Shown here: piece after piece, positions 1-64,000 of the stretch
Position numbering within the stretch: position 1 is the stretch's first letter
How the letters are laid out: every line of letters begins with the position of its first letter
NCBI GenBank assembly: GCA_017883135.1
Contig: JADGOE010000003.1
Location: 1 to 64,000 of the forward strand
From: Acidimicrobiales bacterium
Lineage (GTDB): Bacteria > Actinomycetota > Acidimicrobiia > Acidimicrobiales > RAAP-2
Direction: 5' to 3'
DNA: 64,000 nucleotides
Made by a program: the position numbers and the translations under genes
The notes under the pieces: model-generated
What the model saw: only the letters and a program-made list of their open reading frames with translations
Told to the model about the DNA's origin: nothing
The model's database searches: none

Positions 1-147
1 GAGCGCGCGCCAATAGGCATGACCAGGGAATACTCGTGAAGTTGTCCCCCCGCCGCGGTCGCTGGCCTTGAGCTGGGCTTCCGTCGATGACGAAGAACTC
101 CACCAAAGCACCGATCAGCCCATTACCGCCCGCCTATTGGCGCGCTC
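1..147. repeat. Imperfect inverted repeat bounding about 113 bp
   Basis: The 14-mer GCGCGCCAATAGGC at 5-18 recurs as its exact reverse complement at 132-145. The arms extend imperfectly outward (one CG unit is extra in the left arm). The enclosed DNA has no convincing gene. It could be the ends of a small mobile-element remnant or a long hairpin. The left flank is cut by the window edge, so no target duplication can be tested. Confidence 0.5.
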
Positions 148-193
148 TAAGCCGCGGTATGGGCGTGACCGGGTTCGAACAATGACAATCCGG

Positions 194-267
194 TGGAGAT
201 GATGGGACTCGAACCCACGACCCCCTGCTTGCAAAGCAGGTGCTCTAGCCAACTGAGCTACATCCCC
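194..267 (-). tRNA. tRNA-Ala (TGC anticodon)
   Basis: Read on the minus strand this folds as a tRNA: 7-bp acceptor stem GGGGATG/CATCTCC, D-loop AGCTCAGTTGGC, anticodon loop TTTGCAA with anticodon TGC, and T-arm GGGTTCGAGTCCC. The genome shows only CC after the discriminator A, so the terminal A of CCA must be added by the CCA-adding enzyme (35465-36889). In many actinobacteria this gene directly follows tRNA-Ile downstream of gyrA. Here about 8.8 kb separates the two. Confidence 0.97.
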
Positions 268-733
268 GGGGGCAAAATATATCTTGATATGGGAAAACGC
301 TCTCTGGGACTCCTTTCATGCATCATTTTCGTGCGGACAAAACTGCAGGTCGGCTATTGGCAAATTCTTGGATCTTGGCGTCATGTTGGCAACTCCGGCA
401 CTCCGGACCACAGGCGTTGTCAGCAAGTTCAGGTGGGTCACGAACCAAAACTTACTAGGGAGTGTGGAATCCTTTTGCGTGGGGCCACTCACCCTTGTCT
501 TGAGCGCAGGCTCAGGACCTGTGGTGAAGTAGCCCGACGCTGACTCGTCCTTTGTCACCGGCTCGAGTGGTTTCATGGTCCCAACTGTGGCAGGCGCCTC
601 TGGCGCCGCACTCACCCCGTAAGAGATCAAGACTTTGGTCTCTGTCCACCGTTGACCTGGTGATTTGCGGGTCGCTTCGCCGTCCGAGCGTCTGTGGCCA
701 GGGCTGCGGAGGGATGGACACCGAACCACAGGA
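268..733. other. Unassigned AT-richer spacer, possible junction scar
   Basis: No convincing gene was found. A minus-strand frame (316-795) stays open for 159 codons and reads plausibly in parts, but it has no recognisable domain, no supported start, and overlaps the end of the ATPase fragment out of frame. Base composition is lower in GC than the flanks. The segment may be the scar of the deletion that removed the 3' part of the secretion operon. Confidence 0.4.
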
Positions 734-1123
734 TTAGCGCCGGCGCCAAGAACTGGCGCTGCCCACGTCGACCACGACATCGCCATCTTGGTCACCCAGC
801 GCTCCTACGACTACCGGCCAGGCCTTCTCGTTGGCGACAGCCTGGTGCATGCCGGTCAAACCGAAGAGGACCGGGAGACCGCCAGGAAGGTGGTCGACGT
901 GGTCCCACACGTCTTCTGGGCGGAGGGACCGCCTTGCGGCGGCGAACAGCGAGGCGAGGCCCCCGGTCGCAGCTTTGCCATAGCGGGGGGCGAGGTCACC
1001 CCCGAATGGATCGGCCTCGACCAACAGCACCTGTCGACCTGTCGGCCAACTGGCCGCCATGGCGAGAGCGGCGGTGGTGACACCTGGCGATCCTTTGATG
1101 GAGGCAAGGGCGATGAGGGTCAC
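734..1123 (-). pseudogene. MinD/TadZ-like ATPase, C-terminally truncated
   Basis: This 129-residue protein begins like a SIMIBI-class ATPase: a variant P-loop region GSPGVTTAALA lies near residues 12-22 and an acidic strand EADPFGGD near 36-43. It stops just after a Walker B-like DVVVDVGSAS. Full family members are at least 250 residues, so more than half, including the rest of the nucleotide-binding fold, is missing. The start codon overlaps the end of the upstream SAF gene by 4 bp, so it was the fourth gene of the operon starting at 3409. It resembles TadZ/CpaE-type localisation ATPases. No continuation was seen in another frame, so this looks like truncation, not a simple frameshift. Confidence 0.65.
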
Positions 1124-1830
1124 TTGCCCCCCTCGCCGACCAGCGACAGGCCGATCTGGTCGGCTGCCGCGTAGGAGGTCACCGTCGCTGCATCCGACCC
1201 CGGTATCTCCAGTGAGACGGAGGCCACATACTGGGACTGGTTGCCCGGTGCGGGGCCGACGGCGAACACGGTGGCCGAGGCCACCAACGTCTCTCCGATC
1301 GTCCCCCCAATGGTCGAGCCTTGGCCTGCCTGGGGGACGGCGACCACATGGACGGTGTCGCCAACCACCAGTGCCACCGACGGCATTTGGTCACCCTTCA
1401 ACAGCATGCCCACCACCTGTTCGCCGGAAGCGAGCTGCGGTGTCGGGGCAATCATCTGTCTGACCATGACCTGGCCGGCGTAGATGGGCGTGTCGAGCTG
1501 CTGGCCAATCACAGCGGCCGAGCCGGTGGCTGACATGGCCGTGATGTGGCCCGAGGCAGGGATAGAGGCAGTACCCAGGTCGCTGGCCGTAAGCACGGTG
1601 CCCGCAGGCAGGCTCTTCGCCGCCACCAGGATCGACACCTTCTTGGCCGAGGACTGGAACACGGCTCCCGCCACCGCCGCACACACCAGCACCAACGCGA
1701 TCCCGAGACCGATCTGCCACGGGCGTCGCTGATAGGTGGTGGACGAGAGGCGAAGACCGCCGGCACGACCGTCGCCTGACGGCGGTGGTGCCGTGAAGGC
1801 GGACCGGGTTGGGGCAGTTGCAATGGCCAT
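1120..1830 (-). CDS. SAF-domain (CpaB/RcpC-like) membrane-anchored protein
   Basis: The product has 236 residues: a basic, Pro-rich cytoplasmic N-terminus, one hydrophobic membrane segment at about residues 38-60, then a SAF-type beta-clip domain at about 64-130 (pattern ILVAAKSLPAGTVLTASDL). The remainder resembles the outer part of CpaB/RcpC proteins, which form periplasmic or cell-wall parts of Tad/Flp-type secretion machines. It lies 23 bp after the secreted-protein gene and overlaps the truncated ATPase by 4 bp, so it is part of the same operon. SAF domains also occur in unrelated enzymes, but the membrane anchor and the ATPase neighbour favour a secretion role. Confidence 0.75.
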   Translation of the reverse strand: MAIATAPTRSAFTAPPPSGDGRAGGLRLSSTTYQRRPWQIGLGIALVLVCAAVAGAVFQSSAKKVSILVAAKSLPAGTVLTASDLGTASIPASGHITAMSATGSAAVIGQQLDTPIYAGQVMVRQMIAPTPQLASGEQVVGMLLKGDQMPSVALVVGDTVHVVAVPQAGQGSTIGGTIGETLVASATVFAVGPAPGNQSQYVASVSLEIPGSDAATVTSYAAADQIGLSLVGEGGK

Positions 1831-1853
1831 GCGGGCTCCAGTTCCTCAGCGCT

Positions 1854-2792
1854 TCAGTTGTTCACGGATTCGATCTGAGCCACCTGCAGGGTGGTCGTCC
1901 CCTGGGTGGTGAGGCTCGGCAAGGCTCCGGCCGAGCCGTTCGGACCCGACCAGGCGACCGTCCAGGTGATGGTGGCGGTGATCGGAAAGGCAGCATCGTT
2001 CGGGTTGCCATCGGATGAGGGTTGGCCGGCCGAGGTGGTCGTGTAGGTGTGCGAGCAGGTCGTCGTTTGGCTGGTGGCCGGAAGGGCCGTGTTGTACGGG
2101 ACGCCGGGTCCGTTGCAAGTGACCGTCGTTCCATCGCCGGTATTCCAGGTCACATAGGACGGTGTGGCACTCGCCACAGCGGTGACGCACCCACCGGCAT
2201 TGCACGCTTGTGCTGAGGTGGTGAGCGGATGCCACATCGAGGACGTGATCCAAAGCCACTCGGTCAAATTCACGTAGCCCTTGGTCGAAGGGCTCAGTGT
2301 GAGAGCAGGCCCCGGGAGCTGGAGCTCGCTGGCCGCCTGGGCACCGGCGACCGCCGGATCCGGTGGTGGGACCGCGGGCAACGCCTGGCCAGCGGCCAGC
2401 CACGTCACACCCGTTGCCTGGCCCGTTGGGGCGCCCACGGCGCACGTGTTTACGTACCAGGCGCCGGGCTGTGTAACCCCCGCCGGCGGAGGGCCGCCGT
2501 CCTGTCCCGGAAACTCCGTCGAATAGGCAACCCAGTTGGGACATGTGGGTATCGAGACTGTGGTGGCCCCGCCACCAGAAGTCGGTGCAGCTCCCCCACC
2601 GGCGCCGGCGCCTGTCCCCGTGGTGCCAGAGATTCCGGTTCCACAATTGAGAGTGGAACCGGAATCACTACAACTGCCACCACTTCCTGTCCCACCGACA
2701 CTCGCAAACGCTGTCCCTGTCGGCACTGTGACGGCAAGGATCGCAATGAGAGTCGCTCCGATCGCAAGTGCACCACCGCGGCGAGTCAGCAT
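1854..2792 (-). CDS. Secreted Ser/Gly/Thr-rich protein of the island operon
   Basis: The start ATG at 2792 overlaps the stop of the upstream lipoprotein gene (ATGCTGA), indicating translational coupling. A GTG 13 codons upstream is possible but less likely. The 312-residue product has an N-terminal hydrophobic signal or anchor (about residues 8-30, ending near AFA). A low-complexity Gly/Ser/Thr region follows, and then a folded part with several cysteines and a pattern like WNTGDGTTVTC that recalls PKD/immunoglobulin-like domains. No family was recognised with certainty. Similar secreted proteins with PKD-like C-termini accompany SAF and ATPase genes in actinobacterial plasmids and ICEs, which would fit an export-related or surface role. 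Confidence 0.7.
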   Translation of the reverse strand: MLTRRGGALAIGATLIAILAVTVPTGTAFASVGGTGSGGSCSDSGSTLNCGTGISGTTGTGAGAGGGAAPTSGGGATTVSIPTCPNWVAYSTEFPGQDGGPPPAGVTQPGAWYVNTCAVGAPTGQATGVTWLAAGQALPAVPPPDPAVAGAQAASELQLPGPALTLSPSTKGYVNLTEWLWITSSMWHPLTTSAQACNAGGCVTAVASATPSYVTWNTGDGTTVTCNGPGVPYNTALPATSQTTTCSHTYTTTSAGQPSSDGNPNDAAFPITATITWTVAWSGPNGSAGALPSLTTQGTTTLQVAQIESVNN

Positions 2793-3409
2793 TTGGAGAC
2801 CGTGGCTGTCTTGTAGGACGCAATCTTCCACGAGCCACCCGTGAGCTGCACGGTCCAGGTCCCGCTGTAACTCCCTGCTCCGCCCCCAAGGCTCGTGGGT
2901 CCAGGCTGACCGGCAGCCGTGGTGGTCCCTGAGTCGTCGATGCAGCCAGTGACCCTTGCTGACGTCGGAGAGAGAACCGAGACTGTTGGGGTGCCGAGTT
3001 TGAAAGACGATGGGCCGTTGAGCTGACCCATCTTCACTCCAACGAGGAACGTCTGTTCAGACTGGAGGGCAGGATCGACGAAGTAATTGGCCAGGTTCGG
3101 CCACAATGTGGCAGCCGTTTGGCCAGCAACAAGATTGGCCCGGTCCTGTTGCCACGGCGCCTGCAGGTAGCCGTAGAGGGTCTGCTGGGCCGACTGCCAT
3201 GCATTGAGCACAGCCGTGCCGGCCGCCGCGTGGACGGCACTCGTGGTCGTCGTTGTCGGGCTGGCCAGAGATGTCGTTGGGGTCGAACGCACCGTCGAGG
3301 TTGGTGACGAAGATCCCGAACCACACGCGGCCAGCCCCATACCCGCCATTCCCAACGCACACCCAAAGGTCCAGTTCCGAACTCTGCCCTTCTGCCCTTG
3401 GCTACCCAT
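2786..3409 (-). CDS. Predicted lipoprotein, first gene of the island operon
   Basis: The 207-residue product carries a lipoprotein signal peptide: a basic n-region (QKGRVRNW), a hydrophobic core, and the lipobox GLAAC at about residues 25-29. A Ser/Thr-rich linker follows, then a globular domain of about 130 residues ending in strand-rich sequence (YSGTWTVQLTGGSWKIASY). That pattern resembles NTF2/SnoaL-like lipoproteins of conjugative or secretion loci, but the assignment is tentative. It is coupled to the next gene by a 7-base start/stop overlap. The GGGTGACGTT repeats lie just upstream of its start region. Confidence 0.7.
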   Translation of the reverse strand: MGSQGQKGRVRNWTFGCALGMAGMGLAACGSGSSSPTSTVRSTPTTSLASPTTTTTSAVHAAAGTAVLNAWQSAQQTLYGYLQAPWQQDRANLVAGQTAATLWPNLANYFVDPALQSEQTFLVGVKMGQLNGPSSFKLGTPTVSVLSPTSARVTGCIDDSGTTTAAGQPGPTSLGGGAGSYSGTWTVQLTGGSWKIASYKTATVSKC

Positions 3410-3511
3410 CCGGTTACCCCTCCTCTCGTCCTAGGACGCAGTCCCCGCCGCCGCTGATGCTCGGCGGGCGACGCCGTCGGGACTGCACATCCGAGAACAG
3501 CATGAGTGGCC

Positions 3512-3756
3512 AACGTCACCCTGAACGTCACCCTCGGCCCTCGAACTGGGAGTTTTTCGGGACACACGACGGTCCGGTTCAATCGGTGGCATCGAGCAAT
3601 CCCGGACGTCTTCCGGACGATCGTCACCGGCAGGGCCAACGTCACCCTGAACGTCACCTTCCCTGGTCACAGGCCTGAACCGGACCTGCACACGGCCACT
3701 ATTCCGGGGTCTGTGGGAGGCACTCGACGCCACCGGATCCCCCTGAGGGTGACGTT
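3512..3756. repeat. Left GGGTGACGTT repeat group (5 copies)
   Basis: AACGTCACCC (reverse complement of GGGTGACGTT) occurs at 3512-3521 and 3524-3533, and again at 3638-3647 and 3650-3659 (last copy one mismatch). Within each pair the period is 12 bp, and the two pairs share a longer common unit. A further copy in the opposite orientation is at 3747-3756. The group fills the 400-bp gap between the lipoprotein promoter region and the RHH gene; no gene was seen in that gap. This is iteron- or centromere-like organisation. Confidence 0.8.
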
Positions 3757-3810
3757 GCTGAGTATGGAGAGCCGGCGGCGGCTCGCTACCGCCAATCGGA
3801 TCTCCGGGAT

Positions 3811-4062
3811 TCAGTGGCCCTTGTCCAGCGCCCGCCGAAGCGCCCAGCTGACGAACTGAGAGACGCTCCATCCTCGGCGCTCGGCCTCTGATCGAACTTC
3901 TTCTCGGAGCACTCGATCGAGCCAGTAGGTGGCACGGACGTGCCGGGCCTCCCACGACTGACCGTCGGACTCCGAGTCCTTGGCACCTTTCGGGCTCGAG
4001 GTGCCACGCGCATGTTGAACCACCAACGTTCCCCTTTGTCCGACCCGACCTGCTTTCGCCAA
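3811..4062 (-). CDS. Ribbon-helix-helix DNA-binding protein
   Basis: An 83-residue protein. Its C-terminal half (about residues 40-80) fits the ribbon-helix-helix fold: a short strand HVRATYWLD, helix 1 REEVRSEAERRG, a turn, and helix 2 SVSQFVSWALRRALD. The N-terminal 35 residues are basic and probably flexible, as in ParG/CopG-type partition or copy-control proteins. The gene lies between two groups of GGGTGACGTT repeats, and a separate palindromic cluster sits upstream of its start. It probably represses its own promoter and binds the flanking repeats. Whether the role is partition, copy control or transcription control cannot be told from sequence. Confidence 0.8.
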   Translation of the reverse strand: MAKAGRVGQRGTLVVQHARGTSSPKGAKDSESDGQSWEARHVRATYWLDRVLREEVRSEAERRGWSVSQFVSWALRRALDKGH

Positions 4063-4081
4063 CTCCCGCCCTCGTCAGCAA

Positions 4082-4142
4082 CATACGGGTCATCGTATTC
4101 GAAACACGTACCGTATGCAACATACCGTACACCGCATACCGT
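4082..4142. promoter_or_regulatory. CATACCGT palindrome cluster upstream of RHH gene
   Basis: Immediately upstream of the RHH start lies GTACCGTATG-CAA-CATACCGTAC (4108-4130), a near-perfect inverted repeat. CATACCGT recurs 14 bp later (4135-4142), and a weaker CATACGGGT lies at 4082-4090. The position fits an autoregulatory operator. The motif differs from the GGGTGACGTT repeats, so two binding-site classes may be present. Confidence 0.6.
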
Positions 4143-4226
4143 CAGTGGTCAAGCTCTCACCGAGCGTGGAGAGGCGAAAGGGCGGGCTCGGCCAAGTCCC
4201 GTGAGGCGTTGCTGGTGTTCCGGTCA

Positions 4227-4314
4227 GGGTGACGTACCTGCGAACCGAGGGTGACGTTCAACCCCTTCGGTAGCTCCGTGAGAGCCCTCTGCGGGTGACG
4301 TTGCGGGTGACGTC
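4227..4314 (+). repeat. Right GGGTGACGTT repeat group (4 copies)
   Basis: Copies on the plus strand are at 4227-4236 (ending TA), 4249-4258, 4293-4302 and 4305-4314 (ending TC). The last two have the same 12-bp period as the left group. Orientation is opposite to the left pairs, so the RHH gene is bracketed by divergent arrays. The group lies 60-150 bp upstream of the two-gene unit at 4375-5018 and may control it. Confidence 0.8.
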
Positions 4315-4374
4315 CGTCTGGACGATGGGTTGTGACAGGTGCACCAGGCCCCTGTCACGAACAAGGGAGGCCTG

Positions 4375-4785
4375 ATGTCCCCATCATCGTCAGCCGTAGA
4401 GCGAGGTCCCGGCCGAGTGTCGAGTGGAGGGCTGCCCCTGGGAGCCCTGACAGCGGCGGGGGGATCCGGAGATCACCGACTCCGATTCGTCGAAGGACCC
4501 GACCACCCGCCAGGAGACGAGACGCCGCTGATGGGCAACCTACGGCTCGTGCTCGTTACCGCGAGCGGCTTCGAAGTGCCACTGGTCGCTTCACCGACCC
4601 AGGTGGCGCGGCTACTGAGGAGCTCCGGCGAAACAGACGCCGCCGATCAGCGCGGCGATGGAAGCCGGGAGGCCCCGAGGTACCGGAAGGTTCGCCGTCC
4701 TCGTCCCGTACCGGTGGATCGTCTGCTGAGCCGAGCTCGGCTCGTCAGCCGGTTCGAGACGCCCGTCGGGGGTGGTGCGGCATGA
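4375..4785 (+). CDS. Unknown 136-residue protein, first of a coupled pair
   Basis: The ATG at 4375 has a good ribosome-binding site (GGGAGG, 6 nt upstream); an ATG 12 codons earlier lacks one. The product has a disordered Gly/Pro/Ser-rich N-terminus of about 50 residues. A short folded core follows (about 55-85, pattern NLRLVLVTASGFEVPLVAS), then a basic tail. No family was recognised. Its TGA overlaps the ATG of the next ORF (ATGA), a coupling signal that supports both as real genes. They lie downstream of the right repeat group, so they may be controlled by the RHH protein. Confidence 0.55.
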   Translation: MSPSSSAVERGPGRVSSGGLPLGALTAAGGSGDHRLRFVEGPDHPPGDETPLMGNLRLVLVTASGFEVPLVASPTQVARLLRSSGETDAADQRGDGSREAPRYRKVRRPRPVPVDRLLSRARLVSRFETPVGGGAA

Positions 4786-5018
4786 GCAGAACAGCGTCTT
4801 CAAGACAGCGTCGAAATGGGGACGGCCGCTTGGCGGGGACGACGCGTGATGGAGCTCGCTCCCGTTCTCGGGATGAGCGCAACTGTGCCCGGTGGTTTGC
4901 CCGCTTCGACGAGCACAGCGAAGAGTCCGCCGGTCGTCCAAGCCGCAGCGAGGTCCGGCGGCTGCGGAAGGAGCTCGAGGCCCTACGTCGATTGGTGACA
5001 GGTGAACAGATCCCGTAG
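4782..5018 (+). CDS. Unknown basic 78-residue protein, second of the pair
   Basis: The start overlaps the upstream stop by 4 bp (ATGA). The first half is very Arg/Ser-rich and probably disordered. The second half (about residues 45-75, SEVRRLRKELEALRRLV) forms an amphipathic helix with a heptad-like pattern, suggesting a short coiled coil or dimerisation helix. No known domain was recognised. The same frame is open upstream to 4332, but that part overlaps the preceding gene out of frame and has no supported start. Confidence 0.5.
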   Translation: MSRTASSRQRRNGDGRLAGTTRDGARSRSRDERNCARWFARFDEHSEESAGRPSRSEVRRLRKELEALRRLVTGEQIP

Positions 5019-5114
5019 GGCGTCGAGTGACTCCTCAGGACGGCTCATACATGTTGGCCGCCGGCAGCCCTTCTACCTCGGCGTCCTCGTCGCGGCACCG
5101 GTCAGCGTGTTGTA

Positions 5115-5327
5115 GTGGCCATCTCATTCAGCCATCACGACCAGGCGGCCACGGCCGATCTGATCTCCATCCCTGAGGCTGCCCGCCGCGTCGGATTGCA
5201 CGCCGACACTCTCTACCGCCTCTGTCGAACGGGCCAATTCCCGCCCGCACTCCAGATCGGGGCTAGATGGAGAGTGTCGGTGCCGCGCCTGGAGAAGTAC
5301 CTCCACGGTGAAGATGACACACCATAA
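5115..5327 (+). CDS. Excisionase-like helix-turn-helix protein
   Basis: A 70-residue protein whose core (about residues 16-62) matches the MerR/Xis-type winged HTH family: ISIPEAARRVGLHADTLYRLCRTGQFP, then a strand with ARWRVSVPRLEKYL. These small proteins act as recombination directionality factors or as transcription regulators on integrative elements. The same block carries a tyrosine integrase (7733-8953), which supports an excisionase role, though they are not adjacent. The start ATG has no strong ribosome-binding site; initiation may be weak or a nearby GTG may be used. Confidence 0.8.
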   Translation: MAISFSHHDQAATADLISIPEAARRVGLHADTLYRLCRTGQFPPALQIGARWRVSVPRLEKYLHGEDDTP

Positions 5328-5516
5328 AGCGGTGTTGCGCCACAACCCGAGAGTGACAGAGGGTCACCTGAAGAATCATCCGGGGCCGCGACTCTTGGCC
5401 TTATCAGCATTGGCGATCGTTCCTACTCAAACGCGACCGAGATGACCCTCGACGAACCATTGCAGCAACCGCGCCGAGCACGCGGCCTAAGCCGGGCTGA
5501 CCGCGGCGAGAGACAT
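5328..5516. other. Short convergent gap with no gene
   Basis: The 189 bp between the excisionase-like gene and the 3' end of the XRE repressor hold no supported ORF. No strong hairpin or copy of the tRNA-Ile 3' end was found here. Confidence 0.5.
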
Positions 5517-5948
5517 CTACACGTCAAGGATCTTTGCGATCAACTTGAACAAGTCAACGTCACTGGCCGAGGTCGGAGGTCCTGTCAAGATCCTCTGGAT
5601 TGCCGCGTCGAGAAGCTGGGCCTGCCGTCCCGACAATATGGGAGAGCCCGTCAGTCGAGAGACCATTCTCTCAAACGGTTCATCTTCAATTCGAGTCTCG
5701 TGTTCCCGATCGCTTCTCAGAGAATCTCGATCGGTCCCCGGGGCCTCCTGGCAGTAGACCCCGATCGCTTCCAATGTCGCTCTCGAATCCGGATAGGTAT
5801 TTCCGCGCTCCCAGTGTGAGACTGCGCTCTGTGATGCCGTCTCCGCCCCAAGTTTCACCAGAGCGTCGGCGCACGTCGACTGAGTGTGGCCGTAGCGATC
5901 TCGAGCCGTGTGGAGCGTTTGTCCCATGGCGACCTGCGCCGACGTCAT
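5517..5948 (-). CDS. XRE-family helix-turn-helix repressor
   Basis: A 143-residue protein from the ATG at 5948. An ATG at 5993 would add 15 residues but would put the palindromes inside the gene. The HTH lies at about residues 10-65 (GQTLHTARDRYGHTQSTCADALV ... SQSAVSHWERGNTYPD), the cro/C1 pattern with the typical SHWERG recognition region. The C-terminal 75 residues are probably a dimerisation region. It is divergent from the orphan gene at 6239 and the HAD gene. Palindromes just upstream look like operators, so it is probably the repressor of the island's rightward transcript and of itself. Confidence 0.85.
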   Translation of the reverse strand: MTSAQVAMGQTLHTARDRYGHTQSTCADALVKLGAETASQSAVSHWERGNTYPDSRATLEAIGVYCQEAPGTDRDSLRSDREHETRIEDEPFERMVSRLTGSPILSGRQAQLLDAAIQRILTGPPTSASDVDLFKLIAKILDV

Positions 5949-5970
5949 GCCCGAAGCATAGCTTTGACCT

Positions 5971-6077
5971 GCGTATACGCGTCCATCGCTCAACTAATGC
6001 GCGTATGCGCGTAACGTATCCCGCATGGCCGAGCCCGTCGCCTCCAACCGTCCTCCGGCTGACGTCGTCATGACGTC
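5971..6077. promoter_or_regulatory. Operator-like palindromes in the XRE divergent region
   Basis: GCGTATACGC (5971-5980, perfect palindrome) and GCGC-GTAT-GCGC (5999-6010) are two related sites 28 bp apart just upstream of the XRE start. Further on, GACGTC occurs twice (6061-6066 and 6072-6077) around GTCAT. The first pair fits cro/C1-type operators; the role of the second is unknown. Confidence 0.6.
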
Positions 6078-6238
6078 TCGGAGTCCATCTGAGCAGGTGA
6101 CAGTCACACCTGAGCCGTATGATCGCACATATGTTCGTATTCCGTCGAGAAACCCCTGGGTCGCGTGACGTGACTCCCACGGTTAGAACTCGTTCAGAGA
6201 CGTCGGGGTCCACAGAATTGGTCGCTGAGTGGTCGGCC

Positions 6239-6556
6239 ATGAGCTACCGCTTCGAAGGACTGGACGCACTAATCGCTCATGCTCCGGATGCCGCTGACCT
6301 CTCAGGTCGTTGCCAGTTCGTCGTCATTCCATCTCTACGCAGAGTGGACTGCATCATCGGCGAATCCAGCAGTTTCGATGAGATCGCCGGACAGATTTCC
6401 CTCCTCGGCGAGCGAGGATGGTCAGTCTGGGCGCTGGTGCCCCAGCATTCCTTACCCAGTGCACATCTCGCATTCCAGTCGTGTGCCGCTCAACTTCAAG
6501 GTTGGACGGTTCGGGATGGTGCGACGGTGTCGTTTACGGCACCCGAAGATCCGTAG
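6239..6556 (+). CDS. Orphan 105-residue protein upstream of HAD gene
   Basis: The frame is open from an ATG at 6119, but the first 40 residues look unstructured. The folded part begins at MSYRFEGLDALIAH, so the ATG at 6239 is preferred; neither start has a clear ribosome-binding site. The compact alpha/beta sequence (VVIPSLRRVDCIIGES, SLLGERGWSVWALVP) shows no recognisable motif. It lies 93 bp upstream of the HAD-family gene in the same direction and opposite the XRE repressor, so the two may form one transcription unit. Function unknown. Confidence 0.6.
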   Translation: MSYRFEGLDALIAHAPDAADLSGRCQFVVIPSLRRVDCIIGESSSFDEIAGQISLLGERGWSVWALVPQHSLPSAHLAFQSCAAQLQGWTVRDGATVSFTAPEDP

Positions 6557-6599
6557 GTATCCACCCTACGGAATCACCTGCGCGGTACAACCTTTGTAC
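6551..6599. promoter_or_regulatory. Two consecutive perfect hairpins before HAD gene
   Basis: CCGTAGG-N7-CCTACGG (6551-6571) includes the stop codon of the orphan gene. GTACAA-CCT-TTGTAC follows at 6585-6599. Neither is followed by a T-run, so attenuation, RNA processing or protein binding is as likely as termination. Both lie in the 93-bp gap before the HAD gene. Confidence 0.55.
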
Positions 6600-6649
6600 T
6601 GGGCCGAGCCCTCCTCGGTCTGAGAGAGGTCTGCAGCTAGGGGTGCTTC

Positions 6650-7594
6650 ATGGCCGTACCAATTTACACCCAGGCGACAATCGCCATCATCTGGGATTTT
6701 GACCGCACAATAATTCCCGGATACTCTCAAACGCCACTCTTCGCCGCCTATGGCATCGATAGTAAGACATTCTGGGATGAGACGAATGCGCTTGTCCACC
6801 ATTATCAGAAGCGCAACTTACGTGTAGCCAAGGATACGGCCTACCTCAATCACATCCTCACCTACGTTGAGCAAGGCAAATTCGCTGGCTTAACGAACTC
6901 CAAGCTTCGAGAGCTTGGCAGCGAGATCCCCGTTTGCCCGGGGATGCCTGAATTTATGAGTTCAATCCAACAACACGTTGCGAAAAACCCGAGGTACGAG
7001 TCCAACGGGGTCACATTGGAGCACTACATCATTTCGACTGGAATCCGCCCTCTTATCGAAGGCAGTGCCATCGGTACGCACGTTGAAGGGATCTGGGCCA
7101 ATGAGTTCATCGACCAGCCCCCGGCCCCCGGATATCTCGCGGATGGTCATGAGTTCGGCGAAGAGTCCGAAATTCGGCAGGTCGGATATACCATTGACAA
7201 CACTTCGAAGACGCGCGCTATCTTCGAGATAAACAAGGGGCCGGGAGTCGATGTTAATTCTCGAGTCGATGAGGGGGAGAGGCGAGTTCCGATTCGGAAC
7301 ATGATCTATATCGCCGATGGCCCGAGTGATGTCCCAGTATTCTCAATCGTTCAGAAATTCGGCGGAAGATCGCTCGGCGTTTACCAGACTGGCGAGCATG
7401 AAAACTTTGCGCAAGTCAAGCAGCTGGAGGACGAATCTCGAGTCAACAGTATCGCTGAAGCCAATTACTTGCCAGATAGCCAGGCCAGCTTGTGGATTCG
7501 GACGACGGTTGACGAAATCGCTACTGCTATCTGCAATCGTCGGGATGCCTGGTTTGAATTCGTTCCTCGACCCCCGGGCCACGTCACCGACTGA
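6650..7594 (+). CDS. HAD-superfamily phosphatase-like cargo protein
   Basis: A 314-residue protein with the HAD motifs in order: motif I IIWDFDRTIIP (about residues 13-23, DxDxT), motif II IISTGI (Thr or Ser, about 127-132), and motif IV YIADGPSDVPVF (about 225-236, acidic pair). This indicates an aspartate-nucleophile hydrolase acting on a phosphorylated small molecule; the substrate is unknown. The cap between motifs I and II is large (about 100 residues) and helical. Codon third positions are much less GC-rich than in neighbouring chromosomal genes, a sign of transfer. It may be co-transcribed with the orphan ORF at 6239 and is convergent with the integrase. Confidence 0.85.
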   Translation: MAVPIYTQATIAIIWDFDRTIIPGYSQTPLFAAYGIDSKTFWDETNALVHHYQKRNLRVAKDTAYLNHILTYVEQGKFAGLTNSKLRELGSEIPVCPGMPEFMSSIQQHVAKNPRYESNGVTLEHYIISTGIRPLIEGSAIGTHVEGIWANEFIDQPPAPGYLADGHEFGEESEIRQVGYTIDNTSKTRAIFEINKGPGVDVNSRVDEGERRVPIRNMIYIADGPSDVPVFSIVQKFGGRSLGVYQTGEHENFAQVKQLEDESRVNSIAEANYLPDSQASLWIRTTVDEIATAICNRRDAWFEFVPRPPGHVTD

Positions 7595-7732
7595 GCTGAG
7601 GTCTGCAAACGGTCCGGAATGCACGTTGCCCAGTCCCCCAAAATTGTGAACCGGTCTGTTATCCCCGGAGACTCTGGTCAGTGCGTCGGAGCTTCGGGCA
7701 CTCCAGGGCTTGAACTCATTTCCCTTTTCACC

Positions 7733-8953
7733 TCAGCCAAGAGTCAAGGCTGCCCCGAGAACTCCGGCCGCTTCCCGATCTCGTTCTGGTAACGCATGCG
7801 CGTAACGATCGAGCGTCATGGTCGCCTTAGCGTGTCCGTGCCGCTCAGCCACAGTGCGAATGTCCACCCCTGCGGCAATCAGCGTCGTGACGGAGAAGTG
7901 CCGAATGTCGTGGAATCGAAACGACCAGCGCTCCCCTGCCGGCAATTCGGCACGCTTCGCCTTCGACCGTATTTTCCGTAGTTTGTCCAGGGCCGGCCGC
8001 TCCATCGTCTGACACAGTTTTCCGAACCTGTGTGTCAGTGTGTCCGGGTTGACGGGGATTCCACCGTTGGCGTTGTATGACAACACGTAGGGGTCCTCCA
8101 CGAGCGGCGAACCCGCACGTTCCGACAACCGGATCATGTAGGCCTGTCTCCGCTTCAACACCTCGATGCCAATCGGATCGAGGGCCAGTTCACGGCTCGC
8201 GTGGGTCTTCGTAGGCCCCGTGTGCTGTTCTCCTCGCGCCACTGTGAGCGATCGGGCGATGGTCACCCTGCCAACGACGAAATCGACGTCCGACCATCTG
8301 AGAGCGACGAGCTCGCCTCTGCGAGCCCCGGTCAGAGCAGCGAGAGCCACGGCTGTACCGAGCACCGGATCCTCGCTGTCCGCAACCTTGACCAACTCGG
8401 ACAACTGCTTCGGAGTCGGCACGAGCATCGCCTTACGGACAGGTTGCGGTGGTGTGGACCGGTCCGTGGGGGCCTTGTCGATCCATCCCCACTTCACTGC
8501 TTGACGGCACGCTGCAGACAGGATGGCGTGGTACTGGTGCACGGTCGACGGCGACAGCCCTTCCTCGAGCCACATTCTATAGGCCCCGTCGAGCGCGTCA
8601 GGCTCAAGCTTGTCGAGCCTCACGGTGCCGAGCATGGGCCGGATCCGGCTGTTGATCTTCGAACGGTTCTCGTACACGGTTCGGGGGCGTTGCCTCTGCG
8701 AGGCGAAATCCAGCCACTTGTCCAGCAATTGCCCCACCGTCGCGGTCGTTCGCTTGAACATCCCGGCCTCGACCTCGGCCACGAGGGCGCTGAGTGCCTT
8801 GGATGCGGCACGCTCGGTGCCTGTGAATGTGCGGGCCACCTGGCGCGGTTTGCCGGTCACCGGGTCAGGGCCAGCGAAGGCACGCAATTGCCAGTGGCCA
8901 GGCGTGCGCTCGCGCATTGTCCCAGGTCGATTCGTACTGCTGGTCCTTGCCAT
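7733..8953 (-). CDS. Tyrosine recombinase / integrase
   Basis: A 406-residue integrase. It has an N-terminal Arm-binding region (about residues 15-60, GHWQLRAFAGPDPVTGKPRQ) and a core-binding SAM-like domain (about 65-165). The catalytic domain shows the first Arg in TGARRGELVALRW, the HxxR box HDIRH, the later His in RHGHAK, and the nucleophile Tyr in TLDRYAH. All catalytic residues are present, so it should be active. Its start lies 86 bp from the 3' end of tRNA-Ile, the usual attachment position for such enzymes. It is transcribed away from the tRNA and convergent with the HAD gene. Confidence 0.95.
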   Translation of the reverse strand: MARTSSTNRPGTMRERTPGHWQLRAFAGPDPVTGKPRQVARTFTGTERAASKALSALVAEVEAGMFKRTTATVGQLLDKWLDFASQRQRPRTVYENRSKINSRIRPMLGTVRLDKLEPDALDGAYRMWLEEGLSPSTVHQYHAILSAACRQAVKWGWIDKAPTDRSTPPQPVRKAMLVPTPKQLSELVKVADSEDPVLGTAVALAALTGARRGELVALRWSDVDFVVGRVTIARSLTVARGEQHTGPTKTHASRELALDPIGIEVLKRRQAYMIRLSERAGSPLVEDPYVLSYNANGGIPVNPDTLTHRFGKLCQTMERPALDKLRKIRSKAKRAELPAGERWSFRFHDIRHFSVTTLIAAGVDIRTVAERHGHAKATMTLDRYAHALPERDREAAGVLGAALTLG

Positions 8954-9038
8954 GCCCTTACGTTACCGGCCCTCGGACCTTTTTAGGACTTCCGTAGGAC
9001 ATTGGCACTTGCGGTGATTCGAAAAAGTGCCTCTGACC

Positions 9039-9115
9039 TGGTGGGGCTAGCAAGAATCGAACTTGCGACCTCAGCATTATCAGTGCTGCGCTCTAACCAA
9101 CTGAGCTATAGCCCC
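9039..9115 (-). tRNA. tRNA-Ile (GAT anticodon), likely integration target
   Basis: On the minus strand: acceptor GGGGCTA/TAGCCCC, D-arm AGCTCAGTTGGTTAGAGC, anticodon loop CTGATAA with GAT, T-arm GCAAGTTCGATTCTTGC, and CCA encoded at the 3' end (77 nt). Its 3' end faces the integrase gene. The gene is intact on the chromosomal side, as expected when an element carries a copy of the tRNA 3' part. Confidence 0.98.
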
Positions 9116-9467
9116 TTCAGGGAATCCGTCCCGCTTCGGGAGTCTCCGTCCCTATTCTGTCCCACAACCGTGCGTCACATGTCTGGGTGGTAGATGGCAC
9201 GGCTTGTACGAACGTAGGAACGCCCGGGTCGGGAGTACGGCGATCCAGAGTGTACGCCGAGCGGGACACCCCTTCGCCGGCAACCCGGTCCAGAGCCATT
9301 GAACGTTCCGCTGATCAGGGGCGGCTGCCCGAGAAGTGCTGCCCGAACAAGTGGCCGAGGTTGGCTCTCAATTGCTCGATCCGGACCAGGTGGGCATCGA
9401 CAGGGCTCCAACGGCGTGCGGCTAGTGTTGCCGCCACGGAAGATTGCCACGGCGGAAGGACTCACCC
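9116..9467. other. Spacer upstream of tRNA-Ile and membrane gene
   Basis: The 352 bp hold no supported gene. They must carry the tRNA-Ile promoter (minus strand) and the promoter of the membrane protein at 9468. A TAGTGT hexamer about 50 bp upstream of that start fits a -10 element. No repeat was found. Confidence 0.5.
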
Positions 9468-10301
9468 ATGAACAGTGTCATGACCACGGTTACGACAACG
9501 ATGCCGGGGCTCACGGACGGCACTTCACTACCCAACTACCCGAGCGTCTCGGGACCCTACCCTGTTCAGGGGGGAGGATCGGGCTTCTCATCTACCTCGA
9601 GTTCAGCTCTGGGATTTGCCTCGTTCGCAGGAGGACTCGTAGGAGTCCTGATGATCTTGGTTCTGGTGGCACTGGTAGGTCTCGTCGTCATCGTCGTGGT
9701 GGCAAATCGAGCCGACCCCGATCCAAGCGGGCACCGGCCCCAGTCCGTCTTCTACTTCGCCGTCTCGTTCGTCACGATCACGACCTCGATCATCGGATCA
9801 GCGGTGGTGGTGTCGGCGCTGGTCCGACTCATCGGCAGCCACTCCGGATCCATCACCGACTCGGTCGCCCGCTCGGTGGTGCTGGGTGGTCTGGTCACGG
9901 TCGTCGGCATGTTCCTACTGGTCACCCACCTTCGGCGTGGACTGACGCTGGCTCGAGCCGATGCGGAGGCACCGAGTCCCTCGCGCCGTGTCGGTCAGAG
10001 CTACGTGTCGGCCGTCGCCTTTGTGTCGGTCGTGGCGCTTCTCGTCGTCACCGTGCTGTCGGCCTACTTGGTTTTCGCCATCGCGGGGCCAGGCGTGTTC
10101 GGCTCCTTCGGCGGTCGTACGTCCGCGTTCCGATTCCTCATCGACACCGTGTATCTGGGCGCGGTGGCCTGCCTCGTGCTGTGGACCCACCGCAATCTCG
10201 TGTCCCCCGGCCTGTCCACCTTCGGAAACGGTTTCGGCCACAGCCGGCCCGACGGCACCCCGGCGGTAGCGGCAATCCCACCGCTGGATCCGCCCGCATA
10301 G
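9468..10301 (+). CDS. Four-helix membrane protein of unknown function
   Basis: The ATG at 9468 follows a GGAAGG ribosome-binding site; an ATG 8 codons upstream lacks one. The 277-residue product has a Gly/Ser/Pro-rich N-terminus of about 45 residues and then four hydrophobic segments (about 52-78, 95-120, 135-160, 190-220), with a further weaker one near 240. Loops such as FVTITTSIIGSAVVVSALVR recall DUF5671-type four-helix proteins, but I am not sure of that assignment. It is a single gene next to gyrA, in the chromosomal rather than the island part. No catalytic residues were recognised. Confidence 0.7.
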   Translation: MNSVMTTVTTTMPGLTDGTSLPNYPSVSGPYPVQGGGSGFSSTSSSALGFASFAGGLVGVLMILVLVALVGLVVIVVVANRADPDPSGHRPQSVFYFAVSFVTITTSIIGSAVVVSALVRLIGSHSGSITDSVARSVVLGGLVTVVGMFLLVTHLRRGLTLARADAEAPSPSRRVGQSYVSAVAFVSVVALLVVTVLSAYLVFAIAGPGVFGSFGGRTSAFRFLIDTVYLGAVACLVLWTHRNLVSPGLSTFGNGFGHSRPDGTPAVAAIPPLDPPA

Positions 10302-10381
10302 GTAACTCCGGGCCTGTCTCCCCCGGGAGCCAAAGGTTAACGTTGCGTGACCTCAAGGTGAACGTAGGGTAAACTCCCTAC

Positions 10382-10660
10382 ATGGAACGCTCTCTTCCCC
10401 GTGCTCAAGGCTGGTTCTCCGACCCGTACCGTCAGCACATCGCCCGTTGGTTCTCGGATGGGAGTCCGACCGCGCTGGTCCGCGATGATGGGGTGGAGTC
10501 ACGAGACCCCCCACCAAATTCCCCCTACACCGCCAAACTCGAACCGGTTGCAGAAACCGAAGGCGAATTGCTCCACTCTCACCTCAGAGGGCGACGATCC
10601 GATCGAGATTCCGGGGTCAATGCGATCTGGGACATCTTCGTCGCGACAGGCGGCGACTGA
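10382..10660 (+). CDS. Small DUF2510-like protein
   Basis: A 92-residue protein. Residues 10-37 (GWFSDPYRQHIARWFSDG) follow the DUF2510 pattern seen at the ends of many actinobacterial membrane proteins (GWYPDP ... RWWDG), here without a membrane segment. A TAAACT hexamer at 10370-10375 ends 6 nt before the ATG, so the transcript is probably leaderless. The C-terminal half has no recognisable fold. It is convergent with gyrA (27 bp apart). Function unknown. Confidence 0.6.
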   Translation: MERSLPRAQGWFSDPYRQHIARWFSDGSPTALVRDDGVESRDPPPNSPYTAKLEPVAETEGELLHSHLRGRRSDRDSGVNAIWDIFVATGGD

Positions 10661-10687
10661 CTGCACCCGATGGCCCTGCTGGCCGAG

Positions 10688-13171
10688 TTAGGCGTCCCCG
10701 GCCACCTCTCCAGCCACGGGTGCCACTGCGGCCACCGCATCTCCCTCGCCCAGGTTCATGACCCGCACACCAGTCGCGTCCCTGCCCTGCGACGCGATCT
10801 CCCGCACAGCGGTGCGGATCACCACTCCCGAAGTGGAGATGAGCAGGATTTCGTCCTCGAGCCCGGCCATAAACGCAGCCACGACGCGCCCGCGCTTGGC
10901 GGTGAGCCGGATCCCGCGCACGCCCTGGCCGCCCCGGGCCTGGCTGTTGAAGCGCTCGACCTTGGTCCTCTTGCCGTATCCGGCATCGGTGATCAACAAG
11001 ATGTCCGCCTCGTCACGGGCGATGTCACACGACACCACTTCATCCCCGGCTTTGAGCCGCACGCCACGGACGCCCGCGGCGTCACGTCCCATGGCCCGCA
11101 CGTCGCCCTCGGAGAAGCGAATGGTCATCCCCGAGCTGGTGACCAGAAACACTTCGTCGTCGCCGTGGGTCTCCACAACCCGTACCAGCTCGTCCCCTTC
11201 GCGGAGGTTGATGGCGATGAAACCCTCGCGACGTGACTTGTCGTACTCACTGTACGCCGTCTTCTTCACCTGGCCCAACTTGGTGCTGAACACCAGGTAG
11301 TTGTCGGCAGAGAAGTCGCGGGTACCGATGATCGCCTGAATCACCTCTTTCGGTGCCAACGGCAGCAGGTTGACGATTGCGGTTCCGCGGGCAGTGCGCT
11401 CCTTCATGGGGATCTCGAGCGCCCGCAACCGGAAGACCCGTCCCCGGTTGGAGAAGAACAGGAGATGGGCGTGGGCAGAAGTGTGCACCACGTCATCGAT
11501 CAGGTCTTCCTCTTTGAGTTTGGCGCCCTGCACGCCGCGCCCACCCCGGCCTTGGGTCCGGAACGCATCTGCCGAAACGGCCTTCACATAGCCCGCCCGG
11601 CTCATGGTAACGACCAGTTCCTCATCATCCACCAGGTCCTCGACGTTCATGTCACCGGGGTCGTGGGTGATCACGGTCCGGCGCTCGTTGGCGAATTTCT
11701 CGCGGATCTCACCAAGTTCGGTGGCGATGACGCCACGCAGTTTGACCGGGTCGTCGAGGATCGACTGCAATTCGGCGATCTCGAGCAAGAGCTTGGCCAA
11801 CTCCTCTTCGAGATTCGACCGGCCCAGCCGGGTCAGCCGGGCCAAGGTCATGTCCAGGATGTGGTTGGCCTGCTCCTCCGAGAAGTCGAACGGGGCGGCC
11901 CGCAGGGCTGCGAGCGCATCCGGCCGATCGTCCGAGCCGCGAATGGCGGCGATCACCGCGTCCAGCATGTCGATGGCCTTGAGCAGTCCTTCGACCACAT
12001 GGGCCCGGGCCCGGGCCTTGTCGAGGAGGAACTGGGACCGGCGTGTGACCACCTCGACCTGGTGGGCCACGTAGTGGGTCAGCATCTGAGCAACATTGAG
12101 CGTGCGCGGTACCCCATCGACCAGCGCCACGGCATTGACGCTGAACGTCGTTTGCATGGGTGTCTGCTTGAACAAGTTGTTGAGGACCACGTTGGCGTTG
12201 GCGTCGCGCTTCAGGCGGATCACCAGGCGGGTCTTGCCACCAGACGAGTCGTCCTGGGCCTCGGCGATGCCGTCGAGGTCGCCGGCGCGGACCAGGTCCT
12301 CGATCTTCTTCGACACCGATGCGATCGAGGTCTGGTACGGCATCTCGGTGACCACGATGCGGGTCTCGCCGGCGCGACCCTCTTCGATCTCCGCAACGGC
12401 ACGCAACTTGATGGAGCCTCTCCCGGTGCGCAGTGCGTCCAAAATACCCTGGCGCCCCAGGATCAGTGCCCCGGTCGGAAAGTCGGGTCCCTTGACGAAC
12501 GCCATCAGATCGTCAGGCGTGGCATCCGGGTTCTCGAGCAAGTAGGTGGTGGCGTCGATGACCTCGCCCAGGTTGTGGGGCGGGATGTTGGTGGCCATCC
12601 CCACCGCGATCCCCTGCGATCCGTTGACCAGCATGTTGGGAAATCGGGCCGGCAGGACGGTCGGTTCCTCGGAGGTGGCGTCATAGTTGGGGGCGAAATC
12701 GACCGTCTCCTGGTCGATCCCGTTCATCAACTCGAGCGCCAGTGATCCCAACCGGCATTCGGTGTAACGCATCGCGGCCGGGCCCTCGTCCGGGCCGGTG
12801 CCTCCGAAGTTGCCGTGGCCGTCGATCAGGGGATGGCGCATGGAGAAGTCCTGCACCATGCGGGCCAAAGCCTCGTAGATCGCCGAGTCGCCGTGCGGGT
12901 GGTAGGAGCCCATGACGTCGCCGACCACCTTGGCGCACTTGGTGTGCGGCCGATCGGGAAGCAGCCGCTGGTCGTACATCGAGTAGAGGATCCTCCGGTG
13001 GACCGGCTTCAGTCCGTCACGCACGTCAGGGAGGGCCCGCGACACGATGACCGACATCGAGTACTCGAGGAAGGACCGCTCCATCTCTTCTTGGATCTCG
13101 ATGGGCTCGATGAACCCCGAGACGTCCTGGGTGTTCGAGCCACCCCGGGTGTCGTTGTCACGTCCTGGCAT
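10688..13171 (-). CDS. gyrA: DNA gyrase subunit A
   Basis: An 827-residue type IIA topoisomerase subunit that breaks and rejoins DNA for negative supercoiling in an A2B2 complex with GyrB. The N-terminal breakage-reunion domain shows the conserved [16 protein letters not shown] region and the catalytic Tyr in AAMRYTE. The C-terminal domain has beta-pinwheel repeats, with the GyrA-box-like motif QGRGGRGV near residue 550. At the position of E. coli Asp87 the residue is Glu, a conservative change inside the quinolone-resistance region; the Ser83 position is Ser. It is 91 bp downstream of gyrB on the same strand. Confidence 0.99.
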
Positions 13172-13262
13172 GCCGTGTCCCTATCTGTGTCACTGCATCT
13201 GTGCCGCAACGCCTCGTGCCGGCCCTGGGCGGTCCTTGTCGGAAGCAGGATCGATCGCTGCC

Positions 13263-15224
<1,962 letters not shown>

Positions 15225-15382
15225 TCAACATTGTTCGACTGAGCGAGAACCAGCGCACCAAGATCGCCTCCGATGCGCTGCGTGCGCTCTCGAGGCTGCG
15301 GCGATTCCCTGATTCCGATGCTCCAGTGTAGCCCCCCGGTGCGACACCCCGGGCTGATGCCCTCCACTCACAAATGACCGAA

Positions 15383-15706
15383 TCATCTGCGAACCCGGAC
15401 TTCGAGGCGATTGGGTCGCTCCACTCCGGCCTGCTCGGCCACCCGGTCGAGCAGATCGTCGCCCAAGTGTCGGACCTGCGTGGCCCAGGCCGGGTGGTCG
15501 ACGGTCACCACCAGGGATTCCTTGTCGAGTCGAAGCGGTTGCACGTGAACGGCCATCGCAGCTCCGACGATCTCGTCCCACCGGGCGAACAAGCGTCCAA
15601 GGCCCCTCGGGTCGGGCATACCCAGGCGCCGCGACACCGCGTCGAGCGAGGTGTCGAGCGAACGGGGGCCACGATCCCCTCCTTCGTAGGAGTCGCGACC
15701 CTTCAC
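15383..15706 (-). CDS. dciA: DciA-like DUF721 protein
   Basis: A 107-residue protein of the DUF721 family. Its KH-like core (about residues 38-105) shows RWDEIVGAAMAVHVQPLRLDKESLVVTV and the end HLGDDLLDRVAE. DciA loads or stimulates the replicative helicase DnaB in bacteria that lack DnaC/DnaI, and a dnaB gene is at 42502-43890. The start overlaps the recF stop by 4 bp, so the two are translationally coupled, as in Mycobacterium. The first 25 residues are probably unstructured. Confidence 0.9.
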   Translation of the reverse strand: MKGRDSYEGGDRGPRSLDTSLDAVSRRLGMPDPRGLGRLFARWDEIVGAAMAVHVQPLRLDKESLVVTVDHPAWATQVRHLGDDLLDRVAEQAGVERPNRLEVRVRR

Positions 15707-16803
15707 CCCTCGGTACCGCTCCCGGTCGGCGCGACGTGCCCACCGGCCACGACCGCATAGACCTTGGCGGCGGCGACCTCAGGCGGCGCGGGAAGGGCGG
15801 TGGTCAACAAGGTCTGCCCGGGGGGCAGCCCGGCCAGCAGGGCCCGGGCCCGGAACGGGTCGAGTTCGGAGAAGACGTCGTCGAGGAGGAGGACCGGCGC
15901 CGACCCCAGACGTTGAGTGGCCAATTGGTGGGCGGCAAGTCGGAGGGCGAGGGCGAGAGACCGCTGCTCCCCTTGGGACGCATGGGTCCGGCTGGGAAGT
16001 CCGTGCAGGGAGAGTTCCAACTCGTCCCGGTGCGGGCCGACCAGCGAAATGCCACGGGCCACGTCATCGACCCGCGATTGGGACAGGGCGTCATCGAGCG
16101 GGCCTGTCCATGACCGTCTGTAGTCGAGGCTGACGGGCGTCGGCTGCCCGGCCAACCGTGCGTAGTGGGCCTCGGCGATCGGGGCAAGTTGCTCGACCAA
16201 CTCCTCGCGTGCTTCCACCAGCAAGGTGCCGGCGGCACCAAGTCGGGTGTCCCACACGTCGAGCGTCGCTGCCGTTTCCGGGCCGAGCCGCCGGCCCATG
16301 GTGCGAAGTAGTGCCGCCCGCTGGCGCAGGATCTTCTCGACGTCCTCCACTGATCGTGCTGCCTTTGGATCCACCACGGCCAAGGTCTCGTCCAGAAACC
16401 GGCGGCGTTGCGCCGGCCCGGAGCGGACCACTCCGATGTCCTCGGGCGAGAACACCGTGGTCCGCAGTGCATCATGGAGGTCACCGCGACGCCGGACGGT
16501 CTGCCGGTTGACCATGGTCCGTGAGCGGCCGGTCGCCGAAAGTTCCGCCTCGATGGTCACCGCGCGGTCGCCGACCAATGTCTGAGCCCGCAAGATCGAT
16601 TGCTGGCAGCCCTGGCGGACCATGGCCTCACGGGGAGAACCACGAAACGACTGCAAGGTGGACAGGTAGGCGACCGCCTCGAGCAAGCTGGTTTTGCCGG
16701 CGGCGTTGAGCCCGGTGATCACGGTGGTGCCCAGCGGGTCCGGCTCGATCGTGGTCTCGGCGATGTTCCGGAAGTCGGAGACGCTCAACGAGACGAGGTG
16801 CAC
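15703..16803 (-). CDS. recF: DNA replication and repair ATPase RecF
   Basis: A 366-residue SMC-like ABC ATPase that helps load RecA at gapped DNA. Walker A GLNAAGKTSLL lies at about residues 33-43, the ABC signature ASQGEQRSLALALRLA near 275, and Walker B VLLLDDVFSELD near 305. The coiled-coil-like arm lies between. It follows dnaN by 24 bp and overlaps dciA by 4 bp, so dnaN-recF-dciA is one operon. Confidence 0.98.
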   Translation of the reverse strand: MHLVSLSVSDFRNIAETTIEPDPLGTTVITGLNAAGKTSLLEAVAYLSTLQSFRGSPREAMVRQGCQQSILRAQTLVGDRAVTIEAELSATGRSRTMVNRQTVRRRGDLHDALRTTVFSPEDIGVVRSGPAQRRRFLDETLAVVDPKAARSVEDVEKILRQRAALLRTMGRRLGPETAATLDVWDTRLGAAGTLLVEAREELVEQLAPIAEAHYARLAGQPTPVSLDYRRSWTGPLDDALSQSRVDDVARGISLVGPHRDELELSLHGLPSRTHASQGEQRSLALALRLAAHQLATQRLGSAPVLLLDDVFSELDPFRARALLAGLPPGQTLLTTALPAPPEVAAAKVYAVVAGGHVAPTGSGTEG

Positions 16804-16827
16804 GAGCCCGAGGACAGCGTTGGGACG

Positions 16828-17994
16828 CTACGAGACCCGCACGGGCATCAGCAAGTAGCGGAAGTCGGTCTGCTCGGCGGCGCGCACCGTAGCCGGCTTG
16901 CTGGCATCGACCGTCTCGAGCAGCACCTCGTCGCCCGACACCGCCTCCACCCCGTCGATCAGATAGGCCGGGTTGAAGGCAATCGTCAGCTCCTCACCCT
17001 CGAAGTCGGCGTCCACTGTCTCGCTGGCGTCACCGACCTCTTGGGAGACAACGGTGAGATCCACTCCACCTTGGCGCATGGACAGCCGGACCGGGGTGGT
17101 GTTGTCACGCACCAGCAGTCGGACCCTGCGAAGCGCATCGAGAAGCGAATCCTTCCCGACGTGCAACCGGTTCGGATACTCAGCTGGTATGAGCTGGCGG
17201 TAGTCGGGGTAGTTTCCGTCGAGCAGGCGGGTGCTCACCTTCACCTCGCCGGCGGTGAAGGTGACATCGTGGTCACCGATGGACAGCCCGACAGTCGGAA
17301 CTACTCCTGCTTGATGCTTCTCGCCATCTCCTGTGCCCCCCGAGGACGTTGTCTCCTTGGCCCCACTCCCGAGAGCGGAGAGCCGTTGCAGCTCGACCAA
17401 GGCCCGGGCCGGAACGAGAATCTGGGACGTGTCGGCAAAAGTGTCGCTCCCCTCGATGTCCCGAAGCGCCAACCTGTAGGAGTCGGTGGCCACCAACCGG
17501 ACCCCGTTTCCCTCCGGAGCGATCAGCACCCCGGTCAAGAGGGGACGGGCGTCGTCGTTCGACGCCGCCCGCACCACCTGGCGGAGTGCACTGGCCAGAC
17601 TTGCCGCTGGTAGGAAGGTGGCCGGTTGAGGGGGTTCGGGAAGCGACGGGAAGTCATCCACTGGAAACGTCCGCAGGCTGAAGCGGGAGCGCGCCGCGCC
17701 AATCTCCACCTTGTCGCCTTCGGACTCGATGGTCACAGCTCCCGGCTCGAGTGCCCGGACGATGTCGGCAAGCAGTTTGGCCGGGGCCACGCACACTCCG
17801 TCACTGATCCCAATCGCCTCGGTGGACACATGAACGGTGAGATCGAGGTCTGTCCCGATCACCGACAGGTGGTTCCCCACCGCTTCGATCCGGACTCCGC
17901 CAAGGGCCATGGACGTCGACGTACGCGAACTCACGGCGCGGCCGGCCGTAGTCAGTACCTCCACCAACGAGTCACGCTCGCATCGAAACTTCAC
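16828..17994 (-). CDS. dnaN: DNA polymerase III beta sliding clamp
   Basis: A 388-residue beta clamp with three tandem domains: about 1-120 starting MKFRCERDSLVEVL, about 128-260, and about 265-385 ending TDFRYLLMPVRVS. That last pattern is typical of clamps and forms part of the protein-binding pocket. It holds the polymerase on DNA and recruits partners through their clamp-binding motifs. A Ser/Gly-rich insert (near 210-225) lengthens the middle domain slightly. It lies downstream of dnaA across the oriC candidate. Confidence 0.99.
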   Translation of the reverse strand: MKFRCERDSLVEVLTTAGRAVSSRTSTSMALGGVRIEAVGNHLSVIGTDLDLTVHVSTEAIGISDGVCVAPAKLLADIVRALEPGAVTIESEGDKVEIGAARSRFSLRTFPVDDFPSLPEPPQPATFLPAASLASALRQVVRAASNDDARPLLTGVLIAPEGNGVRLVATDSYRLALRDIEGSDTFADTSQILVPARALVELQRLSALGSGAKETTSSGGTGDGEKHQAGVVPTVGLSIGDHDVTFTAGEVKVSTRLLDGNYPDYRQLIPAEYPNRLHVGKDSLLDALRRVRLLVRDNTTPVRLSMRQGGVDLTVVSQEVGDASETVDADFEGEELTIAFNPAYLIDGVEAVSGDEVLLETVDASKPATVRAAEQTDFRYLLMPVRVS

Positions 17995-18319
17995 AAGGAA
18001 GTCCTTTCTCGCTTTTGTTTTACATTCTTAAATTCTGTAGTGATGGTAGTAAGCCCTGTGGACTGTGGACGAAGGACCGTAATCGCAGCGCAGGGGCAGT
18101 TTCGATTTCCACCCATCGTCCCCCGAATGTGACCGATGGGAGAAATCAGATGTTCATAGGGTGACCGGTTATGGACAAGTTCACCCAAGTTCACAGAATT
18201 ACCCCAGGTTCGGGCATGGATTTCCACAGATGGTGCACAACCTCCGGATAGAGACGTGCCGGACGTCCAACCCAGGCCCAGGTCCACGAGACACCGAGCG
18301 TCCAGCAGACGGAGGTGCA
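17995..18319. other. Candidate replication origin oriC (dnaA-dnaN gap)
   Basis: The 325 bp between dnaA and dnaN contain an AT-rich stretch (about 18010-18040), the likely unwinding element. They also hold DnaA-box-like 9-mers with one mismatch to TT(A/G)TCCACA: 18064-18072 (TCGTCCACA on minus), 18170-18178 (TTGTCCATA on minus) and 18232-18240 (TTGTGCACC on minus), plus weaker sites. AAGTTCAC is repeated directly at 18178-18195. Position and content match actinobacterial origins. No perfect box was found, so the exact set is uncertain. Confidence 0.75.
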
Positions 18320-19729
18320 CTACGAACCACTCTTGATGCGGACGATGAGGTCGGTCACTTGGTTGTAGATCTGATGACGCTCCTTCATCAACCCAGTGAT
18401 CTTCTCGACTGCGTGCATGACCGTGGAGTGGTCGCGGCCGCCGAATTCGCGGCCGATTGCGGGATAGCTGAAGTCGGTCAGCTCGCGGAAGACATACATG
18501 CTGACCTGGCGTGCCGTGACCAACGGCCGGCGACGGTTGGGCCCACAGAGCTCCTCCACCGAGAAGCCGAAGGTCTCCGACGTCGCATCGAGGATGACCT
18601 GGGGGGTGATGCGGCGGGGCTGATCGGCGGACACGATGTCGGACAGCACCTGTTCGGCCAGCTCCCTGCTCATCGGCTGGCGATTGAGACTGGCGAAGGC
18701 GGTCACCCGGATGAGGGCACCTTCGAGCTCGCGGATGTTGTCCTTGACGTGGGTGGCGATGAATTCGAGCACTTCGGAGGGCACCGCCACGTGCTCGTGC
18801 TCTGCCTTGGTCTGAAGGATGGCCAGGCGAGTCTCGAGCTCAGGCGGCTGGACCTCGGTGATCAAGCCGGACAGGAACCGGCTGCGCAGCCTGTCCTCCA
18901 ACGTGGCGATCGACTTGGGCGGCCGGTCGGAGGTGAGCACGATCTGCTTCGAGGCACCGTAGAGGGAGTTGAACGTGTGGAAGAATTCCTCTTGCAGCGA
19001 CTCCTTTCGTTCCATGAACTGGACGTCATCGATCAACAGGACATCGCACTCGCGATACCGCCGTTTGAACGCCGTGGTGGCGTTGGTCCGGATGGCGTCC
19101 ACGAACTCGTTCATGTAGGTCTCGGTGGTCACATAGCGGACGTGGCGACCACTGAAGTTCTCGAGCACGTAGTTGCCGATTGCGTGGAGGAGGTGGGTCT
19201 TGCCCAAACCGGCGTCCCCGTAGATGAACAGGGGGTTGTAGGACCGGGCCGGCGATTCGGCCACCGATTGGGCCGCCGCGTGGGCGAATCGGTTGGACGA
19301 GGCGATGACGAAGGTCTCGAAGGTGTACCGGGAGTCGAGCACCGGCGACTCGAGATGACCGGGCCGGCCGACAGATCCCGCCACTCGCGGCTGATTGCGC
19401 CACGAGGTTGGCGCGGCCGGCGGGGTTCGCCCGGGCTCGGACTCGACCCGGGCGAGAGTCTCCTCGGCCGGCTCGTAGATCGGCGCGACCACCTCGAGCT
19501 GGACGACGAGGTTGCGGCCGATGGTTCCATTGACGGTGTCCTGGATGAGGCCGAGGAAGCGGGACTCCACCCGGTCGCGGATCAGTGTGTTGGGCACCCC
19601 GAGTACGATCTCGGTGTCTTTGATGGCAAGTGGTGTAATTCCGGAAAGGTAGGCCTGCCAAATGGCATCGGATACCTGTTCGCGCAGGGCCTCGGAGCAC
19701 GATATCCACAAGCTTTGGGTGTCGTTCAC
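18320..19729 (-). CDS. dnaA: Chromosomal replication initiator DnaA
   Basis: The GTG at 19729 has a GGAGG site 5 nt upstream and gives a 469-residue protein starting at VNDTQSLW. The same frame is open further upstream but lacks support. Domain I is at about residues 1-90. The AAA+ domain has Walker [12 protein letters not shown] and Walker [11 protein letters not shown]. The C-terminal domain IV carries the DnaA signature [15 protein letters not shown] that reads DnaA boxes. It binds oriC, opens the AT-rich element and loads the helicase. Boxes upstream of the start suggest autoregulation. It is divergent from rpmH/rnpA. Confidence 0.98.
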
Positions 19730-19789
19730 ATGGGCCTCCGCCCTTGGACAGCGCACTCGGTCCACAAAGATATCCACAGCTGTGGACGA
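19702..19789. promoter_or_regulatory. DnaA-box cluster at the dnaA start
   Basis: ATATCCACA occurs at 19702-19710 and 19770-19778 (one mismatch to TTATCCACA). TCGTCCACA on the minus strand is at 19781-19789, and a weaker CGGTCCACA at 19758-19766. The cluster straddles the dnaA start and promoter, fitting DnaA autorepression and possibly a second origin sub-region. The rest of the 356-bp dnaA/rpmH divergent gap shows no gene. Confidence 0.7.
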
Positions 19790-20085
19790 GTACCGATTGC
19801 GGGGCGCACCCTCCGTCGAACCGAGATCGGGTGCTACTTCATCTGGAAACACTGCATCGTTCGTTGGGGCAAGCTATGCCGAGGCCTTCTACGTCGCTGT
19901 GCTTGGCGCACTGCTTCATCTGCTCGGAACGGTACACCGTGCCCAACCGGCGCGCCTTCCCGGCCTCGGCCAGAGCACGGGGTCCATTTGGGCGTAGCAT
20001 GTAGCGGAATGCCCTGTTCGCGGTGACTGGGCCCCCTGCCGTATCGGACGTCGAAGTCCACGGTTCAGGGCGAGGAAGGAAGTGG

Positions 20086-20637
20086 ATGTATGAAACGGAC
20101 GTACCAACCAAATGTGCGCAAGCGCGCCAAAACCCACGGCTTTCGCAAGCGGATGTCGACCAAGGCCGGGCGTGCAGTGATCAAAGCGCGCCGGGCGAAG
20201 GGACGCCAACGGCTGTCGGTGTAGATCTCGGATCCCGACGGGGCCGGCCCCGCGTTGGTGGCGTCGGGCGCATCCGTTCACGGCACACGTTCGAAGAGCT
20301 GAGACGATCTGCGGACCGGGGAAGGTCCGGGGACCTGACGGTGAGCTTCCTGGAGCGATCCGACTGGACCGGGCCGGAGGTGGCTTTTGCCATCAGCCGC
20401 CGGGTGGGAAACGCTGTGGTCAGGAATCGACTCCGCCGCCGGCTGCGGGCCATTGTGTCCGAACAGGCAGCGTCCCTTCCGATCGGGGCCTACGTAATAA
20501 GCACAGGGCCCGGAGGGCCCCTGCTCGAATTCGATGAACTGAGGGTGGCCATGAGCCAAGCACTGGAGAAGGCCACGAGGCGACAGCTGGGTCGTTCCGT
20601 CGGCGCGCACCGCGAAGAGCACGGGGCCGGTCGATGA
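20086..20637 (+). CDS. rnpA: RNase P protein RnpA, extended, overlapping rpmH
   Basis: The protein subunit of RNase P, which helps the catalytic RNA process tRNA 5' ends. The core (about residues 63-165) shows [10 protein letters not shown], the RNR-type motif [19 protein letters not shown] and the following helix. From the core back through all of rpmH, the only ATG, GTG or TTG in frame is the ATG at 20086, four bases before the rpmH ATG. The natural reading is a 183-residue protein whose first 60 residues are encoded by the rpmH DNA in another frame. The same arrangement is known in Thermus. A rare non-standard start nearer the core (for example CTG within EEL) cannot be excluded. It overlaps yidD by 4 bp. 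Confidence 0.85.
20090..20224 (+). CDS. rpmH: 50S ribosomal protein bL34
   Basis: A 44-residue, highly basic protein with the full bL34 pattern: start [18 protein letters not shown], then [19 protein letters not shown], ending RLSV. It binds 23S rRNA in the large subunit. The ribosome-binding site GGAAGG serves this ATG and the rnpA ATG 4 nt before it. The whole gene lies inside the rnpA frame. It is the first gene of the run rpmH-rnpA-yidD-yidC-khpB, divergent from dnaA. Confidence 0.98.
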
Positions 20638-20945
20638 CGACCGAGGTCACGACCACCGACCCTGCTGGCGACCCCGGGCCGCCCACCACCTCGACGCCCG
20701 CCGCCGGCACCAGCCGCGGAGTGGTGGCCGGTTGGCTGGTTTCGGTCATCCATGCGTATCAATTGCTACGGGCGGGCCGGCCCACGGGCTGCCGCTACCT
20801 TCCCACCTGCTCCGAGTACGCAGTCGACGCCCTCGACCGTCACGGGGTGCTCCGTGGTTCGGGTCTGGCGGCGAAGCGGCTGACCCGGTGCAACCCGTGG
20901 GGTGGACACGGAATCGATCCTGTGCCTGAACGGAGGGCGTCATGA
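20634..20945 (+). CDS. yidD: Membrane protein insertion efficiency factor YidD
   Basis: A 103-residue protein with the complete YidD signature: [19 protein letters not shown] and [20 protein letters not shown] (three conserved cysteines). A short amphipathic membrane-associating helix (about residues 30-48) precedes it. The N-terminal 25 residues are Thr/Pro-rich and not conserved. It is thought to aid YidC-dependent insertion. It overlaps rnpA and yidC by 4 bp each, so translation is coupled through the run. Confidence 0.97.
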
Positions 20946-22177
20946 GCTCATTGGTCAAGGGGATCGGAAAGATCTTCCAGCCCCTGCTGGACCTGGTCGG
21001 CGGGATCCTCGCCTTCTTCTACTCGGTCATTCCGAGCTACCCGATCGACGTGGCGCTGCTGACCATCGTGATCATGGCGCTGCTCACCCCGCTCACCGTC
21101 AAGAGCACGAAGAACATGGCGGCGATGCAGGCTCTCGGGCCCGAGATGAAGAAGCTGCAGCAGAAGTACAAGGGCGCTGAGAACCGTGCCCTGATGAATG
21201 AAGAAATGATGAAGCTCTACAAAGAGCACAATGTCAACCCGGCGTCAGGCTGCCTGCCGATGTTGTTGCAGATGCCCGCATTCTTCGTTCTGTACAGCGT
21301 GATTCGCGGTATAACCAACACCGTCACTTACCCTGCAGTCACCAAGACAACGGCCGCAGGTCTGAAGGTGGTGATCCCCACCCACGTGGTGGCGGTTCCC
21401 CGCTACATCGGCGTGCACACCAAGATGTACCACGACATCGTGGCAGCTCACGGTCAGCTGATCTCGGGCGGCATCGACTTCGCCCAGAAGCTCCTTTCCC
21501 ATCACAGTTCGATCTGGATGGCCATACCCTTCTTGCTCCTGGTGGTGGGTTCGGTGGGTCTTCAGTACTTGCAGATGGCCAGATTGAATGCACGAAATCC
21601 TCAAGCGGCACAAGCAAATCCTCAAGCGGCAATGATGCAGAAATATATGCCACTTATCTTCGGACTTATTTACCTGAATGTTGCGGCTATCTTGAATGTC
21701 TATTTCATCATGTCGAGTGCGATTCGAATCGCGACCCAAGAGGTCTTGTTCCGCAAGGGGATCGTCGCCGGACCGCCGAGCGCACCGAAGACCGGAGCCC
21801 CCACCAGCGGGTCGAAGGGACCAGTGGTGGATCGGACTGAAAAGGCTCTGCCCAAGCCGAAGGGTTCGAACGGAACGGGACCGGCAAAGGCGGGAGGCGC
21901 CAAGGGTGCCGGTGCGCCCAGTGCGGGCCGCGGCCGGAAAGAGCCGTCAGCCGACGTGAAGCCTTCGCCCTCCAAGGCGTCGGGTTCGCCGGCCGGCACA
22001 AATGGAAAGAAGAGCCCGAGTTCCGGTACCGCAGGACGTCCGGCGAAGTCGACGTCGGGGAACTCGAGCAACGGAAGCACCGGGTCGGACTCGACGGCAG
22101 ACGCCGATGCAGGTGGGTCCACGGGGCCCAAGGAGCACCCGAGGTCCAAAGCGAAGCGAGAGAGAAAGGCGCGTTAG
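20942..22177 (+). CDS. yidC: Membrane protein insertase YidC/Oxa1
   Basis: A 411-residue insertase. The Oxa1-like core (about residues 15-260) starts with a membrane segment, has the cytoplasmic hairpin [24 protein letters not shown], then [21 protein letters not shown] and two further segments near 195-250. The region around 21590-21730 uses more A/T at third positions than its surroundings. A basic, Ser/Pro/Gly-rich tail of about 140 residues follows (KAKRERKAR at the end), fitting a ribosome-binding tail. It inserts membrane proteins alone or with SecYEG. Confidence 0.97.
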
Positions 22178-22180
22178 GAA

Positions 22181-23203
22181 GTGGAGTGGGTAGAAGCCAG
22201 CGGGAAGTCCTTGCCAGAGGCGAAAGAGACCGTGCTCGACCTGTTGGGGGTGGCGGAGGATGATGCCGAATTCGTCATCCTGAGCGAGCCCAAGGCAGGG
22301 CTGTTCGGTCGGATGCGCGGCGAGGCCCGGGTGCAGGCCCGGGTGAGGCCGGTCGCTCCCCGGCCGAAGCGGGCGCGCCGTCAGCGGCCGGAACGTAAGC
22401 GTGAAGGTGGTGACCGGCCTCGATCGGGTGGATCGGGCCGGAAGAGTGGCGCGGGGACCGCGGATCGAGCTGATCGGGGTGCGAACAGCGCTCGGGGATC
22501 TGGTGCCGGGACAACGGGATCGACTGACTCCGAGACAAGTGAGGTAGAAAGCGATGCTGTCTCGAGCGGTGAGCGGCAGGCGGAAAGCGGCACCGGTACA
22601 TCATCGGCGGGCCGATCGAACCGACGTCGTCGATCCCGCGGGGGCAGCGGTTCCTCGGACGGCGCCTCATCGGATCAACAGGGGAAGCAAGGATCCGGTC
22701 GGAAGCCCGGAGAGAGCGAGGACAGCATGGAAGAGTCATTGACACTGGAACAGCAGGGAGAGGCGGCCCAGGAGTTCCTTGCCGGCCTCATCCGCGAATT
22801 CGGGTTGGATGCCGACGTCAGCTTTGCAGAAGTCGACGAGGACACCGTACTGGTGGCTGCCACCGGTGACGACCTCGGCTTGCTGGTCGGACCCCGAGGA
22901 GCGACCTTGGCTGCCGTGCAGGACCTCACGCGGACTTTTGTGCAGCGGCAGTCGGAAAACCGGACCGACCGGATCTTGGTGGACGTGGGCGGCTACCGCA
23001 AGAAGCGGAACGCCGCCCTCCGTCGTTTCACCGAGGGGATCGTCGAAGAGGTCAAGGGTTCCGGCACCGAGCGGGCACTCGAGCCCATGTCTGCTGCCGA
23101 TCGGAAGGTCGTCCACGACACGGTCAATGAGATCGAAGGTTTCGAGACCCGTTCCGACGGAGTTGAGCCTTCGAGGTACGTGGTGATCCAGCCGTCCGGG
23201 TGA
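22181..23203 (+). CDS. khpB: RNA-binding protein KhpB (Jag)
   Basis: The GTG at 22181 lies right after the yidC stop, and the Jag-N pattern begins at once (EWVEASGKSLPEAKETVLDLLGV, ending GLFGRMRGEARV). A long disordered linker (about 60-190, rich in Arg/Ser/Gly and Asp/Glu) leads to the KH domain (GLLVGPRGATLAAVQDL) and the C-terminal R3H domain (RFTEGIVEEVKGS ... VVIQPS). It is 340 residues, long for the family because of the linker. KhpB proteins bind mRNA and sRNA, usually as partners of KhpA, and are linked to cell division and elongation. Confidence 0.93.
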   Translation: MEWVEASGKSLPEAKETVLDLLGVAEDDAEFVILSEPKAGLFGRMRGEARVQARVRPVAPRPKRARRQRPERKREGGDRPRSGGSGRKSGAGTADRADRGANSARGSGAGTTGSTDSETSEVESDAVSSGERQAESGTGTSSAGRSNRRRRSRGGSGSSDGASSDQQGKQGSGRKPGESEDSMEESLTLEQQGEAAQEFLAGLIREFGLDADVSFAEVDEDTVLVAATGDDLGLLVGPRGATLAAVQDLTRTFVQRQSENRTDRILVDVGGYRKKRNAALRRFTEGIVEEVKGSGTERALEPMSAADRKVVHDTVNEIEGFETRSDGVEPSRYVVIQPSG

Positions 23204-23230
23204 CCATGACCGACGGCTCATCCTCGCTCC

Positions 23231-23270
23231 GCCAGCGACACCGGGTTCTACCCGGTGTCGCTGGCTTTCT
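23231..23270 (+). terminator. Strong hairpin terminator after khpB
   Basis: A perfect 15-bp stem (23231-23245 with 23251-23265) with a 5-nt loop TTCTA is followed by TTTCTGCTT. It lies between khpB and rsmG, so the rpmH-khpB run probably ends here and rsmG has a separate promoter or partial read-through. Confidence 0.85.
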
Positions 23271-23330
23271 GCTTCGAACCGGTGCCGCCACGATCGCGGT
23301 GGAACTTCCGATCTCCGGGAATGTCGGCCC

Positions 23331-24011
23331 ATGAGCGAGACCGCCGGCCTCGCCGGCTCTCTTGATGAGCTGCGGCGGCGGGTGAGCGACCGCACGCGCC
23401 AAACCCTCGAGCGCTCCGCCCGGCTCGGGTTCTTGGGAAACATGCCTGCTGGCGAGCAGATCGACCACGCCCTGGGTTTCGTCGAATCCGTCGAGTCCGA
23501 GCTGGGAGGTCCCCCCCGTTCCGTCGTCGACCTGGGCACGGGTGGAGGACTGCCCGGCCTGGTGCTGCACTCTTGCTGGCCGGCGGCACGGACTCTCCTC
23601 GTGGATGCCAATGAGCGGCGGACCGAGTTCTTGATCGAAGAGATCGAGGGTTGGGAGAACTCCGCCGGCATCGAGGTGATTCGGGGACGCGCCGAGGAGA
23701 TCGGCAGAGACCCACGTTTCCGCGACCAGTTCGAAGTCGTGACGTCCCGCTCGTTCGGTCCGCCGGCGGTTGCCGCGGAGTGTGGAGCCCCTCTCCTGTC
23801 ACTCGGCGGGTTGATGGTCGTATCCGAACCTCCCCACGATCCAGACGACCTCCGTTGGCCTGTTGCGGGACTGGCCCAACTCGGCCTCACGGCCCTTTCC
23901 GGGGTTCGTTTCGACTGCCGGTTCGGGTACCAGCTTCTTCGCAAGTCCGAAACGACGCCGGATCGCTATCCCCGCCGGGTCGGAGTACCGACCAAGCGCC
24001 CGCTGTTCTGA
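23331..24011 (+). CDS. rsmG: 16S rRNA (guanine527-N7) methyltransferase RsmG
   Basis: A 226-residue Rossmann-fold methyltransferase. The SAM-binding motif VVDLGTGGGLPGLVL lies at about residues 66-80, the acidic end of strand 2 VDANERRTEF follows, and the C-terminal strands end FGYQLLRKS. It methylates G527 of 16S rRNA using SAM. It follows the terminator at 23231 and lies upstream of the parS/parA/parB block, the standard order. The N-terminal region is short, as in actinobacterial members. Confidence 0.95.
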   Translation: MSETAGLAGSLDELRRRVSDRTRQTLERSARLGFLGNMPAGEQIDHALGFVESVESELGGPPRSVVDLGTGGGLPGLVLHSCWPAARTLLVDANERRTEFLIEEIEGWENSAGIEVIRGRAEEIGRDPRFRDQFEVVTSRSFGPPAVAAECGAPLLSLGGLMVVSEPPHDPDDLRWPVAGLAQLGLTALSGVRFDCRFGYQLLRKSETTPDRYPRRVGVPTKRPLF

Positions 24012-24062
24012 TCTGGCGGAGAGTGTGCGGCGGGCTGAAGTTCGCCGCCGATCCCATCTGGA

Positions 24063-24078
24063 TGTTTCACGTGAAACA
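24063..24078. promoter_or_regulatory. parS site 1 (perfect)
   Basis: TGTTTCACGTGAAACA is the exact 16-bp consensus palindrome bound by chromosomal ParB. It lies 50 bp after rsmG and about 2.4 kb before parB. Confidence 0.97.
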
Positions 24079-25032
24079 GCTGACCAGGTCGATCCGTGCC
24101 TTTCGACAGATCGCGGCAGAAACCCCGGCGAGAGTCCGATCGACGATTCGAGTCTGGCCGATTTGACGTAATCCGGTATCGGGCCCCGATTGCGTGAGGG
24201 GGAAGTCTCAAGGGGGACTCCCGACTCCGATGGACGTCCGGCGAGCCGGAGGGGTCGGCGATATCGGAGTGAGGCGTGTGCCCGCTCGGGGACTCTGTTC
24301 GCCCAGCGGGCACAGGGTGCCCGGGTCCTGCGGGTTCCCCGGGCTCGGCTGACCGTCTGCCTGAATGGTTCCTGCCGCCAGCTCCATCGCTGCTGCGGTC
24401 CCGGGCCACTCGGTCCGCCACCCTCAACCGGCCGTCGATGAGCCCGCCCAGCTCAGGACCGGAGTGACTCGATGGAAGGGCGACAGCGAACTCCCCCAGC
24501 AAGCTCGAGGGTCGCTCACCGTCGGGAGCGTGCCCGGAGCCGGCCGCCGGACCAGGCCCCGTGGGGAGTCAAGGAACTACATCGAACTTCTGGCATCGGG
24601 TCTCTCACCAGGAGGCTGAGGGGCGGCGCCACCGGTTGCGCCGAGGTGGGGGACCATCGCCTGCCCGACGTCCACGATCCCGCATGAGACTGCAGGCCCC
24701 TCCCCCGCCATTGCGGTAGACCAGGTTGCTCGGACTCGGGCAGACTCGCCGCCGCCAGATGTGAGCTTTCCTGTTGTTGGCCACCGGCTTGGACCACGGC
24801 TTTCGCGGAGCGCCCTGACTCGACGGACACTCTGGGTCCGGCTGCCTCCGGTGGTCTGTCGGGACCGGGCACGGATCTGCTTCGTCAGGGCATCTGCGAG
24901 CCATGGCGGTGACGCTGTACCGCGAGATCACGGCACCGTCCTCGGGGGCCAGGACCGAGGCGTACAGCTCTCGATGGAACACGGGGCGAGCCGGCTGTTG
25001 GTTGGCAGGATGGTCCGCCAGGTCTGATTCAG

Positions 25033-25048
25033 GGTTTCACGTGAAACA
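25033..25048. promoter_or_regulatory. parS site 2 (one mismatch)
   Basis: GGTTTCACGTGAAACA differs from the consensus only at the first base; the 14-bp core is perfect. It lies 80 bp upstream of the parA start, where bound ParB could also affect parA transcription. Confidence 0.95.
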
Positions 25049-25127
25049 ATTCGGGGAAATGCTTGACCTGCCTCACGCGGCAGGCGAGTATGAGTGCCTT
25101 GAACCCTGCAGACTCGAGGAGATGGTA

Positions 25128-26444
25128 ATGCGCGGCCGCCGTCGGGGTCGAAACAGGCCTTCCCCTCAGGATGTACGAGATCCCAGCACCACGGCGGGCG
25201 CTGAAGTCGTCGGGGGAGGTTCGGTGAAGCTGGTGACGTCGGCTCCTCCGACGAGGGCCGAGGGTGATGAGTTGCCCCCGGGACCTTCTGCGTCGGATGG
25301 ATCCTCCCAGGGTGAACCGGTCCAGGTCTCCGGCACGTTTCACTCGACGTTGTCGGATATCGCGTCGGCACACGCCGAGCTTGACGACGTCCTGCCACCA
25401 TCTGGCGGGCAGGACGCCGACCGACCCTCTCGAGTCGAGGACACCGCACCGCTGAGTGCCGGCCCTCCCGAGGTTGCGACTCCGGAGGCCCCGCTGCCCG
25501 CAAGCGCATCGGCCCATGGCAGCGCCGATCCGGCTGTCGAAGAGGTGATCGAGGTGATCGAAGAGATCGAGGTCATCGAGGTGGTCGAGGTCGTGGCGGA
25601 ACCTATCTCTGTTCCACTCGCCTCGGATGCCGTCGAGCCGGATGCCGGACGAGTCCCTCAGGCCGCTTCCGGCTATCCGCTGCCCCGGGTGCTCGCGGTG
25701 GCCAACCAGAAGGGTGGAGTGGGAAAGACCACTACGTCGGTGAACCTCGGGGCGGCCCTGGCCGAACTCGGCTTTCGCGTCCTCGTGATCGACCTCGACC
25801 CTCAGGGGAACGCCACGACGGGCCTGGGCATCGATGCGCGCAACTTCGAGCTTTCCATGTATGACGTCCTGATGAGGGACGCCTCACTCGAGGATTGCGT
25901 CGAGCCGACCAGCATGAAGAACCTGTTTGTGGCCCCGGCGACGATTGCCTTGGCCGGGGCGGAGATCGAGTTGGTGCCGGCTTTCAGCCGTGAGCTGAAG
26001 TTGAAGAGAGCCATCGAATCGGTGATCGACGACTTCGACTACGTGCTCATCGACTGTCCCCCTTCACTCGGCCTCATAACCGTCAACGCCTTGGCCGCGG
26101 CCAGCGAAGTTCTCGTGCCGATCCAGTGCGAGTACTACGCCTTGGAAGGCCTGAGCCAGCTCATGCGCAACGTGCATCTGGTGGCTTCGAACCTCAACCC
26201 CGAGCTGGACATCTCCACGATCGTTCTCACGATGTACGACGCCCGAACGAAATTGTCCGATCAAGTGGCCACCGAGGTCCGCCAGCACTTCGGGGCGAAG
26301 GTCTGCCGGATCGTCATCCCACGGACGGTGCGACTGTCCGAGGCGCCGTCCTTCGGGCAGCCCATCACTGCATTCGACCCTGCCTCGCGCGGGGCGGTCG
26401 CCTATCGAGAACTAGCCAAGGAGGTCAGCGGTGGCACGTCGTAG
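25128..26444 (+). CDS. parA: Chromosome partition ATPase ParA (Soj)
   Basis: A deviant-Walker ATPase that binds DNA non-specifically and drives segregation of ParB-parS complexes. The ATG at 25128 has GAGGAG 6 nt upstream and gives 438 residues; a GTG at 25224 with GGGGGAGG is an alternative. The ATPase domain starts near residue 185: P-loop NQKGGVGKTTTSVNLG, then DLDPQGNATTG and the Walker B-like YVLIDCPPSLG. The first 185 residues are a disordered, acidic extension ending in repeats of Glu-Val-Ile (about 138-158), unusual for ParA. It overlaps parB by 14 bp. Confidence 0.95.
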   Translation: MRGRRRGRNRPSPQDVRDPSTTAGAEVVGGGSVKLVTSAPPTRAEGDELPPGPSASDGSSQGEPVQVSGTFHSTLSDIASAHAELDDVLPPSGGQDADRPSRVEDTAPLSAGPPEVATPEAPLPASASAHGSADPAVEEVIEVIEEIEVIEVVEVVAEPISVPLASDAVEPDAGRVPQAASGYPLPRVLAVANQKGGVGKTTTSVNLGAALAELGFRVLVIDLDPQGNATTGLGIDARNFELSMYDVLMRDASLEDCVEPTSMKNLFVAPATIALAGAEIELVPAFSRELKLKRAIESVIDDFDYVLIDCPPSLGLITVNALAAASEVLVPIQCEYYALEGLSQLMRNVHLVASNLNPELDISTIVLTMYDARTKLSDQVATEVRQHFGAKVCRIVIPRTVRLSEAPSFGQPITAFDPASRGAVAYRELAKEVSGGTS

Positions 26445-27384
26445 CGGGCTGGGGAAGGGGCTGAGCGCCCTCATTCCCACCGAGGTCACCGGTGATCGGT
26501 CATCGGCGCTGCGCGAGGTTCCGATTGGGAGCATCAAGCCCAACCCTCGGCAACCCCGGGTGAACTTCGACGAGGAGACGATGTCCGCATTGGCTGCCTC
26601 CATCAAGGAGCTGGGGATCCTCCAGCCCGTCCTGGTGCGCCAGGTTGGGGGAGATGCGGCAGACGAGTTCGAGCTGATCGCCGGTGAGCGGCGCTGGCGA
26701 GCGGCGCGGCGGGCAGGTCTTCACACCATTCCGGTGCTGGTCCAGACCTCCGATGACACCAAGAGCCTCGAACAGGCCCTGGTCGAGAACCTCCACCGTC
26801 AGGACCTCAACGTCCTCGAGGAGGCAGCTGCTTATCAGCAGTTGATCGAAGAGTTCGGTTGTACCCACGACCAGGTAGCCACCCGAGTCGGAAAAAGCCG
26901 CACCGCGGTCACCAACATCCTCCGCCTCCTCCAACTGCCCGCCGGGGTGCAGAGGTTGCTGGCTGAAGGCCAGATCACAGCGGGCCACGCTCGGGCCCTG
27001 CTCGGTACGCCCGATCGCGGCTACCAGGAGGTTCTGGCCAAGTCGATCGCGGCCGACGGGCTCACCGTGCGGGCCATCGAGGAACTGGTCCGGCAGCATT
27101 CCGAAGGTGGAGTGGCGGGGTCTGCTCCGGCTCCGCAGCCGGACGTCGGTTTGCGGTCCGTGCCGACCGGGTCGGCCCCCTCGACGGTGCCGGCTGCCTC
27201 TCGCCAGCTCCCTCCACCGGGGATGCTCGAGCTCGAGGAGCTGCTCTCGAGCCACCTCAACACACGGGTGAAGGTGGATCTCACGGCCAAGCGCGGCAAG
27301 GTGGTTGTGGAGTTCGCAACTCTCGAGGATCTCGAGCGGATCTACAAGCTGATGGTAGGACGGGCCGAACCGACAGCGGTATGA
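26431..27384 (+). CDS. parB: Chromosome partition protein ParB (Spo0J)
   Basis: A 317-residue CTP-dependent DNA clamp that loads at parS and spreads. The GTG at 26431 follows AAGGAGG by 6 nt. The N-terminal ARRSGLGKGLSALIP resembles ParA-interacting peptides. The CTPase core shows NPRQPR and GERRWRAARRAG, with ENLHRQDLN next. The helix-turn-helix lies at about 150-180 (VATRVGKSRTAVTNILRLLQLP), and the C-terminal dimerisation segment starts near 270. It overlaps the end of parA, so the two are coupled. Two parS sites lie upstream. Confidence 0.97.
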   Translation: MARRSGLGKGLSALIPTEVTGDRSSALREVPIGSIKPNPRQPRVNFDEETMSALAASIKELGILQPVLVRQVGGDAADEFELIAGERRWRAARRAGLHTIPVLVQTSDDTKSLEQALVENLHRQDLNVLEEAAAYQQLIEEFGCTHDQVATRVGKSRTAVTNILRLLQLPAGVQRLLAEGQITAGHARALLGTPDRGYQEVLAKSIAADGLTVRAIEELVRQHSEGGVAGSAPAPQPDVGLRSVPTGSAPSTVPAASRQLPPPGMLELEELLSSHLNTRVKVDLTAKRGKVVVEFATLEDLERIYKLMVGRAEPTAV

Positions 27385-27491
27385 GTACAGAGATCACTGA
27401 GAGTGGGCCACACCTGACATAATCTCGGAGTTGAGGAGAAACAACCACGCTGTGTGGTATTCTGATCCCTTAACCCTCCGTAGAGCTTCGT

Positions 27492-27516
27492 CCACAACCT
27501 GTGCATGAGGTTGTGG
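27492..27516. terminator. Hairpin between convergent parB and cwlM
   Basis: CCACAACCT-N7-AGGTTGTGG is a perfect 9-bp stem between two convergent genes and may terminate either way. No clear T-run follows. The right arm plus flanking TTA also resembles a DnaA box (TAATCCACA on minus). The remainder of the 184-bp gap holds no gene. Confidence 0.55.
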
Positions 27517-27568
27517 ATTATCGCCCGAGACCCGACCTCAGGTGGAGCGTGACCCAAGCTGTTCCGCC

Positions 27569-28558
27569 TCAGTCCCACGCGGTGCCCGCCCACTCGGTCA
27601 AGGAGTCGACAATGGCCCGGGCAATGGCCGTGGCCTGCTCGACCACCACGGTCGCCGGACCGATCTCGCAGATGACTGCGGGCATTCGGGTCTCGCGGAG
27701 GAGGGGGAGCGACATGCCCCGGCACCCGGCGTCGGGGAGCCCGAGGGAGCTGGTGAGCGCCCCCTGCAGCAGCTCGGCCATGCGCCGCCCACCGGGGGAG
27801 GAGTAGCGGTACCCCGCGTAGTAGGAGGTGGAGCAGTGCCGCCCGCCTGTGCCGAGCCGTAGACCGATGTAGACCTCGGCCCCTCCGGCGTTGGCCTCCG
27901 ACGCCTGAATCGAGCCGTCGGGATGGTGGTGGGTGGTGACCACTGCCCCCTGGTTGACCAACAAGCGCCGCACTGCGCCGACCGTGGAGTCGAGGCCGCC
28001 CTCTTCGCCGATGGCCACTCGCCTGCGGTTCAGCGTCCGGGGTGCCTGGCGCAACCGCTCACGATCGCGCACCGAGGCCACAAGCTCGGAGTCGTCGTGG
28101 CGAGTGCCGAACCGGAGAAGCTCCGACACGGTGGACGCTCCGGCGATCCCGTCGACGGGAAGGCCCACATTGCGCTGGAAGTCGCCGAGTGCTGCCGAGG
28201 TGAGGTCCCCGAAGATCCCGTCGACCCGACCGGTGTCGAATCCGAGCGCACTGAGCCGCTGCTGGAGCTCCGCCACGTCATCGCCTCGAAGCATGGGGGA
28301 GCGCCGGTAGAGGAAGCGGTCACCGAGGCGTCGACCCGCTTCGACCAGAGCCGACCAGGTCTGGACGCCACAGACGCCGTCCACCCGGAGGCCCCGCCGG
28401 TACTGGAAGGCCTCGACGGCCGCCCTGGTGCCGTCACGGTAGGTGCCCTCCGGATCGAGGCCTTTGGTGAACCCGAGTCGTTCGAGACGGCGCTGGACAT
28501 CGACGACGGCCTCGCCGTGGGAGGTGACTGCGAGCCGAATCTCCTGGTCAGGAGTCAC
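27569..28558 (-). CDS. cwlM: CwlM-like pseudo-amidase with peptidoglycan-binding domains
   Basis: The GTG at 28558 (VTPDQEIR) is chosen because the longer frame runs back toward trxA without similarity. The 329-residue product has two peptidoglycan-binding repeats (about 12-75 and 85-150; GEAVVDVQRRLERLGF and GDDVAELQQRLSALGF), then an amidase_3-like domain. The usual DPGHGG zinc motif reads VAIGEEGG, and the SIHxNA motif is not recognisable, so zinc binding appears lost. Mycobacterial CwlM, at the same locus beside trxA and parB, is a regulator of peptidoglycan precursor synthesis rather than an enzyme, and this fits. Confidence 0.85.
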   Translation of the reverse strand: MTPDQEIRLAVTSHGEAVVDVQRRLERLGFTKGLDPEGTYRDGTRAAVEAFQYRRGLRVDGVCGVQTWSALVEAGRRLGDRFLYRRSPMLRGDDVAELQQRLSALGFDTGRVDGIFGDLTSAALGDFQRNVGLPVDGIAGASTVSELLRFGTRHDDSELVASVRDRERLRQAPRTLNRRRVAIGEEGGLDSTVGAVRRLLVNQGAVVTTHHHPDGSIQASEANAGGAEVYIGLRLGTGGRHCSTSYYAGYRYSSPGGRRMAELLQGALTSSLGLPDAGCRGMSLPLLRETRMPAVICEIGPATVVVEQATAIARAIVDSLTEWAGTAWD

Positions 28559-28628
28559 ACCGGACCCTTTGCCCGAAGGTGCTCCCCAGGGCCCACGGGA
28601 CGCTCTCCCCGGGTGACCCCCTTGCCTC

Positions 28629-28955
28629 CTAGAGGTGAGCGGCGAGCTCCGCGAGCAGTTGGCCCTTGCCCTTGGCTCCCACGATCCGCACCGCCGGCTC
28701 CCCATCCTTGAACAAGATCAGGGTGGGGATGCTCATTACGTCGAACCGCCGGGTGACGTCGAGGTTGTCGTCGATATTGAGCTTGGCCACTTCGAGCTTG
28801 CCTGCCTGCTCGGTAGCGATCTCCTCGAGCACCGGGGCGATCATTTTGCACGGGCCACACCATTCAGCCCAGAAGTCCACCAGCACGGGAACGTCCGAAG
28901 CCTTGACATGTTCGTCAAAACTAGCGTCGCTCAGTGTTGCGATCTTCTCACTCAT
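28629..28955 (-). CDS. trxA: Thioredoxin
   Basis: A 108-residue thioredoxin with the active site FWAEWCGPCKM at about residues 28-38, the cis-Pro region MSIPTLILFKDG, and the usual C-terminal helix. It reduces protein disulfides in the cytoplasm and is recharged by TrxB (29097-30065). It lies between trxB and cwlM on the same strand, as in Mycobacterium. Confidence 0.98.
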   Translation of the reverse strand: MSEKIATLSDASFDEHVKASDVPVLVDFWAEWCGPCKMIAPVLEEIATEQAGKLEVAKLNIDDNLDVTRRFDVMSIPTLILFKDGEPAVRIVGAKGKGQLLAELAAHL

Positions 28956-29096
28956 GATGGCTGATCCCCCTGGCCGTTCGCAGGCCGTGCCTGGTGTCTC
29001 TCAGTGGACACGCTAGGTCAACCACGCAATGGCGAATACCATTCCCGCACGCATCGCACCGCCGAGGTGAGAGGACCCGTTCCCCGAGCGACCGGG

Positions 29097-30065
29097 TCAG
29101 GGAACCAGGGGCTGTTGGTCCTCGAGCCAGCGCTCGACGTCGATGGCCGCCATGCACCCCGAGCCGGCGGCGGTGATGGCTTGCCGGTAGCGGTGGTCCT
29201 GCACGTCGCCGCAGGCGAAGACACCATCCACGTTGGTCCGCGTCCCGTCCGTCGTGCGGAGATAACCGCTGTCCTCCATGTCGAGTTGGCCCTTGAACAA
29301 CGAAGTGTTGGGCTGGTGCCCGATGGCGACGAACAGCCCGGAGAGCTCGAGGACCGACTCTTCCTCGCTGACGTTGTCACGGACCAGGACGCCGGTCACC
29401 TTGGTGTCGCCGAGCACGTCGATGACCGAGGCGTTCCAGCGGAAGTTGATCTTCGGATGGGCGAAGGCGCGTTGCTGCATCACCTTGGAGGCGCGCAGCT
29501 CACCGCGGCGATGGATGATTGTCACCGAATCGGCGAACCGGGTGAGGAACAGGGCTTCTTCGAGAGCGGAGTCGCCCCCACCCACCACGGCGATGTCCCG
29601 TTCGCGGAAGAAGAACCCGTCGCAGGTGGCGCACGTGGAGACCCCGTAACCGAGCAAACGCTCCTCGTTGGGAAGGTCGAGCATCAGCGACTTGGCCCCG
29701 GTCGCTACGATCAGTGCATCGGCGACGTAGCTGGGATCGGTCGCCTGAGGGTCGCCGACCCACAGCCCGAACGGCCGGCTGGAGAGGTCGACCCGGGAGA
29801 CCTTGGCGGTCGTGTACTCGGCGCCGAAGCGGGCCGCCTGCTCACGGAAGGCCTGCATCAGCTCGGGACCCATGATGCCGTTGACGAATCCCGGAAAGTT
29901 CTCGACCTCGGTGGTCAGCATCAACTGGCCCCCGGGCTGGTCGCTGGTCGATGAGGGTTCGCCCTCGATCACCAACGGGGACAGTTGGGCCCGTGCCGCG
30001 TAGATGGCTGCGGTCAGGCCGGCCGGACCCGAACCGATGATCACTGCCTGACGGGACTCGGTCAC
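29097..30065 (-). CDS. trxB: Thioredoxin reductase
   Basis: A 322-residue FAD- and NADPH-dependent reductase. The GTG at 30065 overlaps the upstream membrane-protein stop by 4 bp; the longer frame is unsupported. The FAD motif GSGPAGLTAAIYAARA lies near residue 13, the redox pair CATCDG near 143, the NADPH motif VVGGGDSALEEALFL follows, and the C-terminal FAD motif GVFACGDVQDHRYRQAITAAGSG. It regenerates TrxA. Confidence 0.97.
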   Translation of the reverse strand: MTESRQAVIIGSGPAGLTAAIYAARAQLSPLVIEGEPSSTSDQPGGQLMLTTEVENFPGFVNGIMGPELMQAFREQAARFGAEYTTAKVSRVDLSSRPFGLWVGDPQATDPSYVADALIVATGAKSLMLDLPNEERLLGYGVSTCATCDGFFFRERDIAVVGGGDSALEEALFLTRFADSVTIIHRRGELRASKVMQQRAFAHPKINFRWNASVIDVLGDTKVTGVLVRDNVSEEESVLELSGLFVAIGHQPNTSLFKGQLDMEDSGYLRTTDGTRTNVDGVFACGDVQDHRYRQAITAAGSGCMAAIDVERWLEDQQPLVP

Positions 30066-30418
30066 CCCGCTCCCTCGGTGCCTACGGTCGGGTCGGAGCG
30101 CTTGGTCCAGGCCACGAAGCCGACGATGACGAACAGGGCACCGACCACCAGGTCCGACAACCACACACGGCCACCGAAGGCGTACACCGTGAGGAGCCGG
30201 ATCAGGGTGATCGACATCAAGGTGACCGTCACGACGCTGGCTGTGAACACGATGATCCCGAAGACCAGCGCCCGGGTGACCAGGGTCATGGGCCGCACGG
30301 TCTTGTCGCGGAATAGCTCGACCAGCGTGTCGACCAGTTCCGTGCCGCGCTCGGGCAGGTCGCCGGTCAGGCGCGAACCGCTCAGACGGGACGCGGGTGA
30401 ATCAGGCTTCGGATCCAT
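30062..30418 (-). CDS. Small membrane protein coupled to trxB
   Basis: A 118-residue protein with a charged N-terminal half (about 1-45) and two hydrophobic segments (about 48-75 and 85-105). No domain was recognised. It overlaps trxB by 4 bp and is probably its operon partner. At the matching position Mycobacterium has sigM and its anti-sigma gene; no sigma factor is seen here, and nothing in this sequence shows an anti-sigma domain. Confidence 0.7.
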   Translation of the reverse strand: MDPKPDSPASRLSGSRLTGDLPERGTELVDTLVELFRDKTVRPMTLVTRALVFGIIVFTASVVTVTLMSITLIRLLTVYAFGGRVWLSDLVVGALFVIVGFVAWTKRSDPTVGTEGAG

Positions 30419-30488
30419 GGACCGAGGATAGTCGGGGCGACCGCCGAACCTGCTGGCCAGGCGATCGTCGGTCCGACGCCGGATGGAA

Positions 30489-31331
30489 TCAGGCCACAGT
30501 GACCATGCAGACCCCGATGGTGCCCGGGCCGGTGTGGGTGCCCACGACGGGCCCGAGGTCGGTCAGCACCAGGGGGTGGACGGTGTCCACTCCTTCGAGC
30601 ATCTGGAGGAACTGGTCGATGTCGGTCGCCGCTCCGTTGCACACCGCGAGACGGCTGAGCGGCGGAGAGTCGCGGACCTTGTCGGCCAGGTAGCGCAACG
30701 ACCGGCTACGGGTACGCTGCTTGGACTCCTCGGCCACCACGCCGTCGGCCAGTGTGACGACGGGCTTGATGGACAGGAGTGAGCCGAGGAGGGCCCGGGC
30801 ACCGCCGATGCGGCCTCCCTTCTCGAGGTGCTCGAGGGTGTTCACCGCCCCGAACACCGCTGTGCGCGGGATGAGCACCTCGGCTCGTGCGGCAAGCTCG
30901 TCCAGCGTGGCCCCGCCCGCGGCCAGCTCGGCCACGTCGAGAGCCATCAGCCCCAGACCCATGGTCATCGACCGCGAGTCCACGGCGCGGACCGGAATCC
31001 GGTCGGCGACCGCCTTGGCCGCGGTCACCGCGGCCTGGTAGGTGGCGGAGACCCCTGCGGACAGGCTCAGGCACAGGACTCCGTCGTAGCCGTCGTCTGC
31101 TGCAGCCTCGAAAGCCAGTTGAAAGGCGCCCGGAGACGGTGCGGCCGTCTCAGGAAGCGCCGGGCTGGCCGCGCACCGGGCCCAGAAGTCGTCGGTGGAG
31201 AGGGCGGATCCGTCGACGAACTCCTCTTCGCCGAACCGGATGAAGAGTGGAACGATCGTCACACCCCGTTCCGCGGCCAGCTCGGCCGACAGGTCACACG
31301 CGCTATCAGTTACCACCCGGATCCGGGCCAT
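30489..31331 (-). CDS. DegV family fatty-acid-binding protein
   Basis: The ATG at 31331 has GAGGAGG upstream and gives 280 residues starting ARIRVVTDSACDLSAELA, the classic DegV opening. Later motifs are SPSPGAFQLAFEAA-like, CLSLSAGVSATYQAA, VRAVDSRSMTMGLG and, near 165, LEHLEKGGRIGGARALLGSLLSIKPVV. DegV/FakB proteins bind a fatty acid and present it to a fatty acid kinase; no FakA homolog lies in this window. The start lies 26 bp inside the end of murJ. Confidence 0.93.
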   Translation of the reverse strand: MARIRVVTDSACDLSAELAAERGVTIVPLFIRFGEEEFVDGSALSTDDFWARCAASPALPETAAPSPGAFQLAFEAAADDGYDGVLCLSLSAGVSATYQAAVTAAKAVADRIPVRAVDSRSMTMGLGLMALDVAELAAGGATLDELAARAEVLIPRTAVFGAVNTLEHLEKGGRIGGARALLGSLLSIKPVVTLADGVVAEESKQRTRSRSLRYLADKVRDSPPLSRLAVCNGAATDIDQFLQMLEGVDTVHPLVLTDLGPVVGTHTGPGTIGVCMVTVA

Positions 31332-33108
31332 GGAAGTCCTCCTCCTCGTCCCCCGGGTCGCTGTCGACCGGACGCAGATGGCGAATCGGCGAATCAGCGG
31401 ACTGATGGTGAAGTCTGTCACGGAACGCCGGGGTGGAGCCGCTGTCGTGCCCGACCCGGTCCACCGGTCGTGCGGGCTCGTGGTGAGCCGATCGCGAGGC
31501 CCGTGCATTCGCGGACCGACGGTCTGCCCGGGACCCCAGGATGGCCGCGGTGGCCACATAGGCGATAGTCCCGGCGACGACAGCGAGCATGACTCGGGCC
31601 AGCAGGCCGAACCCGGAGGACGCGCTCGAAACGCTGAGGGCGAGGACGGTGACCAGCGCCATCACCGCCGAGGCGCCCACCACCCGCTTGACCGGCGTGG
31701 TCAGCTGGGCTCCTCCGAGCCCACCCACCCGTCGACGGATGACCGACATGGCCACGAGGGCGGCAACCGAGTAGCCGATGGATACCGACAGTGCCAGGCC
31801 CCGCACGCCGAGCGGTCCGACCAGCAGCACCCCGAAGCCGACGTTGAGGACGTTCTCCACCAGGTACAGCCGGAAGGCGGTGCGGGTGTCCTGCATGGAT
31901 TGGAAGACCCGCACCAGGTAGAGGAAGGTGCAGAAGCCAGGTAGTCCGAGCGCGAACATGGCCAGCGCCGCGGCGGTGGCATCGGCCGCGGCGGGTGTCT
32001 CTGCCCCGTGGAGCAGCACCAGGTCGATGAGGGGGTGGGCCAGGATGAGCATCCCCACCGCCGAGGGGATGACGATGGCCAGCATTCCTCGCAGCCCGAA
32101 CGCCATCCGGTGCCGGAACGCGGCGATGTCGCGACGTGCCCAGGCGGCAGACAGCGATGGGGTCACCGCGGTCATCACCGAAACGGCCACCACCCCGTAG
32201 GGGAGCTGGAAGAAGGTATAGGCGTAGGTGTAGGCCGACACTGCGCCGGGCACCCTGGCTCCGTCGGCGAGTGCAAGGATCACCACCAAGGCCACCTGGT
32301 TGGCCAGTACTAGGCCGAACGTCCAACCGGCCAGCCGGGTGATGGTGCGCATGGCCTCGTGGGCGGGAGCCCACAAGAAGCGGATGTGCAGGTCGGCGCG
32401 CGCCAGCGATGGAAGCAGCAAGGCGGCCTGGACGACGACGCCGAGGGTGGTGCCGATACCCAGCAGGACCAGGCCGGGGTGGTGGGCGTAGACCGAGGCC
32501 AGGCTGGGGTGGGGGACCAGCGCGTGGAACCACAAGAGCACCGCGATGACCACCACGTTGTTGGCGATTGGTACGAACATCGGGGCGGCGAACTTCCCGC
32601 GCGCGTTCAGCAAGGCGGTGAACAGGGCGATCAGGCCGTAGCAGGCCAGTTGTGGGACGAACCACCGAAGCAGAAAGACGGCCACCTGTTGCTGCTGGTG
32701 CACGTCTGCGTGGTGGTTGGTGACCGTGTAGAGGTCGATGATGCTGGGGGTCAGCACGAAGAACGCCACGGTGGCCACCACCAGCACCGTGACGGTGACG
32801 GTGACCACCGCCGAGATGGCCTCCCAGGCCTCCTTGCCCCGGCGGGTGGTGAGATGGTCGACGAAGACCGGCACGAAGGTGGCGGACAGGACCCCGCCGA
32901 TCACGATGTCGGTGATGATGTTGGGAGTGGTGTTGGCCAGGTTGTAGGCATCGGCGAAGCCTCCGCCGCTGAGCGCCGCGGTGAGGGCCACCACGCGGCC
33001 CACCCCGGTGATCCGCGAAATGGTGGTGCCGATGGCCATGCCCACGGTGGCCCGGGCCAGACGGCCGCTTCCGGGTGTGGGAATCCCGTCGGGCTCCACT
33101 CCGGTCAT
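31306..33108 (-). CDS. murJ: Lipid II flippase MurJ
   Basis: The ATG at 33108 overlaps the DUF6049 stop (ATGA) and gives 600 residues. About 14 membrane segments fill residues 15-525. The N-terminal region carries TTISRITGVGRVVALTAALSGG and YNLANTTPNIITDIVIGGVLSATFVPVF, which are MVF/MurJ signatures, including the Arg of the central cavity. The C-terminal 60 residues are charged and cytoplasmic. It flips lipid II for peptidoglycan synthesis. The DUF6049-murJ pair next to cca is the standard actinobacterial order. Confidence 0.95.
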   Translation of the reverse strand: MTGVEPDGIPTPGSGRLARATVGMAIGTTISRITGVGRVVALTAALSGGGFADAYNLANTTPNIITDIVIGGVLSATFVPVFVDHLTTRRGKEAWEAISAVVTVTVTVLVVATVAFFVLTPSIIDLYTVTNHHADVHQQQQVAVFLLRWFVPQLACYGLIALFTALLNARGKFAAPMFVPIANNVVVIAVLLWFHALVPHPSLASVYAHHPGLVLLGIGTTLGVVVQAALLLPSLARADLHIRFLWAPAHEAMRTITRLAGWTFGLVLANQVALVVILALADGARVPGAVSAYTYAYTFFQLPYGVVAVSVMTAVTPSLSAAWARRDIAAFRHRMAFGLRGMLAIVIPSAVGMLILAHPLIDLVLLHGAETPAAADATAAALAMFALGLPGFCTFLYLVRVFQSMQDTRTAFRLYLVENVLNVGFGVLLVGPLGVRGLALSVSIGYSVAALVAMSVIRRRVGGLGGAQLTTPVKRVVGASAVMALVTVLALSVSSASSGFGLLARVMLAVVAGTIAYVATAAILGSRADRRSANARASRSAHHEPARPVDRVGHDSGSTPAFRDRLHHQSADSPIRHLRPVDSDPGDEEEDFHGPDPGGN

Positions 33109-35342
33109 CGGACCATGGCCGGTTCGTCCGCGGGGTCGCGCTCGCCGTCCGCTGCTCTCTTCGACCGCCGTTTGAGCGAGGTGCGGATCCACCAGACCGC
33201 GAGTACCGCCACCGCACCGAACGAGAGGGTGATCCCGACCAGTGAGGTTGCGGTGGAACGTACGCTGATCTCGCCGTTCGACAGGGTGAGGCCGCCGCCG
33301 GGCGAGTGCAGGGTGATGCCCACCTTGAAGACGCCGGCGGTCCGGGCCCGGACCTTGACCGGGACGACGCTGGTGTAGTTGGGGAGCAGCGTCGTGTTCG
33401 ATTGGGACCACTGGGTGGTCCCGTTGGGGAACAGGAGCTTGTCGCTGGTCAGGGTCAGCGTTGCGGTGACCGGATAGGGCGCGCCGGACACGACGGTCAC
33501 CTGCAGCGTGCCTTGCTGCGACGTGAGCGTGACGGTCCGGTCGCCGGCCACCACGAACTGGGCGAGTTGGGCGTCTACTGCCGAGCCGGTGTTCGCGAGC
33601 ACGGCCGACTGCTGGGCCGGGCGCAAGGTCTCTGACTCGGCGGCCAGGACCAGGTCACCGAGTGGCACGCTCGGGGACTTGGCTCCGACGGCGGCGGTCG
33701 CCAGCTCGTTCACCCTCTCGCGCTGAGTGCGGATGGCGTTCGCAGGCACGGCAGGGCCCCCGCCCATTGCCGCCAGCCGGCACCCGCCCTTGCAGGGAGT
33801 GGCGGTCGAGGACAGCGCGGTGAAGAGTGCCGCCGTGGTCACCGGCGCGACGACCGGGTTGTCCTGCAGGGACGCGAGCAGTGCTTCGACGAAGGCGGAG
33901 TTGGCCTGCCACGAGGTGGGTGCGACCGCGACCACGCCCCGGGGGGTGGTGCCGTTCGGCCGCTCGTAGTAGATCTGGGCCAGTTCGGCGATGAGCTGGT
34001 GGGCGGCAAGCACCGGATTGCCGGGGTTGCCGGTGAACCGTGCAGCCAGGTCGGCCTCGGACATCACCGCGGTGACCGGCGATCGGCTCGAGCCAACGGT
34101 AAAGGGTTGGGCCGTCGACCCACTGGCCGACGACGAGGTAATGCTGTTCGAGGGCAGGACGAACTGGCTGTAGCCGTCGAGTGCGAGCGTGGCGAAGGTC
34201 GTGCTGTCGAGGCCGTCATTGGTGATCCAGGGGCCGAGGGCAGCCGGGCTCCGGTTCGCCGTCAACCCGGCTGCGGGGAGGAGGCTTCCCGAGGCGAGGA
34301 TCTGCGAGCCCCGAGCGATCTGCAGTGCCAGTTCGGAGCCGAGCCCCGCATCGATCAGGCTGGTGGCGTTGACCGGTGCGTAGGGGGATGTCGTGAACTG
34401 GTGAACGGACGGATCGGCCGCCAGTTGGGTCAGTTGGGAGAGGGCGGCCTTGCCGGCTGCGGAGGTGTCGAGGAGATCGACCGTCTGGCCGCTTGCCGCG
34501 ATGGTGACCGGAACCGAAGGGTGGTCCGAGAGAGCGGTGACCACGCCGGTCAGACCGGCCATTGCCGCGGGCGTCGGCTGCACCAGCGCCGAGGGTGGCC
34601 GGGCGAGCAGCTGGGCGGCCGAGGGCGAGGCAGCCGGTCCCTGGGTGGTCTGCACGGGGAGGACCAGCGCGAAGCGGAGCTTCTCGGTGGCCGGCCCGGC
34701 CTCGGTGTATACGAGGTGGGTGGTGATCGAGCTGGTGACACTCCCGGTGACGGTGTCGACGAGCTGCAGCCGGACCGGGTAGACACCGGATGGATAGGCT
34801 TGGCACTGGCCGCCGGCCGAGGTCAGGTGGATGGTGAAGGCAGGGGCCGCCATCTGGGACTGGGTGTCGCCGACGGTCACCGGCATGGCGAGGTCGAACC
34901 CTCCCCCCGGGAGCTGCGGCAGGCCCTTGACCGCCAGGGCCGAGGCCGTGGAGGAGATCGGCGTCCCCGAGGGCCCTGAGGTCACCGACTGGTCGAAGGC
35001 CGACACGCTGGACAGGCACGAGAACACGGCCACCGAGAGGCCTAGGCGGTCAGGGTTCGGTGAACTGCCCCCCGCCCGCAACCTGACGTCGAATGACTGT
35101 CCCGGGGTAACCACCGGAGTCTGGGAGATCAGTGTCAAGGGGGTGGTGCGCGGTGACGACTGAGCGGGACTCGCTCGGCCGACGGCTCCGACCGTCGAAG
35201 ACGGGGTGGCACCGGCCCGCCCCGGGGTGAGGGTCAAGGCGAGCAGAATTGCAGACCACAGGAGCAGGGCAGCGTGCACGGCCGCCAGAGATGCTGGGGG
35301 CCGGACGCGGCGCCCGGGGGTGCGGTTCCGGGTGGCGGGCAT
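33105..35342 (-). CDS. DUF6049 secreted/membrane-anchored protein
   Basis: A protein of about 745 residues with an N-terminal signal or anchor (about 12-45) after a basic n-region (TRNRTPGRRVRPP). The extracellular part is long and rich in Ala/Ser/Thr. A C-terminal membrane segment (VGITLSFGAVAVLAVWWIR) and a basic tail follow. The frame is open to a GTG at 35459, 5 bp from the divergent cca start; the ATG at 35342 fits the signal peptide better, though neither has a strong ribosome-binding site. It belongs to the DUF6049 family found beside murJ in Actinobacteria and is probably involved in the cell envelope; no activity is known. Confidence 0.88.
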   Translation of the reverse strand: MPATRNRTPGRRVRPPASLAAVHAALLLWSAILLALTLTPGRAGATPSSTVGAVGRASPAQSSPRTTPLTLISQTPVVTPGQSFDVRLRAGGSSPNPDRLGLSVAVFSCLSSVSAFDQSVTSGPSGTPISSTASALAVKGLPQLPGGGFDLAMPVTVGDTQSQMAAPAFTIHLTSAGGQCQAYPSGVYPVRLQLVDTVTGSVTSSITTHLVYTEAGPATEKLRFALVLPVQTTQGPAASPSAAQLLARPPSALVQPTPAAMAGLTGVVTALSDHPSVPVTIAASGQTVDLLDTSAAGKAALSQLTQLAADPSVHQFTTSPYAPVNATSLIDAGLGSELALQIARGSQILASGSLLPAAGLTANRSPAALGPWITNDGLDSTTFATLALDGYSQFVLPSNSITSSSASGSTAQPFTVGSSRSPVTAVMSEADLAARFTGNPGNPVLAAHQLIAELAQIYYERPNGTTPRGVVAVAPTSWQANSAFVEALLASLQDNPVVAPVTTAALFTALSSTATPCKGGCRLAAMGGGPAVPANAIRTQRERVNELATAAVGAKSPSVPLGDLVLAAESETLRPAQQSAVLANTGSAVDAQLAQFVVAGDRTVTLTSQQGTLQVTVVSGAPYPVTATLTLTSDKLLFPNGTTQWSQSNTTLLPNYTSVVPVKVRARTAGVFKVGITLHSPGGGLTLSNGEISVRSTATSLVGITLSFGAVAVLAVWWIRTSLKRRSKRAADGERDPADEPAMVR

Positions 35343-35464
35343 CCACGAGTGGGCATGGCGCTGTGCCACCCCGATGGTCGGGGCGGGCTCGTCCCCGATT
35401 GGCGCGACGCCGCGGGGGTCGCTGCCGCGGGGGCGTAGGCTGCCTCGTTCCCGATCCACTCCGG

Positions 35465-36889
35465 ATGGCAGCCTACGCCAGTCGCACTACCCTCGGCGGC
35501 GTGTTCCCTGATCGACTCCGACCACTGGTGCAGGTCACCGCAGACCTCTCCGATCGATTCCGGTCGGCGGGCCACGCCCTCTACCTGGTCGGCGGCTCGG
35601 TGCGCGATGCCATCGTCGCGGACTCCGCCACCCCGTTCGTCACGGGCGAGCGCGACCTCGACTTCACCACCGATGCCCGCCCCGACGATATCGAGGCGGT
35701 GGTCTCCGGATGGGCGGACGCCGTCTGGACCCAGGGAAAGCGGTTCGGCACCATCGGATGCCGGCGCAACGCCCAGATCTACGAGATCACCACCCATCGG
35801 GCCGAGGCCTACCACCCCGACTCCCGCAAGCCCGATGTGGCCTTCGGCGACAGCGTAGAAGACGACTTGTCGCGGCGCGACTTCACGATCAACGCCATGG
35901 CCCTCCGGCTACCGGACCTCGAGTTGATCGACCCCTTTGGCGGGCTGATCGATCTGTCCGAGCACCGGTTGCGGACCCCGCTCGATCCCGAGGTGTCCTT
36001 TGCCGATGATCCTTTGCGGATGCTCCGGGCCGCCCGGTTCATCGCCAGGCTCGAACTCGAGCCGGCCCCGGAGTTGGTGGAGGCGGTGCGCCAGGGCCAT
36101 GCACGGCTCTCCATCATCTCGGCGGAGCGGATTCGCGACGAGCTGGACAAGATCGTGATGGTGCCGGTGCCGTCGGTGGCCCTGTGGTTCGTGGTGCGCA
36201 CCGGCTTGGCCGACGAGTTCTTCCCTGAGCTCCCCGGCCTGGCCGTGGAGCAGGATCCCATCCATCGTCACAAAGACGTCCTGGCCCACACCTTGGCGGT
36301 GGTGGACAAGACGAGCCCGGACCGGCTGCTGCGGTTGGCCGCGCTCTTCCACGACGTGGGCAAGCCCAAGACAAGGGCCTTTGGGGACGGGGGGGTGACC
36401 TTCCACCACCACGAGGTGGTGGGCGCCCGTATGACTCGCAACCGCATGCGGGCCCTGCGGTACTCCAACGAGGATGTGGAGGTGGTGACCGAGCTGGTCA
36501 ATCTCCATCTGCGCTTCCACACCTACCGGCTGGGGTGGACCGACCGTGCGGTCCGCCGCTACGTGCGTGACGCCGGACCGCTGCTCGATCAGCTCAACGA
36601 GCTGACCCGCTGTGACTGCACCACGCGGAACGCCAACAAGGCGAGAGAGCTGGGCCGGCGCATGGACGAACTCGAGGCTCGAATCGCCGAGCTACGTCAA
36701 CAAGAGGAGCTGGATGCCATCCGCCCCGATCTCGACGGTGCACAGGTCATGGACGAACTCGGGCTGACCCCGGGGCGCGACGTGGGTCGAGCCCTCGCCT
36801 ACCTGCTGGAGCTCCGGCTCGAGGACGGACCGTTGGGCGAGGAGGAGGCGCGGCGTCGGTTGGCCGAGTGGTGGAAGGAACAGGCTTGA
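35465..36889 (+). CDS. cca: CCA-adding tRNA nucleotidyltransferase
   Basis: A protein of about 474 residues (a GTG at 35501 would shorten it by 12). The head domain shows LYLVGGSVRDAIV and GERDLDFTTDARPDDIE (class II polymerase-beta metal site), then RRDFTINAMALR. The middle domain has DPLRMLRAARFIARL. The C-terminal HD domain carries LFHDVGKPKTR and FHHHEVVGARM. It completes or repairs tRNA 3' CCA ends; tRNA-Ala at 194 needs it for its final A. It is convergent with ino1 (4 bp apart). Confidence 0.97.
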   Translation: MAAYASRTTLGGVFPDRLRPLVQVTADLSDRFRSAGHALYLVGGSVRDAIVADSATPFVTGERDLDFTTDARPDDIEAVVSGWADAVWTQGKRFGTIGCRRNAQIYEITTHRAEAYHPDSRKPDVAFGDSVEDDLSRRDFTINAMALRLPDLELIDPFGGLIDLSEHRLRTPLDPEVSFADDPLRMLRAARFIARLELEPAPELVEAVRQGHARLSIISAERIRDELDKIVMVPVPSVALWFVVRTGLADEFFPELPGLAVEQDPIHRHKDVLAHTLAVVDKTSPDRLLRLAALFHDVGKPKTRAFGDGGVTFHHHEVVGARMTRNRMRALRYSNEDVEVVTELVNLHLRFHTYRLGWTDRAVRRYVRDAGPLLDQLNELTRCDCTTRNANKARELGRRMDELEARIAELRQQEELDAIRPDLDGAQVMDELGLTPGRDVGRALAYLLELRLEDGPLGEEEARRRLAEWWKEQA

Positions 36890-36893
36890 ACGG

Positions 36894-37991
36894 TCAGGCG
36901 TCGGGCCAGACCGGCCCGGGCTCACCTTCTGCGAACGACTCCACCAAGGCATGGGCCTCGTCGTCGTGGTACTGCACCGGCGGCGACTTCATGAAGTAGG
37001 CGGACGGCCCGACCAGCGGCCCGCCGATGCCCCGGTCGAGGGCCAGCTTGGCGCAGCGGACAGCATCGATGATCACCCCGGCCGAGTTGGGGGAGTCCCA
37101 CACCTCGAGCTTGAGCTCGAGGTTGAGCGGGACGTCGCCGAAGTTGCGCCCTTCCATCCGGATGTAGGCCCATTTGCGGTCGTGGAGCCACGGCACGTGG
37201 TCCGATGGGCCGATGTGGATGTCGTCGGCGGGCAGGGCGCCGTGCTCGATCTGGCTGGTCACCGCCTGGGTCTTCGACACCTTCTTCGATTCGAGGCGGT
37301 CCCGCTCGAGCATGTTCTTGAAGTCCATGTTTCCGCCCACATTGAGCTGGTAGGTGTGATCGAGGGCCAGACCACGGTCCTCGAACAGCCTGGTCAGGAT
37401 GCGGTGCACGATGGTGGCGCCCACCTGGCTCTTGATGTCGTCCCCGACGATGGGCAGGCCTGCGGCATGGAACTTGCGTGCCCATTCGGGGTCCGAGGCG
37501 ATGAACACCGGGATGGCGTTGACGAACCCGACCCCGGCTTGGAGACAGGCATCGGCGTAGAAGCGCTGGGCCTGTTCCGACCCGACCGGCAGGTAGCTGA
37601 CCAGTACGTCGGCGCGAGCGTCCTTGAGGGCGGCCACCACGTCGATCGGCTCGGCCGGCGACTCCTCGACGGTCTCCCGGTAGTACTTGCCGAATCCATC
37701 GAGGGTCGGTGCGCGCTGGACGGCGACTCCCAACTCGCCGACGGTAGCGAAGCGAATGGTGTTGTTCTGCCCGGCGAAGATGGCCTTGCCCAGATCGGTG
37801 CCGACCTTGGCAGCGTCGACGTCGAAGGCGGCGACGAACTCGAGATCGCCGACGTGGTAGCCACCGAGCACGACGTGCATGAGGCCGGGCACCGTGTCGG
37901 CCGGATCGGCGTTGCGGTAGTACTCGACCCCCTGGATGAGAGAGCTCGCGCAGTTCCCTACGCCGGCGATGGCCACTCGGATTGTGCTCAT
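36894..37991 (-). CDS. ino1: Inositol-3-phosphate synthase
   Basis: A 365-residue NAD-dependent enzyme that converts glucose 6-phosphate to inositol 3-phosphate, the precursor of phosphatidylinositol and mycothiol in actinobacteria. The NAD motif [16 protein letters not shown] lies near residue 6. Further conserved segments are [27 protein letters not shown] and KKVSKTQAV. The ATG at 37991 overlaps the padR stop by 4 bp, and the padR-ino1 pairing is typical of the phylum. Confidence 0.97.
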
Positions 37992-38662
37992 GGACTGGTT
38001 CCCTTCGTTGCTGTGACTGCGTCCCCGGTGTGGGGCTCGCGATTCTCGGATCGGGGTGCCGGCTGTTTCAGCCGTTCGGACTCGATGAGGCGGTCGAGCC
38101 ACGCGATGTCGTGCTCGGTCGCTTCGGTGCTGTGCTCGACCAGCGAGCGGGTGTAGACGTCGAGTGTGTCGCCGGACGCCCGCACCTGGTCGGTCGCCAG
38201 TCGCCGGGTCAGCTGCGCCCGACGGCGCTCGAGGAGGGCCAGGCGGGCCTGGGGCGCGATGTGCCGGGCGAAGGCGAGTCGCAGCCCGAAGCTCCGTGCA
38301 TCGTCGGCACCGGGGCGCTCGTCGGCATCGAGCAGCTGTTCGAACAGTCGGCGGCCCTGGTCGGTGATCCGGTAGACCTTGCGAGAGCGCTTGGTGCCCC
38401 GGGGGGTGCCGGCCCGTCGGGCCCGGAGCCCGGCCCGCTCGCCGCTCAAGGATCCGGTGAAGGGCATTGAGGGAGCGGCGGCGCCCCCGCTCGACTCGAT
38501 GACCGTGACCGCGTGGGCCGCTTCGAGGCGGGAGAGTGCCGGGTAGAGCGAGCCGAAAGAGATGTTGGCGAAGAGTCCGAGCTCGTCGCGCAGCCGCCGA
38601 CGGATCTCGTAACCGTGCTGCTCCTGCTCGTGCAGGAGACCCAGGATGGCCAGGTCGAGCAT
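37988..38662 (-). CDS. PadR-family transcription regulator
   Basis: A 224-residue protein. The winged HTH (about residues 1-85, [20 protein letters not shown] ... [12 protein letters not shown]) matches PadR. A basic insert (about 62-92) precedes [16 protein letters not shown]. The C-terminal half is helical (PadR_C-like). It is coupled to ino1 (4-bp overlap), so it probably controls inositol synthesis and itself. A pair of GATATATC sites upstream is the likely operator. Confidence 0.92.
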
Positions 38663-38810
38663 TTCAGGACCGCCCTCGGGGCAACGGGACGGCCGGATCG
38701 CGGACCGACTTCGGACCCCTTGCGCTCGCCTGCGCGTCCACAGGCCGGTCGCCCGCGGGCGGTAGGTACCTGTTCCCGAGACCGGAGTTCACCAACTGCA
38801 TACCTCCAAC

Positions 38811-38831
38811 GATATATCAGTTCGATATATC
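38811..38831. promoter_or_regulatory. GATATATC direct repeats upstream of padR
   Basis: GATATATC, itself a palindrome, occurs at 38811-38818 and 38824-38831, a 13-bp period, in an AT-rich stretch unlike the GC-rich surroundings. The location upstream of padR-ino1 fits a PadR operator overlapping the promoter. Confidence 0.8.
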
Positions 38832-38963
38832 AATGCAATACATGCCAACCGTGCCGACACCACGCGGGCGTGGCCGGCCGTCGTGCGGTCCGGTGCGTCC
38901 CGCCTCGGCAATTGCGGCCCGCGATCAGTGTCGAATCGACGACCCAGGGGGTACCCTGGCCGG

Positions 38964-39419
38964 GTGAGCTTCCGACCCGGAGCACTCGAGGGCGTGCAGA
39001 CCTCCCCAACCGGGGGACGTGTCGAGTACCTCCTTGCCCGCAACGCCGTCATCCGTGAGTACCGGAAGGGCCGACTCTCCAGGCTCGATGTCTGTGATGC
39101 CCACCCCGAGCTGCTGCGGGCAGCCAGAAACCTGGGGCGGGCCACCGGCGAGCAGTGCCCCATCTGTGAAGAGGCCGACCTGGTCGAGGTGACCTTCGTC
39201 TTCGGTTCGCGCCTCCCGTCGGGAGGGAGGTGCGTGGGAACCCAGGCCGAGCTCACCCGCTACTGGCGGCGCAAGGAGCCGGTGGTCTGCTACGTGATCG
39301 AGGTGTGCACCGGTTGCCAGTGGAACCACTTGTCCCGGATGTACCCGGCCGGAGCCGGGGTGGAGGCGGTGGCCCGCACGCCGCTGGGCGGCCGGTCCCG
39401 CTCGCGGCACGGGACCTGA
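38964..39419 (+). CDS. DUF5318 protein with zinc-ribbon-like cysteines
   Basis: The GTG at 38964 is 6 nt after a TACCCT -10-like hexamer, so the transcript may be leaderless. The 151-residue product has a helical N-terminal part with VEYLLARNAVIREYRKGRLSRLDVCDAHPELLRAA. Two cysteine pairs follow, QCPICEEADLVEV and VIEVCTGCQWNHL, which could bind zinc. These are DUF5318 features, known from Actinobacteria beside padR/ino1. No biochemical function is known to me. Confidence 0.9.
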   Translation: MSFRPGALEGVQTSPTGGRVEYLLARNAVIREYRKGRLSRLDVCDAHPELLRAARNLGRATGEQCPICEEADLVEVTFVFGSRLPSGGRCVGTQAELTRYWRRKEPVVCYVIEVCTGCQWNHLSRMYPAGAGVEAVARTPLGGRSRSRHGT

Positions 39420-39554
39420 CCCGGCAGGCAATTCGCCGCGCCTGGCGGCCAACTACTCTGGAGGTGGCAGCACGTCTTGCTCCTGGTGGCCCGTGGCCGC
39501 CGCCTATGCCGCCGGCAGCCCCCGGGCGCTGGACGGTCGATCTGGAGGATTCAC

Positions 39555-40370
39555 ATGCCCGACCCTCTGTCTGCGCCGGTCACCGTCCCTGCCGTCCGCG
39601 CTGCCAAACGCCGGGACGGCCATCTTCCGCTGGTGATGGTGACCGCCTACGACGCCCCCGGTGCCCGGATCGCGGACGCGGCCGGGGTGGATCTGATACT
39701 GGTGGGCGACTCGGTCGCCAACAACGTGCTGGGCTACGAGGACACGCTGCAGGTCACCGTCGAGGACATGGCCCACCACGTCGCAGCGGTGGCCCGGGCC
39801 AAGCCGAGGCCGCTGATCGTGGCAGACCTACCCTGGATGAGCTACCACCTCGACGTGGTCGACACCGTCCGTAACGGGGCGACCCTCGTGCGGGCCGGGG
39901 CCCAGGCGGTCAAGTTGGAGGGTGGGTCGAACCGGGTTCCGATGGTGGAGGCGCTGCTGGCCGCTGAGATTCCTGTGATGGGCCACCTCGGGCTGACTCC
40001 CCAGTCCGTCCACACGATGGGCGGCTACAAGGTCCAAGGCAAGAGCGACGACGCCGCCCACTCGCTGGTCGTCGACGCCGAGGCCCTGGCGGCGGCCGGC
40101 TGCTTCGCGGTGGTGGTCGAAGGGGTGCCCGAGGGGGTGGGGGCGGCGATCACCGGGGCGGTCGGCGTACCCACCATCGGCATCGGGGCCGGGCCTGCCT
40201 GTGACGGGCAGGTACTGGTGCTGCACGACCTGTTGGGCATCAACCCGACGACGCCCAGGTTCGTTCGCCGCTACGCCGAGCTGGGAGCTGAGGCCGTTGC
40301 GGCGGTTGCCGCCTACGCGGCCGACGTACGCTCGGGGCGGTTTCCTGCCGACGCGGAGGTCTACCACTGA
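39555..40370 (+). CDS. panB: 3-methyl-2-oxobutanoate hydroxymethyltransferase
   Basis: A 271-residue TIM-barrel enzyme that makes ketopantoate from ketoisovalerate and methylene-THF in pantothenate/CoA synthesis. The ATG at 39555 follows GGAGGATTC. Motifs: VTAYDAPGARIADAAGVDLILVGDS, a Mg-site pattern LVGDSVANNVLGYEDTLQVTVEDM, VKLEGGS, GHLGLTPQSVHTMGG and PTIGIGAGPACDGQVLVLHDLLG. Length is normal. It is a single gene between DUF5318 and the rpsF operon; no panC or panD is in this window. Confidence 0.97.
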   Translation: MPDPLSAPVTVPAVRAAKRRDGHLPLVMVTAYDAPGARIADAAGVDLILVGDSVANNVLGYEDTLQVTVEDMAHHVAAVARAKPRPLIVADLPWMSYHLDVVDTVRNGATLVRAGAQAVKLEGGSNRVPMVEALLAAEIPVMGHLGLTPQSVHTMGGYKVQGKSDDAAHSLVVDAEALAAAGCFAVVVEGVPEGVGAAITGAVGVPTIGIGAGPACDGQVLVLHDLLGINPTTPRFVRRYAELGAEAVAAVAAYAADVRSGRFPADAEVYH

Positions 40371-40492
40371 GCACCGGCTAAGGTACTCCGGTCGTTCCGG
40401 CCACCGATTTGGTGGCCCATCCAGTTCCGACCTGCTCCACGCCGTGGGGCTCGGGCACAGGGTTGCCCGATCCAGAGGGAGGTGAGCCGCCG

Positions 40493-40828
40493 ATGCGGCC
40501 ATACGAAACAATGGTCATCTTCGACACCGGAGCCGACGAGGCAGCGGTGAACGGGGTCCTCGACCGGGCCCTCGAGGCGCTCAAGGCCAAGGGGGGCAAC
40601 CCTGGTCGCGTCGAGCGCTGGGGCCGGCGCACCTTCGCATACGAGCTCCAGCACAAGCGCGAGGGCTACTACGTGGTCGTCGAGCTGACCGCCGAGCCAC
40701 CGGCCGTGATCGACATGGAGCGGGTCTTCGTGCTGGCCGACGAGGTCCTCCGCCACAAGGTCATCCGGCTGCCCGACAAGGTGGCCGGACGTCGGGCGGC
40801 GGCTGCTGCTTCGAGCAAGGAGGCCTGA
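40493..40828 (+). CDS. rpsF: 30S ribosomal protein bS6
   Basis: A 111-residue protein with the bS6 fold: MRPYETMVIFDTGADEAAV, WGRRTFAYELQHKREGYYVVVELTAEP and DEVLRHKVIRLPD. It binds with bS18 to the central domain of 16S rRNA. First gene of the conserved rpsF-ssb-rpsR-rplI operon; the start has GGGAGG upstream. The C-terminus is short and Ala-rich. Confidence 0.98.
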   Translation: MRPYETMVIFDTGADEAAVNGVLDRALEALKAKGGNPGRVERWGRRTFAYELQHKREGYYVVVELTAEPPAVIDMERVFVLADEVLRHKVIRLPDKVAGRRAAAAASSKEA

Positions 40829-40830
40829 AC

Positions 40831-41307
40831 ATGGCCAATGGCAACGCAGTGACCCTGGTGGGAAACATCACCCGTGACCCCGAGCTGCGGTTCACCAACA
40901 CCGGACAGGCAACGGCCAGTTTCGGCCTGGCTGTGAATCGCCGCTGGCAGAACCGCCAGACCCAGGAGTGGGAGGAGGCCACCTCGTTCTTCGACGTGGT
41001 GTGCTGGCGCGAGATGGCGGAGAACGCAGCCGAGAGCCTGTCCCGCGGCTCGCGGGTCATCGTGACCGGCCGGCTCGAGCAGCGCAGCTGGGAGACTCCC
41101 GACGGGGACAAGCGGTCCAAGGTGGAGGTGGTAGCCGACGAGATCGGTCCCAGCATCCGCTGGGCGACTGCCCAGGTGACGAAGAACGAACGCCGGGGAC
41201 CGAGCGACGGTGGCTCCTCGGGTGGTGGCAGTGCTCGCGGTGGTGCGCCGTCGACCGGCGCCGCCGCCGAGTCCCAGGGTTATGGATACAGCGAGGAGCC
41301 TTTCTAG
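40831..41307 (+). CDS. ssb: Single-stranded DNA-binding protein
   Basis: A 158-residue protein. The OB fold spans about 1-112 ([35 protein letters not shown]). A Gly/Ser-rich linker follows, and a C-terminal tip of EEPF that stands for the usual DDDIPF partner-binding motif. It protects ssDNA in replication and repair. It lies 2 bp after rpsF and 2 bp before rpsR. Confidence 0.97.
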
Positions 41308-41309
41308 TC

Positions 41310-41855
41310 ATGGCGCGTAACAACGATCGTGGAGGTACCACCCGGCGTGCTCCCAAGGACACCGGCCGGCGCATCAAGAAGAAGCCGTGTGCCCTGTGCA
41401 AGGACCGGGTGGAGTGGGTCGACTACAAGGATGTCGGCATGCTCCGGAAGTACATGAGCGACCGCGGCAAGATCCGCGCCCGCCGGGTGTCGGGCAACTG
41501 CACTCAGCACCAGCGTGATGTGGCCATCGCCATCAAGACGGCGCGCGAGCTAGTCCTGCTCCCCTACACCCAGCGGACGACCACCGAGCGACCTGGCGGT
41601 CGCGGCGGACGCGGCGGGCGCGAGGGCGGGTACGCCGGCGCCGGTGGGTCCGGGCCTCGCAGGGGCCGCGACGAGGAGCGGACGTTGTCCGCCAACGCGA
41701 CCTCCACCGAGCTGCCCGATGCCGTCGCCAGTGATGCCGTCGCCAGTGATGCCTCCACCGAGGTCGAAGTGCTCGAGGTGGACGTCGTCGAGCTCGAGGA
41801 CGGCGAGGAGATCGTTGTGGTCGAGGGTGCCGTGGCCGAGGACGGTGAGGGCTGA
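41310..41855 (+). CDS. rpsR: 30S ribosomal protein bS18 with long acidic tail
   Basis: A 181-residue protein, more than twice the usual 75-90. The bS18 core (about 20-90) is complete: [63 protein letters not shown]. Then comes an Arg/Gly-rich linker and a strongly acidic C-terminus rich in Glu/Asp/Val/Ala, including a 15-nt tandem repeat in the DNA (41718-41747). The stop overlaps the rplI start by 1 bp, so the extension is real coding sequence, not an annotation error. It assembles with bS6 into the 30S subunit. Confidence 0.93.
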
Positions 41856-42301
41856 TGAAGGTCCTTCTGCGCAGTGACGTCGACGGCGTGGGCAAGCGAG
41901 GCGACATCATCGATGTCTCGGGCGGATTCGCCCGCAACCACCTGCTTCCGGCTGGCAAGGCCATCGTTGCCAGCCCGGGCGTCGAGGGCCAGGCCGCGAC
42001 CATGCGACGGTCGAGGGACCTGCGCGATGCACGCGATCGCGAGGGATCCGAGACGGTTGCCCGCACCCTGGTCGGCAACGTGGTCACGGTGACGGCCCGC
42101 GCCGCTGGCGACCGGCTGTTCGGCTCGGTGTCGGCTGCCGACATCGTGCGCCACGTCGAGGAGCAGACCGGTGCCATCGTCGACCGCAAGGACCTGGTCC
42201 TCGAGGAGCCGATCAAGACGGTCGGCGAGCACAATGTCCGGGTGGAACTGGTGGGCGGCGTGGTGTTCGAATTGACCGTGAACGTGGCCGCCGAAGCCTG
42301 A
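41855..42301 (+). CDS. rplI: 50S ribosomal protein bL9
   Basis: A 148-residue protein with the standard bL9 opening [36 protein letters not shown], a central helix, and the C-terminal domain ending VRVELVGGVVFELTVNV. It binds 23S rRNA near the L1 stalk. Last gene of the rpsF operon. A 7-bp hairpin follows. Confidence 0.98.
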   Translation: MKVLLRSDVDGVGKRGDIIDVSGGFARNHLLPAGKAIVASPGVEGQAATMRRSRDLRDARDREGSETVARTLVGNVVTVTARAAGDRLFGSVSAADIVRHVEEQTGAIVDRKDLVLEEPIKTVGEHNVRVELVGGVVFELTVNVAAEA

Positions 42302-42314
42302 TCGTCGGATCGCT

Positions 42315-42333
42315 CGCGGCCTTTACGGCCGCG
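42315..42333. terminator. Hairpin after rplI
   Basis: CGCGGCC-N5-GGCCGCG forms a 7-bp GC stem 14 bp after the rplI stop. There is no T-run, so termination is possible but not certain. The rest of the 200-bp gap to dnaB holds no gene. Confidence 0.5.
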
Positions 42334-42501
42334 GGGACCATGCACCCGACTGTTACACCATCCTGGGATGATGGCGGAGTGTTCCGTACCGTCCGCAGCC
42401 GAGCCGCCCTTGTCCACCGCTCATCCACAGCGTCGGACGGCTATTTCCGCAGGAAGAAGGGCTTACGCTCCACAGGCCGCATGGGCGAGGGTTGAAGGAT
42501 C

Positions 42502-43890
42502 ATGGTTCAGGCGCTTGACGACACGCGACCCCGGCAGCTGCTTTCCCCGCGAGGGGGTGGCGGCACGCCGGTCGGTCGGGTCCCCCCGCACAATCTCGAA
42601 GCCGAGGAGTCGCTCCTCGGCGCCATGTTGTTGTCACGGGACGCGATCGCCGTGGCCATGGAGGTGTGCAAGCCGGAGGACTTCTACAAGACCTCCCATG
42701 GCCACATCTTCGACGCCATCACCTCGCTGTTCAGTCGAGGGGAGCCGGCCGACTGGGTGACGGTCACCGAGGAGCTCCGCCGCCGCGAACTGCTCGAGAC
42801 GATCGGCGACCCCTCGGTATTCGTCTCGCTGCAGGCGAACACGCCGTCCATCGGCAATGCCGAGTACTACGCGAAGATCATCGAGGAGCTGGCCTTGTTG
42901 CGGAGGCTGGTGTCGGTGGCCGGCGAGATCACCGAACTGGGCTACAGCGTCCCCGAGGATGTCTCCAACGTGCTCGACCGGGCGGAGAGTCTGGTGTTCG
43001 ATGTGGCCCAGCGGCGGGTGGTGGACTCGATGACCCCCCTGCGGGACCTGCTCGGTGACGGCCTCGACCACCTCCAGAGGCTCTATGACCAGGGTGATTC
43101 GATCACGGGACTGGCCACGGGGTACACCGATCTCGACGAGCAGCTCTCGGGGCTGCAGCCGTCCAACCTGATCGTGGTCGGGGCCCGGCCGTCGATGGGC
43201 AAGACAGCGTTCGCCCTTGGCCTGGTCGCCCACGCCGGCATCAAACTTCATGTCCCGACCCTGCTCTTCTCGCTGGAGATGAGCCACATGGAGCTCACCC
43301 AACGCCTGCTCGGCTCCGAGGCGCGGGTCGATGCCAACCGGATGCGAACCGGCAATCTCCGTGAGGCCGACTGGGCCAAGGTCGGGAATGCCATCAGTCG
43401 CATGAGCGAGGCGCCGATCTTCATCGACGACAATCCCAATCTCACGGTGATGGACATCCGCGCACGCGCCCGACGGCTCAAGAGCCGCGAAGGTCTGGGT
43501 CTGGTGGTGGTCGACTACCTCCAACTGATGACCGGCCGGCATGGCGCGGAGAACCGCCAGGTCGAGGTGTCCGAGATCAGCCGCGGCCTGAAGATCCTCG
43601 CTCGCGAGCTCGAGGTGCCGGTGGTGGCTCTGTCCCAGCTGTCCCGCGGATTGGAACAGCGACAGGACAAGCGGCCGATGCTTGCCGACCTGAGGGAGTC
43701 CGGTTCGATCGAGCAGGACTCCGATGTGGTCATGTTCATCTACCGCGACGAGATCTACAACCCCGACTCGACCGAAAGCCAGGGCACCGCGGAGATCATC
43801 GTGGCCAAGCACCGCAACGGTCCCACCGGCGTGCAGCGGCTTGCCTTCATCGGCCACCACACCCGCTTCGACAACATGGCCCGGGTCTAG
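42502..43890 (+). CDS. dnaB: Replicative DNA helicase DnaB
   Basis: A 462-residue RecA-like hexameric helicase. The N-terminal domain is at about 25-130 (VPPHNLEAEESLLGAMLLSRDA). The ATPase domain carries Walker A GARPSMGKTAFALG near residue 230, Walker B GLVVVDYLQLM near 330, and H4-type LSQLSRGLEQR. No intein is present, unlike in many actinobacterial DnaB proteins. It unwinds DNA at the fork. DciA (15383) is its probable loader or cofactor. Confidence 0.98.
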   Translation: MVQALDDTRPRQLLSPRGGGGTPVGRVPPHNLEAEESLLGAMLLSRDAIAVAMEVCKPEDFYKTSHGHIFDAITSLFSRGEPADWVTVTEELRRRELLETIGDPSVFVSLQANTPSIGNAEYYAKIIEELALLRRLVSVAGEITELGYSVPEDVSNVLDRAESLVFDVAQRRVVDSMTPLRDLLGDGLDHLQRLYDQGDSITGLATGYTDLDEQLSGLQPSNLIVVGARPSMGKTAFALGLVAHAGIKLHVPTLLFSLEMSHMELTQRLLGSEARVDANRMRTGNLREADWAKVGNAISRMSEAPIFIDDNPNLTVMDIRARARRLKSREGLGLVVVDYLQLMTGRHGAENRQVEVSEISRGLKILARELEVPVVALSQLSRGLEQRQDKRPMLADLRESGSIEQDSDVVMFIYRDEIYNPDSTESQGTAEIIVAKHRNGPTGVQRLAFIGHHTRFDNMARV

Positions 43891-43951
43891 CCGGGTCTAG
43901 CCGGGCGGAGCCGCAGGCGCCGACGGCGCCTTGTCGTCCCCCGCCAAGCGC

Positions 43952-44419
43952 TCAGGCGGCGGGTGGCGGTGTGGAGCCGGGCGCAGCCAGGGTGGCCAGA
44001 ATCTTCTCGATGGCCTGGTCCTGGGCCTCGAGGTGCTTCTGGATCTGGATGGCCTCGTGGAGCACCGCGTCGGCATCTTTGTAGGTGGCCTCCGAGCGCT
44101 GGTCGGCTGCTGCGCTGAGGATGTTCTGGCCGACGATGATGATCGAGAGCAGGACCAGCTGGAGGAAGGTCTGGGCGATCCACGAGATGATCGCCGGACG
44201 CCCGATCCGGATGGCGTCGGGAAGGCTGATCAGGGCCAGCAGGGCAAACGCGTAGGCACACCACATGGTGCCCACCGCGCCGGTGATTTTGATGGCCAGC
44301 CACGAGTTGAACCGGGTGGCCGGGCTGCCCTGGGGGAGCTGGTCGGCCACTTTCGTCGGAGTGACGGCCTTGCGTTCTTCGATGTAGGGATGAGGATGGT
44401 GGGTGAAGAGCGTGGACAT
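43952..44419 (-). CDS. DUF1003-like small membrane protein
   Basis: A 155-residue protein with two membrane segments (about 45-68 and 78-102) separated by DAIRIGRPAIISW, then a C-terminal helix with a coiled-coil-like pattern (ADAVLHEAIQIQKHLEAQDQAIEKIL). The order and wording of the segments resemble DUF1003-type membrane proteins, but I give this only as a likely match. It is divergent from the NUDIX gene. Role unknown. Confidence 0.7.
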   Translation of the reverse strand: MSTLFTHHPHPYIEERKAVTPTKVADQLPQGSPATRFNSWLAIKITGAVGTMWCAYAFALLALISLPDAIRIGRPAIISWIAQTFLQLVLLSIIIVGQNILSAAADQRSEATYKDADAVLHEAIQIQKHLEAQDQAIEKILATLAAPGSTPPPAA

Positions 44420-44467
44420 GGACCGATAGTGGCACCGCCGCCGGACGATTTCCGTGATGATGGAGGG

Positions 44468-44938
44468 GTGGACGAGTTCGTGGTCCCGCGGATCCCCGCC
44501 TCCGCCGGTGCCCTGATCAACGATGGCGAGGGCCGCATCCTCGTTCTGAAGCCGACCTACAAGTCAGGGTGGACCATCCCCGGCGGCCAGGTCGAGTCCG
44601 ACGGGGAGTCCCCGTGGGGAGCGTGCCAACGGGAGGTCCTCGAGGAGACCGGCCTCACCGTGACGTCGGGCCGGCTGGTGTGCGTCGACTTCCTGCGGCC
44701 GAAGCCCCACCGACCGGGAGGAGTGCGGTTCGTGTTCGACTGCGGATCGGTCCACGCACTCCCCCACGGCGACATCGTGCTCGAAGCCGAGGAGATCGGG
44801 GAGCACCGGTGGGTCGAACCCGACGAGGCGTCGCGGCTGTTGAGCGGTCCGGTGGGGCGCCGGGTGGGCCAGGTGCTGGGAACAGCCGGCCTGGTCTACC
44901 TCGAGGACGGCCGCCCGGTGCGCGGCGCGCCGGGGTAG
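44468..44938 (+). CDS. NUDIX hydrolase
   Basis: A 156-residue protein from the GTG at 44468 (GGAGG 3 nt upstream). The NUDIX box is GGQVESDGESPWGACQREVLEETGL (about residues 40-64), with the catalytic REVLEE complete and one extra residue at the start of the loop. It hydrolyses a nucleoside diphosphate linked to X; the substrate cannot be told. It lies just upstream of the frameshifted methyltransferase. Confidence 0.92.
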   Translation: MDEFVVPRIPASAGALINDGEGRILVLKPTYKSGWTIPGGQVESDGESPWGACQREVLEETGLTVTSGRLVCVDFLRPKPHRPGGVRFVFDCGSVHALPHGDIVLEAEEIGEHRWVEPDEASRLLSGPVGRRVGQVLGTAGLVYLEDGRPVRGAPG

Positions 44939-44954
44939 CGGCCATGCTTGAGGG

Positions 44955-45759
44955 ATGACCGACACCCGCTACACCCACGGTCACCACGACAGTGTGCTGC
45001 GATCGCACCGGTGGCGCAACGCGGAGAACTCGGCGGCATACCTGCTTGCCCACCTCCACCCGGGCATGTCCTTGCTCGACGTCGGATGCGGACCTGGCAC
45101 CATCACCGAGGACCTGGCCCGACGGGTGGCTCCGGGAGCGGTGGTCGGCGTCGATGGTGCCGCCGGGGTCGTCGCCGAGGCCCGGGGCCGACCGGCCCGC
45201 GCCGACCTCCCGTCGATCTCGTTCGAGGTCGCGGACGCCTACCGTCTGCCCTTCGAGGACGGGAGCTTCGACGTGGTCCATGCCCACCAGGTGCTCCAGC
45301 ACCTCGACGACCCGGTGGCCGCGCTGGAAGAGATGCGGCGGGTGTGCCGGCCCGGGGGCATCGTGGCCGCCCGTGACAGCGACTATCCGGCAATGACCTA
45401 CTTTCCCGACGAACCCGGAGCTGCACCGGGCTCTGACCGCCTATGGAGCACTGACCCGGGTCAATGGGGCCAACTGGGACGCCGGGCGCCGACTCCTCTG
45501 CTGGGCCCACCGCGCAGGATTCACCGAGGTTGCTCCCTCGGCATCCGCCTGGTGCTTTGCCACGCCGCCGGACCGCCACTGGTGGGGCGGCCTGTGGGCC
45601 GATCGGTTCACCGAGTCGGACCTGGCCGAGCAGTTGCTGGACCACGGGATCGCCACCAACGAGGACCTGGCATCGCTCGCCGCCGCCTGGCGCCGCTGGG
45701 CGGTGTCCCCCGACGGCTGGTTCTCCGTGCTCCACGGTGAAGTGCTCGCCACGGCATGA
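44955..45759 (+). pseudogene. SAM-dependent methyltransferase, frameshifted
   Basis: The N-terminal part (about 155 residues) is a normal class I methyltransferase: LLDVGCGPGTITEDLARRV and the later VADAYRLPFEDGSFDVVHAHQVLQH. After MTYFPD near 45415 the frame becomes unlike the family. The next frame resumes with NPELHRALTAYGALTR and runs to the TGA at 45757-45759, ending FSVLHGEVLATA, which looks like a proper C-terminus. One extra base around GACGAACCC would explain this. It is either a recent pseudogene or a sequence error. Confidence 0.85.
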
Positions 45760-45781
45760 GGGAGGGGCTCTGCCACCACGG

Positions 45782-46660
45782 TCAGTCGGCGACCACACCC
45801 ATCGCTCGCAGGAACCGGTCGGGTGCTTCGAGCATCGGGTAGTGGCCGACCCCGCCCAACAGGTGGAGCCCGGCGTCGGGTCGGGCCCGGAGCAGGCGGT
45901 CGGCCATGGCCACCACTGCGATCGGGTCATCGCGACCCCACACAACGGTGAGGGGAGAGGGGTGGTCCTCGATGGCCCCGGTGAACCGGCCCTCGTCTCG
46001 CCGGCGCTTCTCGACGTAGCGGATGGTGCGGGGGAGGAGCCGGTGGCCGTCGAGATGAGCGAGCATCTTCCACTGTGCCGCCAGCTGGTCATCGCCGACC
46101 GAGGCCTCGGGGCCGAAGGTGGAGGCCAATCCTGCGAGTACGGTCGATCGGTCGAGGAGGCTGTCGTCAGCCAGGCGCTGGTCGGGCAGGTCCAACAGAA
46201 GGGTCTGGCCGGCGCTGAGGTGGGCCAGCTCGATGTAGATGCTGCCGTTGGACAGGGTGCGGCCGGTGATCTCCACGTCCCACGAACCCTCCAGTTGGCG
46301 GGCCAGGAGCTCGCCGCCCACGGAGTCGCCGATGTCATGGGTCAACAGGCCCAGGCGGTCGATGCCGAGGGACTCGGTGAAAGCCACCGCGATGTCCGCC
46401 TGGCGGGTCAGCCGGTAGGCGACGTCCGGCTTCTCCGACAGTCCGTAGCCGAACATGTCGAACAGGAGCACCCTACGATGGGCGGCCAGTCCGTCGACCA
46501 CCCGGTGGAAGTCGAAGGACGAGGTGGGGAAGCCGTGGAGGACGAGGAGCGGCGGGTGGAGTTCGGTGCCGCGAGCGGGGAGGTCGACGGTGAAGATCTG
46601 CCGGCCACAAAGCGAGACCACCTGGCCGCGTTCGCGCCACGCCTCGCCCAGCCGGTTCAT
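45782..46660 (-). CDS. Alpha/beta-fold hydrolase (haloalkane dehalogenase-like)
   Basis: A 292-residue protein. The oxyanion region is LLVLHGFPTSSFDFHRV; the nucleophile elbow THDIGDSVGGELLAR has Asp where serine hydrolases have Ser, as in haloalkane dehalogenases and epoxide hydrolases. A late acid/His pair is in VVWGRDDPIAVV and GVGHYPMLEAP. The substrate is unknown. It overlaps the dienelactone-hydrolase-like gene by 4 bp. Confidence 0.85.
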   Translation of the reverse strand: MNRLGEAWRERGQVVSLCGRQIFTVDLPARGTELHPPLLVLHGFPTSSFDFHRVVDGLAAHRRVLLFDMFGYGLSEKPDVAYRLTRQADIAVAFTESLGIDRLGLLTHDIGDSVGGELLARQLEGSWDVEITGRTLSNGSIYIELAHLSAGQTLLLDLPDQRLADDSLLDRSTVLAGLASTFGPEASVGDDQLAAQWKMLAHLDGHRLLPRTIRYVEKRRRDEGRFTGAIEDHPSPLTVVWGRDDPIAVVAMADRLLRARPDAGLHLLGGVGHYPMLEAPDRFLRAMGVVAD

Positions 46661-47445
46661 CCCCTGAGGCGCTCGGCAAAGAACTCGAGGACCTGGTCGA
46701 GGGCCGCCCGGGTCGGTGTGCCGGGACGATCGTCGAGATCCTCGGTCAGGACGGAGTGGGCGGCTTTCCTGTGGCCATGGGGATTGCCGGGCGACGAGTC
46801 GAGCTCGATGGCGACGAAGGCGTCACCGATCAGCTCGCGGAGGTGCTCGAACCGCTCCGGTGGGCTCAACTTGTCCCCGGTGAAGCGGAGCGCGAGGACG
46901 CAGGTCCCCCCGGCTGCCCGCTCCTGGACCCGCTTGGTGTCGGCCTCGGAGATCCCGAGGGCGCGTCGATGGGACTTGCTCACCGGAAATGGCAGCGAGG
47001 GCTGGCTGAGCACCGGGGCCACCACGACGTCGTCGACCATCATGGCCAGGGCGAACCCCCCGGTGAAGCACATCCCGACCGCACCCACCCCCGGCCCGCC
47101 GCACAGCTCGTGTTCGTGCCTGGCCAGGGCGCGCAGCCAGGTGGTGATCGGGCTTGTCTTGCCTTGGGCCAGGACGGTGAACTCGCGTGAGATGCACGCC
47201 TTCGCGATCGATCCGGCAACGTAGGAGGCGGACATCTCGCGCCCGTCGTCGCCGAACACGTGGGGCATCACCGCGGTGAAGCCGGCAGCGGCCACGGACT
47301 GTGCGAAGCGTGCCACGCCGGGGGTGATGCCCGGCATCTCGCTGATCACGATGACCGCCGGGCCGGACCCGGTCCGGTAGACGGCTCGGGTCTTCCCTTC
47401 GGCGGTGAAGGTGGTGCGTTCGAATCCCTCGAGGGTGTCGGCCAT
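46657..47445 (-). CDS. Dienelactone hydrolase-family protein
   Basis: A 262-residue alpha/beta hydrolase. The nucleophile elbow is GAVGMCFTGGFAL, with Cys as in dienelactone hydrolases. The strand VIVISEMPGITPGVARFA and a late LSPPERFEHL ... HGHR pattern support the family. It may open lactones or hydrolyse esters; the substrate is unknown. The ATG at 47445 is chosen because the longer frame lacks similarity. It forms an operon with the following hydrolase. Confidence 0.85.
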   Translation of the reverse strand: MADTLEGFERTTFTAEGKTRAVYRTGSGPAVIVISEMPGITPGVARFAQSVAAAGFTAVMPHVFGDDGREMSASYVAGSIAKACISREFTVLAQGKTSPITTWLRALARHEHELCGGPGVGAVGMCFTGGFALAMMVDDVVVAPVLSQPSLPFPVSKSHRRALGISEADTKRVQERAAGGTCVLALRFTGDKLSPPERFEHLRELIGDAFVAIELDSSPGNPHGHRKAAHSVLTEDLDDRPGTPTRAALDQVLEFFAERLRG

Positions 47446-47497
47446 GCCCGACGCTACCCTGGCGTGCCGGCCCGGCCCGGACCGGACCTTGCTCGGG

Positions 47498-48313
47498 TTA
47501 GGACAAGGCCAGCCGCACGACCACCGGCCGGTGGTCGGATCCCGAGCGGATGGCGATGCGTGCATGGTCCACCGACAGGGCTTCGGTGATCAGCACGTGG
47601 TCGAGCTGGCTGTGGGGCCGATGGGCCGGCCAGGTGCGCCCGGTGACCGCACGACGCCACGCCGGGAAGAACGAGTTGACCGGCGGGCCCCACAGGTTCA
47701 TGTCCCCGGCAAGCACCGCCGCGGTGTCGGGGGGTGGGAGCAGCCTGCCCAGGCGCCGGTACTGGGCGGGCGACCAGTGGGAGATGTGCGACATGTGGGT
47801 CCCGAAGACCGAGACCTCGCGGCCACCGAGGTCGGCCACGCAGCTGACCACCGCCCGTCGGGCCGGATCGCGTCGCAGCCGGCCGAGCTCGATCGCCCGG
47901 GGTTCACGTACGGGGACCCGTGCCAACAGGGCCAGGCCCCACCGGCCGGGGACGCTGGAACGGCCGGCTGGCCCGGCGGTCGTCCGCCAGCTCTCGAGGT
48001 CGAGACGGAGCGTCTTGCGGAGCTGGCCGAGCCACGGGGACCACCGCCGACTGGCGGTCGGGATCGGGGCGAAGAGGCGCCCGTGGGCCAGACCCTCTTC
48101 GAGTACCACCTGATAGCCGAGCTGCTCTGCCACGGACGACGCAGTGCTGGGGTCGCCGTCGTCGGGTGCCCATGACTCCTCCATGATCAAGATGTCGGCA
48201 TCGAGGGCGGCGCACTCGGCTGCCACATCGAAGGGCCGTCCCCACCCGTCGACACCCATGTGCACGTTGAAGGTGGCTAGGGCGAGGGTCGCCCGGGCCT
48301 GTTGGTCGACCAT
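47498..48313 (-). CDS. Endonuclease/exonuclease/phosphatase-family protein
   Basis: A 271-residue protein. EEP motifs: LATFNVHMG (near residue 14), DADILIMEESWAP (metal Glu), FGTHMSHIS, VLAGDMNLWG (GDxN), SQLDHVLIT and SGSDHRPVVVRL (final His). It cleaves phosphodiester or phosphomonoester bonds; the substrate (nucleic acid, lipid or sugar phosphate) is unclear. It lies 5 bp after the CoA-transferase stop on the same strand. Confidence 0.9.
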   Translation of the reverse strand: MVDQQARATLALATFNVHMGVDGWGRPFDVAAECAALDADILIMEESWAPDDGDPSTASSVAEQLGYQVVLEEGLAHGRLFAPIPTASRRWSPWLGQLRKTLRLDLESWRTTAGPAGRSSVPGRWGLALLARVPVREPRAIELGRLRRDPARRAVVSCVADLGGREVSVFGTHMSHISHWSPAQYRRLGRLLPPPDTAAVLAGDMNLWGPPVNSFFPAWRRAVTGRTWPAHRPHSQLDHVLITEALSVDHARIAIRSGSDHRPVVVRLALS

Positions 48314-48318
48314 CGGGG

Positions 48319-49623
48319 TCAGTGCCGACCGATGGTCGCGGCCAGCGAGGCCAGCTCGTCCCTGAAGTCGGGGTGGGCGATGCCGACCAACGCACGCGCT
48401 CGCTCGCGCTCGGTGAGGCCCGAGAGGTCGGCGCTTCCGTACTCGGTCACCACCACCCCGGTGTGGTGGCGCGGTGTGGAGACCACCGAGCCCTCCGGCA
48501 GCAGCGGCACGATCCTCGAGCGGGTGACACCGTTCGCCACTGCCGTGGAACGCAGGCAGATCAGCGAGTGGTCGTCGATGCGCATCTCGGCGCCGGCCAC
48601 GAAGTCCTCGTGCCCACCCACCCCGGAGATCTGCTTGCCGTCGATGTGGTCGGCCACCACCTGGCCGTAGAGGTCGACGCTCAACGCCCCGTTGATGGAC
48701 ACGAAGGAGTGGTTCTGGGCGATGACCGTCGGGTCGTTGACCACCTGCACGGGCACGAATGCGACCTGGTCGTTGCCGTCCAGCCATCCGTAGAGCTCGG
48801 CCGAGCCGAGGGCGAAGGTGCTGATCGACACACCGTTGAACACGCTCTTGGCGTCGTTGGTCACCTTGCCGGCCTGGTGCAGTTTCATCAGGCCGTCGGT
48901 GAACATCTCACTGTGGACCCCGTAGCCACCACCGGCGCTGTCGGCCAGTTTGGAGGCCACCATGTTGGGGACTGCCCCGATGCCGATCTGCAGGGTGGTG
49001 CCGTCGCTGATGTACGAGCGGGCCTCCGCGGCGATGGCCTCGTCGATGTCGTCGGGCGGTGCCTCGGGCAGGGTGAAGGGCTGTCCGTCTGCCTCCACCA
49101 CCACGTCGACCAGGTCGAGTGGCACGGTGTTGGCGAACCGGGGCGGCAGCGAGCAGGTGCGGGGCAGGTTCGGATTGACCTCGATGACCAACAGGCGCTC
49201 CGGGTCCTGGCCGGCCAGCACCAGCTCGTCCCTGGTGGCGCCGAGGTGGAGGGAGAGGTTGATCGTGCCATCGGCACCGGGCGGGGCGGCCTGGGCGGTC
49301 ATCACCCGAGGGGAGTACCGCCGCAGGATGGGGGCGAACTGGCGGAACCCGCCCGGGACCAGCTCGATATTGGCTCCCTGGGCCAGCAGCATCCGCTCGG
49401 ACGGCCCGAAGAACCCGCACCGGTAGAACACGTTGGGGTGGGCGAGCACCGGGTAGAAGCCGAGGAGGAGTGCACCGCAGAAGGTCAGGTCCTCCCAGTC
49501 CTCCCGCTGTCCCAGCGCGGCGAAGAAGGCGTCCGGGTTGGCCGGGCCCAACCCGAACCCGATGGAGTCCCGGGTGCGGATGAGCGAGGCGGCCTGGTCG
49601 GGGGTGCAGAACTTCGGGGCCAT
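48319..49623 (-). CDS. Acetyl-CoA hydrolase/CoA-transferase family protein
   Basis: A 434-residue protein. The N-terminal half has LGPANPDAFFAALGQR. The C-terminal half has SDGTTLQIGIGAVPN, the catalytic Glu in GVHSEMFTDG, and GGHEDFVAGAEMR. It transfers or hydrolyses CoA from a short acyl-CoA, similar to 4-hydroxybutyrate CoA-transferases. The real substrate cannot be decided. Confidence 0.92.
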   Translation of the reverse strand: MAPKFCTPDQAASLIRTRDSIGFGLGPANPDAFFAALGQREDWEDLTFCGALLLGFYPVLAHPNVFYRCGFFGPSERMLLAQGANIELVPGGFRQFAPILRRYSPRVMTAQAAPPGADGTINLSLHLGATRDELVLAGQDPERLLVIEVNPNLPRTCSLPPRFANTVPLDLVDVVVEADGQPFTLPEAPPDDIDEAIAAEARSYISDGTTLQIGIGAVPNMVASKLADSAGGGYGVHSEMFTDGLMKLHQAGKVTNDAKSVFNGVSISTFALGSAELYGWLDGNDQVAFVPVQVVNDPTVIAQNHSFVSINGALSVDLYGQVVADHIDGKQISGVGGHEDFVAGAEMRIDDHSLICLRSTAVANGVTRSRIVPLLPEGSVVSTPRHHTGVVVTEYGSADLSGLTERERARALVGIAHPDFRDELASLAATIGRH

Positions 49624-49761
49624 CGCTCCAGTGTGTCACCGGGTCGGTCCGGTGACGGGCCGGACGGCACCGGGGGCCCGCGAGTGGGAGCATGAGGCCA
49701 TGGTTGCGCCATCTCGCACGTCCCGTTCGGCCACGGGCGGGCCGTGCCCGGTGGGCAGGCG

Positions 49762-50787
49762 ATGAAGTTCGACACCTTGCTGGCTGGTCTCGAGGACGCC
49801 GGTGACCACGCCCGCCGACTCGAGGAGCTCGGGGTGGACGGGGTATTTACGTTCGAGGGGCCTCACGACGTGTTCACCCCGCTGGTTCTGGCGGCGGGGG
49901 CCACCTCGGCGCTCGAGCTTGCGACCAACGTGGCTATCGCGTTCCCCCGCAACCCGGTGCAGCTGGCCCATCAGGCCTACGACCTCCAGCTGCTGTCCAA
50001 GGGCCGGTTCACCCTGGGGCTCGGTTCGCAGATCCGCGCCCAGGTGGAGAAGCGGTACGGCGCCGAGTTCGACCGGCCGGTGGCCCGGATGCGCGAGATG
50101 GTCGGGGCGCTCCGTGCCATCTTCGCCACCTGGGAGACCGGTGAGCGCCTGGACTTCCGCGGCGAGTTCACCTCGCACACCCTGATGCCGCCCATGTTCA
50201 ACCCCGGGCCGCATCCCTTCGGAATGCCGCCGATCGCCCTGGGTGGGCTGGGCCCCCAGATGGTTCGCCTTGCCGCCGAGGTGGCCGACGGGCTGCTTGT
50301 CATGCCTTTCAACACCGCCGCCCACTTCCGCCAGCGCACCCTTCCTGCAATCGCGGAGGGCTTGGCCCGGGCCGGCCGGTCCCGGGGCGATCTGACGGTG
50401 ACCGGCGAGGTCATCGTGTGCTGCGGGCGGGACGAGGTCGAACTGGAGACGGCGCTGGGGGCCGGCCGCTGGCTCCTGTCGTTCTACGCCTCCACCCCGG
50501 CCTACCGGCCGGTCCTGGAGGTGGAGGGGTGGGAGCATCTGCAACCCGAGCTCAATTCGCTCTCGAAGTCAGCTCGATGGGAGGAGATGCCCGACATGAT
50601 CGATGACACCATGCTGGCCACCTTCGCGGCCGTGGGATCACCGAAGGAGGTGGCCGGAGTGATCGCGTCGCGGTTCGGGGGCCTGGTGGCCCGGGTGGGC
50701 TTCTACACCCCCTATGCCGTGGCCGAGGACACTCTGGGCGAGTTGGTCGCCGCCCTGGGCCATGCCGACTTGGGGGTCCCGGTATGA
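49762..50787 (+). CDS. LLM-class F420-dependent oxidoreductase
   Basis: A 341-residue luciferase-like monooxygenase-fold enzyme from MKFDTLLAGL; an ATG 6 codons earlier is possible. The conserved DGVFTFEGPHDVFTPLVLAA, TNVAIAFPRNPVQLAHQAYDLQLLSKGRF and LGLGSQIRAQVEKRYG match the TIGR03617-type F420 family of actinobacteria. It would reduce or oxidise an unknown substrate with coenzyme F420. It overlaps the next hydrolase gene by 4 bp. Confidence 0.92.
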   Translation: MKFDTLLAGLEDAGDHARRLEELGVDGVFTFEGPHDVFTPLVLAAGATSALELATNVAIAFPRNPVQLAHQAYDLQLLSKGRFTLGLGSQIRAQVEKRYGAEFDRPVARMREMVGALRAIFATWETGERLDFRGEFTSHTLMPPMFNPGPHPFGMPPIALGGLGPQMVRLAAEVADGLLVMPFNTAAHFRQRTLPAIAEGLARAGRSRGDLTVTGEVIVCCGRDEVELETALGAGRWLLSFYASTPAYRPVLEVEGWEHLQPELNSLSKSARWEEMPDMIDDTMLATFAAVGSPKEVAGVIASRFGGLVARVGFYTPYAVAEDTLGELVAALGHADLGVPV

Positions 50788-51710
50788 GCGCCGGCCCGGG
50801 GAGCAGCTACGACGAGTTCTCGCTGTTCGCGGAGAACGTCGGTGAGGCCGGCCTGGTGTGGAAGGGTCAGCCCGAGGTCCGCCGCCAGTCGGTCGAGGTC
50901 GTCCCCAGCCGGATGGTGAGCGCGTTGGTGTGGGGAGCGGAACCGGCGGAGCTGGTGCTCCTCCACGGCGGCGGGCAGAACGCCCACACCTGGGACACGG
51001 TGGCCCTGGCACTCGAGCGGCCCCTGGTGGCAGTCGACCTTCCGGGCCACGGCCACTCCGACTGGCCCGCGGACTCGCCCAACCTCGACCCGGGCGCGAT
51101 GGCTGACGACGTGGCTGTTGCGATCGGTGTGCTGGCTCCCGGGGCCCGGGCAGTGGTGGGCATGTCCCTCGGGGGGGCCACTGCCATCGCGCTGGCAACC
51201 CGCCACCCCGAGCTGGTGGCGAAGCTGGTGCTGGTCGACATCACCCCGGGGGTCGACGGCGACAAGACCTCGGACATCGTCGCCTTCCTGGCCGGCCCGG
51301 AGACCTTCGCCTCCTTCGACGAGATTCTCGAGCGGACGATCCAGTTCAACCCCACCCGGACCATCTCGTCCCTTCGCCGGGGGGTGCTGCACAACGCGGT
51401 GCAACGCGATGACGGCACCTGGACGTGGCGCCACCAGATCGGCCGCCCTGCCGGCGGGACCGGGCTCCACGTGGAGCGGGTCGACTTCGCCTCGCAGTGG
51501 GACGATCTCGAGCACATCGGGGTGCCGGTACTGCTGGCGAGGGGCAGCCTCTCCCCGGTGGTGGACGACGACGACGTGGCCGAGTTCCGTCGCCGCCGCC
51601 CGACCGACGCGGTGGTAGTGGTCGGCGACGCCGGGCACAGCATCCAAGGCGATCAGCCGTTGGAGCTGGCCCGGATCATCACCGGGTTCCTCGAATCGCC
51701 GGCCAACTAA
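50784..51710 (+). CDS. Alpha/beta-fold hydrolase coupled to LLM enzyme
   Basis: A 308-residue protein. Motifs: LVLLHGGGQNAHTWD (oxyanion), VVGMSLGGATAIALA (nucleophile Ser in GMSLG), LARGSLSPVVDDDDV (acid) and GDAGHSIQGDQP (His). It is a complete serine-hydrolase triad. The 4-bp overlap with the F420 enzyme suggests a shared pathway, substrate unknown. The gene ends 32 bp before the PHO-box of pstS. Confidence 0.9.
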   Translation: MSAGPGSSYDEFSLFAENVGEAGLVWKGQPEVRRQSVEVVPSRMVSALVWGAEPAELVLLHGGGQNAHTWDTVALALERPLVAVDLPGHGHSDWPADSPNLDPGAMADDVAVAIGVLAPGARAVVGMSLGGATAIALATRHPELVAKLVLVDITPGVDGDKTSDIVAFLAGPETFASFDEILERTIQFNPTRTISSLRRGVLHNAVQRDDGTWTWRHQIGRPAGGTGLHVERVDFASQWDDLEHIGVPVLLARGSLSPVVDDDDVAEFRRRRPTDAVVVVGDAGHSIQGDQPLELARIITGFLESPAN

Positions 51711-51742
51711 TTCATCGCGAAAGCATCAGATGTTTGCGGTCC

Positions 51743-51786
51743 GTTCACCTCAGGTTCGCCGGGCGTTCACCTCCGATCGTTACGGT
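51743..51786 (+). promoter_or_regulatory. PHO-box and -10 element of pstS
   Basis: Three 11-bp direct repeats follow each other: GTTCACCTCAG (51743), GTTCGCCGGGC (51754) and GTTCACCTCCG (51765). This is the actinobacterial PhoP/PHO-box pattern. Nine bases after the last GTTCACC comes TACGGT (51781-51786), a TANNNT -10. The pstS ATG is 52 nt further on. Phosphate starvation control of the pst operon is the clear inference. Confidence 0.92.
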
Positions 51787-51837
51787 CGGAGCAGGGCGCG
51801 TGCTGCGTCCACGTGGTCGGCCGACCAACGGCCGGGC

Positions 51838-53058
51838 ATGGCGAACACGGAGGTCAGACCACCAGTGGACTTTGGAAGAATCGAACAGACGACGGCACGA
51901 CCCCAGCGGAAGGCAATGCCCGTTCTGGCCGCCGGCCTGGTTGCCCTGGGCACCCTGCTTGCGGCGTGCAGTTCCTCCTCCACCACCTCGACGACGACCA
52001 CCACCCCCCCCGGCGGCGTGATCAGCGCGGGCAACGCCGCGTTTCTGGCCGCCGATCTGAAAGCCCCCGCTGGCAGCCTGAACGCGTCGGGCTCGACATT
52101 CGTCCAGCCCTTCTTCACCAAGGCCTTCTACGCCTACAACTCGAAGAACCAGGGACTTCAGATCAACTACCAGGGCGTGGGCAGCGGCGCCGGCATCACC
52201 GCCTTCGAGGCCGGGTCGGTCAACTTCGCCGCCTCCGACGTCCCGATGTCCACGTCGGACCTGGCCAAGGTGCCCGCTAGCTCCGGCCCGGTCGTCCAGA
52301 TCCCCGACACCCTCGGCGGCGTCTCGATCTCGTACAACCTCCCCGGGGTGACCAAGCGCATCCGGTTCGACGCCCCCACCCTGGCCGGCATCTTCGCGGG
52401 GACGATCACCACATGGAACGCGTCGCAGATCACCGCGCTCAACCCGGGCGTCACACTCCCGTCCAACCCGATCGTCCCCGAGGTCCGGGCCGACAGTTCG
52501 GGCACCACCTACATCTTCAGTAACTACCTGAAGGCGGCCAACCCGACCGCGTGGACGCTGGGCACCAGCAAGACCATCCCCTGGCCACCGGTTGCAGTGC
52601 AGTCACCGAAGAACTCGGGGGTGGCCTCCAGCATCAAGTCGACCCCGTACTCCATCGGGTACGTGGAGTTGGCCTACGCCATCCAGAACAACTTCACCTA
52701 CGCCTCCATCAAGAACGCCGCCGGCGTCTTCGTAGCCCCCTCGCTGGTCAGCGTGGCCGCCGATGCCGACCAGAAGGTCAACGTGTCGGCGACGGACTTC
52801 TCCATCGTCAATGAGCCGGGTGCGGCCAGCTATCCGATCTCCGGGTACAGCTGGGCGATCCTCCTCCAGAAGCAGACCAACGACACCGCAGGTGCAGGCA
52901 CGGTCAAGGTGCTCGATTGGACCACCCACACCGGTGGCGGGCAGGACCAGGCGGCCAGTCTCGACTACGTGGTGCTGCCGGCGGCGGTCCAGAACCAGGA
53001 TCGGACGCAGCTGCTGACGGTGACCGGCACGAGCGGGCAGGCGCTCCTCACCAAGTGA
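51838..53058 (+). CDS. pstS: Phosphate ABC transporter substrate-binding protein
   Basis: A 406-residue lipoprotein from the ATG at 51838 (a start at 51916 would remove the basic n-region). The signal peptide ends in the lipobox LLAAC. The phosphate-binding PBP fold shows GSTFVQPFFTKAF, the GVGSGAGITAFEAGSVNFAASDVPMS stretch (phosphate-contacting residues), and RADSSGTTYIF. First gene of pstSCAB, preceded by the PHO-box. Confidence 0.96.
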   Translation: MANTEVRPPVDFGRIEQTTARPQRKAMPVLAAGLVALGTLLAACSSSSTTSTTTTTPPGGVISAGNAAFLAADLKAPAGSLNASGSTFVQPFFTKAFYAYNSKNQGLQINYQGVGSGAGITAFEAGSVNFAASDVPMSTSDLAKVPASSGPVVQIPDTLGGVSISYNLPGVTKRIRFDAPTLAGIFAGTITTWNASQITALNPGVTLPSNPIVPEVRADSSGTTYIFSNYLKAANPTAWTLGTSKTIPWPPVAVQSPKNSGVASSIKSTPYSIGYVELAYAIQNNFTYASIKNAAGVFVAPSLVSVAADADQKVNVSATDFSIVNEPGAASYPISGYSWAILLQKQTNDTAGAGTVKVLDWTTHTGGGQDQAASLDYVVLPAAVQNQDRTQLLTVTGTSGQALLTK

Positions 53059-53107
53059 GCAGCCGTGGGCGCATCCCTCGTGGCCCGGAGGGCTTGGCCG
53101 GTCGGCT

Positions 53108-54079
53108 GTGACCACACTCGGTACACCACCGAGGGGAAGCGCGAGGCGAGGCAGGCGCTTCGTGTTTCCCGACGGTGCCTACCGGGGCCTGCTGGCCGTG
53201 GCGGGGGCCGTCTTCGTGGCCCTGGTGGCGTGGTTCGTCGTCTCGCTGATCGTGCAGGCCCGGCCGGCCTTCTCCACCCTCGGGTTCTCGTGGATCGTCC
53301 AGAAGGTCTGGGACCCGGGTCATGGCAAGTACGGCCTGCTCCCGTTCATCCTCGGCACCATCGAGACCACGGCCATCGCGCTGGTTTTCGCCGTGCCCAT
53401 CGGCCTCGGGACCGCGCTGGCCCTGGCCTACCTGGTGCCCCACCGGCTCCGGGCCGGGTTGGGCACCGCAGTGGAGCTGCTGGCCGCCGTGCCCAGCGTT
53501 GTGTACGGGCTGTGGGGGTTGATCGTGCTGGCCCCGCTGTTCCGTGATCACGTCGAGCCTGCATTGACCTCGGTACTCGGCTGGACCGGTCTGTTCAGCG
53601 GGCCCAATGAGGGGGTCGGCCTCCTGCTGGCCGGCATCATCCTCTTCGTCATGGTGTTGCCGACCATGGTGGCCATCTCGAGGGACGTGCTCGCGGTGGT
53701 GCCCGTGGAACAGGTCGAAGGGGCGATGGCCCTCGGCGCCACCCGTTGGCAGGTGCTGCGCAAAGTGGTCGTGCCCGGGGCGCGCACCGGGCTCCTCGGC
53801 GCGTTCACCCTGGCCACGGGCCGGGCACTCGGCGAGACGGTCGCGGTGGCCCTGGTCATCGGCAACTCGCCCTATGTCGCCCACTCCGTCAAGTCAGCAG
53901 CGGCCACACTTGCTTCCCTCATCGTCAACAACTTCGGCGAGGCGACCGGCACCCAGCTCAGCGTCTTGTTCGCCGCAGGCTTGGTGCTGTTGGTCATCGG
54001 GATCTGCGTGAACGCCCTGGCCCGCGTGCTGGTGCGCAACACCGCCCGGAGCGGCGTCACCTCGGTGGCGGTGGCGTGA
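53108..54079 (+). CDS. pstC: Phosphate ABC transporter permease PstC
   Basis: A 323-residue protein from the GTG at 53108. Six membrane segments between about 25 and 310. The BPD-transporter loop is EGAMALGATRWQVLRKVVVPGARTGLLGAF (EAA motif). The long loop after segment 1 and the ETVAVALVIGNS segment are typical of PstC. It overlaps pstA by 4 bp. Confidence 0.96.
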   Translation: MTTLGTPPRGSARRGRRFVFPDGAYRGLLAVAGAVFVALVAWFVVSLIVQARPAFSTLGFSWIVQKVWDPGHGKYGLLPFILGTIETTAIALVFAVPIGLGTALALAYLVPHRLRAGLGTAVELLAAVPSVVYGLWGLIVLAPLFRDHVEPALTSVLGWTGLFSGPNEGVGLLLAGIILFVMVLPTMVAISRDVLAVVPVEQVEGAMALGATRWQVLRKVVVPGARTGLLGAFTLATGRALGETVAVALVIGNSPYVAHSVKSAAATLASLIVNNFGEATGTQLSVLFAAGLVLLVIGICVNALARVLVRNTARSGVTSVAVA

Positions 54080-54990
54080 CCACGCTGGCCTTCGACCCCT
54101 CCGCCGACCCGAACCTCGTGCGGCGCCGGAAGATCCAGAACGTGGCCGCTGCCTCACTGGGCCGGCGCAAGGTCTATTCGAGGATCGCCATCGGGATCTG
54201 CTGGGTGTCCCTGGCACTCGCGATCGTGCCCCTGGTGGCGGTGATCGCCTACGTGGTGGCCAAAGGGCTACCGGCGTGGAACATCGACTTCTTCACCCAG
54301 TCGACGACGCCCGAGGGCATCCCGGGTGGGGGCGTGTGGAACGCCATCGTGGGAACGGTGGAGATCGGGGTCATCGCCACCGCGGTCACCGTGCCGATCG
54401 GACTCCTGTGCGGGCTCTTCCTGGCCGAGTCGGATGGCCGCATCGCGGAGTCCGTCCGCTTCACCGCCGACGTGATGACCGGCATGCCATCGATCACCAT
54501 CGGGATTTTCGGCTACATCGCCATCGTCAGGAACACCGGCGGCTACAGCGCACTGGCCGGTGCCTTCGCTATCGGGTTCATCATGCTGCCGGTGATCATG
54601 CGGGCCGGAGAGACGGCCATTCGCGGGGTCCCCCACCAGTTGAGCGAGGCCGCCCTGGCCCTGGGCGCACGCAGGGCGACCATCGCCCGCCGGGTGGTGG
54701 TCCCGGCCGCCATGCCCGGCATCATCACCGGGGTGCTCCTCGCCGTGGCCAGAGGCCTCGGCGAGACGGCGCCCCTGCTCCTGACCATCTTCGGCAACCA
54801 GTACCTGAAGTGGAACCCCACCAAGCCGATAGAAGCCCTCCCCCTGGCCATCTACAACAACAGCAGCCAGCCGTATGCCGACCTGATCCAGATCGCCTGG
54901 GGAGCGGCGCTGCTGTTGATGGTGGTGGTCCTGGTGCTCAGTATCGGGAGCCGGGTGCTCGCCACGGTGCTGCAGAGGGAGAGACGATGA
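54076..54990 (+). CDS. pstA: Phosphate ABC transporter permease PstA
   Basis: A 304-residue permease (GTG at 54076, GTGA overlap with pstC). Six membrane segments at about 35-300. PstA hallmarks are GGGVWNAIVGTVEIGVIA, TADVMTGMPSITIGIFGY and the EAA loop EAALALGARRATIARRVVVPAAMPGIITG. It pairs with PstC to form the channel and overlaps pstB by 4 bp. Confidence 0.96.
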   Translation: MTTLAFDPSADPNLVRRRKIQNVAAASLGRRKVYSRIAIGICWVSLALAIVPLVAVIAYVVAKGLPAWNIDFFTQSTTPEGIPGGGVWNAIVGTVEIGVIATAVTVPIGLLCGLFLAESDGRIAESVRFTADVMTGMPSITIGIFGYIAIVRNTGGYSALAGAFAIGFIMLPVIMRAGETAIRGVPHQLSEAALALGARRATIARRVVVPAAMPGIITGVLLAVARGLGETAPLLLTIFGNQYLKWNPTKPIEALPLAIYNNSSQPYADLIQIAWGAALLLMVVVLVLSIGSRVLATVLQRERR

Positions 54991-55847
54991 TCGATCCGAT
55001 ACCGGCCGTTCCCCACCTGGAGGAAGGCGCCGGGCCGGGCACCGCCGAGGAGTTGCCGGACCCGGAGCCGGCGGGCGACCCGGTCATGAGCCTGCAGGGC
55101 GTCACCGTGGCCTTTGCCGGCCGCAAGGCGGTGCGCGACGTGAGCTTCGACGTCCACGTGGGTGAGATCACCGCGCTGATCGGACCCTCCGGCTCGGGAA
55201 AGACCACCCTGCTCCGCGCCCTCAACCGGATGCACGACACGGTGCGGACGGCCTCGGTCACCGGAACCGTCCTGCTCGACGGCACCGACATCTACGCACC
55301 GACCACCGATCCGACCCTGCTCAGGTCGCGGGTGGGCATGGTGTTCCAGCGGCCCAACCCCTTCCCCACCATGAGCATCTATGAGAACGCGGTGGCCGGG
55401 CTCCGGTTCAACGGGGTGCGCAAGAAGGCACTCCTCGACGAGGCGGCGGAGTCCGCGCTGGTCGCCGCCGTGTTGTGGGACAGCGTGCGCGACCGGCTGA
55501 ATGCCCACGCCAGCACCTTGTCCGGCGGTGAGCAGCAGCGCCTGTGCATCGCCCGGGCCTTGGCCGTCGAGCCCGAGGTGCTGTTGATGGACGAGCCGAC
55601 CTCGGCCCTCGACCCCATCGCCACCAAGCGCATCGAGGAGCTGGTCGGTGAGCTCAAGCACCGGGTCACCATCATCATCGTCACCCACAACATGCAGCAG
55701 GCCATGCGGGTCTCCGACCGGTGCGCCTTCCTGCTGATGGGCGAGGACAAGGCCGGCGAGCTGATCGAGTTCGGTTCGACGGCCAAGCTGTTCAGCGAGC
55801 CCTCGGACCCCCGGACCCTGGACTACGTGAACGGTCGCTTCGGCTGA
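54987..55847 (+). CDS. pstB: Phosphate ABC transporter ATPase PstB
   Basis: A 286-residue ABC ATPase. Walker A GPSGSGKTTLLRALNRM, the PstB-type Q-loop VFQRPNPFPTMSIYENA, signature LSGGEQQRLCIARALA, Walker B LLMDEPTSALDP and H-loop IIIVTHNMQQAMRV. A 35-residue acidic, Pro-rich N-terminal extension precedes the fold. It powers PstCA. No phoU follows; the next gene is a response regulator on the opposite strand. Confidence 0.96.
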   Translation: MIDPIPAVPHLEEGAGPGTAEELPDPEPAGDPVMSLQGVTVAFAGRKAVRDVSFDVHVGEITALIGPSGSGKTTLLRALNRMHDTVRTASVTGTVLLDGTDIYAPTTDPTLLRSRVGMVFQRPNPFPTMSIYENAVAGLRFNGVRKKALLDEAAESALVAAVLWDSVRDRLNAHASTLSGGEQQRLCIARALAVEPEVLLMDEPTSALDPIATKRIEELVGELKHRVTIIIVTHNMQQAMRVSDRCAFLLMGEDKAGELIEFGSTAKLFSEPSDPRTLDYVNGRFG

Positions 55848-55870
55848 GCCTGCCGTTCCGGCCCCGGTTG

Positions 55871-56716
55871 CTACGCGCTGACGGCCTCGTCCCGGACCGA
55901 CAGCCCCTGACCACGGGCGCCCTCGGACCCCCGGCGGGACGGCGGGGCCATCCTGGTGCCGTCCGGGTCGATCCGGAATCCGACGCCCCGCACCGTGACG
56001 ATGTACTGCGGGTCGGCCGGGTCGGGCTCGAGCTTGGCGCGCAGGCGGTGGATGTGGGTGTCGAGGGTCCGGCTGTCCGAGAGGTACCGGTCGGGCCAGA
56101 GCATGTCGATCAGCTCGTCGCGTGTGCGGACCCGCCGGGCCGGCGTGAGCAGCACCGCCAACAGGTCGAACTCCCGTCGGGAGAGGTGGGTCTTGTGGCC
56201 TTCGACGGTCACCTCTCGGCGCACGAAGTCGACCGCGACCGAGCCGAAGGCGGCATCAGGCCGCTGATCGTCGAGGAGCAGGTACGGGCCGATGGCGGTC
56301 TCCGACGCGGTGATCGGCGCCAGCGGATCGGAGGGAGGTGACACCCTGCGAAGGATGGCGTGCATCCGGGCGATGAGCTCCCGCAGCCGGAACGGCTTGG
56401 TGACATAGCCTGCCGCACCCAGCTCCAGGCCGAGGACGACGTCGAGCTCGGTGTCGACCGCGCTCACCATCACGATGGGGACCTGGGTGATGGCGCGCAT
56501 CCTGCGGCAGACCTCGATGCCGTGCATCCCGGGCAGGAGCATGTCGAGGAGCACGATGTCCGGTTGGCGTGCGGCGAACAGGCGGAGGCCTTCGGGACCG
56601 TCGGCCGCAACCTCGACGTCGAACCCGTCGCGGCCGAGGCCGGAGGCCAGCGCCTGACGGTAGGACTCCTCGTCCTCGATCACCAGCACTCTGACGCTCT
56701 CACCGTCGGCGACCAT
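55871..56716 (-). CDS. OmpR-family response regulator, near pst
   Basis: A 281-residue regulator (ATG at 56716; an ATG at 56734 is also possible). The receiver domain shows RVLVIEDEESYRQAL, the phospho-acceptor DIVLLDMLLPG and VTKPFRLREL. After a linker of about 35 residues comes the winged-helix domain (RREFDLLAVLLTPARRVRTRDELIDMLW ... HIHRLRAKLEPDPADPQYIVTVRGVGFRID). No kinase gene is adjacent. The upstream PHO-type promoter and the pst context suggest a PhoP/RegX3-like role. Confidence 0.9.
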   Translation of the reverse strand: MVADGESVRVLVIEDEESYRQALASGLGRDGFDVEVAADGPEGLRLFAARQPDIVLLDMLLPGMHGIEVCRRMRAITQVPIVMVSAVDTELDVVLGLELGAAGYVTKPFRLRELIARMHAILRRVSPPSDPLAPITASETAIGPYLLLDDQRPDAAFGSVAVDFVRREVTVEGHKTHLSRREFDLLAVLLTPARRVRTRDELIDMLWPDRYLSDSRTLDTHIHRLRAKLEPDPADPQYIVTVRGVGFRIDPDGTRMAPPSRRGSEGARGQGLSVRDEAVSA

Positions 56717-56738
56717 ATAGGGGCAACCTCCCATCCGG

Positions 56739-56760
56739 ACCTTAGGAAAGCCAGGTGAAC
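56739..56760 (-). promoter_or_regulatory. PHO-type promoter of first response regulator
   Basis: On the minus strand GTTCACC (56754-56760) is followed by exactly 9 bases and TAAGGT (56739-56744), 22 nt before the regulator ATG. The spacing is the same as at pstS. Only one clear repeat is present here; the 11 bp upstream (GTTGTC) is degenerate. Confidence 0.75.
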
Positions 56761-56859
56761 GCAAGACAACGCCCGGGCGACACCGGGGTGATCGTTCTGT
56801 GAACATTGTGGGGCAGGCAGGCGGGTGCCCTGGTGGTCCGTCGGGGCCAGACCCGGAGC

Positions 56860-57228
56860 TCAGGTGAGCGACCCGAGGGCCAGGCCCGCCGCAGCACTCA
56901 CCAGGCCCGCACCCAGGCTGAGCACCACGTTGGCAGCGGTGGGCGACCATTCGCCGTTCTCCAGCAGGCGTACGGTGTCGAAGGTCAGGGTGGAGAACGT
57001 CGTGTAGGAGCCGATGAGGCCGGTGCCACACACGGTCAGCCAGGTCGTGGAGATTCCGTGGTGGAGCTCGGAGCCGACCAGCACCCCGAGCACCAGCGAA
57101 CCGCTCACGTTGATCACCAGGGTCCCCAGGGGGAAGTCCGAGCCGGATCGCCGTTGCACCGTCCGGTCGACGAGATAGCGGAGCATCGCCCCCAAGGCGC
57201 CGGCCGCCATCACTCCGGCGATGATCAT
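56860..57228 (-). CDS. crcB: CrcB/Fluc fluoride channel subunit 2
   Basis: A 122-residue protein with four membrane helices. Fluc signatures: GALGAMLRYLVDR, FPLGTLVINVSGSLVLGVL (the Asn of the pore) and GLIGSYTTFSTLTFDTV (the STFS-like Phe track). The ATG overlaps the stop of the other crcB by 4 bp, so the two form a heterodimeric fluoride exporter, as in species with paired genes. Confidence 0.95.
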   Translation of the reverse strand: MIIAGVMAAGALGAMLRYLVDRTVQRRSGSDFPLGTLVINVSGSLVLGVLVGSELHHGISTTWLTVCGTGLIGSYTTFSTLTFDTVRLLENGEWSPTAANVVLSLGAGLVSAAAGLALGSLT

Positions 57229-57794
57229 GACCGGGGCCCGACGCCGTCGCCGTCGCCGACAACGCGATCGGACCCGGACCCGGTGGTGTCGGTCGGAGCC
57301 GAGGGGCCGGTATCGGCGGCGAAGAGGACACCCAGGTCGTCGGGGTCGGGAATGGACCGGTCTCCCCCGATGGCCAGGATGCGGCCACGGACCACGGTGA
57401 TGCCCAGGCCCGCGGCGACCAGGCCCGCTGCCAACGAGGCCAGCAGGTAGAGGGCGCTCGGTCCGACCCGGCCGTGCTGGCCCTGCTGGACGGCCTCGAC
57501 CACCATGGTGGAGAACGTGGTGAACCCTCCGCAGAACCCGATGGCGGCGAAGGGCCTGACGAACCGGGTGGGCGGCCACCGTTCGACCACCAGGGTGACG
57601 ATCACTCCCAAGATGAAGGAGCCGGCAACATTGACCACGAATGTCGGCCACGGGAAGCCGAGGGAGGTGGCGGCCAGGTTGCGGACGACGCCGTAGCGGG
57701 CCAGCGTGCCGATTGCACCGCCACCCGCGATCGCCAGCAGGCGCAGCGGCGGTTCGGGCAGGTGGCGGCTCTCACCGACGTCCGATTCGGCCAC
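57225..57794 (-). CDS. crcB: CrcB/Fluc fluoride channel subunit 1
   Basis: Start GTG at 57794 (GGAGGG 7 nt upstream) gives 189 residues. An ATG at 57842 lies inside the riboswitch core and is therefore unlikely. Four helices with GGGAIGTLARYGVVR, FPWPTFVVNVAGSFILGVIV and GFCGGFTTFSTMVVEAV are the Fluc signatures. A C-terminal tail of about 45 residues (acidic, then Ser/Thr/Gly-rich) is unusual for the family. It exports fluoride with subunit 2, under control of the fluoride riboswitch. Confidence 0.93.
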   Translation of the reverse strand: MAESDVGESRHLPEPPLRLLAIAGGGAIGTLARYGVVRNLAATSLGFPWPTFVVNVAGSFILGVIVTLVVERWPPTRFVRPFAAIGFCGGFTTFSTMVVEAVQQGQHGRVGPSALYLLASLAAGLVAAGLGITVVRGRILAIGGDRSIPDPDDLGVLFAADTGPSAPTDTTGSGSDRVVGDGDGVGPRS

Positions 57795-57830
57795 CCTCGC
57801 TCCCTCCGGTGTCGCGACTCCTGCTGTTCC

Positions 57831-57882
57831 GGTAGGAGCCATCAGCCAAATTCGGCGGTTAGGGCGAGCTCCATCGCCAGGG
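57831..57882 (-). promoter_or_regulatory. Fluoride (crcB) riboswitch
   Basis: On the minus strand the segment carries the conserved blocks of the fluoride aptamer: GGCGATGG, then GCTCGCC, TAACCGCC, and GGCTGATGGCTCCTACC. The first forms a stem with the second (GGCGA/TCGCC). It lies 36 bp upstream of the crcB1 GTG. The translated genes are fluoride channels, the usual target. The conserved blocks are long and specific, so confidence is high. Confidence 0.93.
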
Positions 57883-58001
57883 CGAGTCTACGGCAGGAGC
57901 CCGGGGGAGAGGCGGAGTGATTCAAACCGTAAGGGTCCGCCCGCACACCATTCGTCGACCAATGGGGGAGGGCATGGGCGAAGGCGGCGCCGGGCGGACT
58001 C

Positions 58002-58730
58002 TTACGACTTGAAGCGGTATCCGATCCCTCGGACGGTCACGATGTGCTGGGGGTCGGCCGGGTTGAACTCGATCTTCTTGCGGAGGCGTTTGACGTGGGT
58101 GTCGAGGGTCCGGCTGTCACCCATCTTCCGGTCGCGCCAGATGCGGACCATGCACTGCTTGCGGGTCACCACGTGGCCCGCCTCGGACACCAGCAGTGCC
58201 AACAGGTCGAACTCCTTTCGGGAGAGATCGACCTGTTGCTCCCGCACCATTGCCTCGCGGAGGGAGATGTCGATGCAGACCGGACCGAACGTGTAGACGC
58301 CGTTGGGGGGAGTGGTCTCCGCTGCGTGGGTCTGGCGACCCACCCGGCGGAGCACCGCCCGAGGCCGCGGCGGTTTGGTGACGTGATCGGCTGCCCCGGC
58401 CTCGAGCGCGAGCACTGCATCGAGCTCGTCGTCGCGGGCGGTGACCATGATCACCGGCACGCCCGGGTTGAGGGCGTTGATCCTCCGGAACACGCTGAGG
58501 CCCTGGGAATCGGCCAGCTGCATGTCGAGCAGGATCAACGAGGGGCGGGCCGACGCCAGCAGAGCCACCCCGTCGTCGCCGCCGGCTGCGGTCACCACGT
58601 CGAACCCCTCGACCGACAAGATGGCGGCCAGCGAGTCTCGCGAGGGTGGATCGTCGTCGATGATCAGGATGGTCGGGTGCGCCTCGGGGGGAAGCGTCCC
58701 TTGTTCGACTTCGCGGAAAGCCAGGGTCAT
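58002..58730 (-). CDS. OmpR-family response regulator, second
   Basis: The ATG at 58730 gives 242 residues. The receiver domain shows TILIIDDDPPSRDSL, LILLDMQLADSQG (acceptor Asp, with LAD for the usual LPG) and HVTKPPRPRAVLRR. It is shortened in its last helix. The winged-helix domain (RKEFDLLALLVSEAGHVVTRKQCMVRIW ... HVKRLRKKIEFNPADPQHIVTVRGIGYRF) is complete. No partner kinase is present here. The frame is open back to a GTG at 58979, but that part has no recognisable domain. A PHO-type promoter lies about 250 bp upstream, so the leader is long. Confidence 0.88.
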   Translation of the reverse strand: MTLAFREVEQGTLPPEAHPTILIIDDDPPSRDSLAAILSVEGFDVVTAAGGDDGVALLASARPSLILLDMQLADSQGLSVFRRINALNPGVPVIMVTARDDELDAVLALEAGAADHVTKPPRPRAVLRRVGRQTHAAETTPPNGVYTFGPVCIDISLREAMVREQQVDLSRKEFDLLALLVSEAGHVVTRKQCMVRIWRDRKMGDSRTLDTHVKRLRKKIEFNPADPQHIVTVRGIGYRFKS

Positions 58731-59121
58731 CGCTGGCCCAAGGCTCTCCGGAACAGGGTGCACTCCGTGGGCGCGTGACTCCGTCGACGCGCGCTGGCGG
58801 CCACACCACTGCTGGGTTGCCTCACCGGAGGAGCCGAATGTCGTGCTGTTGCCGTGAGAGGCAGGGGAGGCCAGGCCTCCGGACGGAGCGACCCGGTCAA
58901 CACTGGTACAACACCCGGCCGATCTGCCCGGGCGGGGTGCGTGCACTGGGCTTTGGGATGCGCTGTCATCGAGGTCCACCCTAAGGAGGGCAGGTGAACG
59001 AGACGCGATCGACGCGTCAATGAAAGGTGATCAATGGGTAATCTTCTTCGTCACCCGGGCGCAGCCTGTCTAAGGTCCTTACAGCTGCCGACCAGGGCGA
59101 TCACAGAGGAATCGAGGATCC
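58731..59121. other. Divergent gap between second regulator and pgi
   Basis: The 391 bp carry the long leader of the second regulator (minus strand, open frame without similarity) and the promoter region of pgi. A TAAGGT at about 59072-59077 is a possible -10 for pgi. No gene was found. Confidence 0.55.
58978..58999 (-). promoter_or_regulatory. PHO-type promoter of second response regulator
   Basis: On the minus strand GTTCACC (58993-58999) is followed by 9 bases and TAGGGT (58978-58983), the same geometry as at pstS and the first regulator. The shared block also includes CTG-C-TCCT-AGG between the elements, so the two regulator promoters resemble each other beyond the core motifs. Confidence 0.7.
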
Positions 59122-60777
59122 ATGGACCCGAATGGTGAAGTGGTGGACCTGCCCGACACCGAGGAGTGGCATCGGCTCCGCGAACACTTCGGGGTGATCC
59201 GCGAGCGGCACCTGCGGGAGCTCTTCGCCGCCGACCCCGACCGCGGGAAGCGGATGACGATCACGGCCGGGGACCTCTCACTCGACTTCTCGAAGCACCG
59301 GGTGACCGACGAGACCATGGCCGCGCTGATGGCCGTGGCTCGCCGGTCCGGCGTAGAGGAGCGTAGGGATGCCATGTTCGCCGGCCGGCATATCAACACC
59401 ACCGAGGATCGCGCGGTGTTGCACGTGGCCCTGCGGTTGCCGCGCGACGCCACGCTCGAGGTCGATGGGCAGGACGTCGTGGCCGACGTGCACCGGGTAC
59501 TCGATCGGATGGGCCGGGTGGCCGACCGCATCCGCTCCGGCGAGTGGACGGGCCAGACCGGTAAGCGGATCACCACGGTGGTCAACATCGGCATCGGAGG
59601 GTCCGACCTGGGGCCGGCCATGGCCTACGAGGCGCTGGCGGACTACGCCACCCCGGACATCACCTGCCGCTTCGTGTCCAACATCGACCCGGTCGACTTC
59701 TACAACAAGACTCACGACCTCGACCCGCACCAGACGCTGTTCGTGGTCAGTTCGAAGACCTTCACCACCCTCGAGACGCTGACCAACGCCGGGGCGGCCC
59801 GGCGTTGGCTGTTGGAGGGAGTGGGCGGTGGGGACGAGGCGGTGGCCCGACACTTCGTGGCCGTGTCCACCAACGAGGCAGGTGTCACCGCCTTCGGCAT
59901 CGACCCGGCCAACATGTTCGGCTTCTGGGACTGGGTGGGCGGCCGCTACTCCTACGACTCGGCCATCGGGTTCTCCTTGATGGTTGCCATCGGCCCCGAG
60001 GCGTTCGCCGACATGCTGGCCGGCTTCCATACCATCGACGAGCATTTTGCCACCGCCCCGCTCGAGGCCAATCTGCCGGCAATCCAGGGCATGCTCAACG
60101 TCTGGTACAACAACCTCTTCGGGGCGGAGACCCACGCGGTCCTCCCCTACAGCCAGCGCCTGGCCCGGTTTCCGGCCTACCTGCAACAGCTGACCATGGA
60201 GTCCAACGGCAAATCGGTCCGGCGTGACGGGTCACCGGTGTTGGGCCGGACCGGTGAGATCTTCTGGGGTGAACCGGGGACCAACGGCCAGCACGCCTTC
60301 TACCAGCTCCTCCACCAGGGCACCACGCTGGTTCCCGTCGACTTCATCGGGTTCGCCGAATCGACCCACGAGAACGGCGATCAGCAGGACCTGCTGATGT
60401 CCAACTGCTTCGCCCAGGCCAAGGCGCTGGCTTTCGGACGCACGGCTGGCGAGGTGGCAGCCGAGGGTGCCCCCCCGGCGGTGGTGGCCCACAAGGTGAT
60501 GCCGGGCAACCACCCGAGCTCGACCATCCTCGCCCCGAAGTTGACCCCGTCGGTCCTCGGCCAGTTGGTCGCCCTCTACGAGCACACCGTCTTCACCGAA
60601 GGGGCGGTGTGGGGAATCGATTCGTTCGACCAGTGGGGGGTGGAGCTCGGGAAGGTGATGGCGATGCAGTTGGCACCGACCCTGACCGCAGCCGGCCCAC
60701 CCGATCTTCGTGGCCAGGACAGTTCGACGGCCGGGTTGGTGAACCGCTATCGGTCCCTGCGCGGGCGCAAGGTGTGA
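59122..60777 (+). CDS. pgi: Glucose-6-phosphate isomerase
   Basis: A 551-residue enzyme that interconverts glucose 6-phosphate and fructose 6-phosphate. Conserved motifs: [20 protein letters not shown], the [15 protein letters not shown] phosphate site, [12 protein letters not shown], the catalytic-Glu segment MESNGKSV, and near the end [25 protein letters not shown]. Length is standard. It is convergent with the desaturase (4 bp apart). Confidence 0.98.
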
Positions 60778-60781
60778 TCGA

Positions 60782-61765
60782 TCAGGCCGGTCTGGCAGGG
60801 TCCGCGGTTCCGGCCGAGGCCAATGCTTTCCACAGCGAGCGGTAGTTGGGGTAGGTCAGTCCCGCGGTGACGTAGCCGGCCCGCTCCAGCTCGGCGTGGA
60901 ACTTCGGGAGGTTGCGCCACGGGATGCCCATGTCGACGTGGTGGGCCAGGTGCCATCCGGTGTTGTACGGCACGAACCAGAACCGGGCCAGCCAGCCCTG
61001 GTGAACGTTGTGGGTGGTCACCCGGCGGTCGGAGCCGGCCACGAGTCCACCGTGCTCGGCGATGGCCCGGAGCCGGTTGATCACCCGCCACTGGGTCATC
61101 CAGGGGAGCCACCACAGGAGCGGGTAGATCCACCAGCGGCCGGTGGCCGCCCACAGTGACGCCCACAGGACGACCTGCACTCCGAGGATGGACAGCGAGA
61201 CCGGACGGAACGCCTTGCTCCTCAAGGCCTTGAACAGGGGCGTGAAGTTCTTCCAACCAGAGATGCCCACCACGTCGCGGACCAGGCGGCGGGCCAGGGT
61301 GCGCCGGTCGCAGGGGTAGCCGCGATAGAAGGCGATGTCGGGCTCGTTGGGCCCGAACTCCTCTTTGTGGTGCGCGAAGTGGCCCCGTCGGTAGATGGAG
61401 ATCGGCGTCCAGGTCGGGTAGGCGATGAGCCAGGTGCCCACCCAGTCGTTCCACCGCTTGTTGGTGAAGAGGAGCTTGTGGGCCGCCTCGTGCATCAAGA
61501 TGGCGAAGCGTGCGTACACCGGACCCATCAAGAGGAATGCAGCCAGGTAGGCCGCGGGACGGTCGATCCATACCGCTCCGCCGATCAGGACGGCCACCCA
61601 GAACCACACGGCGACCACGGTGATGGCGTTGCGGACATCGTCGATCCGGCGGAGTTGGTGCCGGAGCTCGGACCGGCACATGCCGTTCTCCCGGAGGCGG
61701 TCGGTGGGGAGGACCTCCGGGCGGTCGGCCTCATCGAGCACCATGGTGGACGCCACGATGGGCAT
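60782..61765 (-). CDS. Fatty acid desaturase-like membrane enzyme
   Basis: A protein of about 327 residues with four or more membrane segments. Three His boxes of the membrane di-iron family are present: HEAAH, HFAHH (after RRG) and HLAHH, with a fourth H (HNVHQ) between. It would desaturate or hydroxylate a fatty acyl or related lipid substrate using O2. The ATG at 61765 is used; an ATG at 61744 is also possible. Divergent from the PaaX-like regulator with only 18 bp between. Confidence 0.88.
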   Translation of the reverse strand: MPIVASTMVLDEADRPEVLPTDRLRENGMCRSELRHQLRRIDDVRNAITVVAVWFWVAVLIGGAVWIDRPAAYLAAFLLMGPVYARFAILMHEAAHKLLFTNKRWNDWVGTWLIAYPTWTPISIYRRGHFAHHKEEFGPNEPDIAFYRGYPCDRRTLARRLVRDVVGISGWKNFTPLFKALRSKAFRPVSLSILGVQVVLWASLWAATGRWWIYPLLWWLPWMTQWRVINRLRAIAEHGGLVAGSDRRVTTHNVHQGWLARFWFVPYNTGWHLAHHVDMGIPWRNLPKFHAELERAGYVTAGLTYPNYRSLWKALASAGTADPARPA

Positions 61766-61783
61766 ATTACAATCAGTGAACAG

Positions 61784-62566
61784 ATGACGCAAGAGAGTGA
61801 GATCACTCAGGACACGGTGCGGGACCGCCGGGCTCCGTTCACGGCCCGGTCGGTGCTGGCCAGTGCCCTGCTGGGCGAGGATCCCCCGGAGCTGCCGGTG
61901 GCCCATCTGGTGCACCTGGCCGACCTGTTCGGCATCAACCAGAACCGGGCCCGCGTGGCCCTCAGTCGGATGTCAGCCGCCGGGGAGGTGACCACCGACG
62001 GCAGGGGCCGGTACCGGCTGGCCGGCCGCCTCCTCGACCGCCAGGAGCGCCAAGAGGAGAGCCGACGGGGCCGCACCCGTCCGTGGAACCGGCAGTGGCG
62101 CCTGGTGGTGGTGACCACCTCGGGCAGCTCGGCCGAGGACCGCGCCGCTCGGCGCAAGCGGCTGATGCTGGCCCGCCTGGCGGAGCAGCGGGAGGGGTTC
62201 TGGCTACGTCCCGACAACACCGACCTCCGACCGGATCCGGCCGGCGACGCCGACTTCGCGCTGTACACCGGGGTCCCCGACGCCGATCCGGTCCGACTGG
62301 CCGCCGAGCTGTGGGACCTCGAGGGTTGGGCTGGTCGGGCCACCGAGCTGTGCACCCGGCTGGACCGGCTCCCGGCCAAAGGTCCGGCTGATCTGGCCCC
62401 CGGGTTCGAGCTCTCCGCAGCCGTGCTCCGCCACCTGCAGGCGGACCCTCTACTGCCGGCCGAACTGCTGGTGGGGACCTGGCCGGGTCCCGCGCTGCGT
62501 GGGATCTACGACCAGTGGGACCGGCGCTATCGCCAGGTGCTTCGGGCGTGGGCCCGGACGGCCTGA
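61784..62566 (+). CDS. PaaX-type transcription regulator
   Basis: A 260-residue protein. Winged HTH near the N-terminus (LVHLADLFGINQNRARVALSRMSAAGEVTTDGRGRYRL), then the PaaX central region (WNRQWRLVVVTTS) and C-terminal (RGIYDQWDRRYRQVLRAW) segments. PaaX-type proteins repress acyl-CoA-linked catabolic operons. It is divergent from the desaturase with an 18-bp gap, so each promoter lies in the other gene's 5' end or a start is further in. It may control the desaturase. Confidence 0.85.
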   Translation: MTQESEITQDTVRDRRAPFTARSVLASALLGEDPPELPVAHLVHLADLFGINQNRARVALSRMSAAGEVTTDGRGRYRLAGRLLDRQERQEESRRGRTRPWNRQWRLVVVTTSGSSAEDRAARRKRLMLARLAEQREGFWLRPDNTDLRPDPAGDADFALYTGVPDADPVRLAAELWDLEGWAGRATELCTRLDRLPAKGPADLAPGFELSAAVLRHLQADPLLPAELLVGTWPGPALRGIYDQWDRRYRQVLRAWARTA

Positions 62567-62682
62567 CCGGTGCGACCCCTGCCGAAGGAGCAGGCACCGG
62601 CGGTCTCCCGTCGGGAGCCTTAGGATCCCATCCTCGGCGCGCACGGCCATGCCGGGGAACGCTCGATCCGATCGGAGGGGGA

Positions 62683-63537
62683 ATGACCGAACCCAGTGAC
62701 CAGGCACCGTTTGCCGGCCGGGTAGTGGTGATCACCGGGGGGGCGCGCGGGCAGGGGCGCAGCCATGCCGCCGAACTGGCCCGACTGGGCGCCGATGTAG
62801 CGGTATGCGATCTCTGCCACGACGTGGCCAGCGTCGGTTATCCGCTGGCCACCGAGGACGACCTCGCCGAGACGGCCCGGCTGGTCGCCGACCAGGGCCG
62901 CCGGTGCGTGTCATCCGTGGTCGACGTGCGGGACCTCGACGCCATGGTGGCCTTCGTCGACGAGGTCCGGACCGAGCTGGGCTCGGTGGACATCCTGGTG
63001 GCCAACGCCGGCGTCTCGGCGCTTGGGTCGATCTGCACCATGGATGCCTCCGAGTGGAGCGAGACCATCGACATCAATCTGACCGGCGTGTTCAACGCGA
63101 TGCGGGCGGCGGCGCCGCATATGCGGCGACAGCGCTGGGGCCGGATGATCGGCATCTCCTCGATGATGGGCCGCTCGGCAAACCCGGGCATTCCGGCCTA
63201 CGTGGCCTCCAAGTGGGGGGTGATCGGCCTGTGTAAGTCGGTGGCCCTGGAGCTGGCTGGCTTCGGGGTGACGGTGAACGCCATCGCACCGGGCAACATC
63301 TCCACACCGATGATCCACAACGACGCGCTCTATGCCCTCATGCGGCCCGACCTCGACCATCCGACCAGGGAGGACGTCGCACCGGCCATGGCCGGTCTCC
63401 ACGCGCAGCCGGTCCCGTGGATCGAGCCCGAGGAGATCACGGCAGCGGTGGTCTTCCTGGCCTCCGAGGGCGCGCGCCACATCACCGGCTCGGTGATCGA
63501 TGTGGATGCCGGGGCCTCGGCCCGGTTTACCGCCTGA
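62683..63537 (+). CDS. Mycofactocin-type SDR oxidoreductase
   Basis: A 284-residue short-chain dehydrogenase. Cofactor motif ITGGARGQGRSHA, the insertion CDLCHDVASVGYPLATEDDLAETARLV typical of TIGR03971 mycofactocin-coupled enzymes, NAG motif VANAGVSALG, and the active site SS ... YVASK. The cofactor is held tightly and is recycled through mycofactocin in this subfamily. The substrate is an unknown alcohol or ketone. The ATG follows GGAGGGGG. Confidence 0.94.
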   Translation: MTEPSDQAPFAGRVVVITGGARGQGRSHAAELARLGADVAVCDLCHDVASVGYPLATEDDLAETARLVADQGRRCVSSVVDVRDLDAMVAFVDEVRTELGSVDILVANAGVSALGSICTMDASEWSETIDINLTGVFNAMRAAAPHMRRQRWGRMIGISSMMGRSANPGIPAYVASKWGVIGLCKSVALELAGFGVTVNAIAPGNISTPMIHNDALYALMRPDLDHPTREDVAPAMAGLHAQPVPWIEPEEITAAVVFLASEGARHITGSVIDVDAGASARFTA

Positions 63538-63625
63538 GTGCACTGCCGCCGGTGGTGTCCCCGGCGGTCGGGTCCCCGCGGCCCTCAGCCCGACCCTCAG
63601 CCCGGCACGTCGCTGGGCGAACGGG

Positions 63626-64000
63626 TCACTGGCGGGACATCGCGGCGCGTTGTTCGGCCTCGGCTTGGTCGTTCTTGTCGGCCGGGCGCAGCAGATCGAC
63701 GTCGATGCGATGGAGCCGGCCTTCGAACGGGAAGTGGCCCGAGTAGCGCTCGCTGACCGGCGATCCGTGGTCGTAGCCGATGCTGGGTCCCACGCTGGAG
63801 ATGATGGTCATGGCGAACGGGACGGTGATGGTGCCGCTGGGCGCGCCGTCGATGAACAGGGTGGCCTCACCGCTCTTTCCGGTGCGGCGGAACCGGACCC
63901 CGACCACCGAGGTCCCCACCGGGACGGGTGCCTCGGACACCGCCAGGTGGTGGTCGCCGAAGCAGTTGTAGTCGAAGACCAACCGGTCCTCCTGGACGAA
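63626..64000 (-). CDS. Sulfatase-like protein, C-terminal part (truncated by window)
   Basis: The 124 codons visible run off the window edge on the N-terminal side. The beta-rich sequence (FDYNCFGDHHLAVSEAPVPVG, VRFRRTGKSGEATLFIDGAPSG, then FEGRLHRIDVDLLRPADK) matches the C-terminal domain of actinobacterial arylsulfatases. The catalytic N-terminal half is not visible, so activity cannot be judged. Confidence 0.75.
   Translation of the reverse strand, partial: FVQEDRLVFDYNCFGDHHLAVSEAPVPVGTSVVGVRFRRTGKSGEATLFIDGAPSGTITVPFAMTIISSVGPSIGYDHGSPVSERYSGHFPFEGRLHRIDVDLLRPADKNDQAEAEQRAAMSRQ

Follow-up and report, generated by a model that had tools for sequence, protein, structure and literature searches.

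The closest described counterpart of the locus considered here is the AcaCD regulon of IncA/C plasmids, in which SGI1/MGI islands are triggered by their helper through a shared motif (PMC4207636, PMC4605294). The motif lies before the transfer genes of the helper, and islands unrelated to it have the motif before their excisionase (recombination directionality factor) gene; its activator is an FlhDC-like pair. A different type of activator is TprA, a ribbon-helix-helix (RHH)/Arc-like protein of ICE PAPI-1, which activates the conjugative pilus operon and many other ICE genes and binds one ~33-bp region at -254 to -287 (PMC8565334). RdfS of ICEMlSym(R7A) and BldC, by comparison, are HTH_17 proteins of the excisionase type, which form head-to-tail oligomers on DNA and regulate genes for excision (PMC11963761). 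ParA-RHH partition cassettes of the ParG and omega type offer a further comparison.

The window, a 64-kb stretch of DNA from an Acidimicrobiales genome (2.96 Mb, 126 contigs), starts at the start of its contig and contains an element in which copies of a short repeat, GGGTGACGTT, surround an RHH gene. Judged from comparison with related elements, the repeats are probably the control boxes of one excision-and-conjugation regulon of tRNA-integrated ICEs, most likely bound by an element-encoded activator, for which the RHH protein is the best candidate. The features of the window element are as follows.

734 to 1123, minus strand: truncated CpaE-like ATPase
1120 to 1830, minus strand: CpaB-like protein with SAF domain
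1854 to 2831, minus strand: secreted protein of the Tad-type operon
2786 to 3409, minus strand: lipoprotein-like gene, first of the Tad-type operon
3499 to 3504, minus strand: -10-like CATGCT (CATGCT or CATCAT in relatives), 7 bp past the terminal repeat of array L; presumed promoter element
3512 to 3533, minus strand: array L, promoter-proximal repeat pair (12-bp period) of the lipoprotein/Tad operon
3638 to 3659, minus strand: array L, upstream repeat pair, at the same place in L036-L038
3747 to 3756, plus strand: conserved single repeat, between array L and the RHH stop codon
3811 to 4062, minus strand: RHH (CopG-like) gene
4092 to 4097, minus strand: -10 TACGAT of the RHH promoter
4105 to 4140, minus strand: RHH-promoter operator GGTATGCGGTGTACGGTATGTTGCATACGGTACGTG, palindromic and 7-bp-stepped, distinct from GGGTGACGTT
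4227 to 4258, plus strand: array R, two upstream repeats, 22 bp apart
4293 to 4314, plus strand: array R, promoter-proximal repeat pair (12-bp period)
4321 to 4326, plus strand: -10-like GACGAT inside a conserved (T/C)GGAC(G/C)ATG box, 6 bp past the terminal repeat; presumed promoter element
4332 to 4358, plus strand: leader inverted repeat or hairpin GTGACAGG...CCTGTCAC, with compensatory changes in relatives
4375 to 4785, plus strand: sORF1, first gene of the R operon, no known family
4782 to 5018, plus strand: sORF2, overlapping sORF1, no known family
5115 to 5327, plus strand: HTH_17 excisionase (Xis)-like protein, 70 aa
7733 to 8953, minus strand: tyrosine integrase of the element
9039 to 9115, minus strand: tRNA-Ile, presumed integration site

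The preliminary description reported nine GGGTGACGTT copies with at most one mismatch around the RHH gene, and all nine are present: 3512(-), 3524(-), 3638(-), 3650(-), 3747(+), 4227(+), 4249(+), 4293(+) and 4305(+). Their pairing at a 12-bp period applies to six copies only (3512/3524, 3638/3650 and 4293/4305), the remaining three being single, at steps of ~22 bp and ~44 bp, and the opposite orientation on either side of the gene holds in the main, the copy at 3747 being a plus-strand repeat on the left side. The window has 18 matches at this threshold versus 5.8 +/- 2.3 in shuffles (shuffle maximum 13). The nine that lie outside the cluster are scattered across the remaining window at near-chance frequency, and thus the entire excess is the cluster, with nine matches in 803 bp versus ~0.07 expected (arithmetic from the shuffles), or ~120 times the density. 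The cluster is no product of chance.

The genome-wide statistics derive from pattern searches. The host genome holds 21 exact copies of GGGTGACGTT, six of them in the window cluster, and the 12-bp pair, with up to one mismatch allowed, is confined to that cluster and contig C8, while the reversed-pattern control of the pair gave zero matches in 2.96 Mb. The scan that had been proposed, for which similar density elsewhere was the adverse outcome, thus finds a motif that is not spread over the genome. A third, degenerate pair is located on contig C6, and all three places are tRNA-integrated elements.

The window copy is a truncated ICE remnant, containing only int, xis and part of the Tad operon. 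This follows from the cut CpaE gene, which matches the intact L036 gene over 109 of 309 residues and then ends, from the lack of anything of the operon beyond it (CpaF, TadB, TadC and Flp are missing from the window copy), and from the finding that an ICE-type relaxase is absent from the host genome, which has only a relaxase of 38% identity. The integrase abuts tRNA-Ile, and relatives with similar arrays are located at tRNA-Ile and other tRNA genes. No att duplication was found between the two tRNA genes, and therefore the distal end of the element is uncertain; a same-genus genome, compared for an empty integration site, gave no clear one. An XRE-type regulator (5517-5993), for which no relative was found in the array elements compared, and a HAD-like phosphatase (6650-7594) within the element are probably cargo or local control. 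A 17-bp inverted repeat (94%) at the contig start (2-18 and 132-148), beside tRNA-Ala, is possibly a small mobile element or an assembly-end feature.

Four relatives, with RHH proteins 87-92% identical to that of the window, occur in Acidimicrobiales metagenome-assembled genomes, and all four keep the order array R, RHH, single repeat, array L. In the three whose contig reaches an integrase, the integrases are of different types, and two of these have a tRNA-Ser or tRNA-Arg gene nearby. More distant elements in G090 (RHH 42%) and G264 (RHH 47%) also keep array R-RHH-array L, so that the layout sought in related elements is found in seven of seven Tad-type elements. The element on contig C239 of G300, ~47 kb long, is a complete ICE equipped with a MobF relaxase and a pilus of Tad-like type: its 47 kb include int and xis, the Tad operon, the relaxase gene, and genes for VirB4/TraG-like and pilin-like proteins. 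It begins with integrase, HTH_17 Xis, sORF2, sORF1, array R, RHH and array L, and continues with lipoprotein, secreted protein, CpaB, CpaE, CpaF/TadA, TadB, TadC, Flp-like pilin, LysM protein and cargo. Beyond the cargo lie genes for an ArdC-like protein, SSB, ParB, the MobF relaxase, a TraG/VirB4-like ATPase and a small pilin-like gene, which is preceded by another array; the names ArdC, SSB, LysM, Flp and pilin are given by sequence appearance. The regulators seen in this ICE are RHH, Xis and a ParB only. The ParB has no counterpart found in the G264 element, and no FlhDC-like protein was noticed on reading the gene list. A search for ICEs of Acidimicrobiia and for Tad-type actinobacterial ICEs, covering titles and abstracts of one literature collection, gave nothing relevant.

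When terminal repeat pairs were assembled and the genes downstream read, a composite promoter emerged, with 36 sites in eight genomes and five target classes. Each site has two repeats at 12-bp period, and a -10-like hexamer follows after 6 bp, or after 7 bp in the Tad class; the consensus is GGGTGACGTT-ca-GGGTGACGTc-(N4)-cGGAc(g)ATg. Outside the tadL class, nearly all sites have a GGA-N2-AT box at one fixed offset; tadL sites have CATGCT or CATCAT in its place, one base further. Additional upstream repeats are frequent, at steps of ~20, ~44-45 and ~12 bp, and array sites are up to ~44 kb apart within one element. The targets are sORF1-sORF2-xis, the Tad operon, xis of small islands, the MobF relaxase (five genomes), and the pilin-like first gene of the T4SS operon. 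All ICE-type relaxase starts that were read (G090, G264, G298, G299 and G300) have the box, two of them with weaker repeats. The reading as a control box for excision and conjugation joins all five functionally linked classes, and it is favoured for this reason; the linked targets include the TrwC/MobF relaxase (Pfam E=1e-76), VirB4/TraG-like ATPase, TadA-type ATPase, CpaB and excisionase. The earlier suggestion of a single regulator for the two divergent operons gains support, and extends to the relaxase, the T4SS and the satellite xis genes, which have the same box. A leader hairpin (4332-4358) lies between promoter R and the first start codon, and shows compensatory changes in 4 of 7 predicted pairs (alignment, 12 elements); a role in translating the xis operon is conceivable, or else the palindrome could be bound by a protein.

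We infer from this architecture that a tandem of two GGGTGACG(TT) sites, with a weak -10 box 6-7 bp past its end, would drive transcription, usually assisted by upstream sites at ~20, 44 and 12-bp steps. It would act on operon R with xis, on the Tad-like pilus operon L, on the MobF relaxase gene and on the T4SS operon, and binding of an element-encoded activator would most likely turn on excision and transfer together. The core promoters have no good -35 and poor -10 boxes, and an activator is favoured on these grounds; if the GAC(G/C)AT box is the -10, the proximal pair would span roughly -40 to -19. TprA offers a likeness by description, as an ICE-encoded RHH protein that activates a pilus operon, the RHH protein here being a candidate for that role, but TprA binds one upstream region, whereas several short tandem repeats reach the -10 box here.

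The RHH open reading frame may begin at codon 13 or 14 (~4026), beside a Shine-Dalgarno-like AAAGGGG stretch. Its Pfam match to RHH_5 (E=0.006) falls under the cut-off, and a nine-member profile recovers solved RHH proteins (VapB26, E=5e-4; a CopG-family chain, E=8e-4), matches that place the window protein in the RHH (CopG/Arc) superfamily. The monomer structure model, with a long helix across the expected strand and 31 disordered residues, was not used. A palindromic operator distinct from the repeats lies at the promoter of the gene and overlaps it; the sequence is GGTATGCGGTGTACGGTATGTTGCATACGGTAC for the window type but GCACACGGTGTGCAGCACACCGTGTGC for the G264 type, the subfamilies differing in GTATGC vs GTGTGC. 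This operator sequence occurs once in the window, and its 7-bp steps are reminiscent of the omega heptads; the periodicity (P ~0.1 in most members, 0.017 in L035) is suggestive only. Distant RHH relatives in other genomes, with 33-49% identity, are encoded directly behind ParA-like genes, as in the ParG and omega cassettes. Six of these (L077-L082, in G091, G079, G187, G323, G368 and G097), some with 7-bp or 22-bp repeats nearby, are probably plasmid partition cassettes of Acidimicrobiales.

Of 397 genomes from the order, four (G000, G008, G090 and G264) have genuine pairs; a close RHH protein is present in three of these four and in none of the others. Hypergeometric arithmetic puts this co-occurrence at ~4e-7, but the figure is confounded by physical linkage. 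In G008, a draft that is 92% complete, arrays are present and a close RHH was not found. Single matches in G351, G115, G095, G010 and G233 lack the downstream box and look like chance occurrences in coding sequence. A phage origin was also considered and set aside: two viral contigs match the pair, but both in unrelated DNA.

The RHH protein seems the strongest candidate regulator because it lies between the arrays in 7/7 elements, because few other regulators are seen in the complete ICE, and because it co-occurs with the arrays in the 397 genomes; that it binds the GGGTGACGTT repeats is plausible. Its case is weakened by the different motif at its own promoter and by the G008 arrays, and the protein may bind both motifs or only its own operator. 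In the latter event the regulon would be real, but the RHH protein would only autoregulate via the GTATGC/GTGTGC palindromes, and GGGTGACGTT would be bound by an sORF1/2 product, an HTH_17 Xis-type protein or an unseen regulator. We regard this alternative as a rather doubtful but serious one. It is favoured by the RHH operator, which is conserved in architecture and changed in sequence between RHH subfamilies while GGGTGACGTT is unchanged, by the related CGGTATGCGG near the G187 relative that adjoins a ParA-like gene, and by the asymmetry of the core GGGTGACG. HTH_17 proteins, BldC among them, bind direct repeats in head-to-tail fashion, and RdfS, an excisionase-type HTH_17 protein like those behind the arrays, is an activator of other excisionase promoters (PMC11963761). 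A consensus motif is lacking for RdfS, however, whereas here a strict motif accompanies variable Xis proteins: those behind the boxes diverge strongly, recognition helix included, which makes a shared 10-bp site unlikely. Moreover, sORF1/2 were not detected in L039/L040-type elements, and a regulator of its own gene alone would have little purpose. Many RHH proteins repress, and the proximal pair overlaps the presumed -35/spacer, a classic repressor position, so that the RHH protein might instead silence excision and transfer from the repeats, as CopG, ParG or MetJ do. This seems unlikely, given core promoters of the kind expected where an activator is needed, and islands without RHH on the contig (C8, C6, C62 and C219), which would be derepressed alone.

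The preliminary description also considered a plasmid-type partition or replication region, with the repeats as a centromere or iterons of the excised element. The idea has an evolutionary basis in the ParA-linked RHH relatives; RHH partition proteins bind repeat arrays, and the ICE carries a ParB. We nevertheless reject it as highly improbable. No ParA gene lies directly upstream of the window RHH, whose neighbours are the arrays, the lipoprotein operon and sORF1, and no Rep initiator was found among the Pfam-scanned neighbours; unlike the sites of partition cassettes, GGGTGACGTT has a 12-bp period and recurs at promoters of many unrelated operons, at a fixed distance from a -10-like box. A role in DNA processing in cis, as oriT or as a site for the excisionase at att, has equally little to recommend it over a promoter role. 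The repeats do lie near int/xis and near the leader inverted repeat, but each element has several sites, upstream of each transfer operon, and in the window and C8 they are >1.5 kb from the tRNA.

The activator reading bears on a set of small islands, on C8 and C6 of the host genome and on contigs of G090, G298, G300, G008 and G264, in which the box or a degenerate form precedes an xis-like gene with a tyrosine integrase next to it, in many cases at a tRNA gene (Ser, Val, Ala or Glu). On C6 the same composite promoter stands before an xis-integrase-tRNA-Ser module, a site recognised only after the promoter had been defined, and thus a modest out-of-sample test. RHH, relaxase and pilus genes were not detected on the same stretch as the island boxes; the contigs are short and this absence is provisional, as transfer genes could be missing through assembly. 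The C8 island (L011, 1-9300) has a TerC-like membrane protein, two-component regulators and an M48-like peptidase between two array groups, the cargo being named by sequence appearance only. Activation also accounts better for islands that have no regulator gene, since they would be stable alone and mobile with a helper. We infer that a resident ICE would act in trans to turn on islands with only int, xis and the box, as AcaCD does with SGI1. The likeness lies in one motif before both transfer genes and island xis; the motif and the Acidimicrobiales host are unrelated to those of AcaCD, and an RHH candidate replaces the FlhDC-like pair.

It is quite possible, and we suggest it tentatively, that these elements form an undescribed actinobacterial helper-satellite network. 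Through boxes of asymmetric GGGTGACGTT repeats in tandem, which extend to the -10 element, the RHH protein of the ICE would activate the operons for excision, Tad pilus, relaxase and T4SS in the ICE itself; acting in trans, it would also activate xis of several unrelated tRNA islands in the same cell. The signature of a GGGTGACGTT pair 12 bp apart plus GGAC(G/C)ATG can be used in uncultured Acidimicrobiales genomes to search for ICEs, their operons and probable satellite islands. The finding suggests that islands eavesdropping on the transfer regulator of a helper, known from gammaproteobacteria, may also exist in actinobacteria, with another class of regulator.
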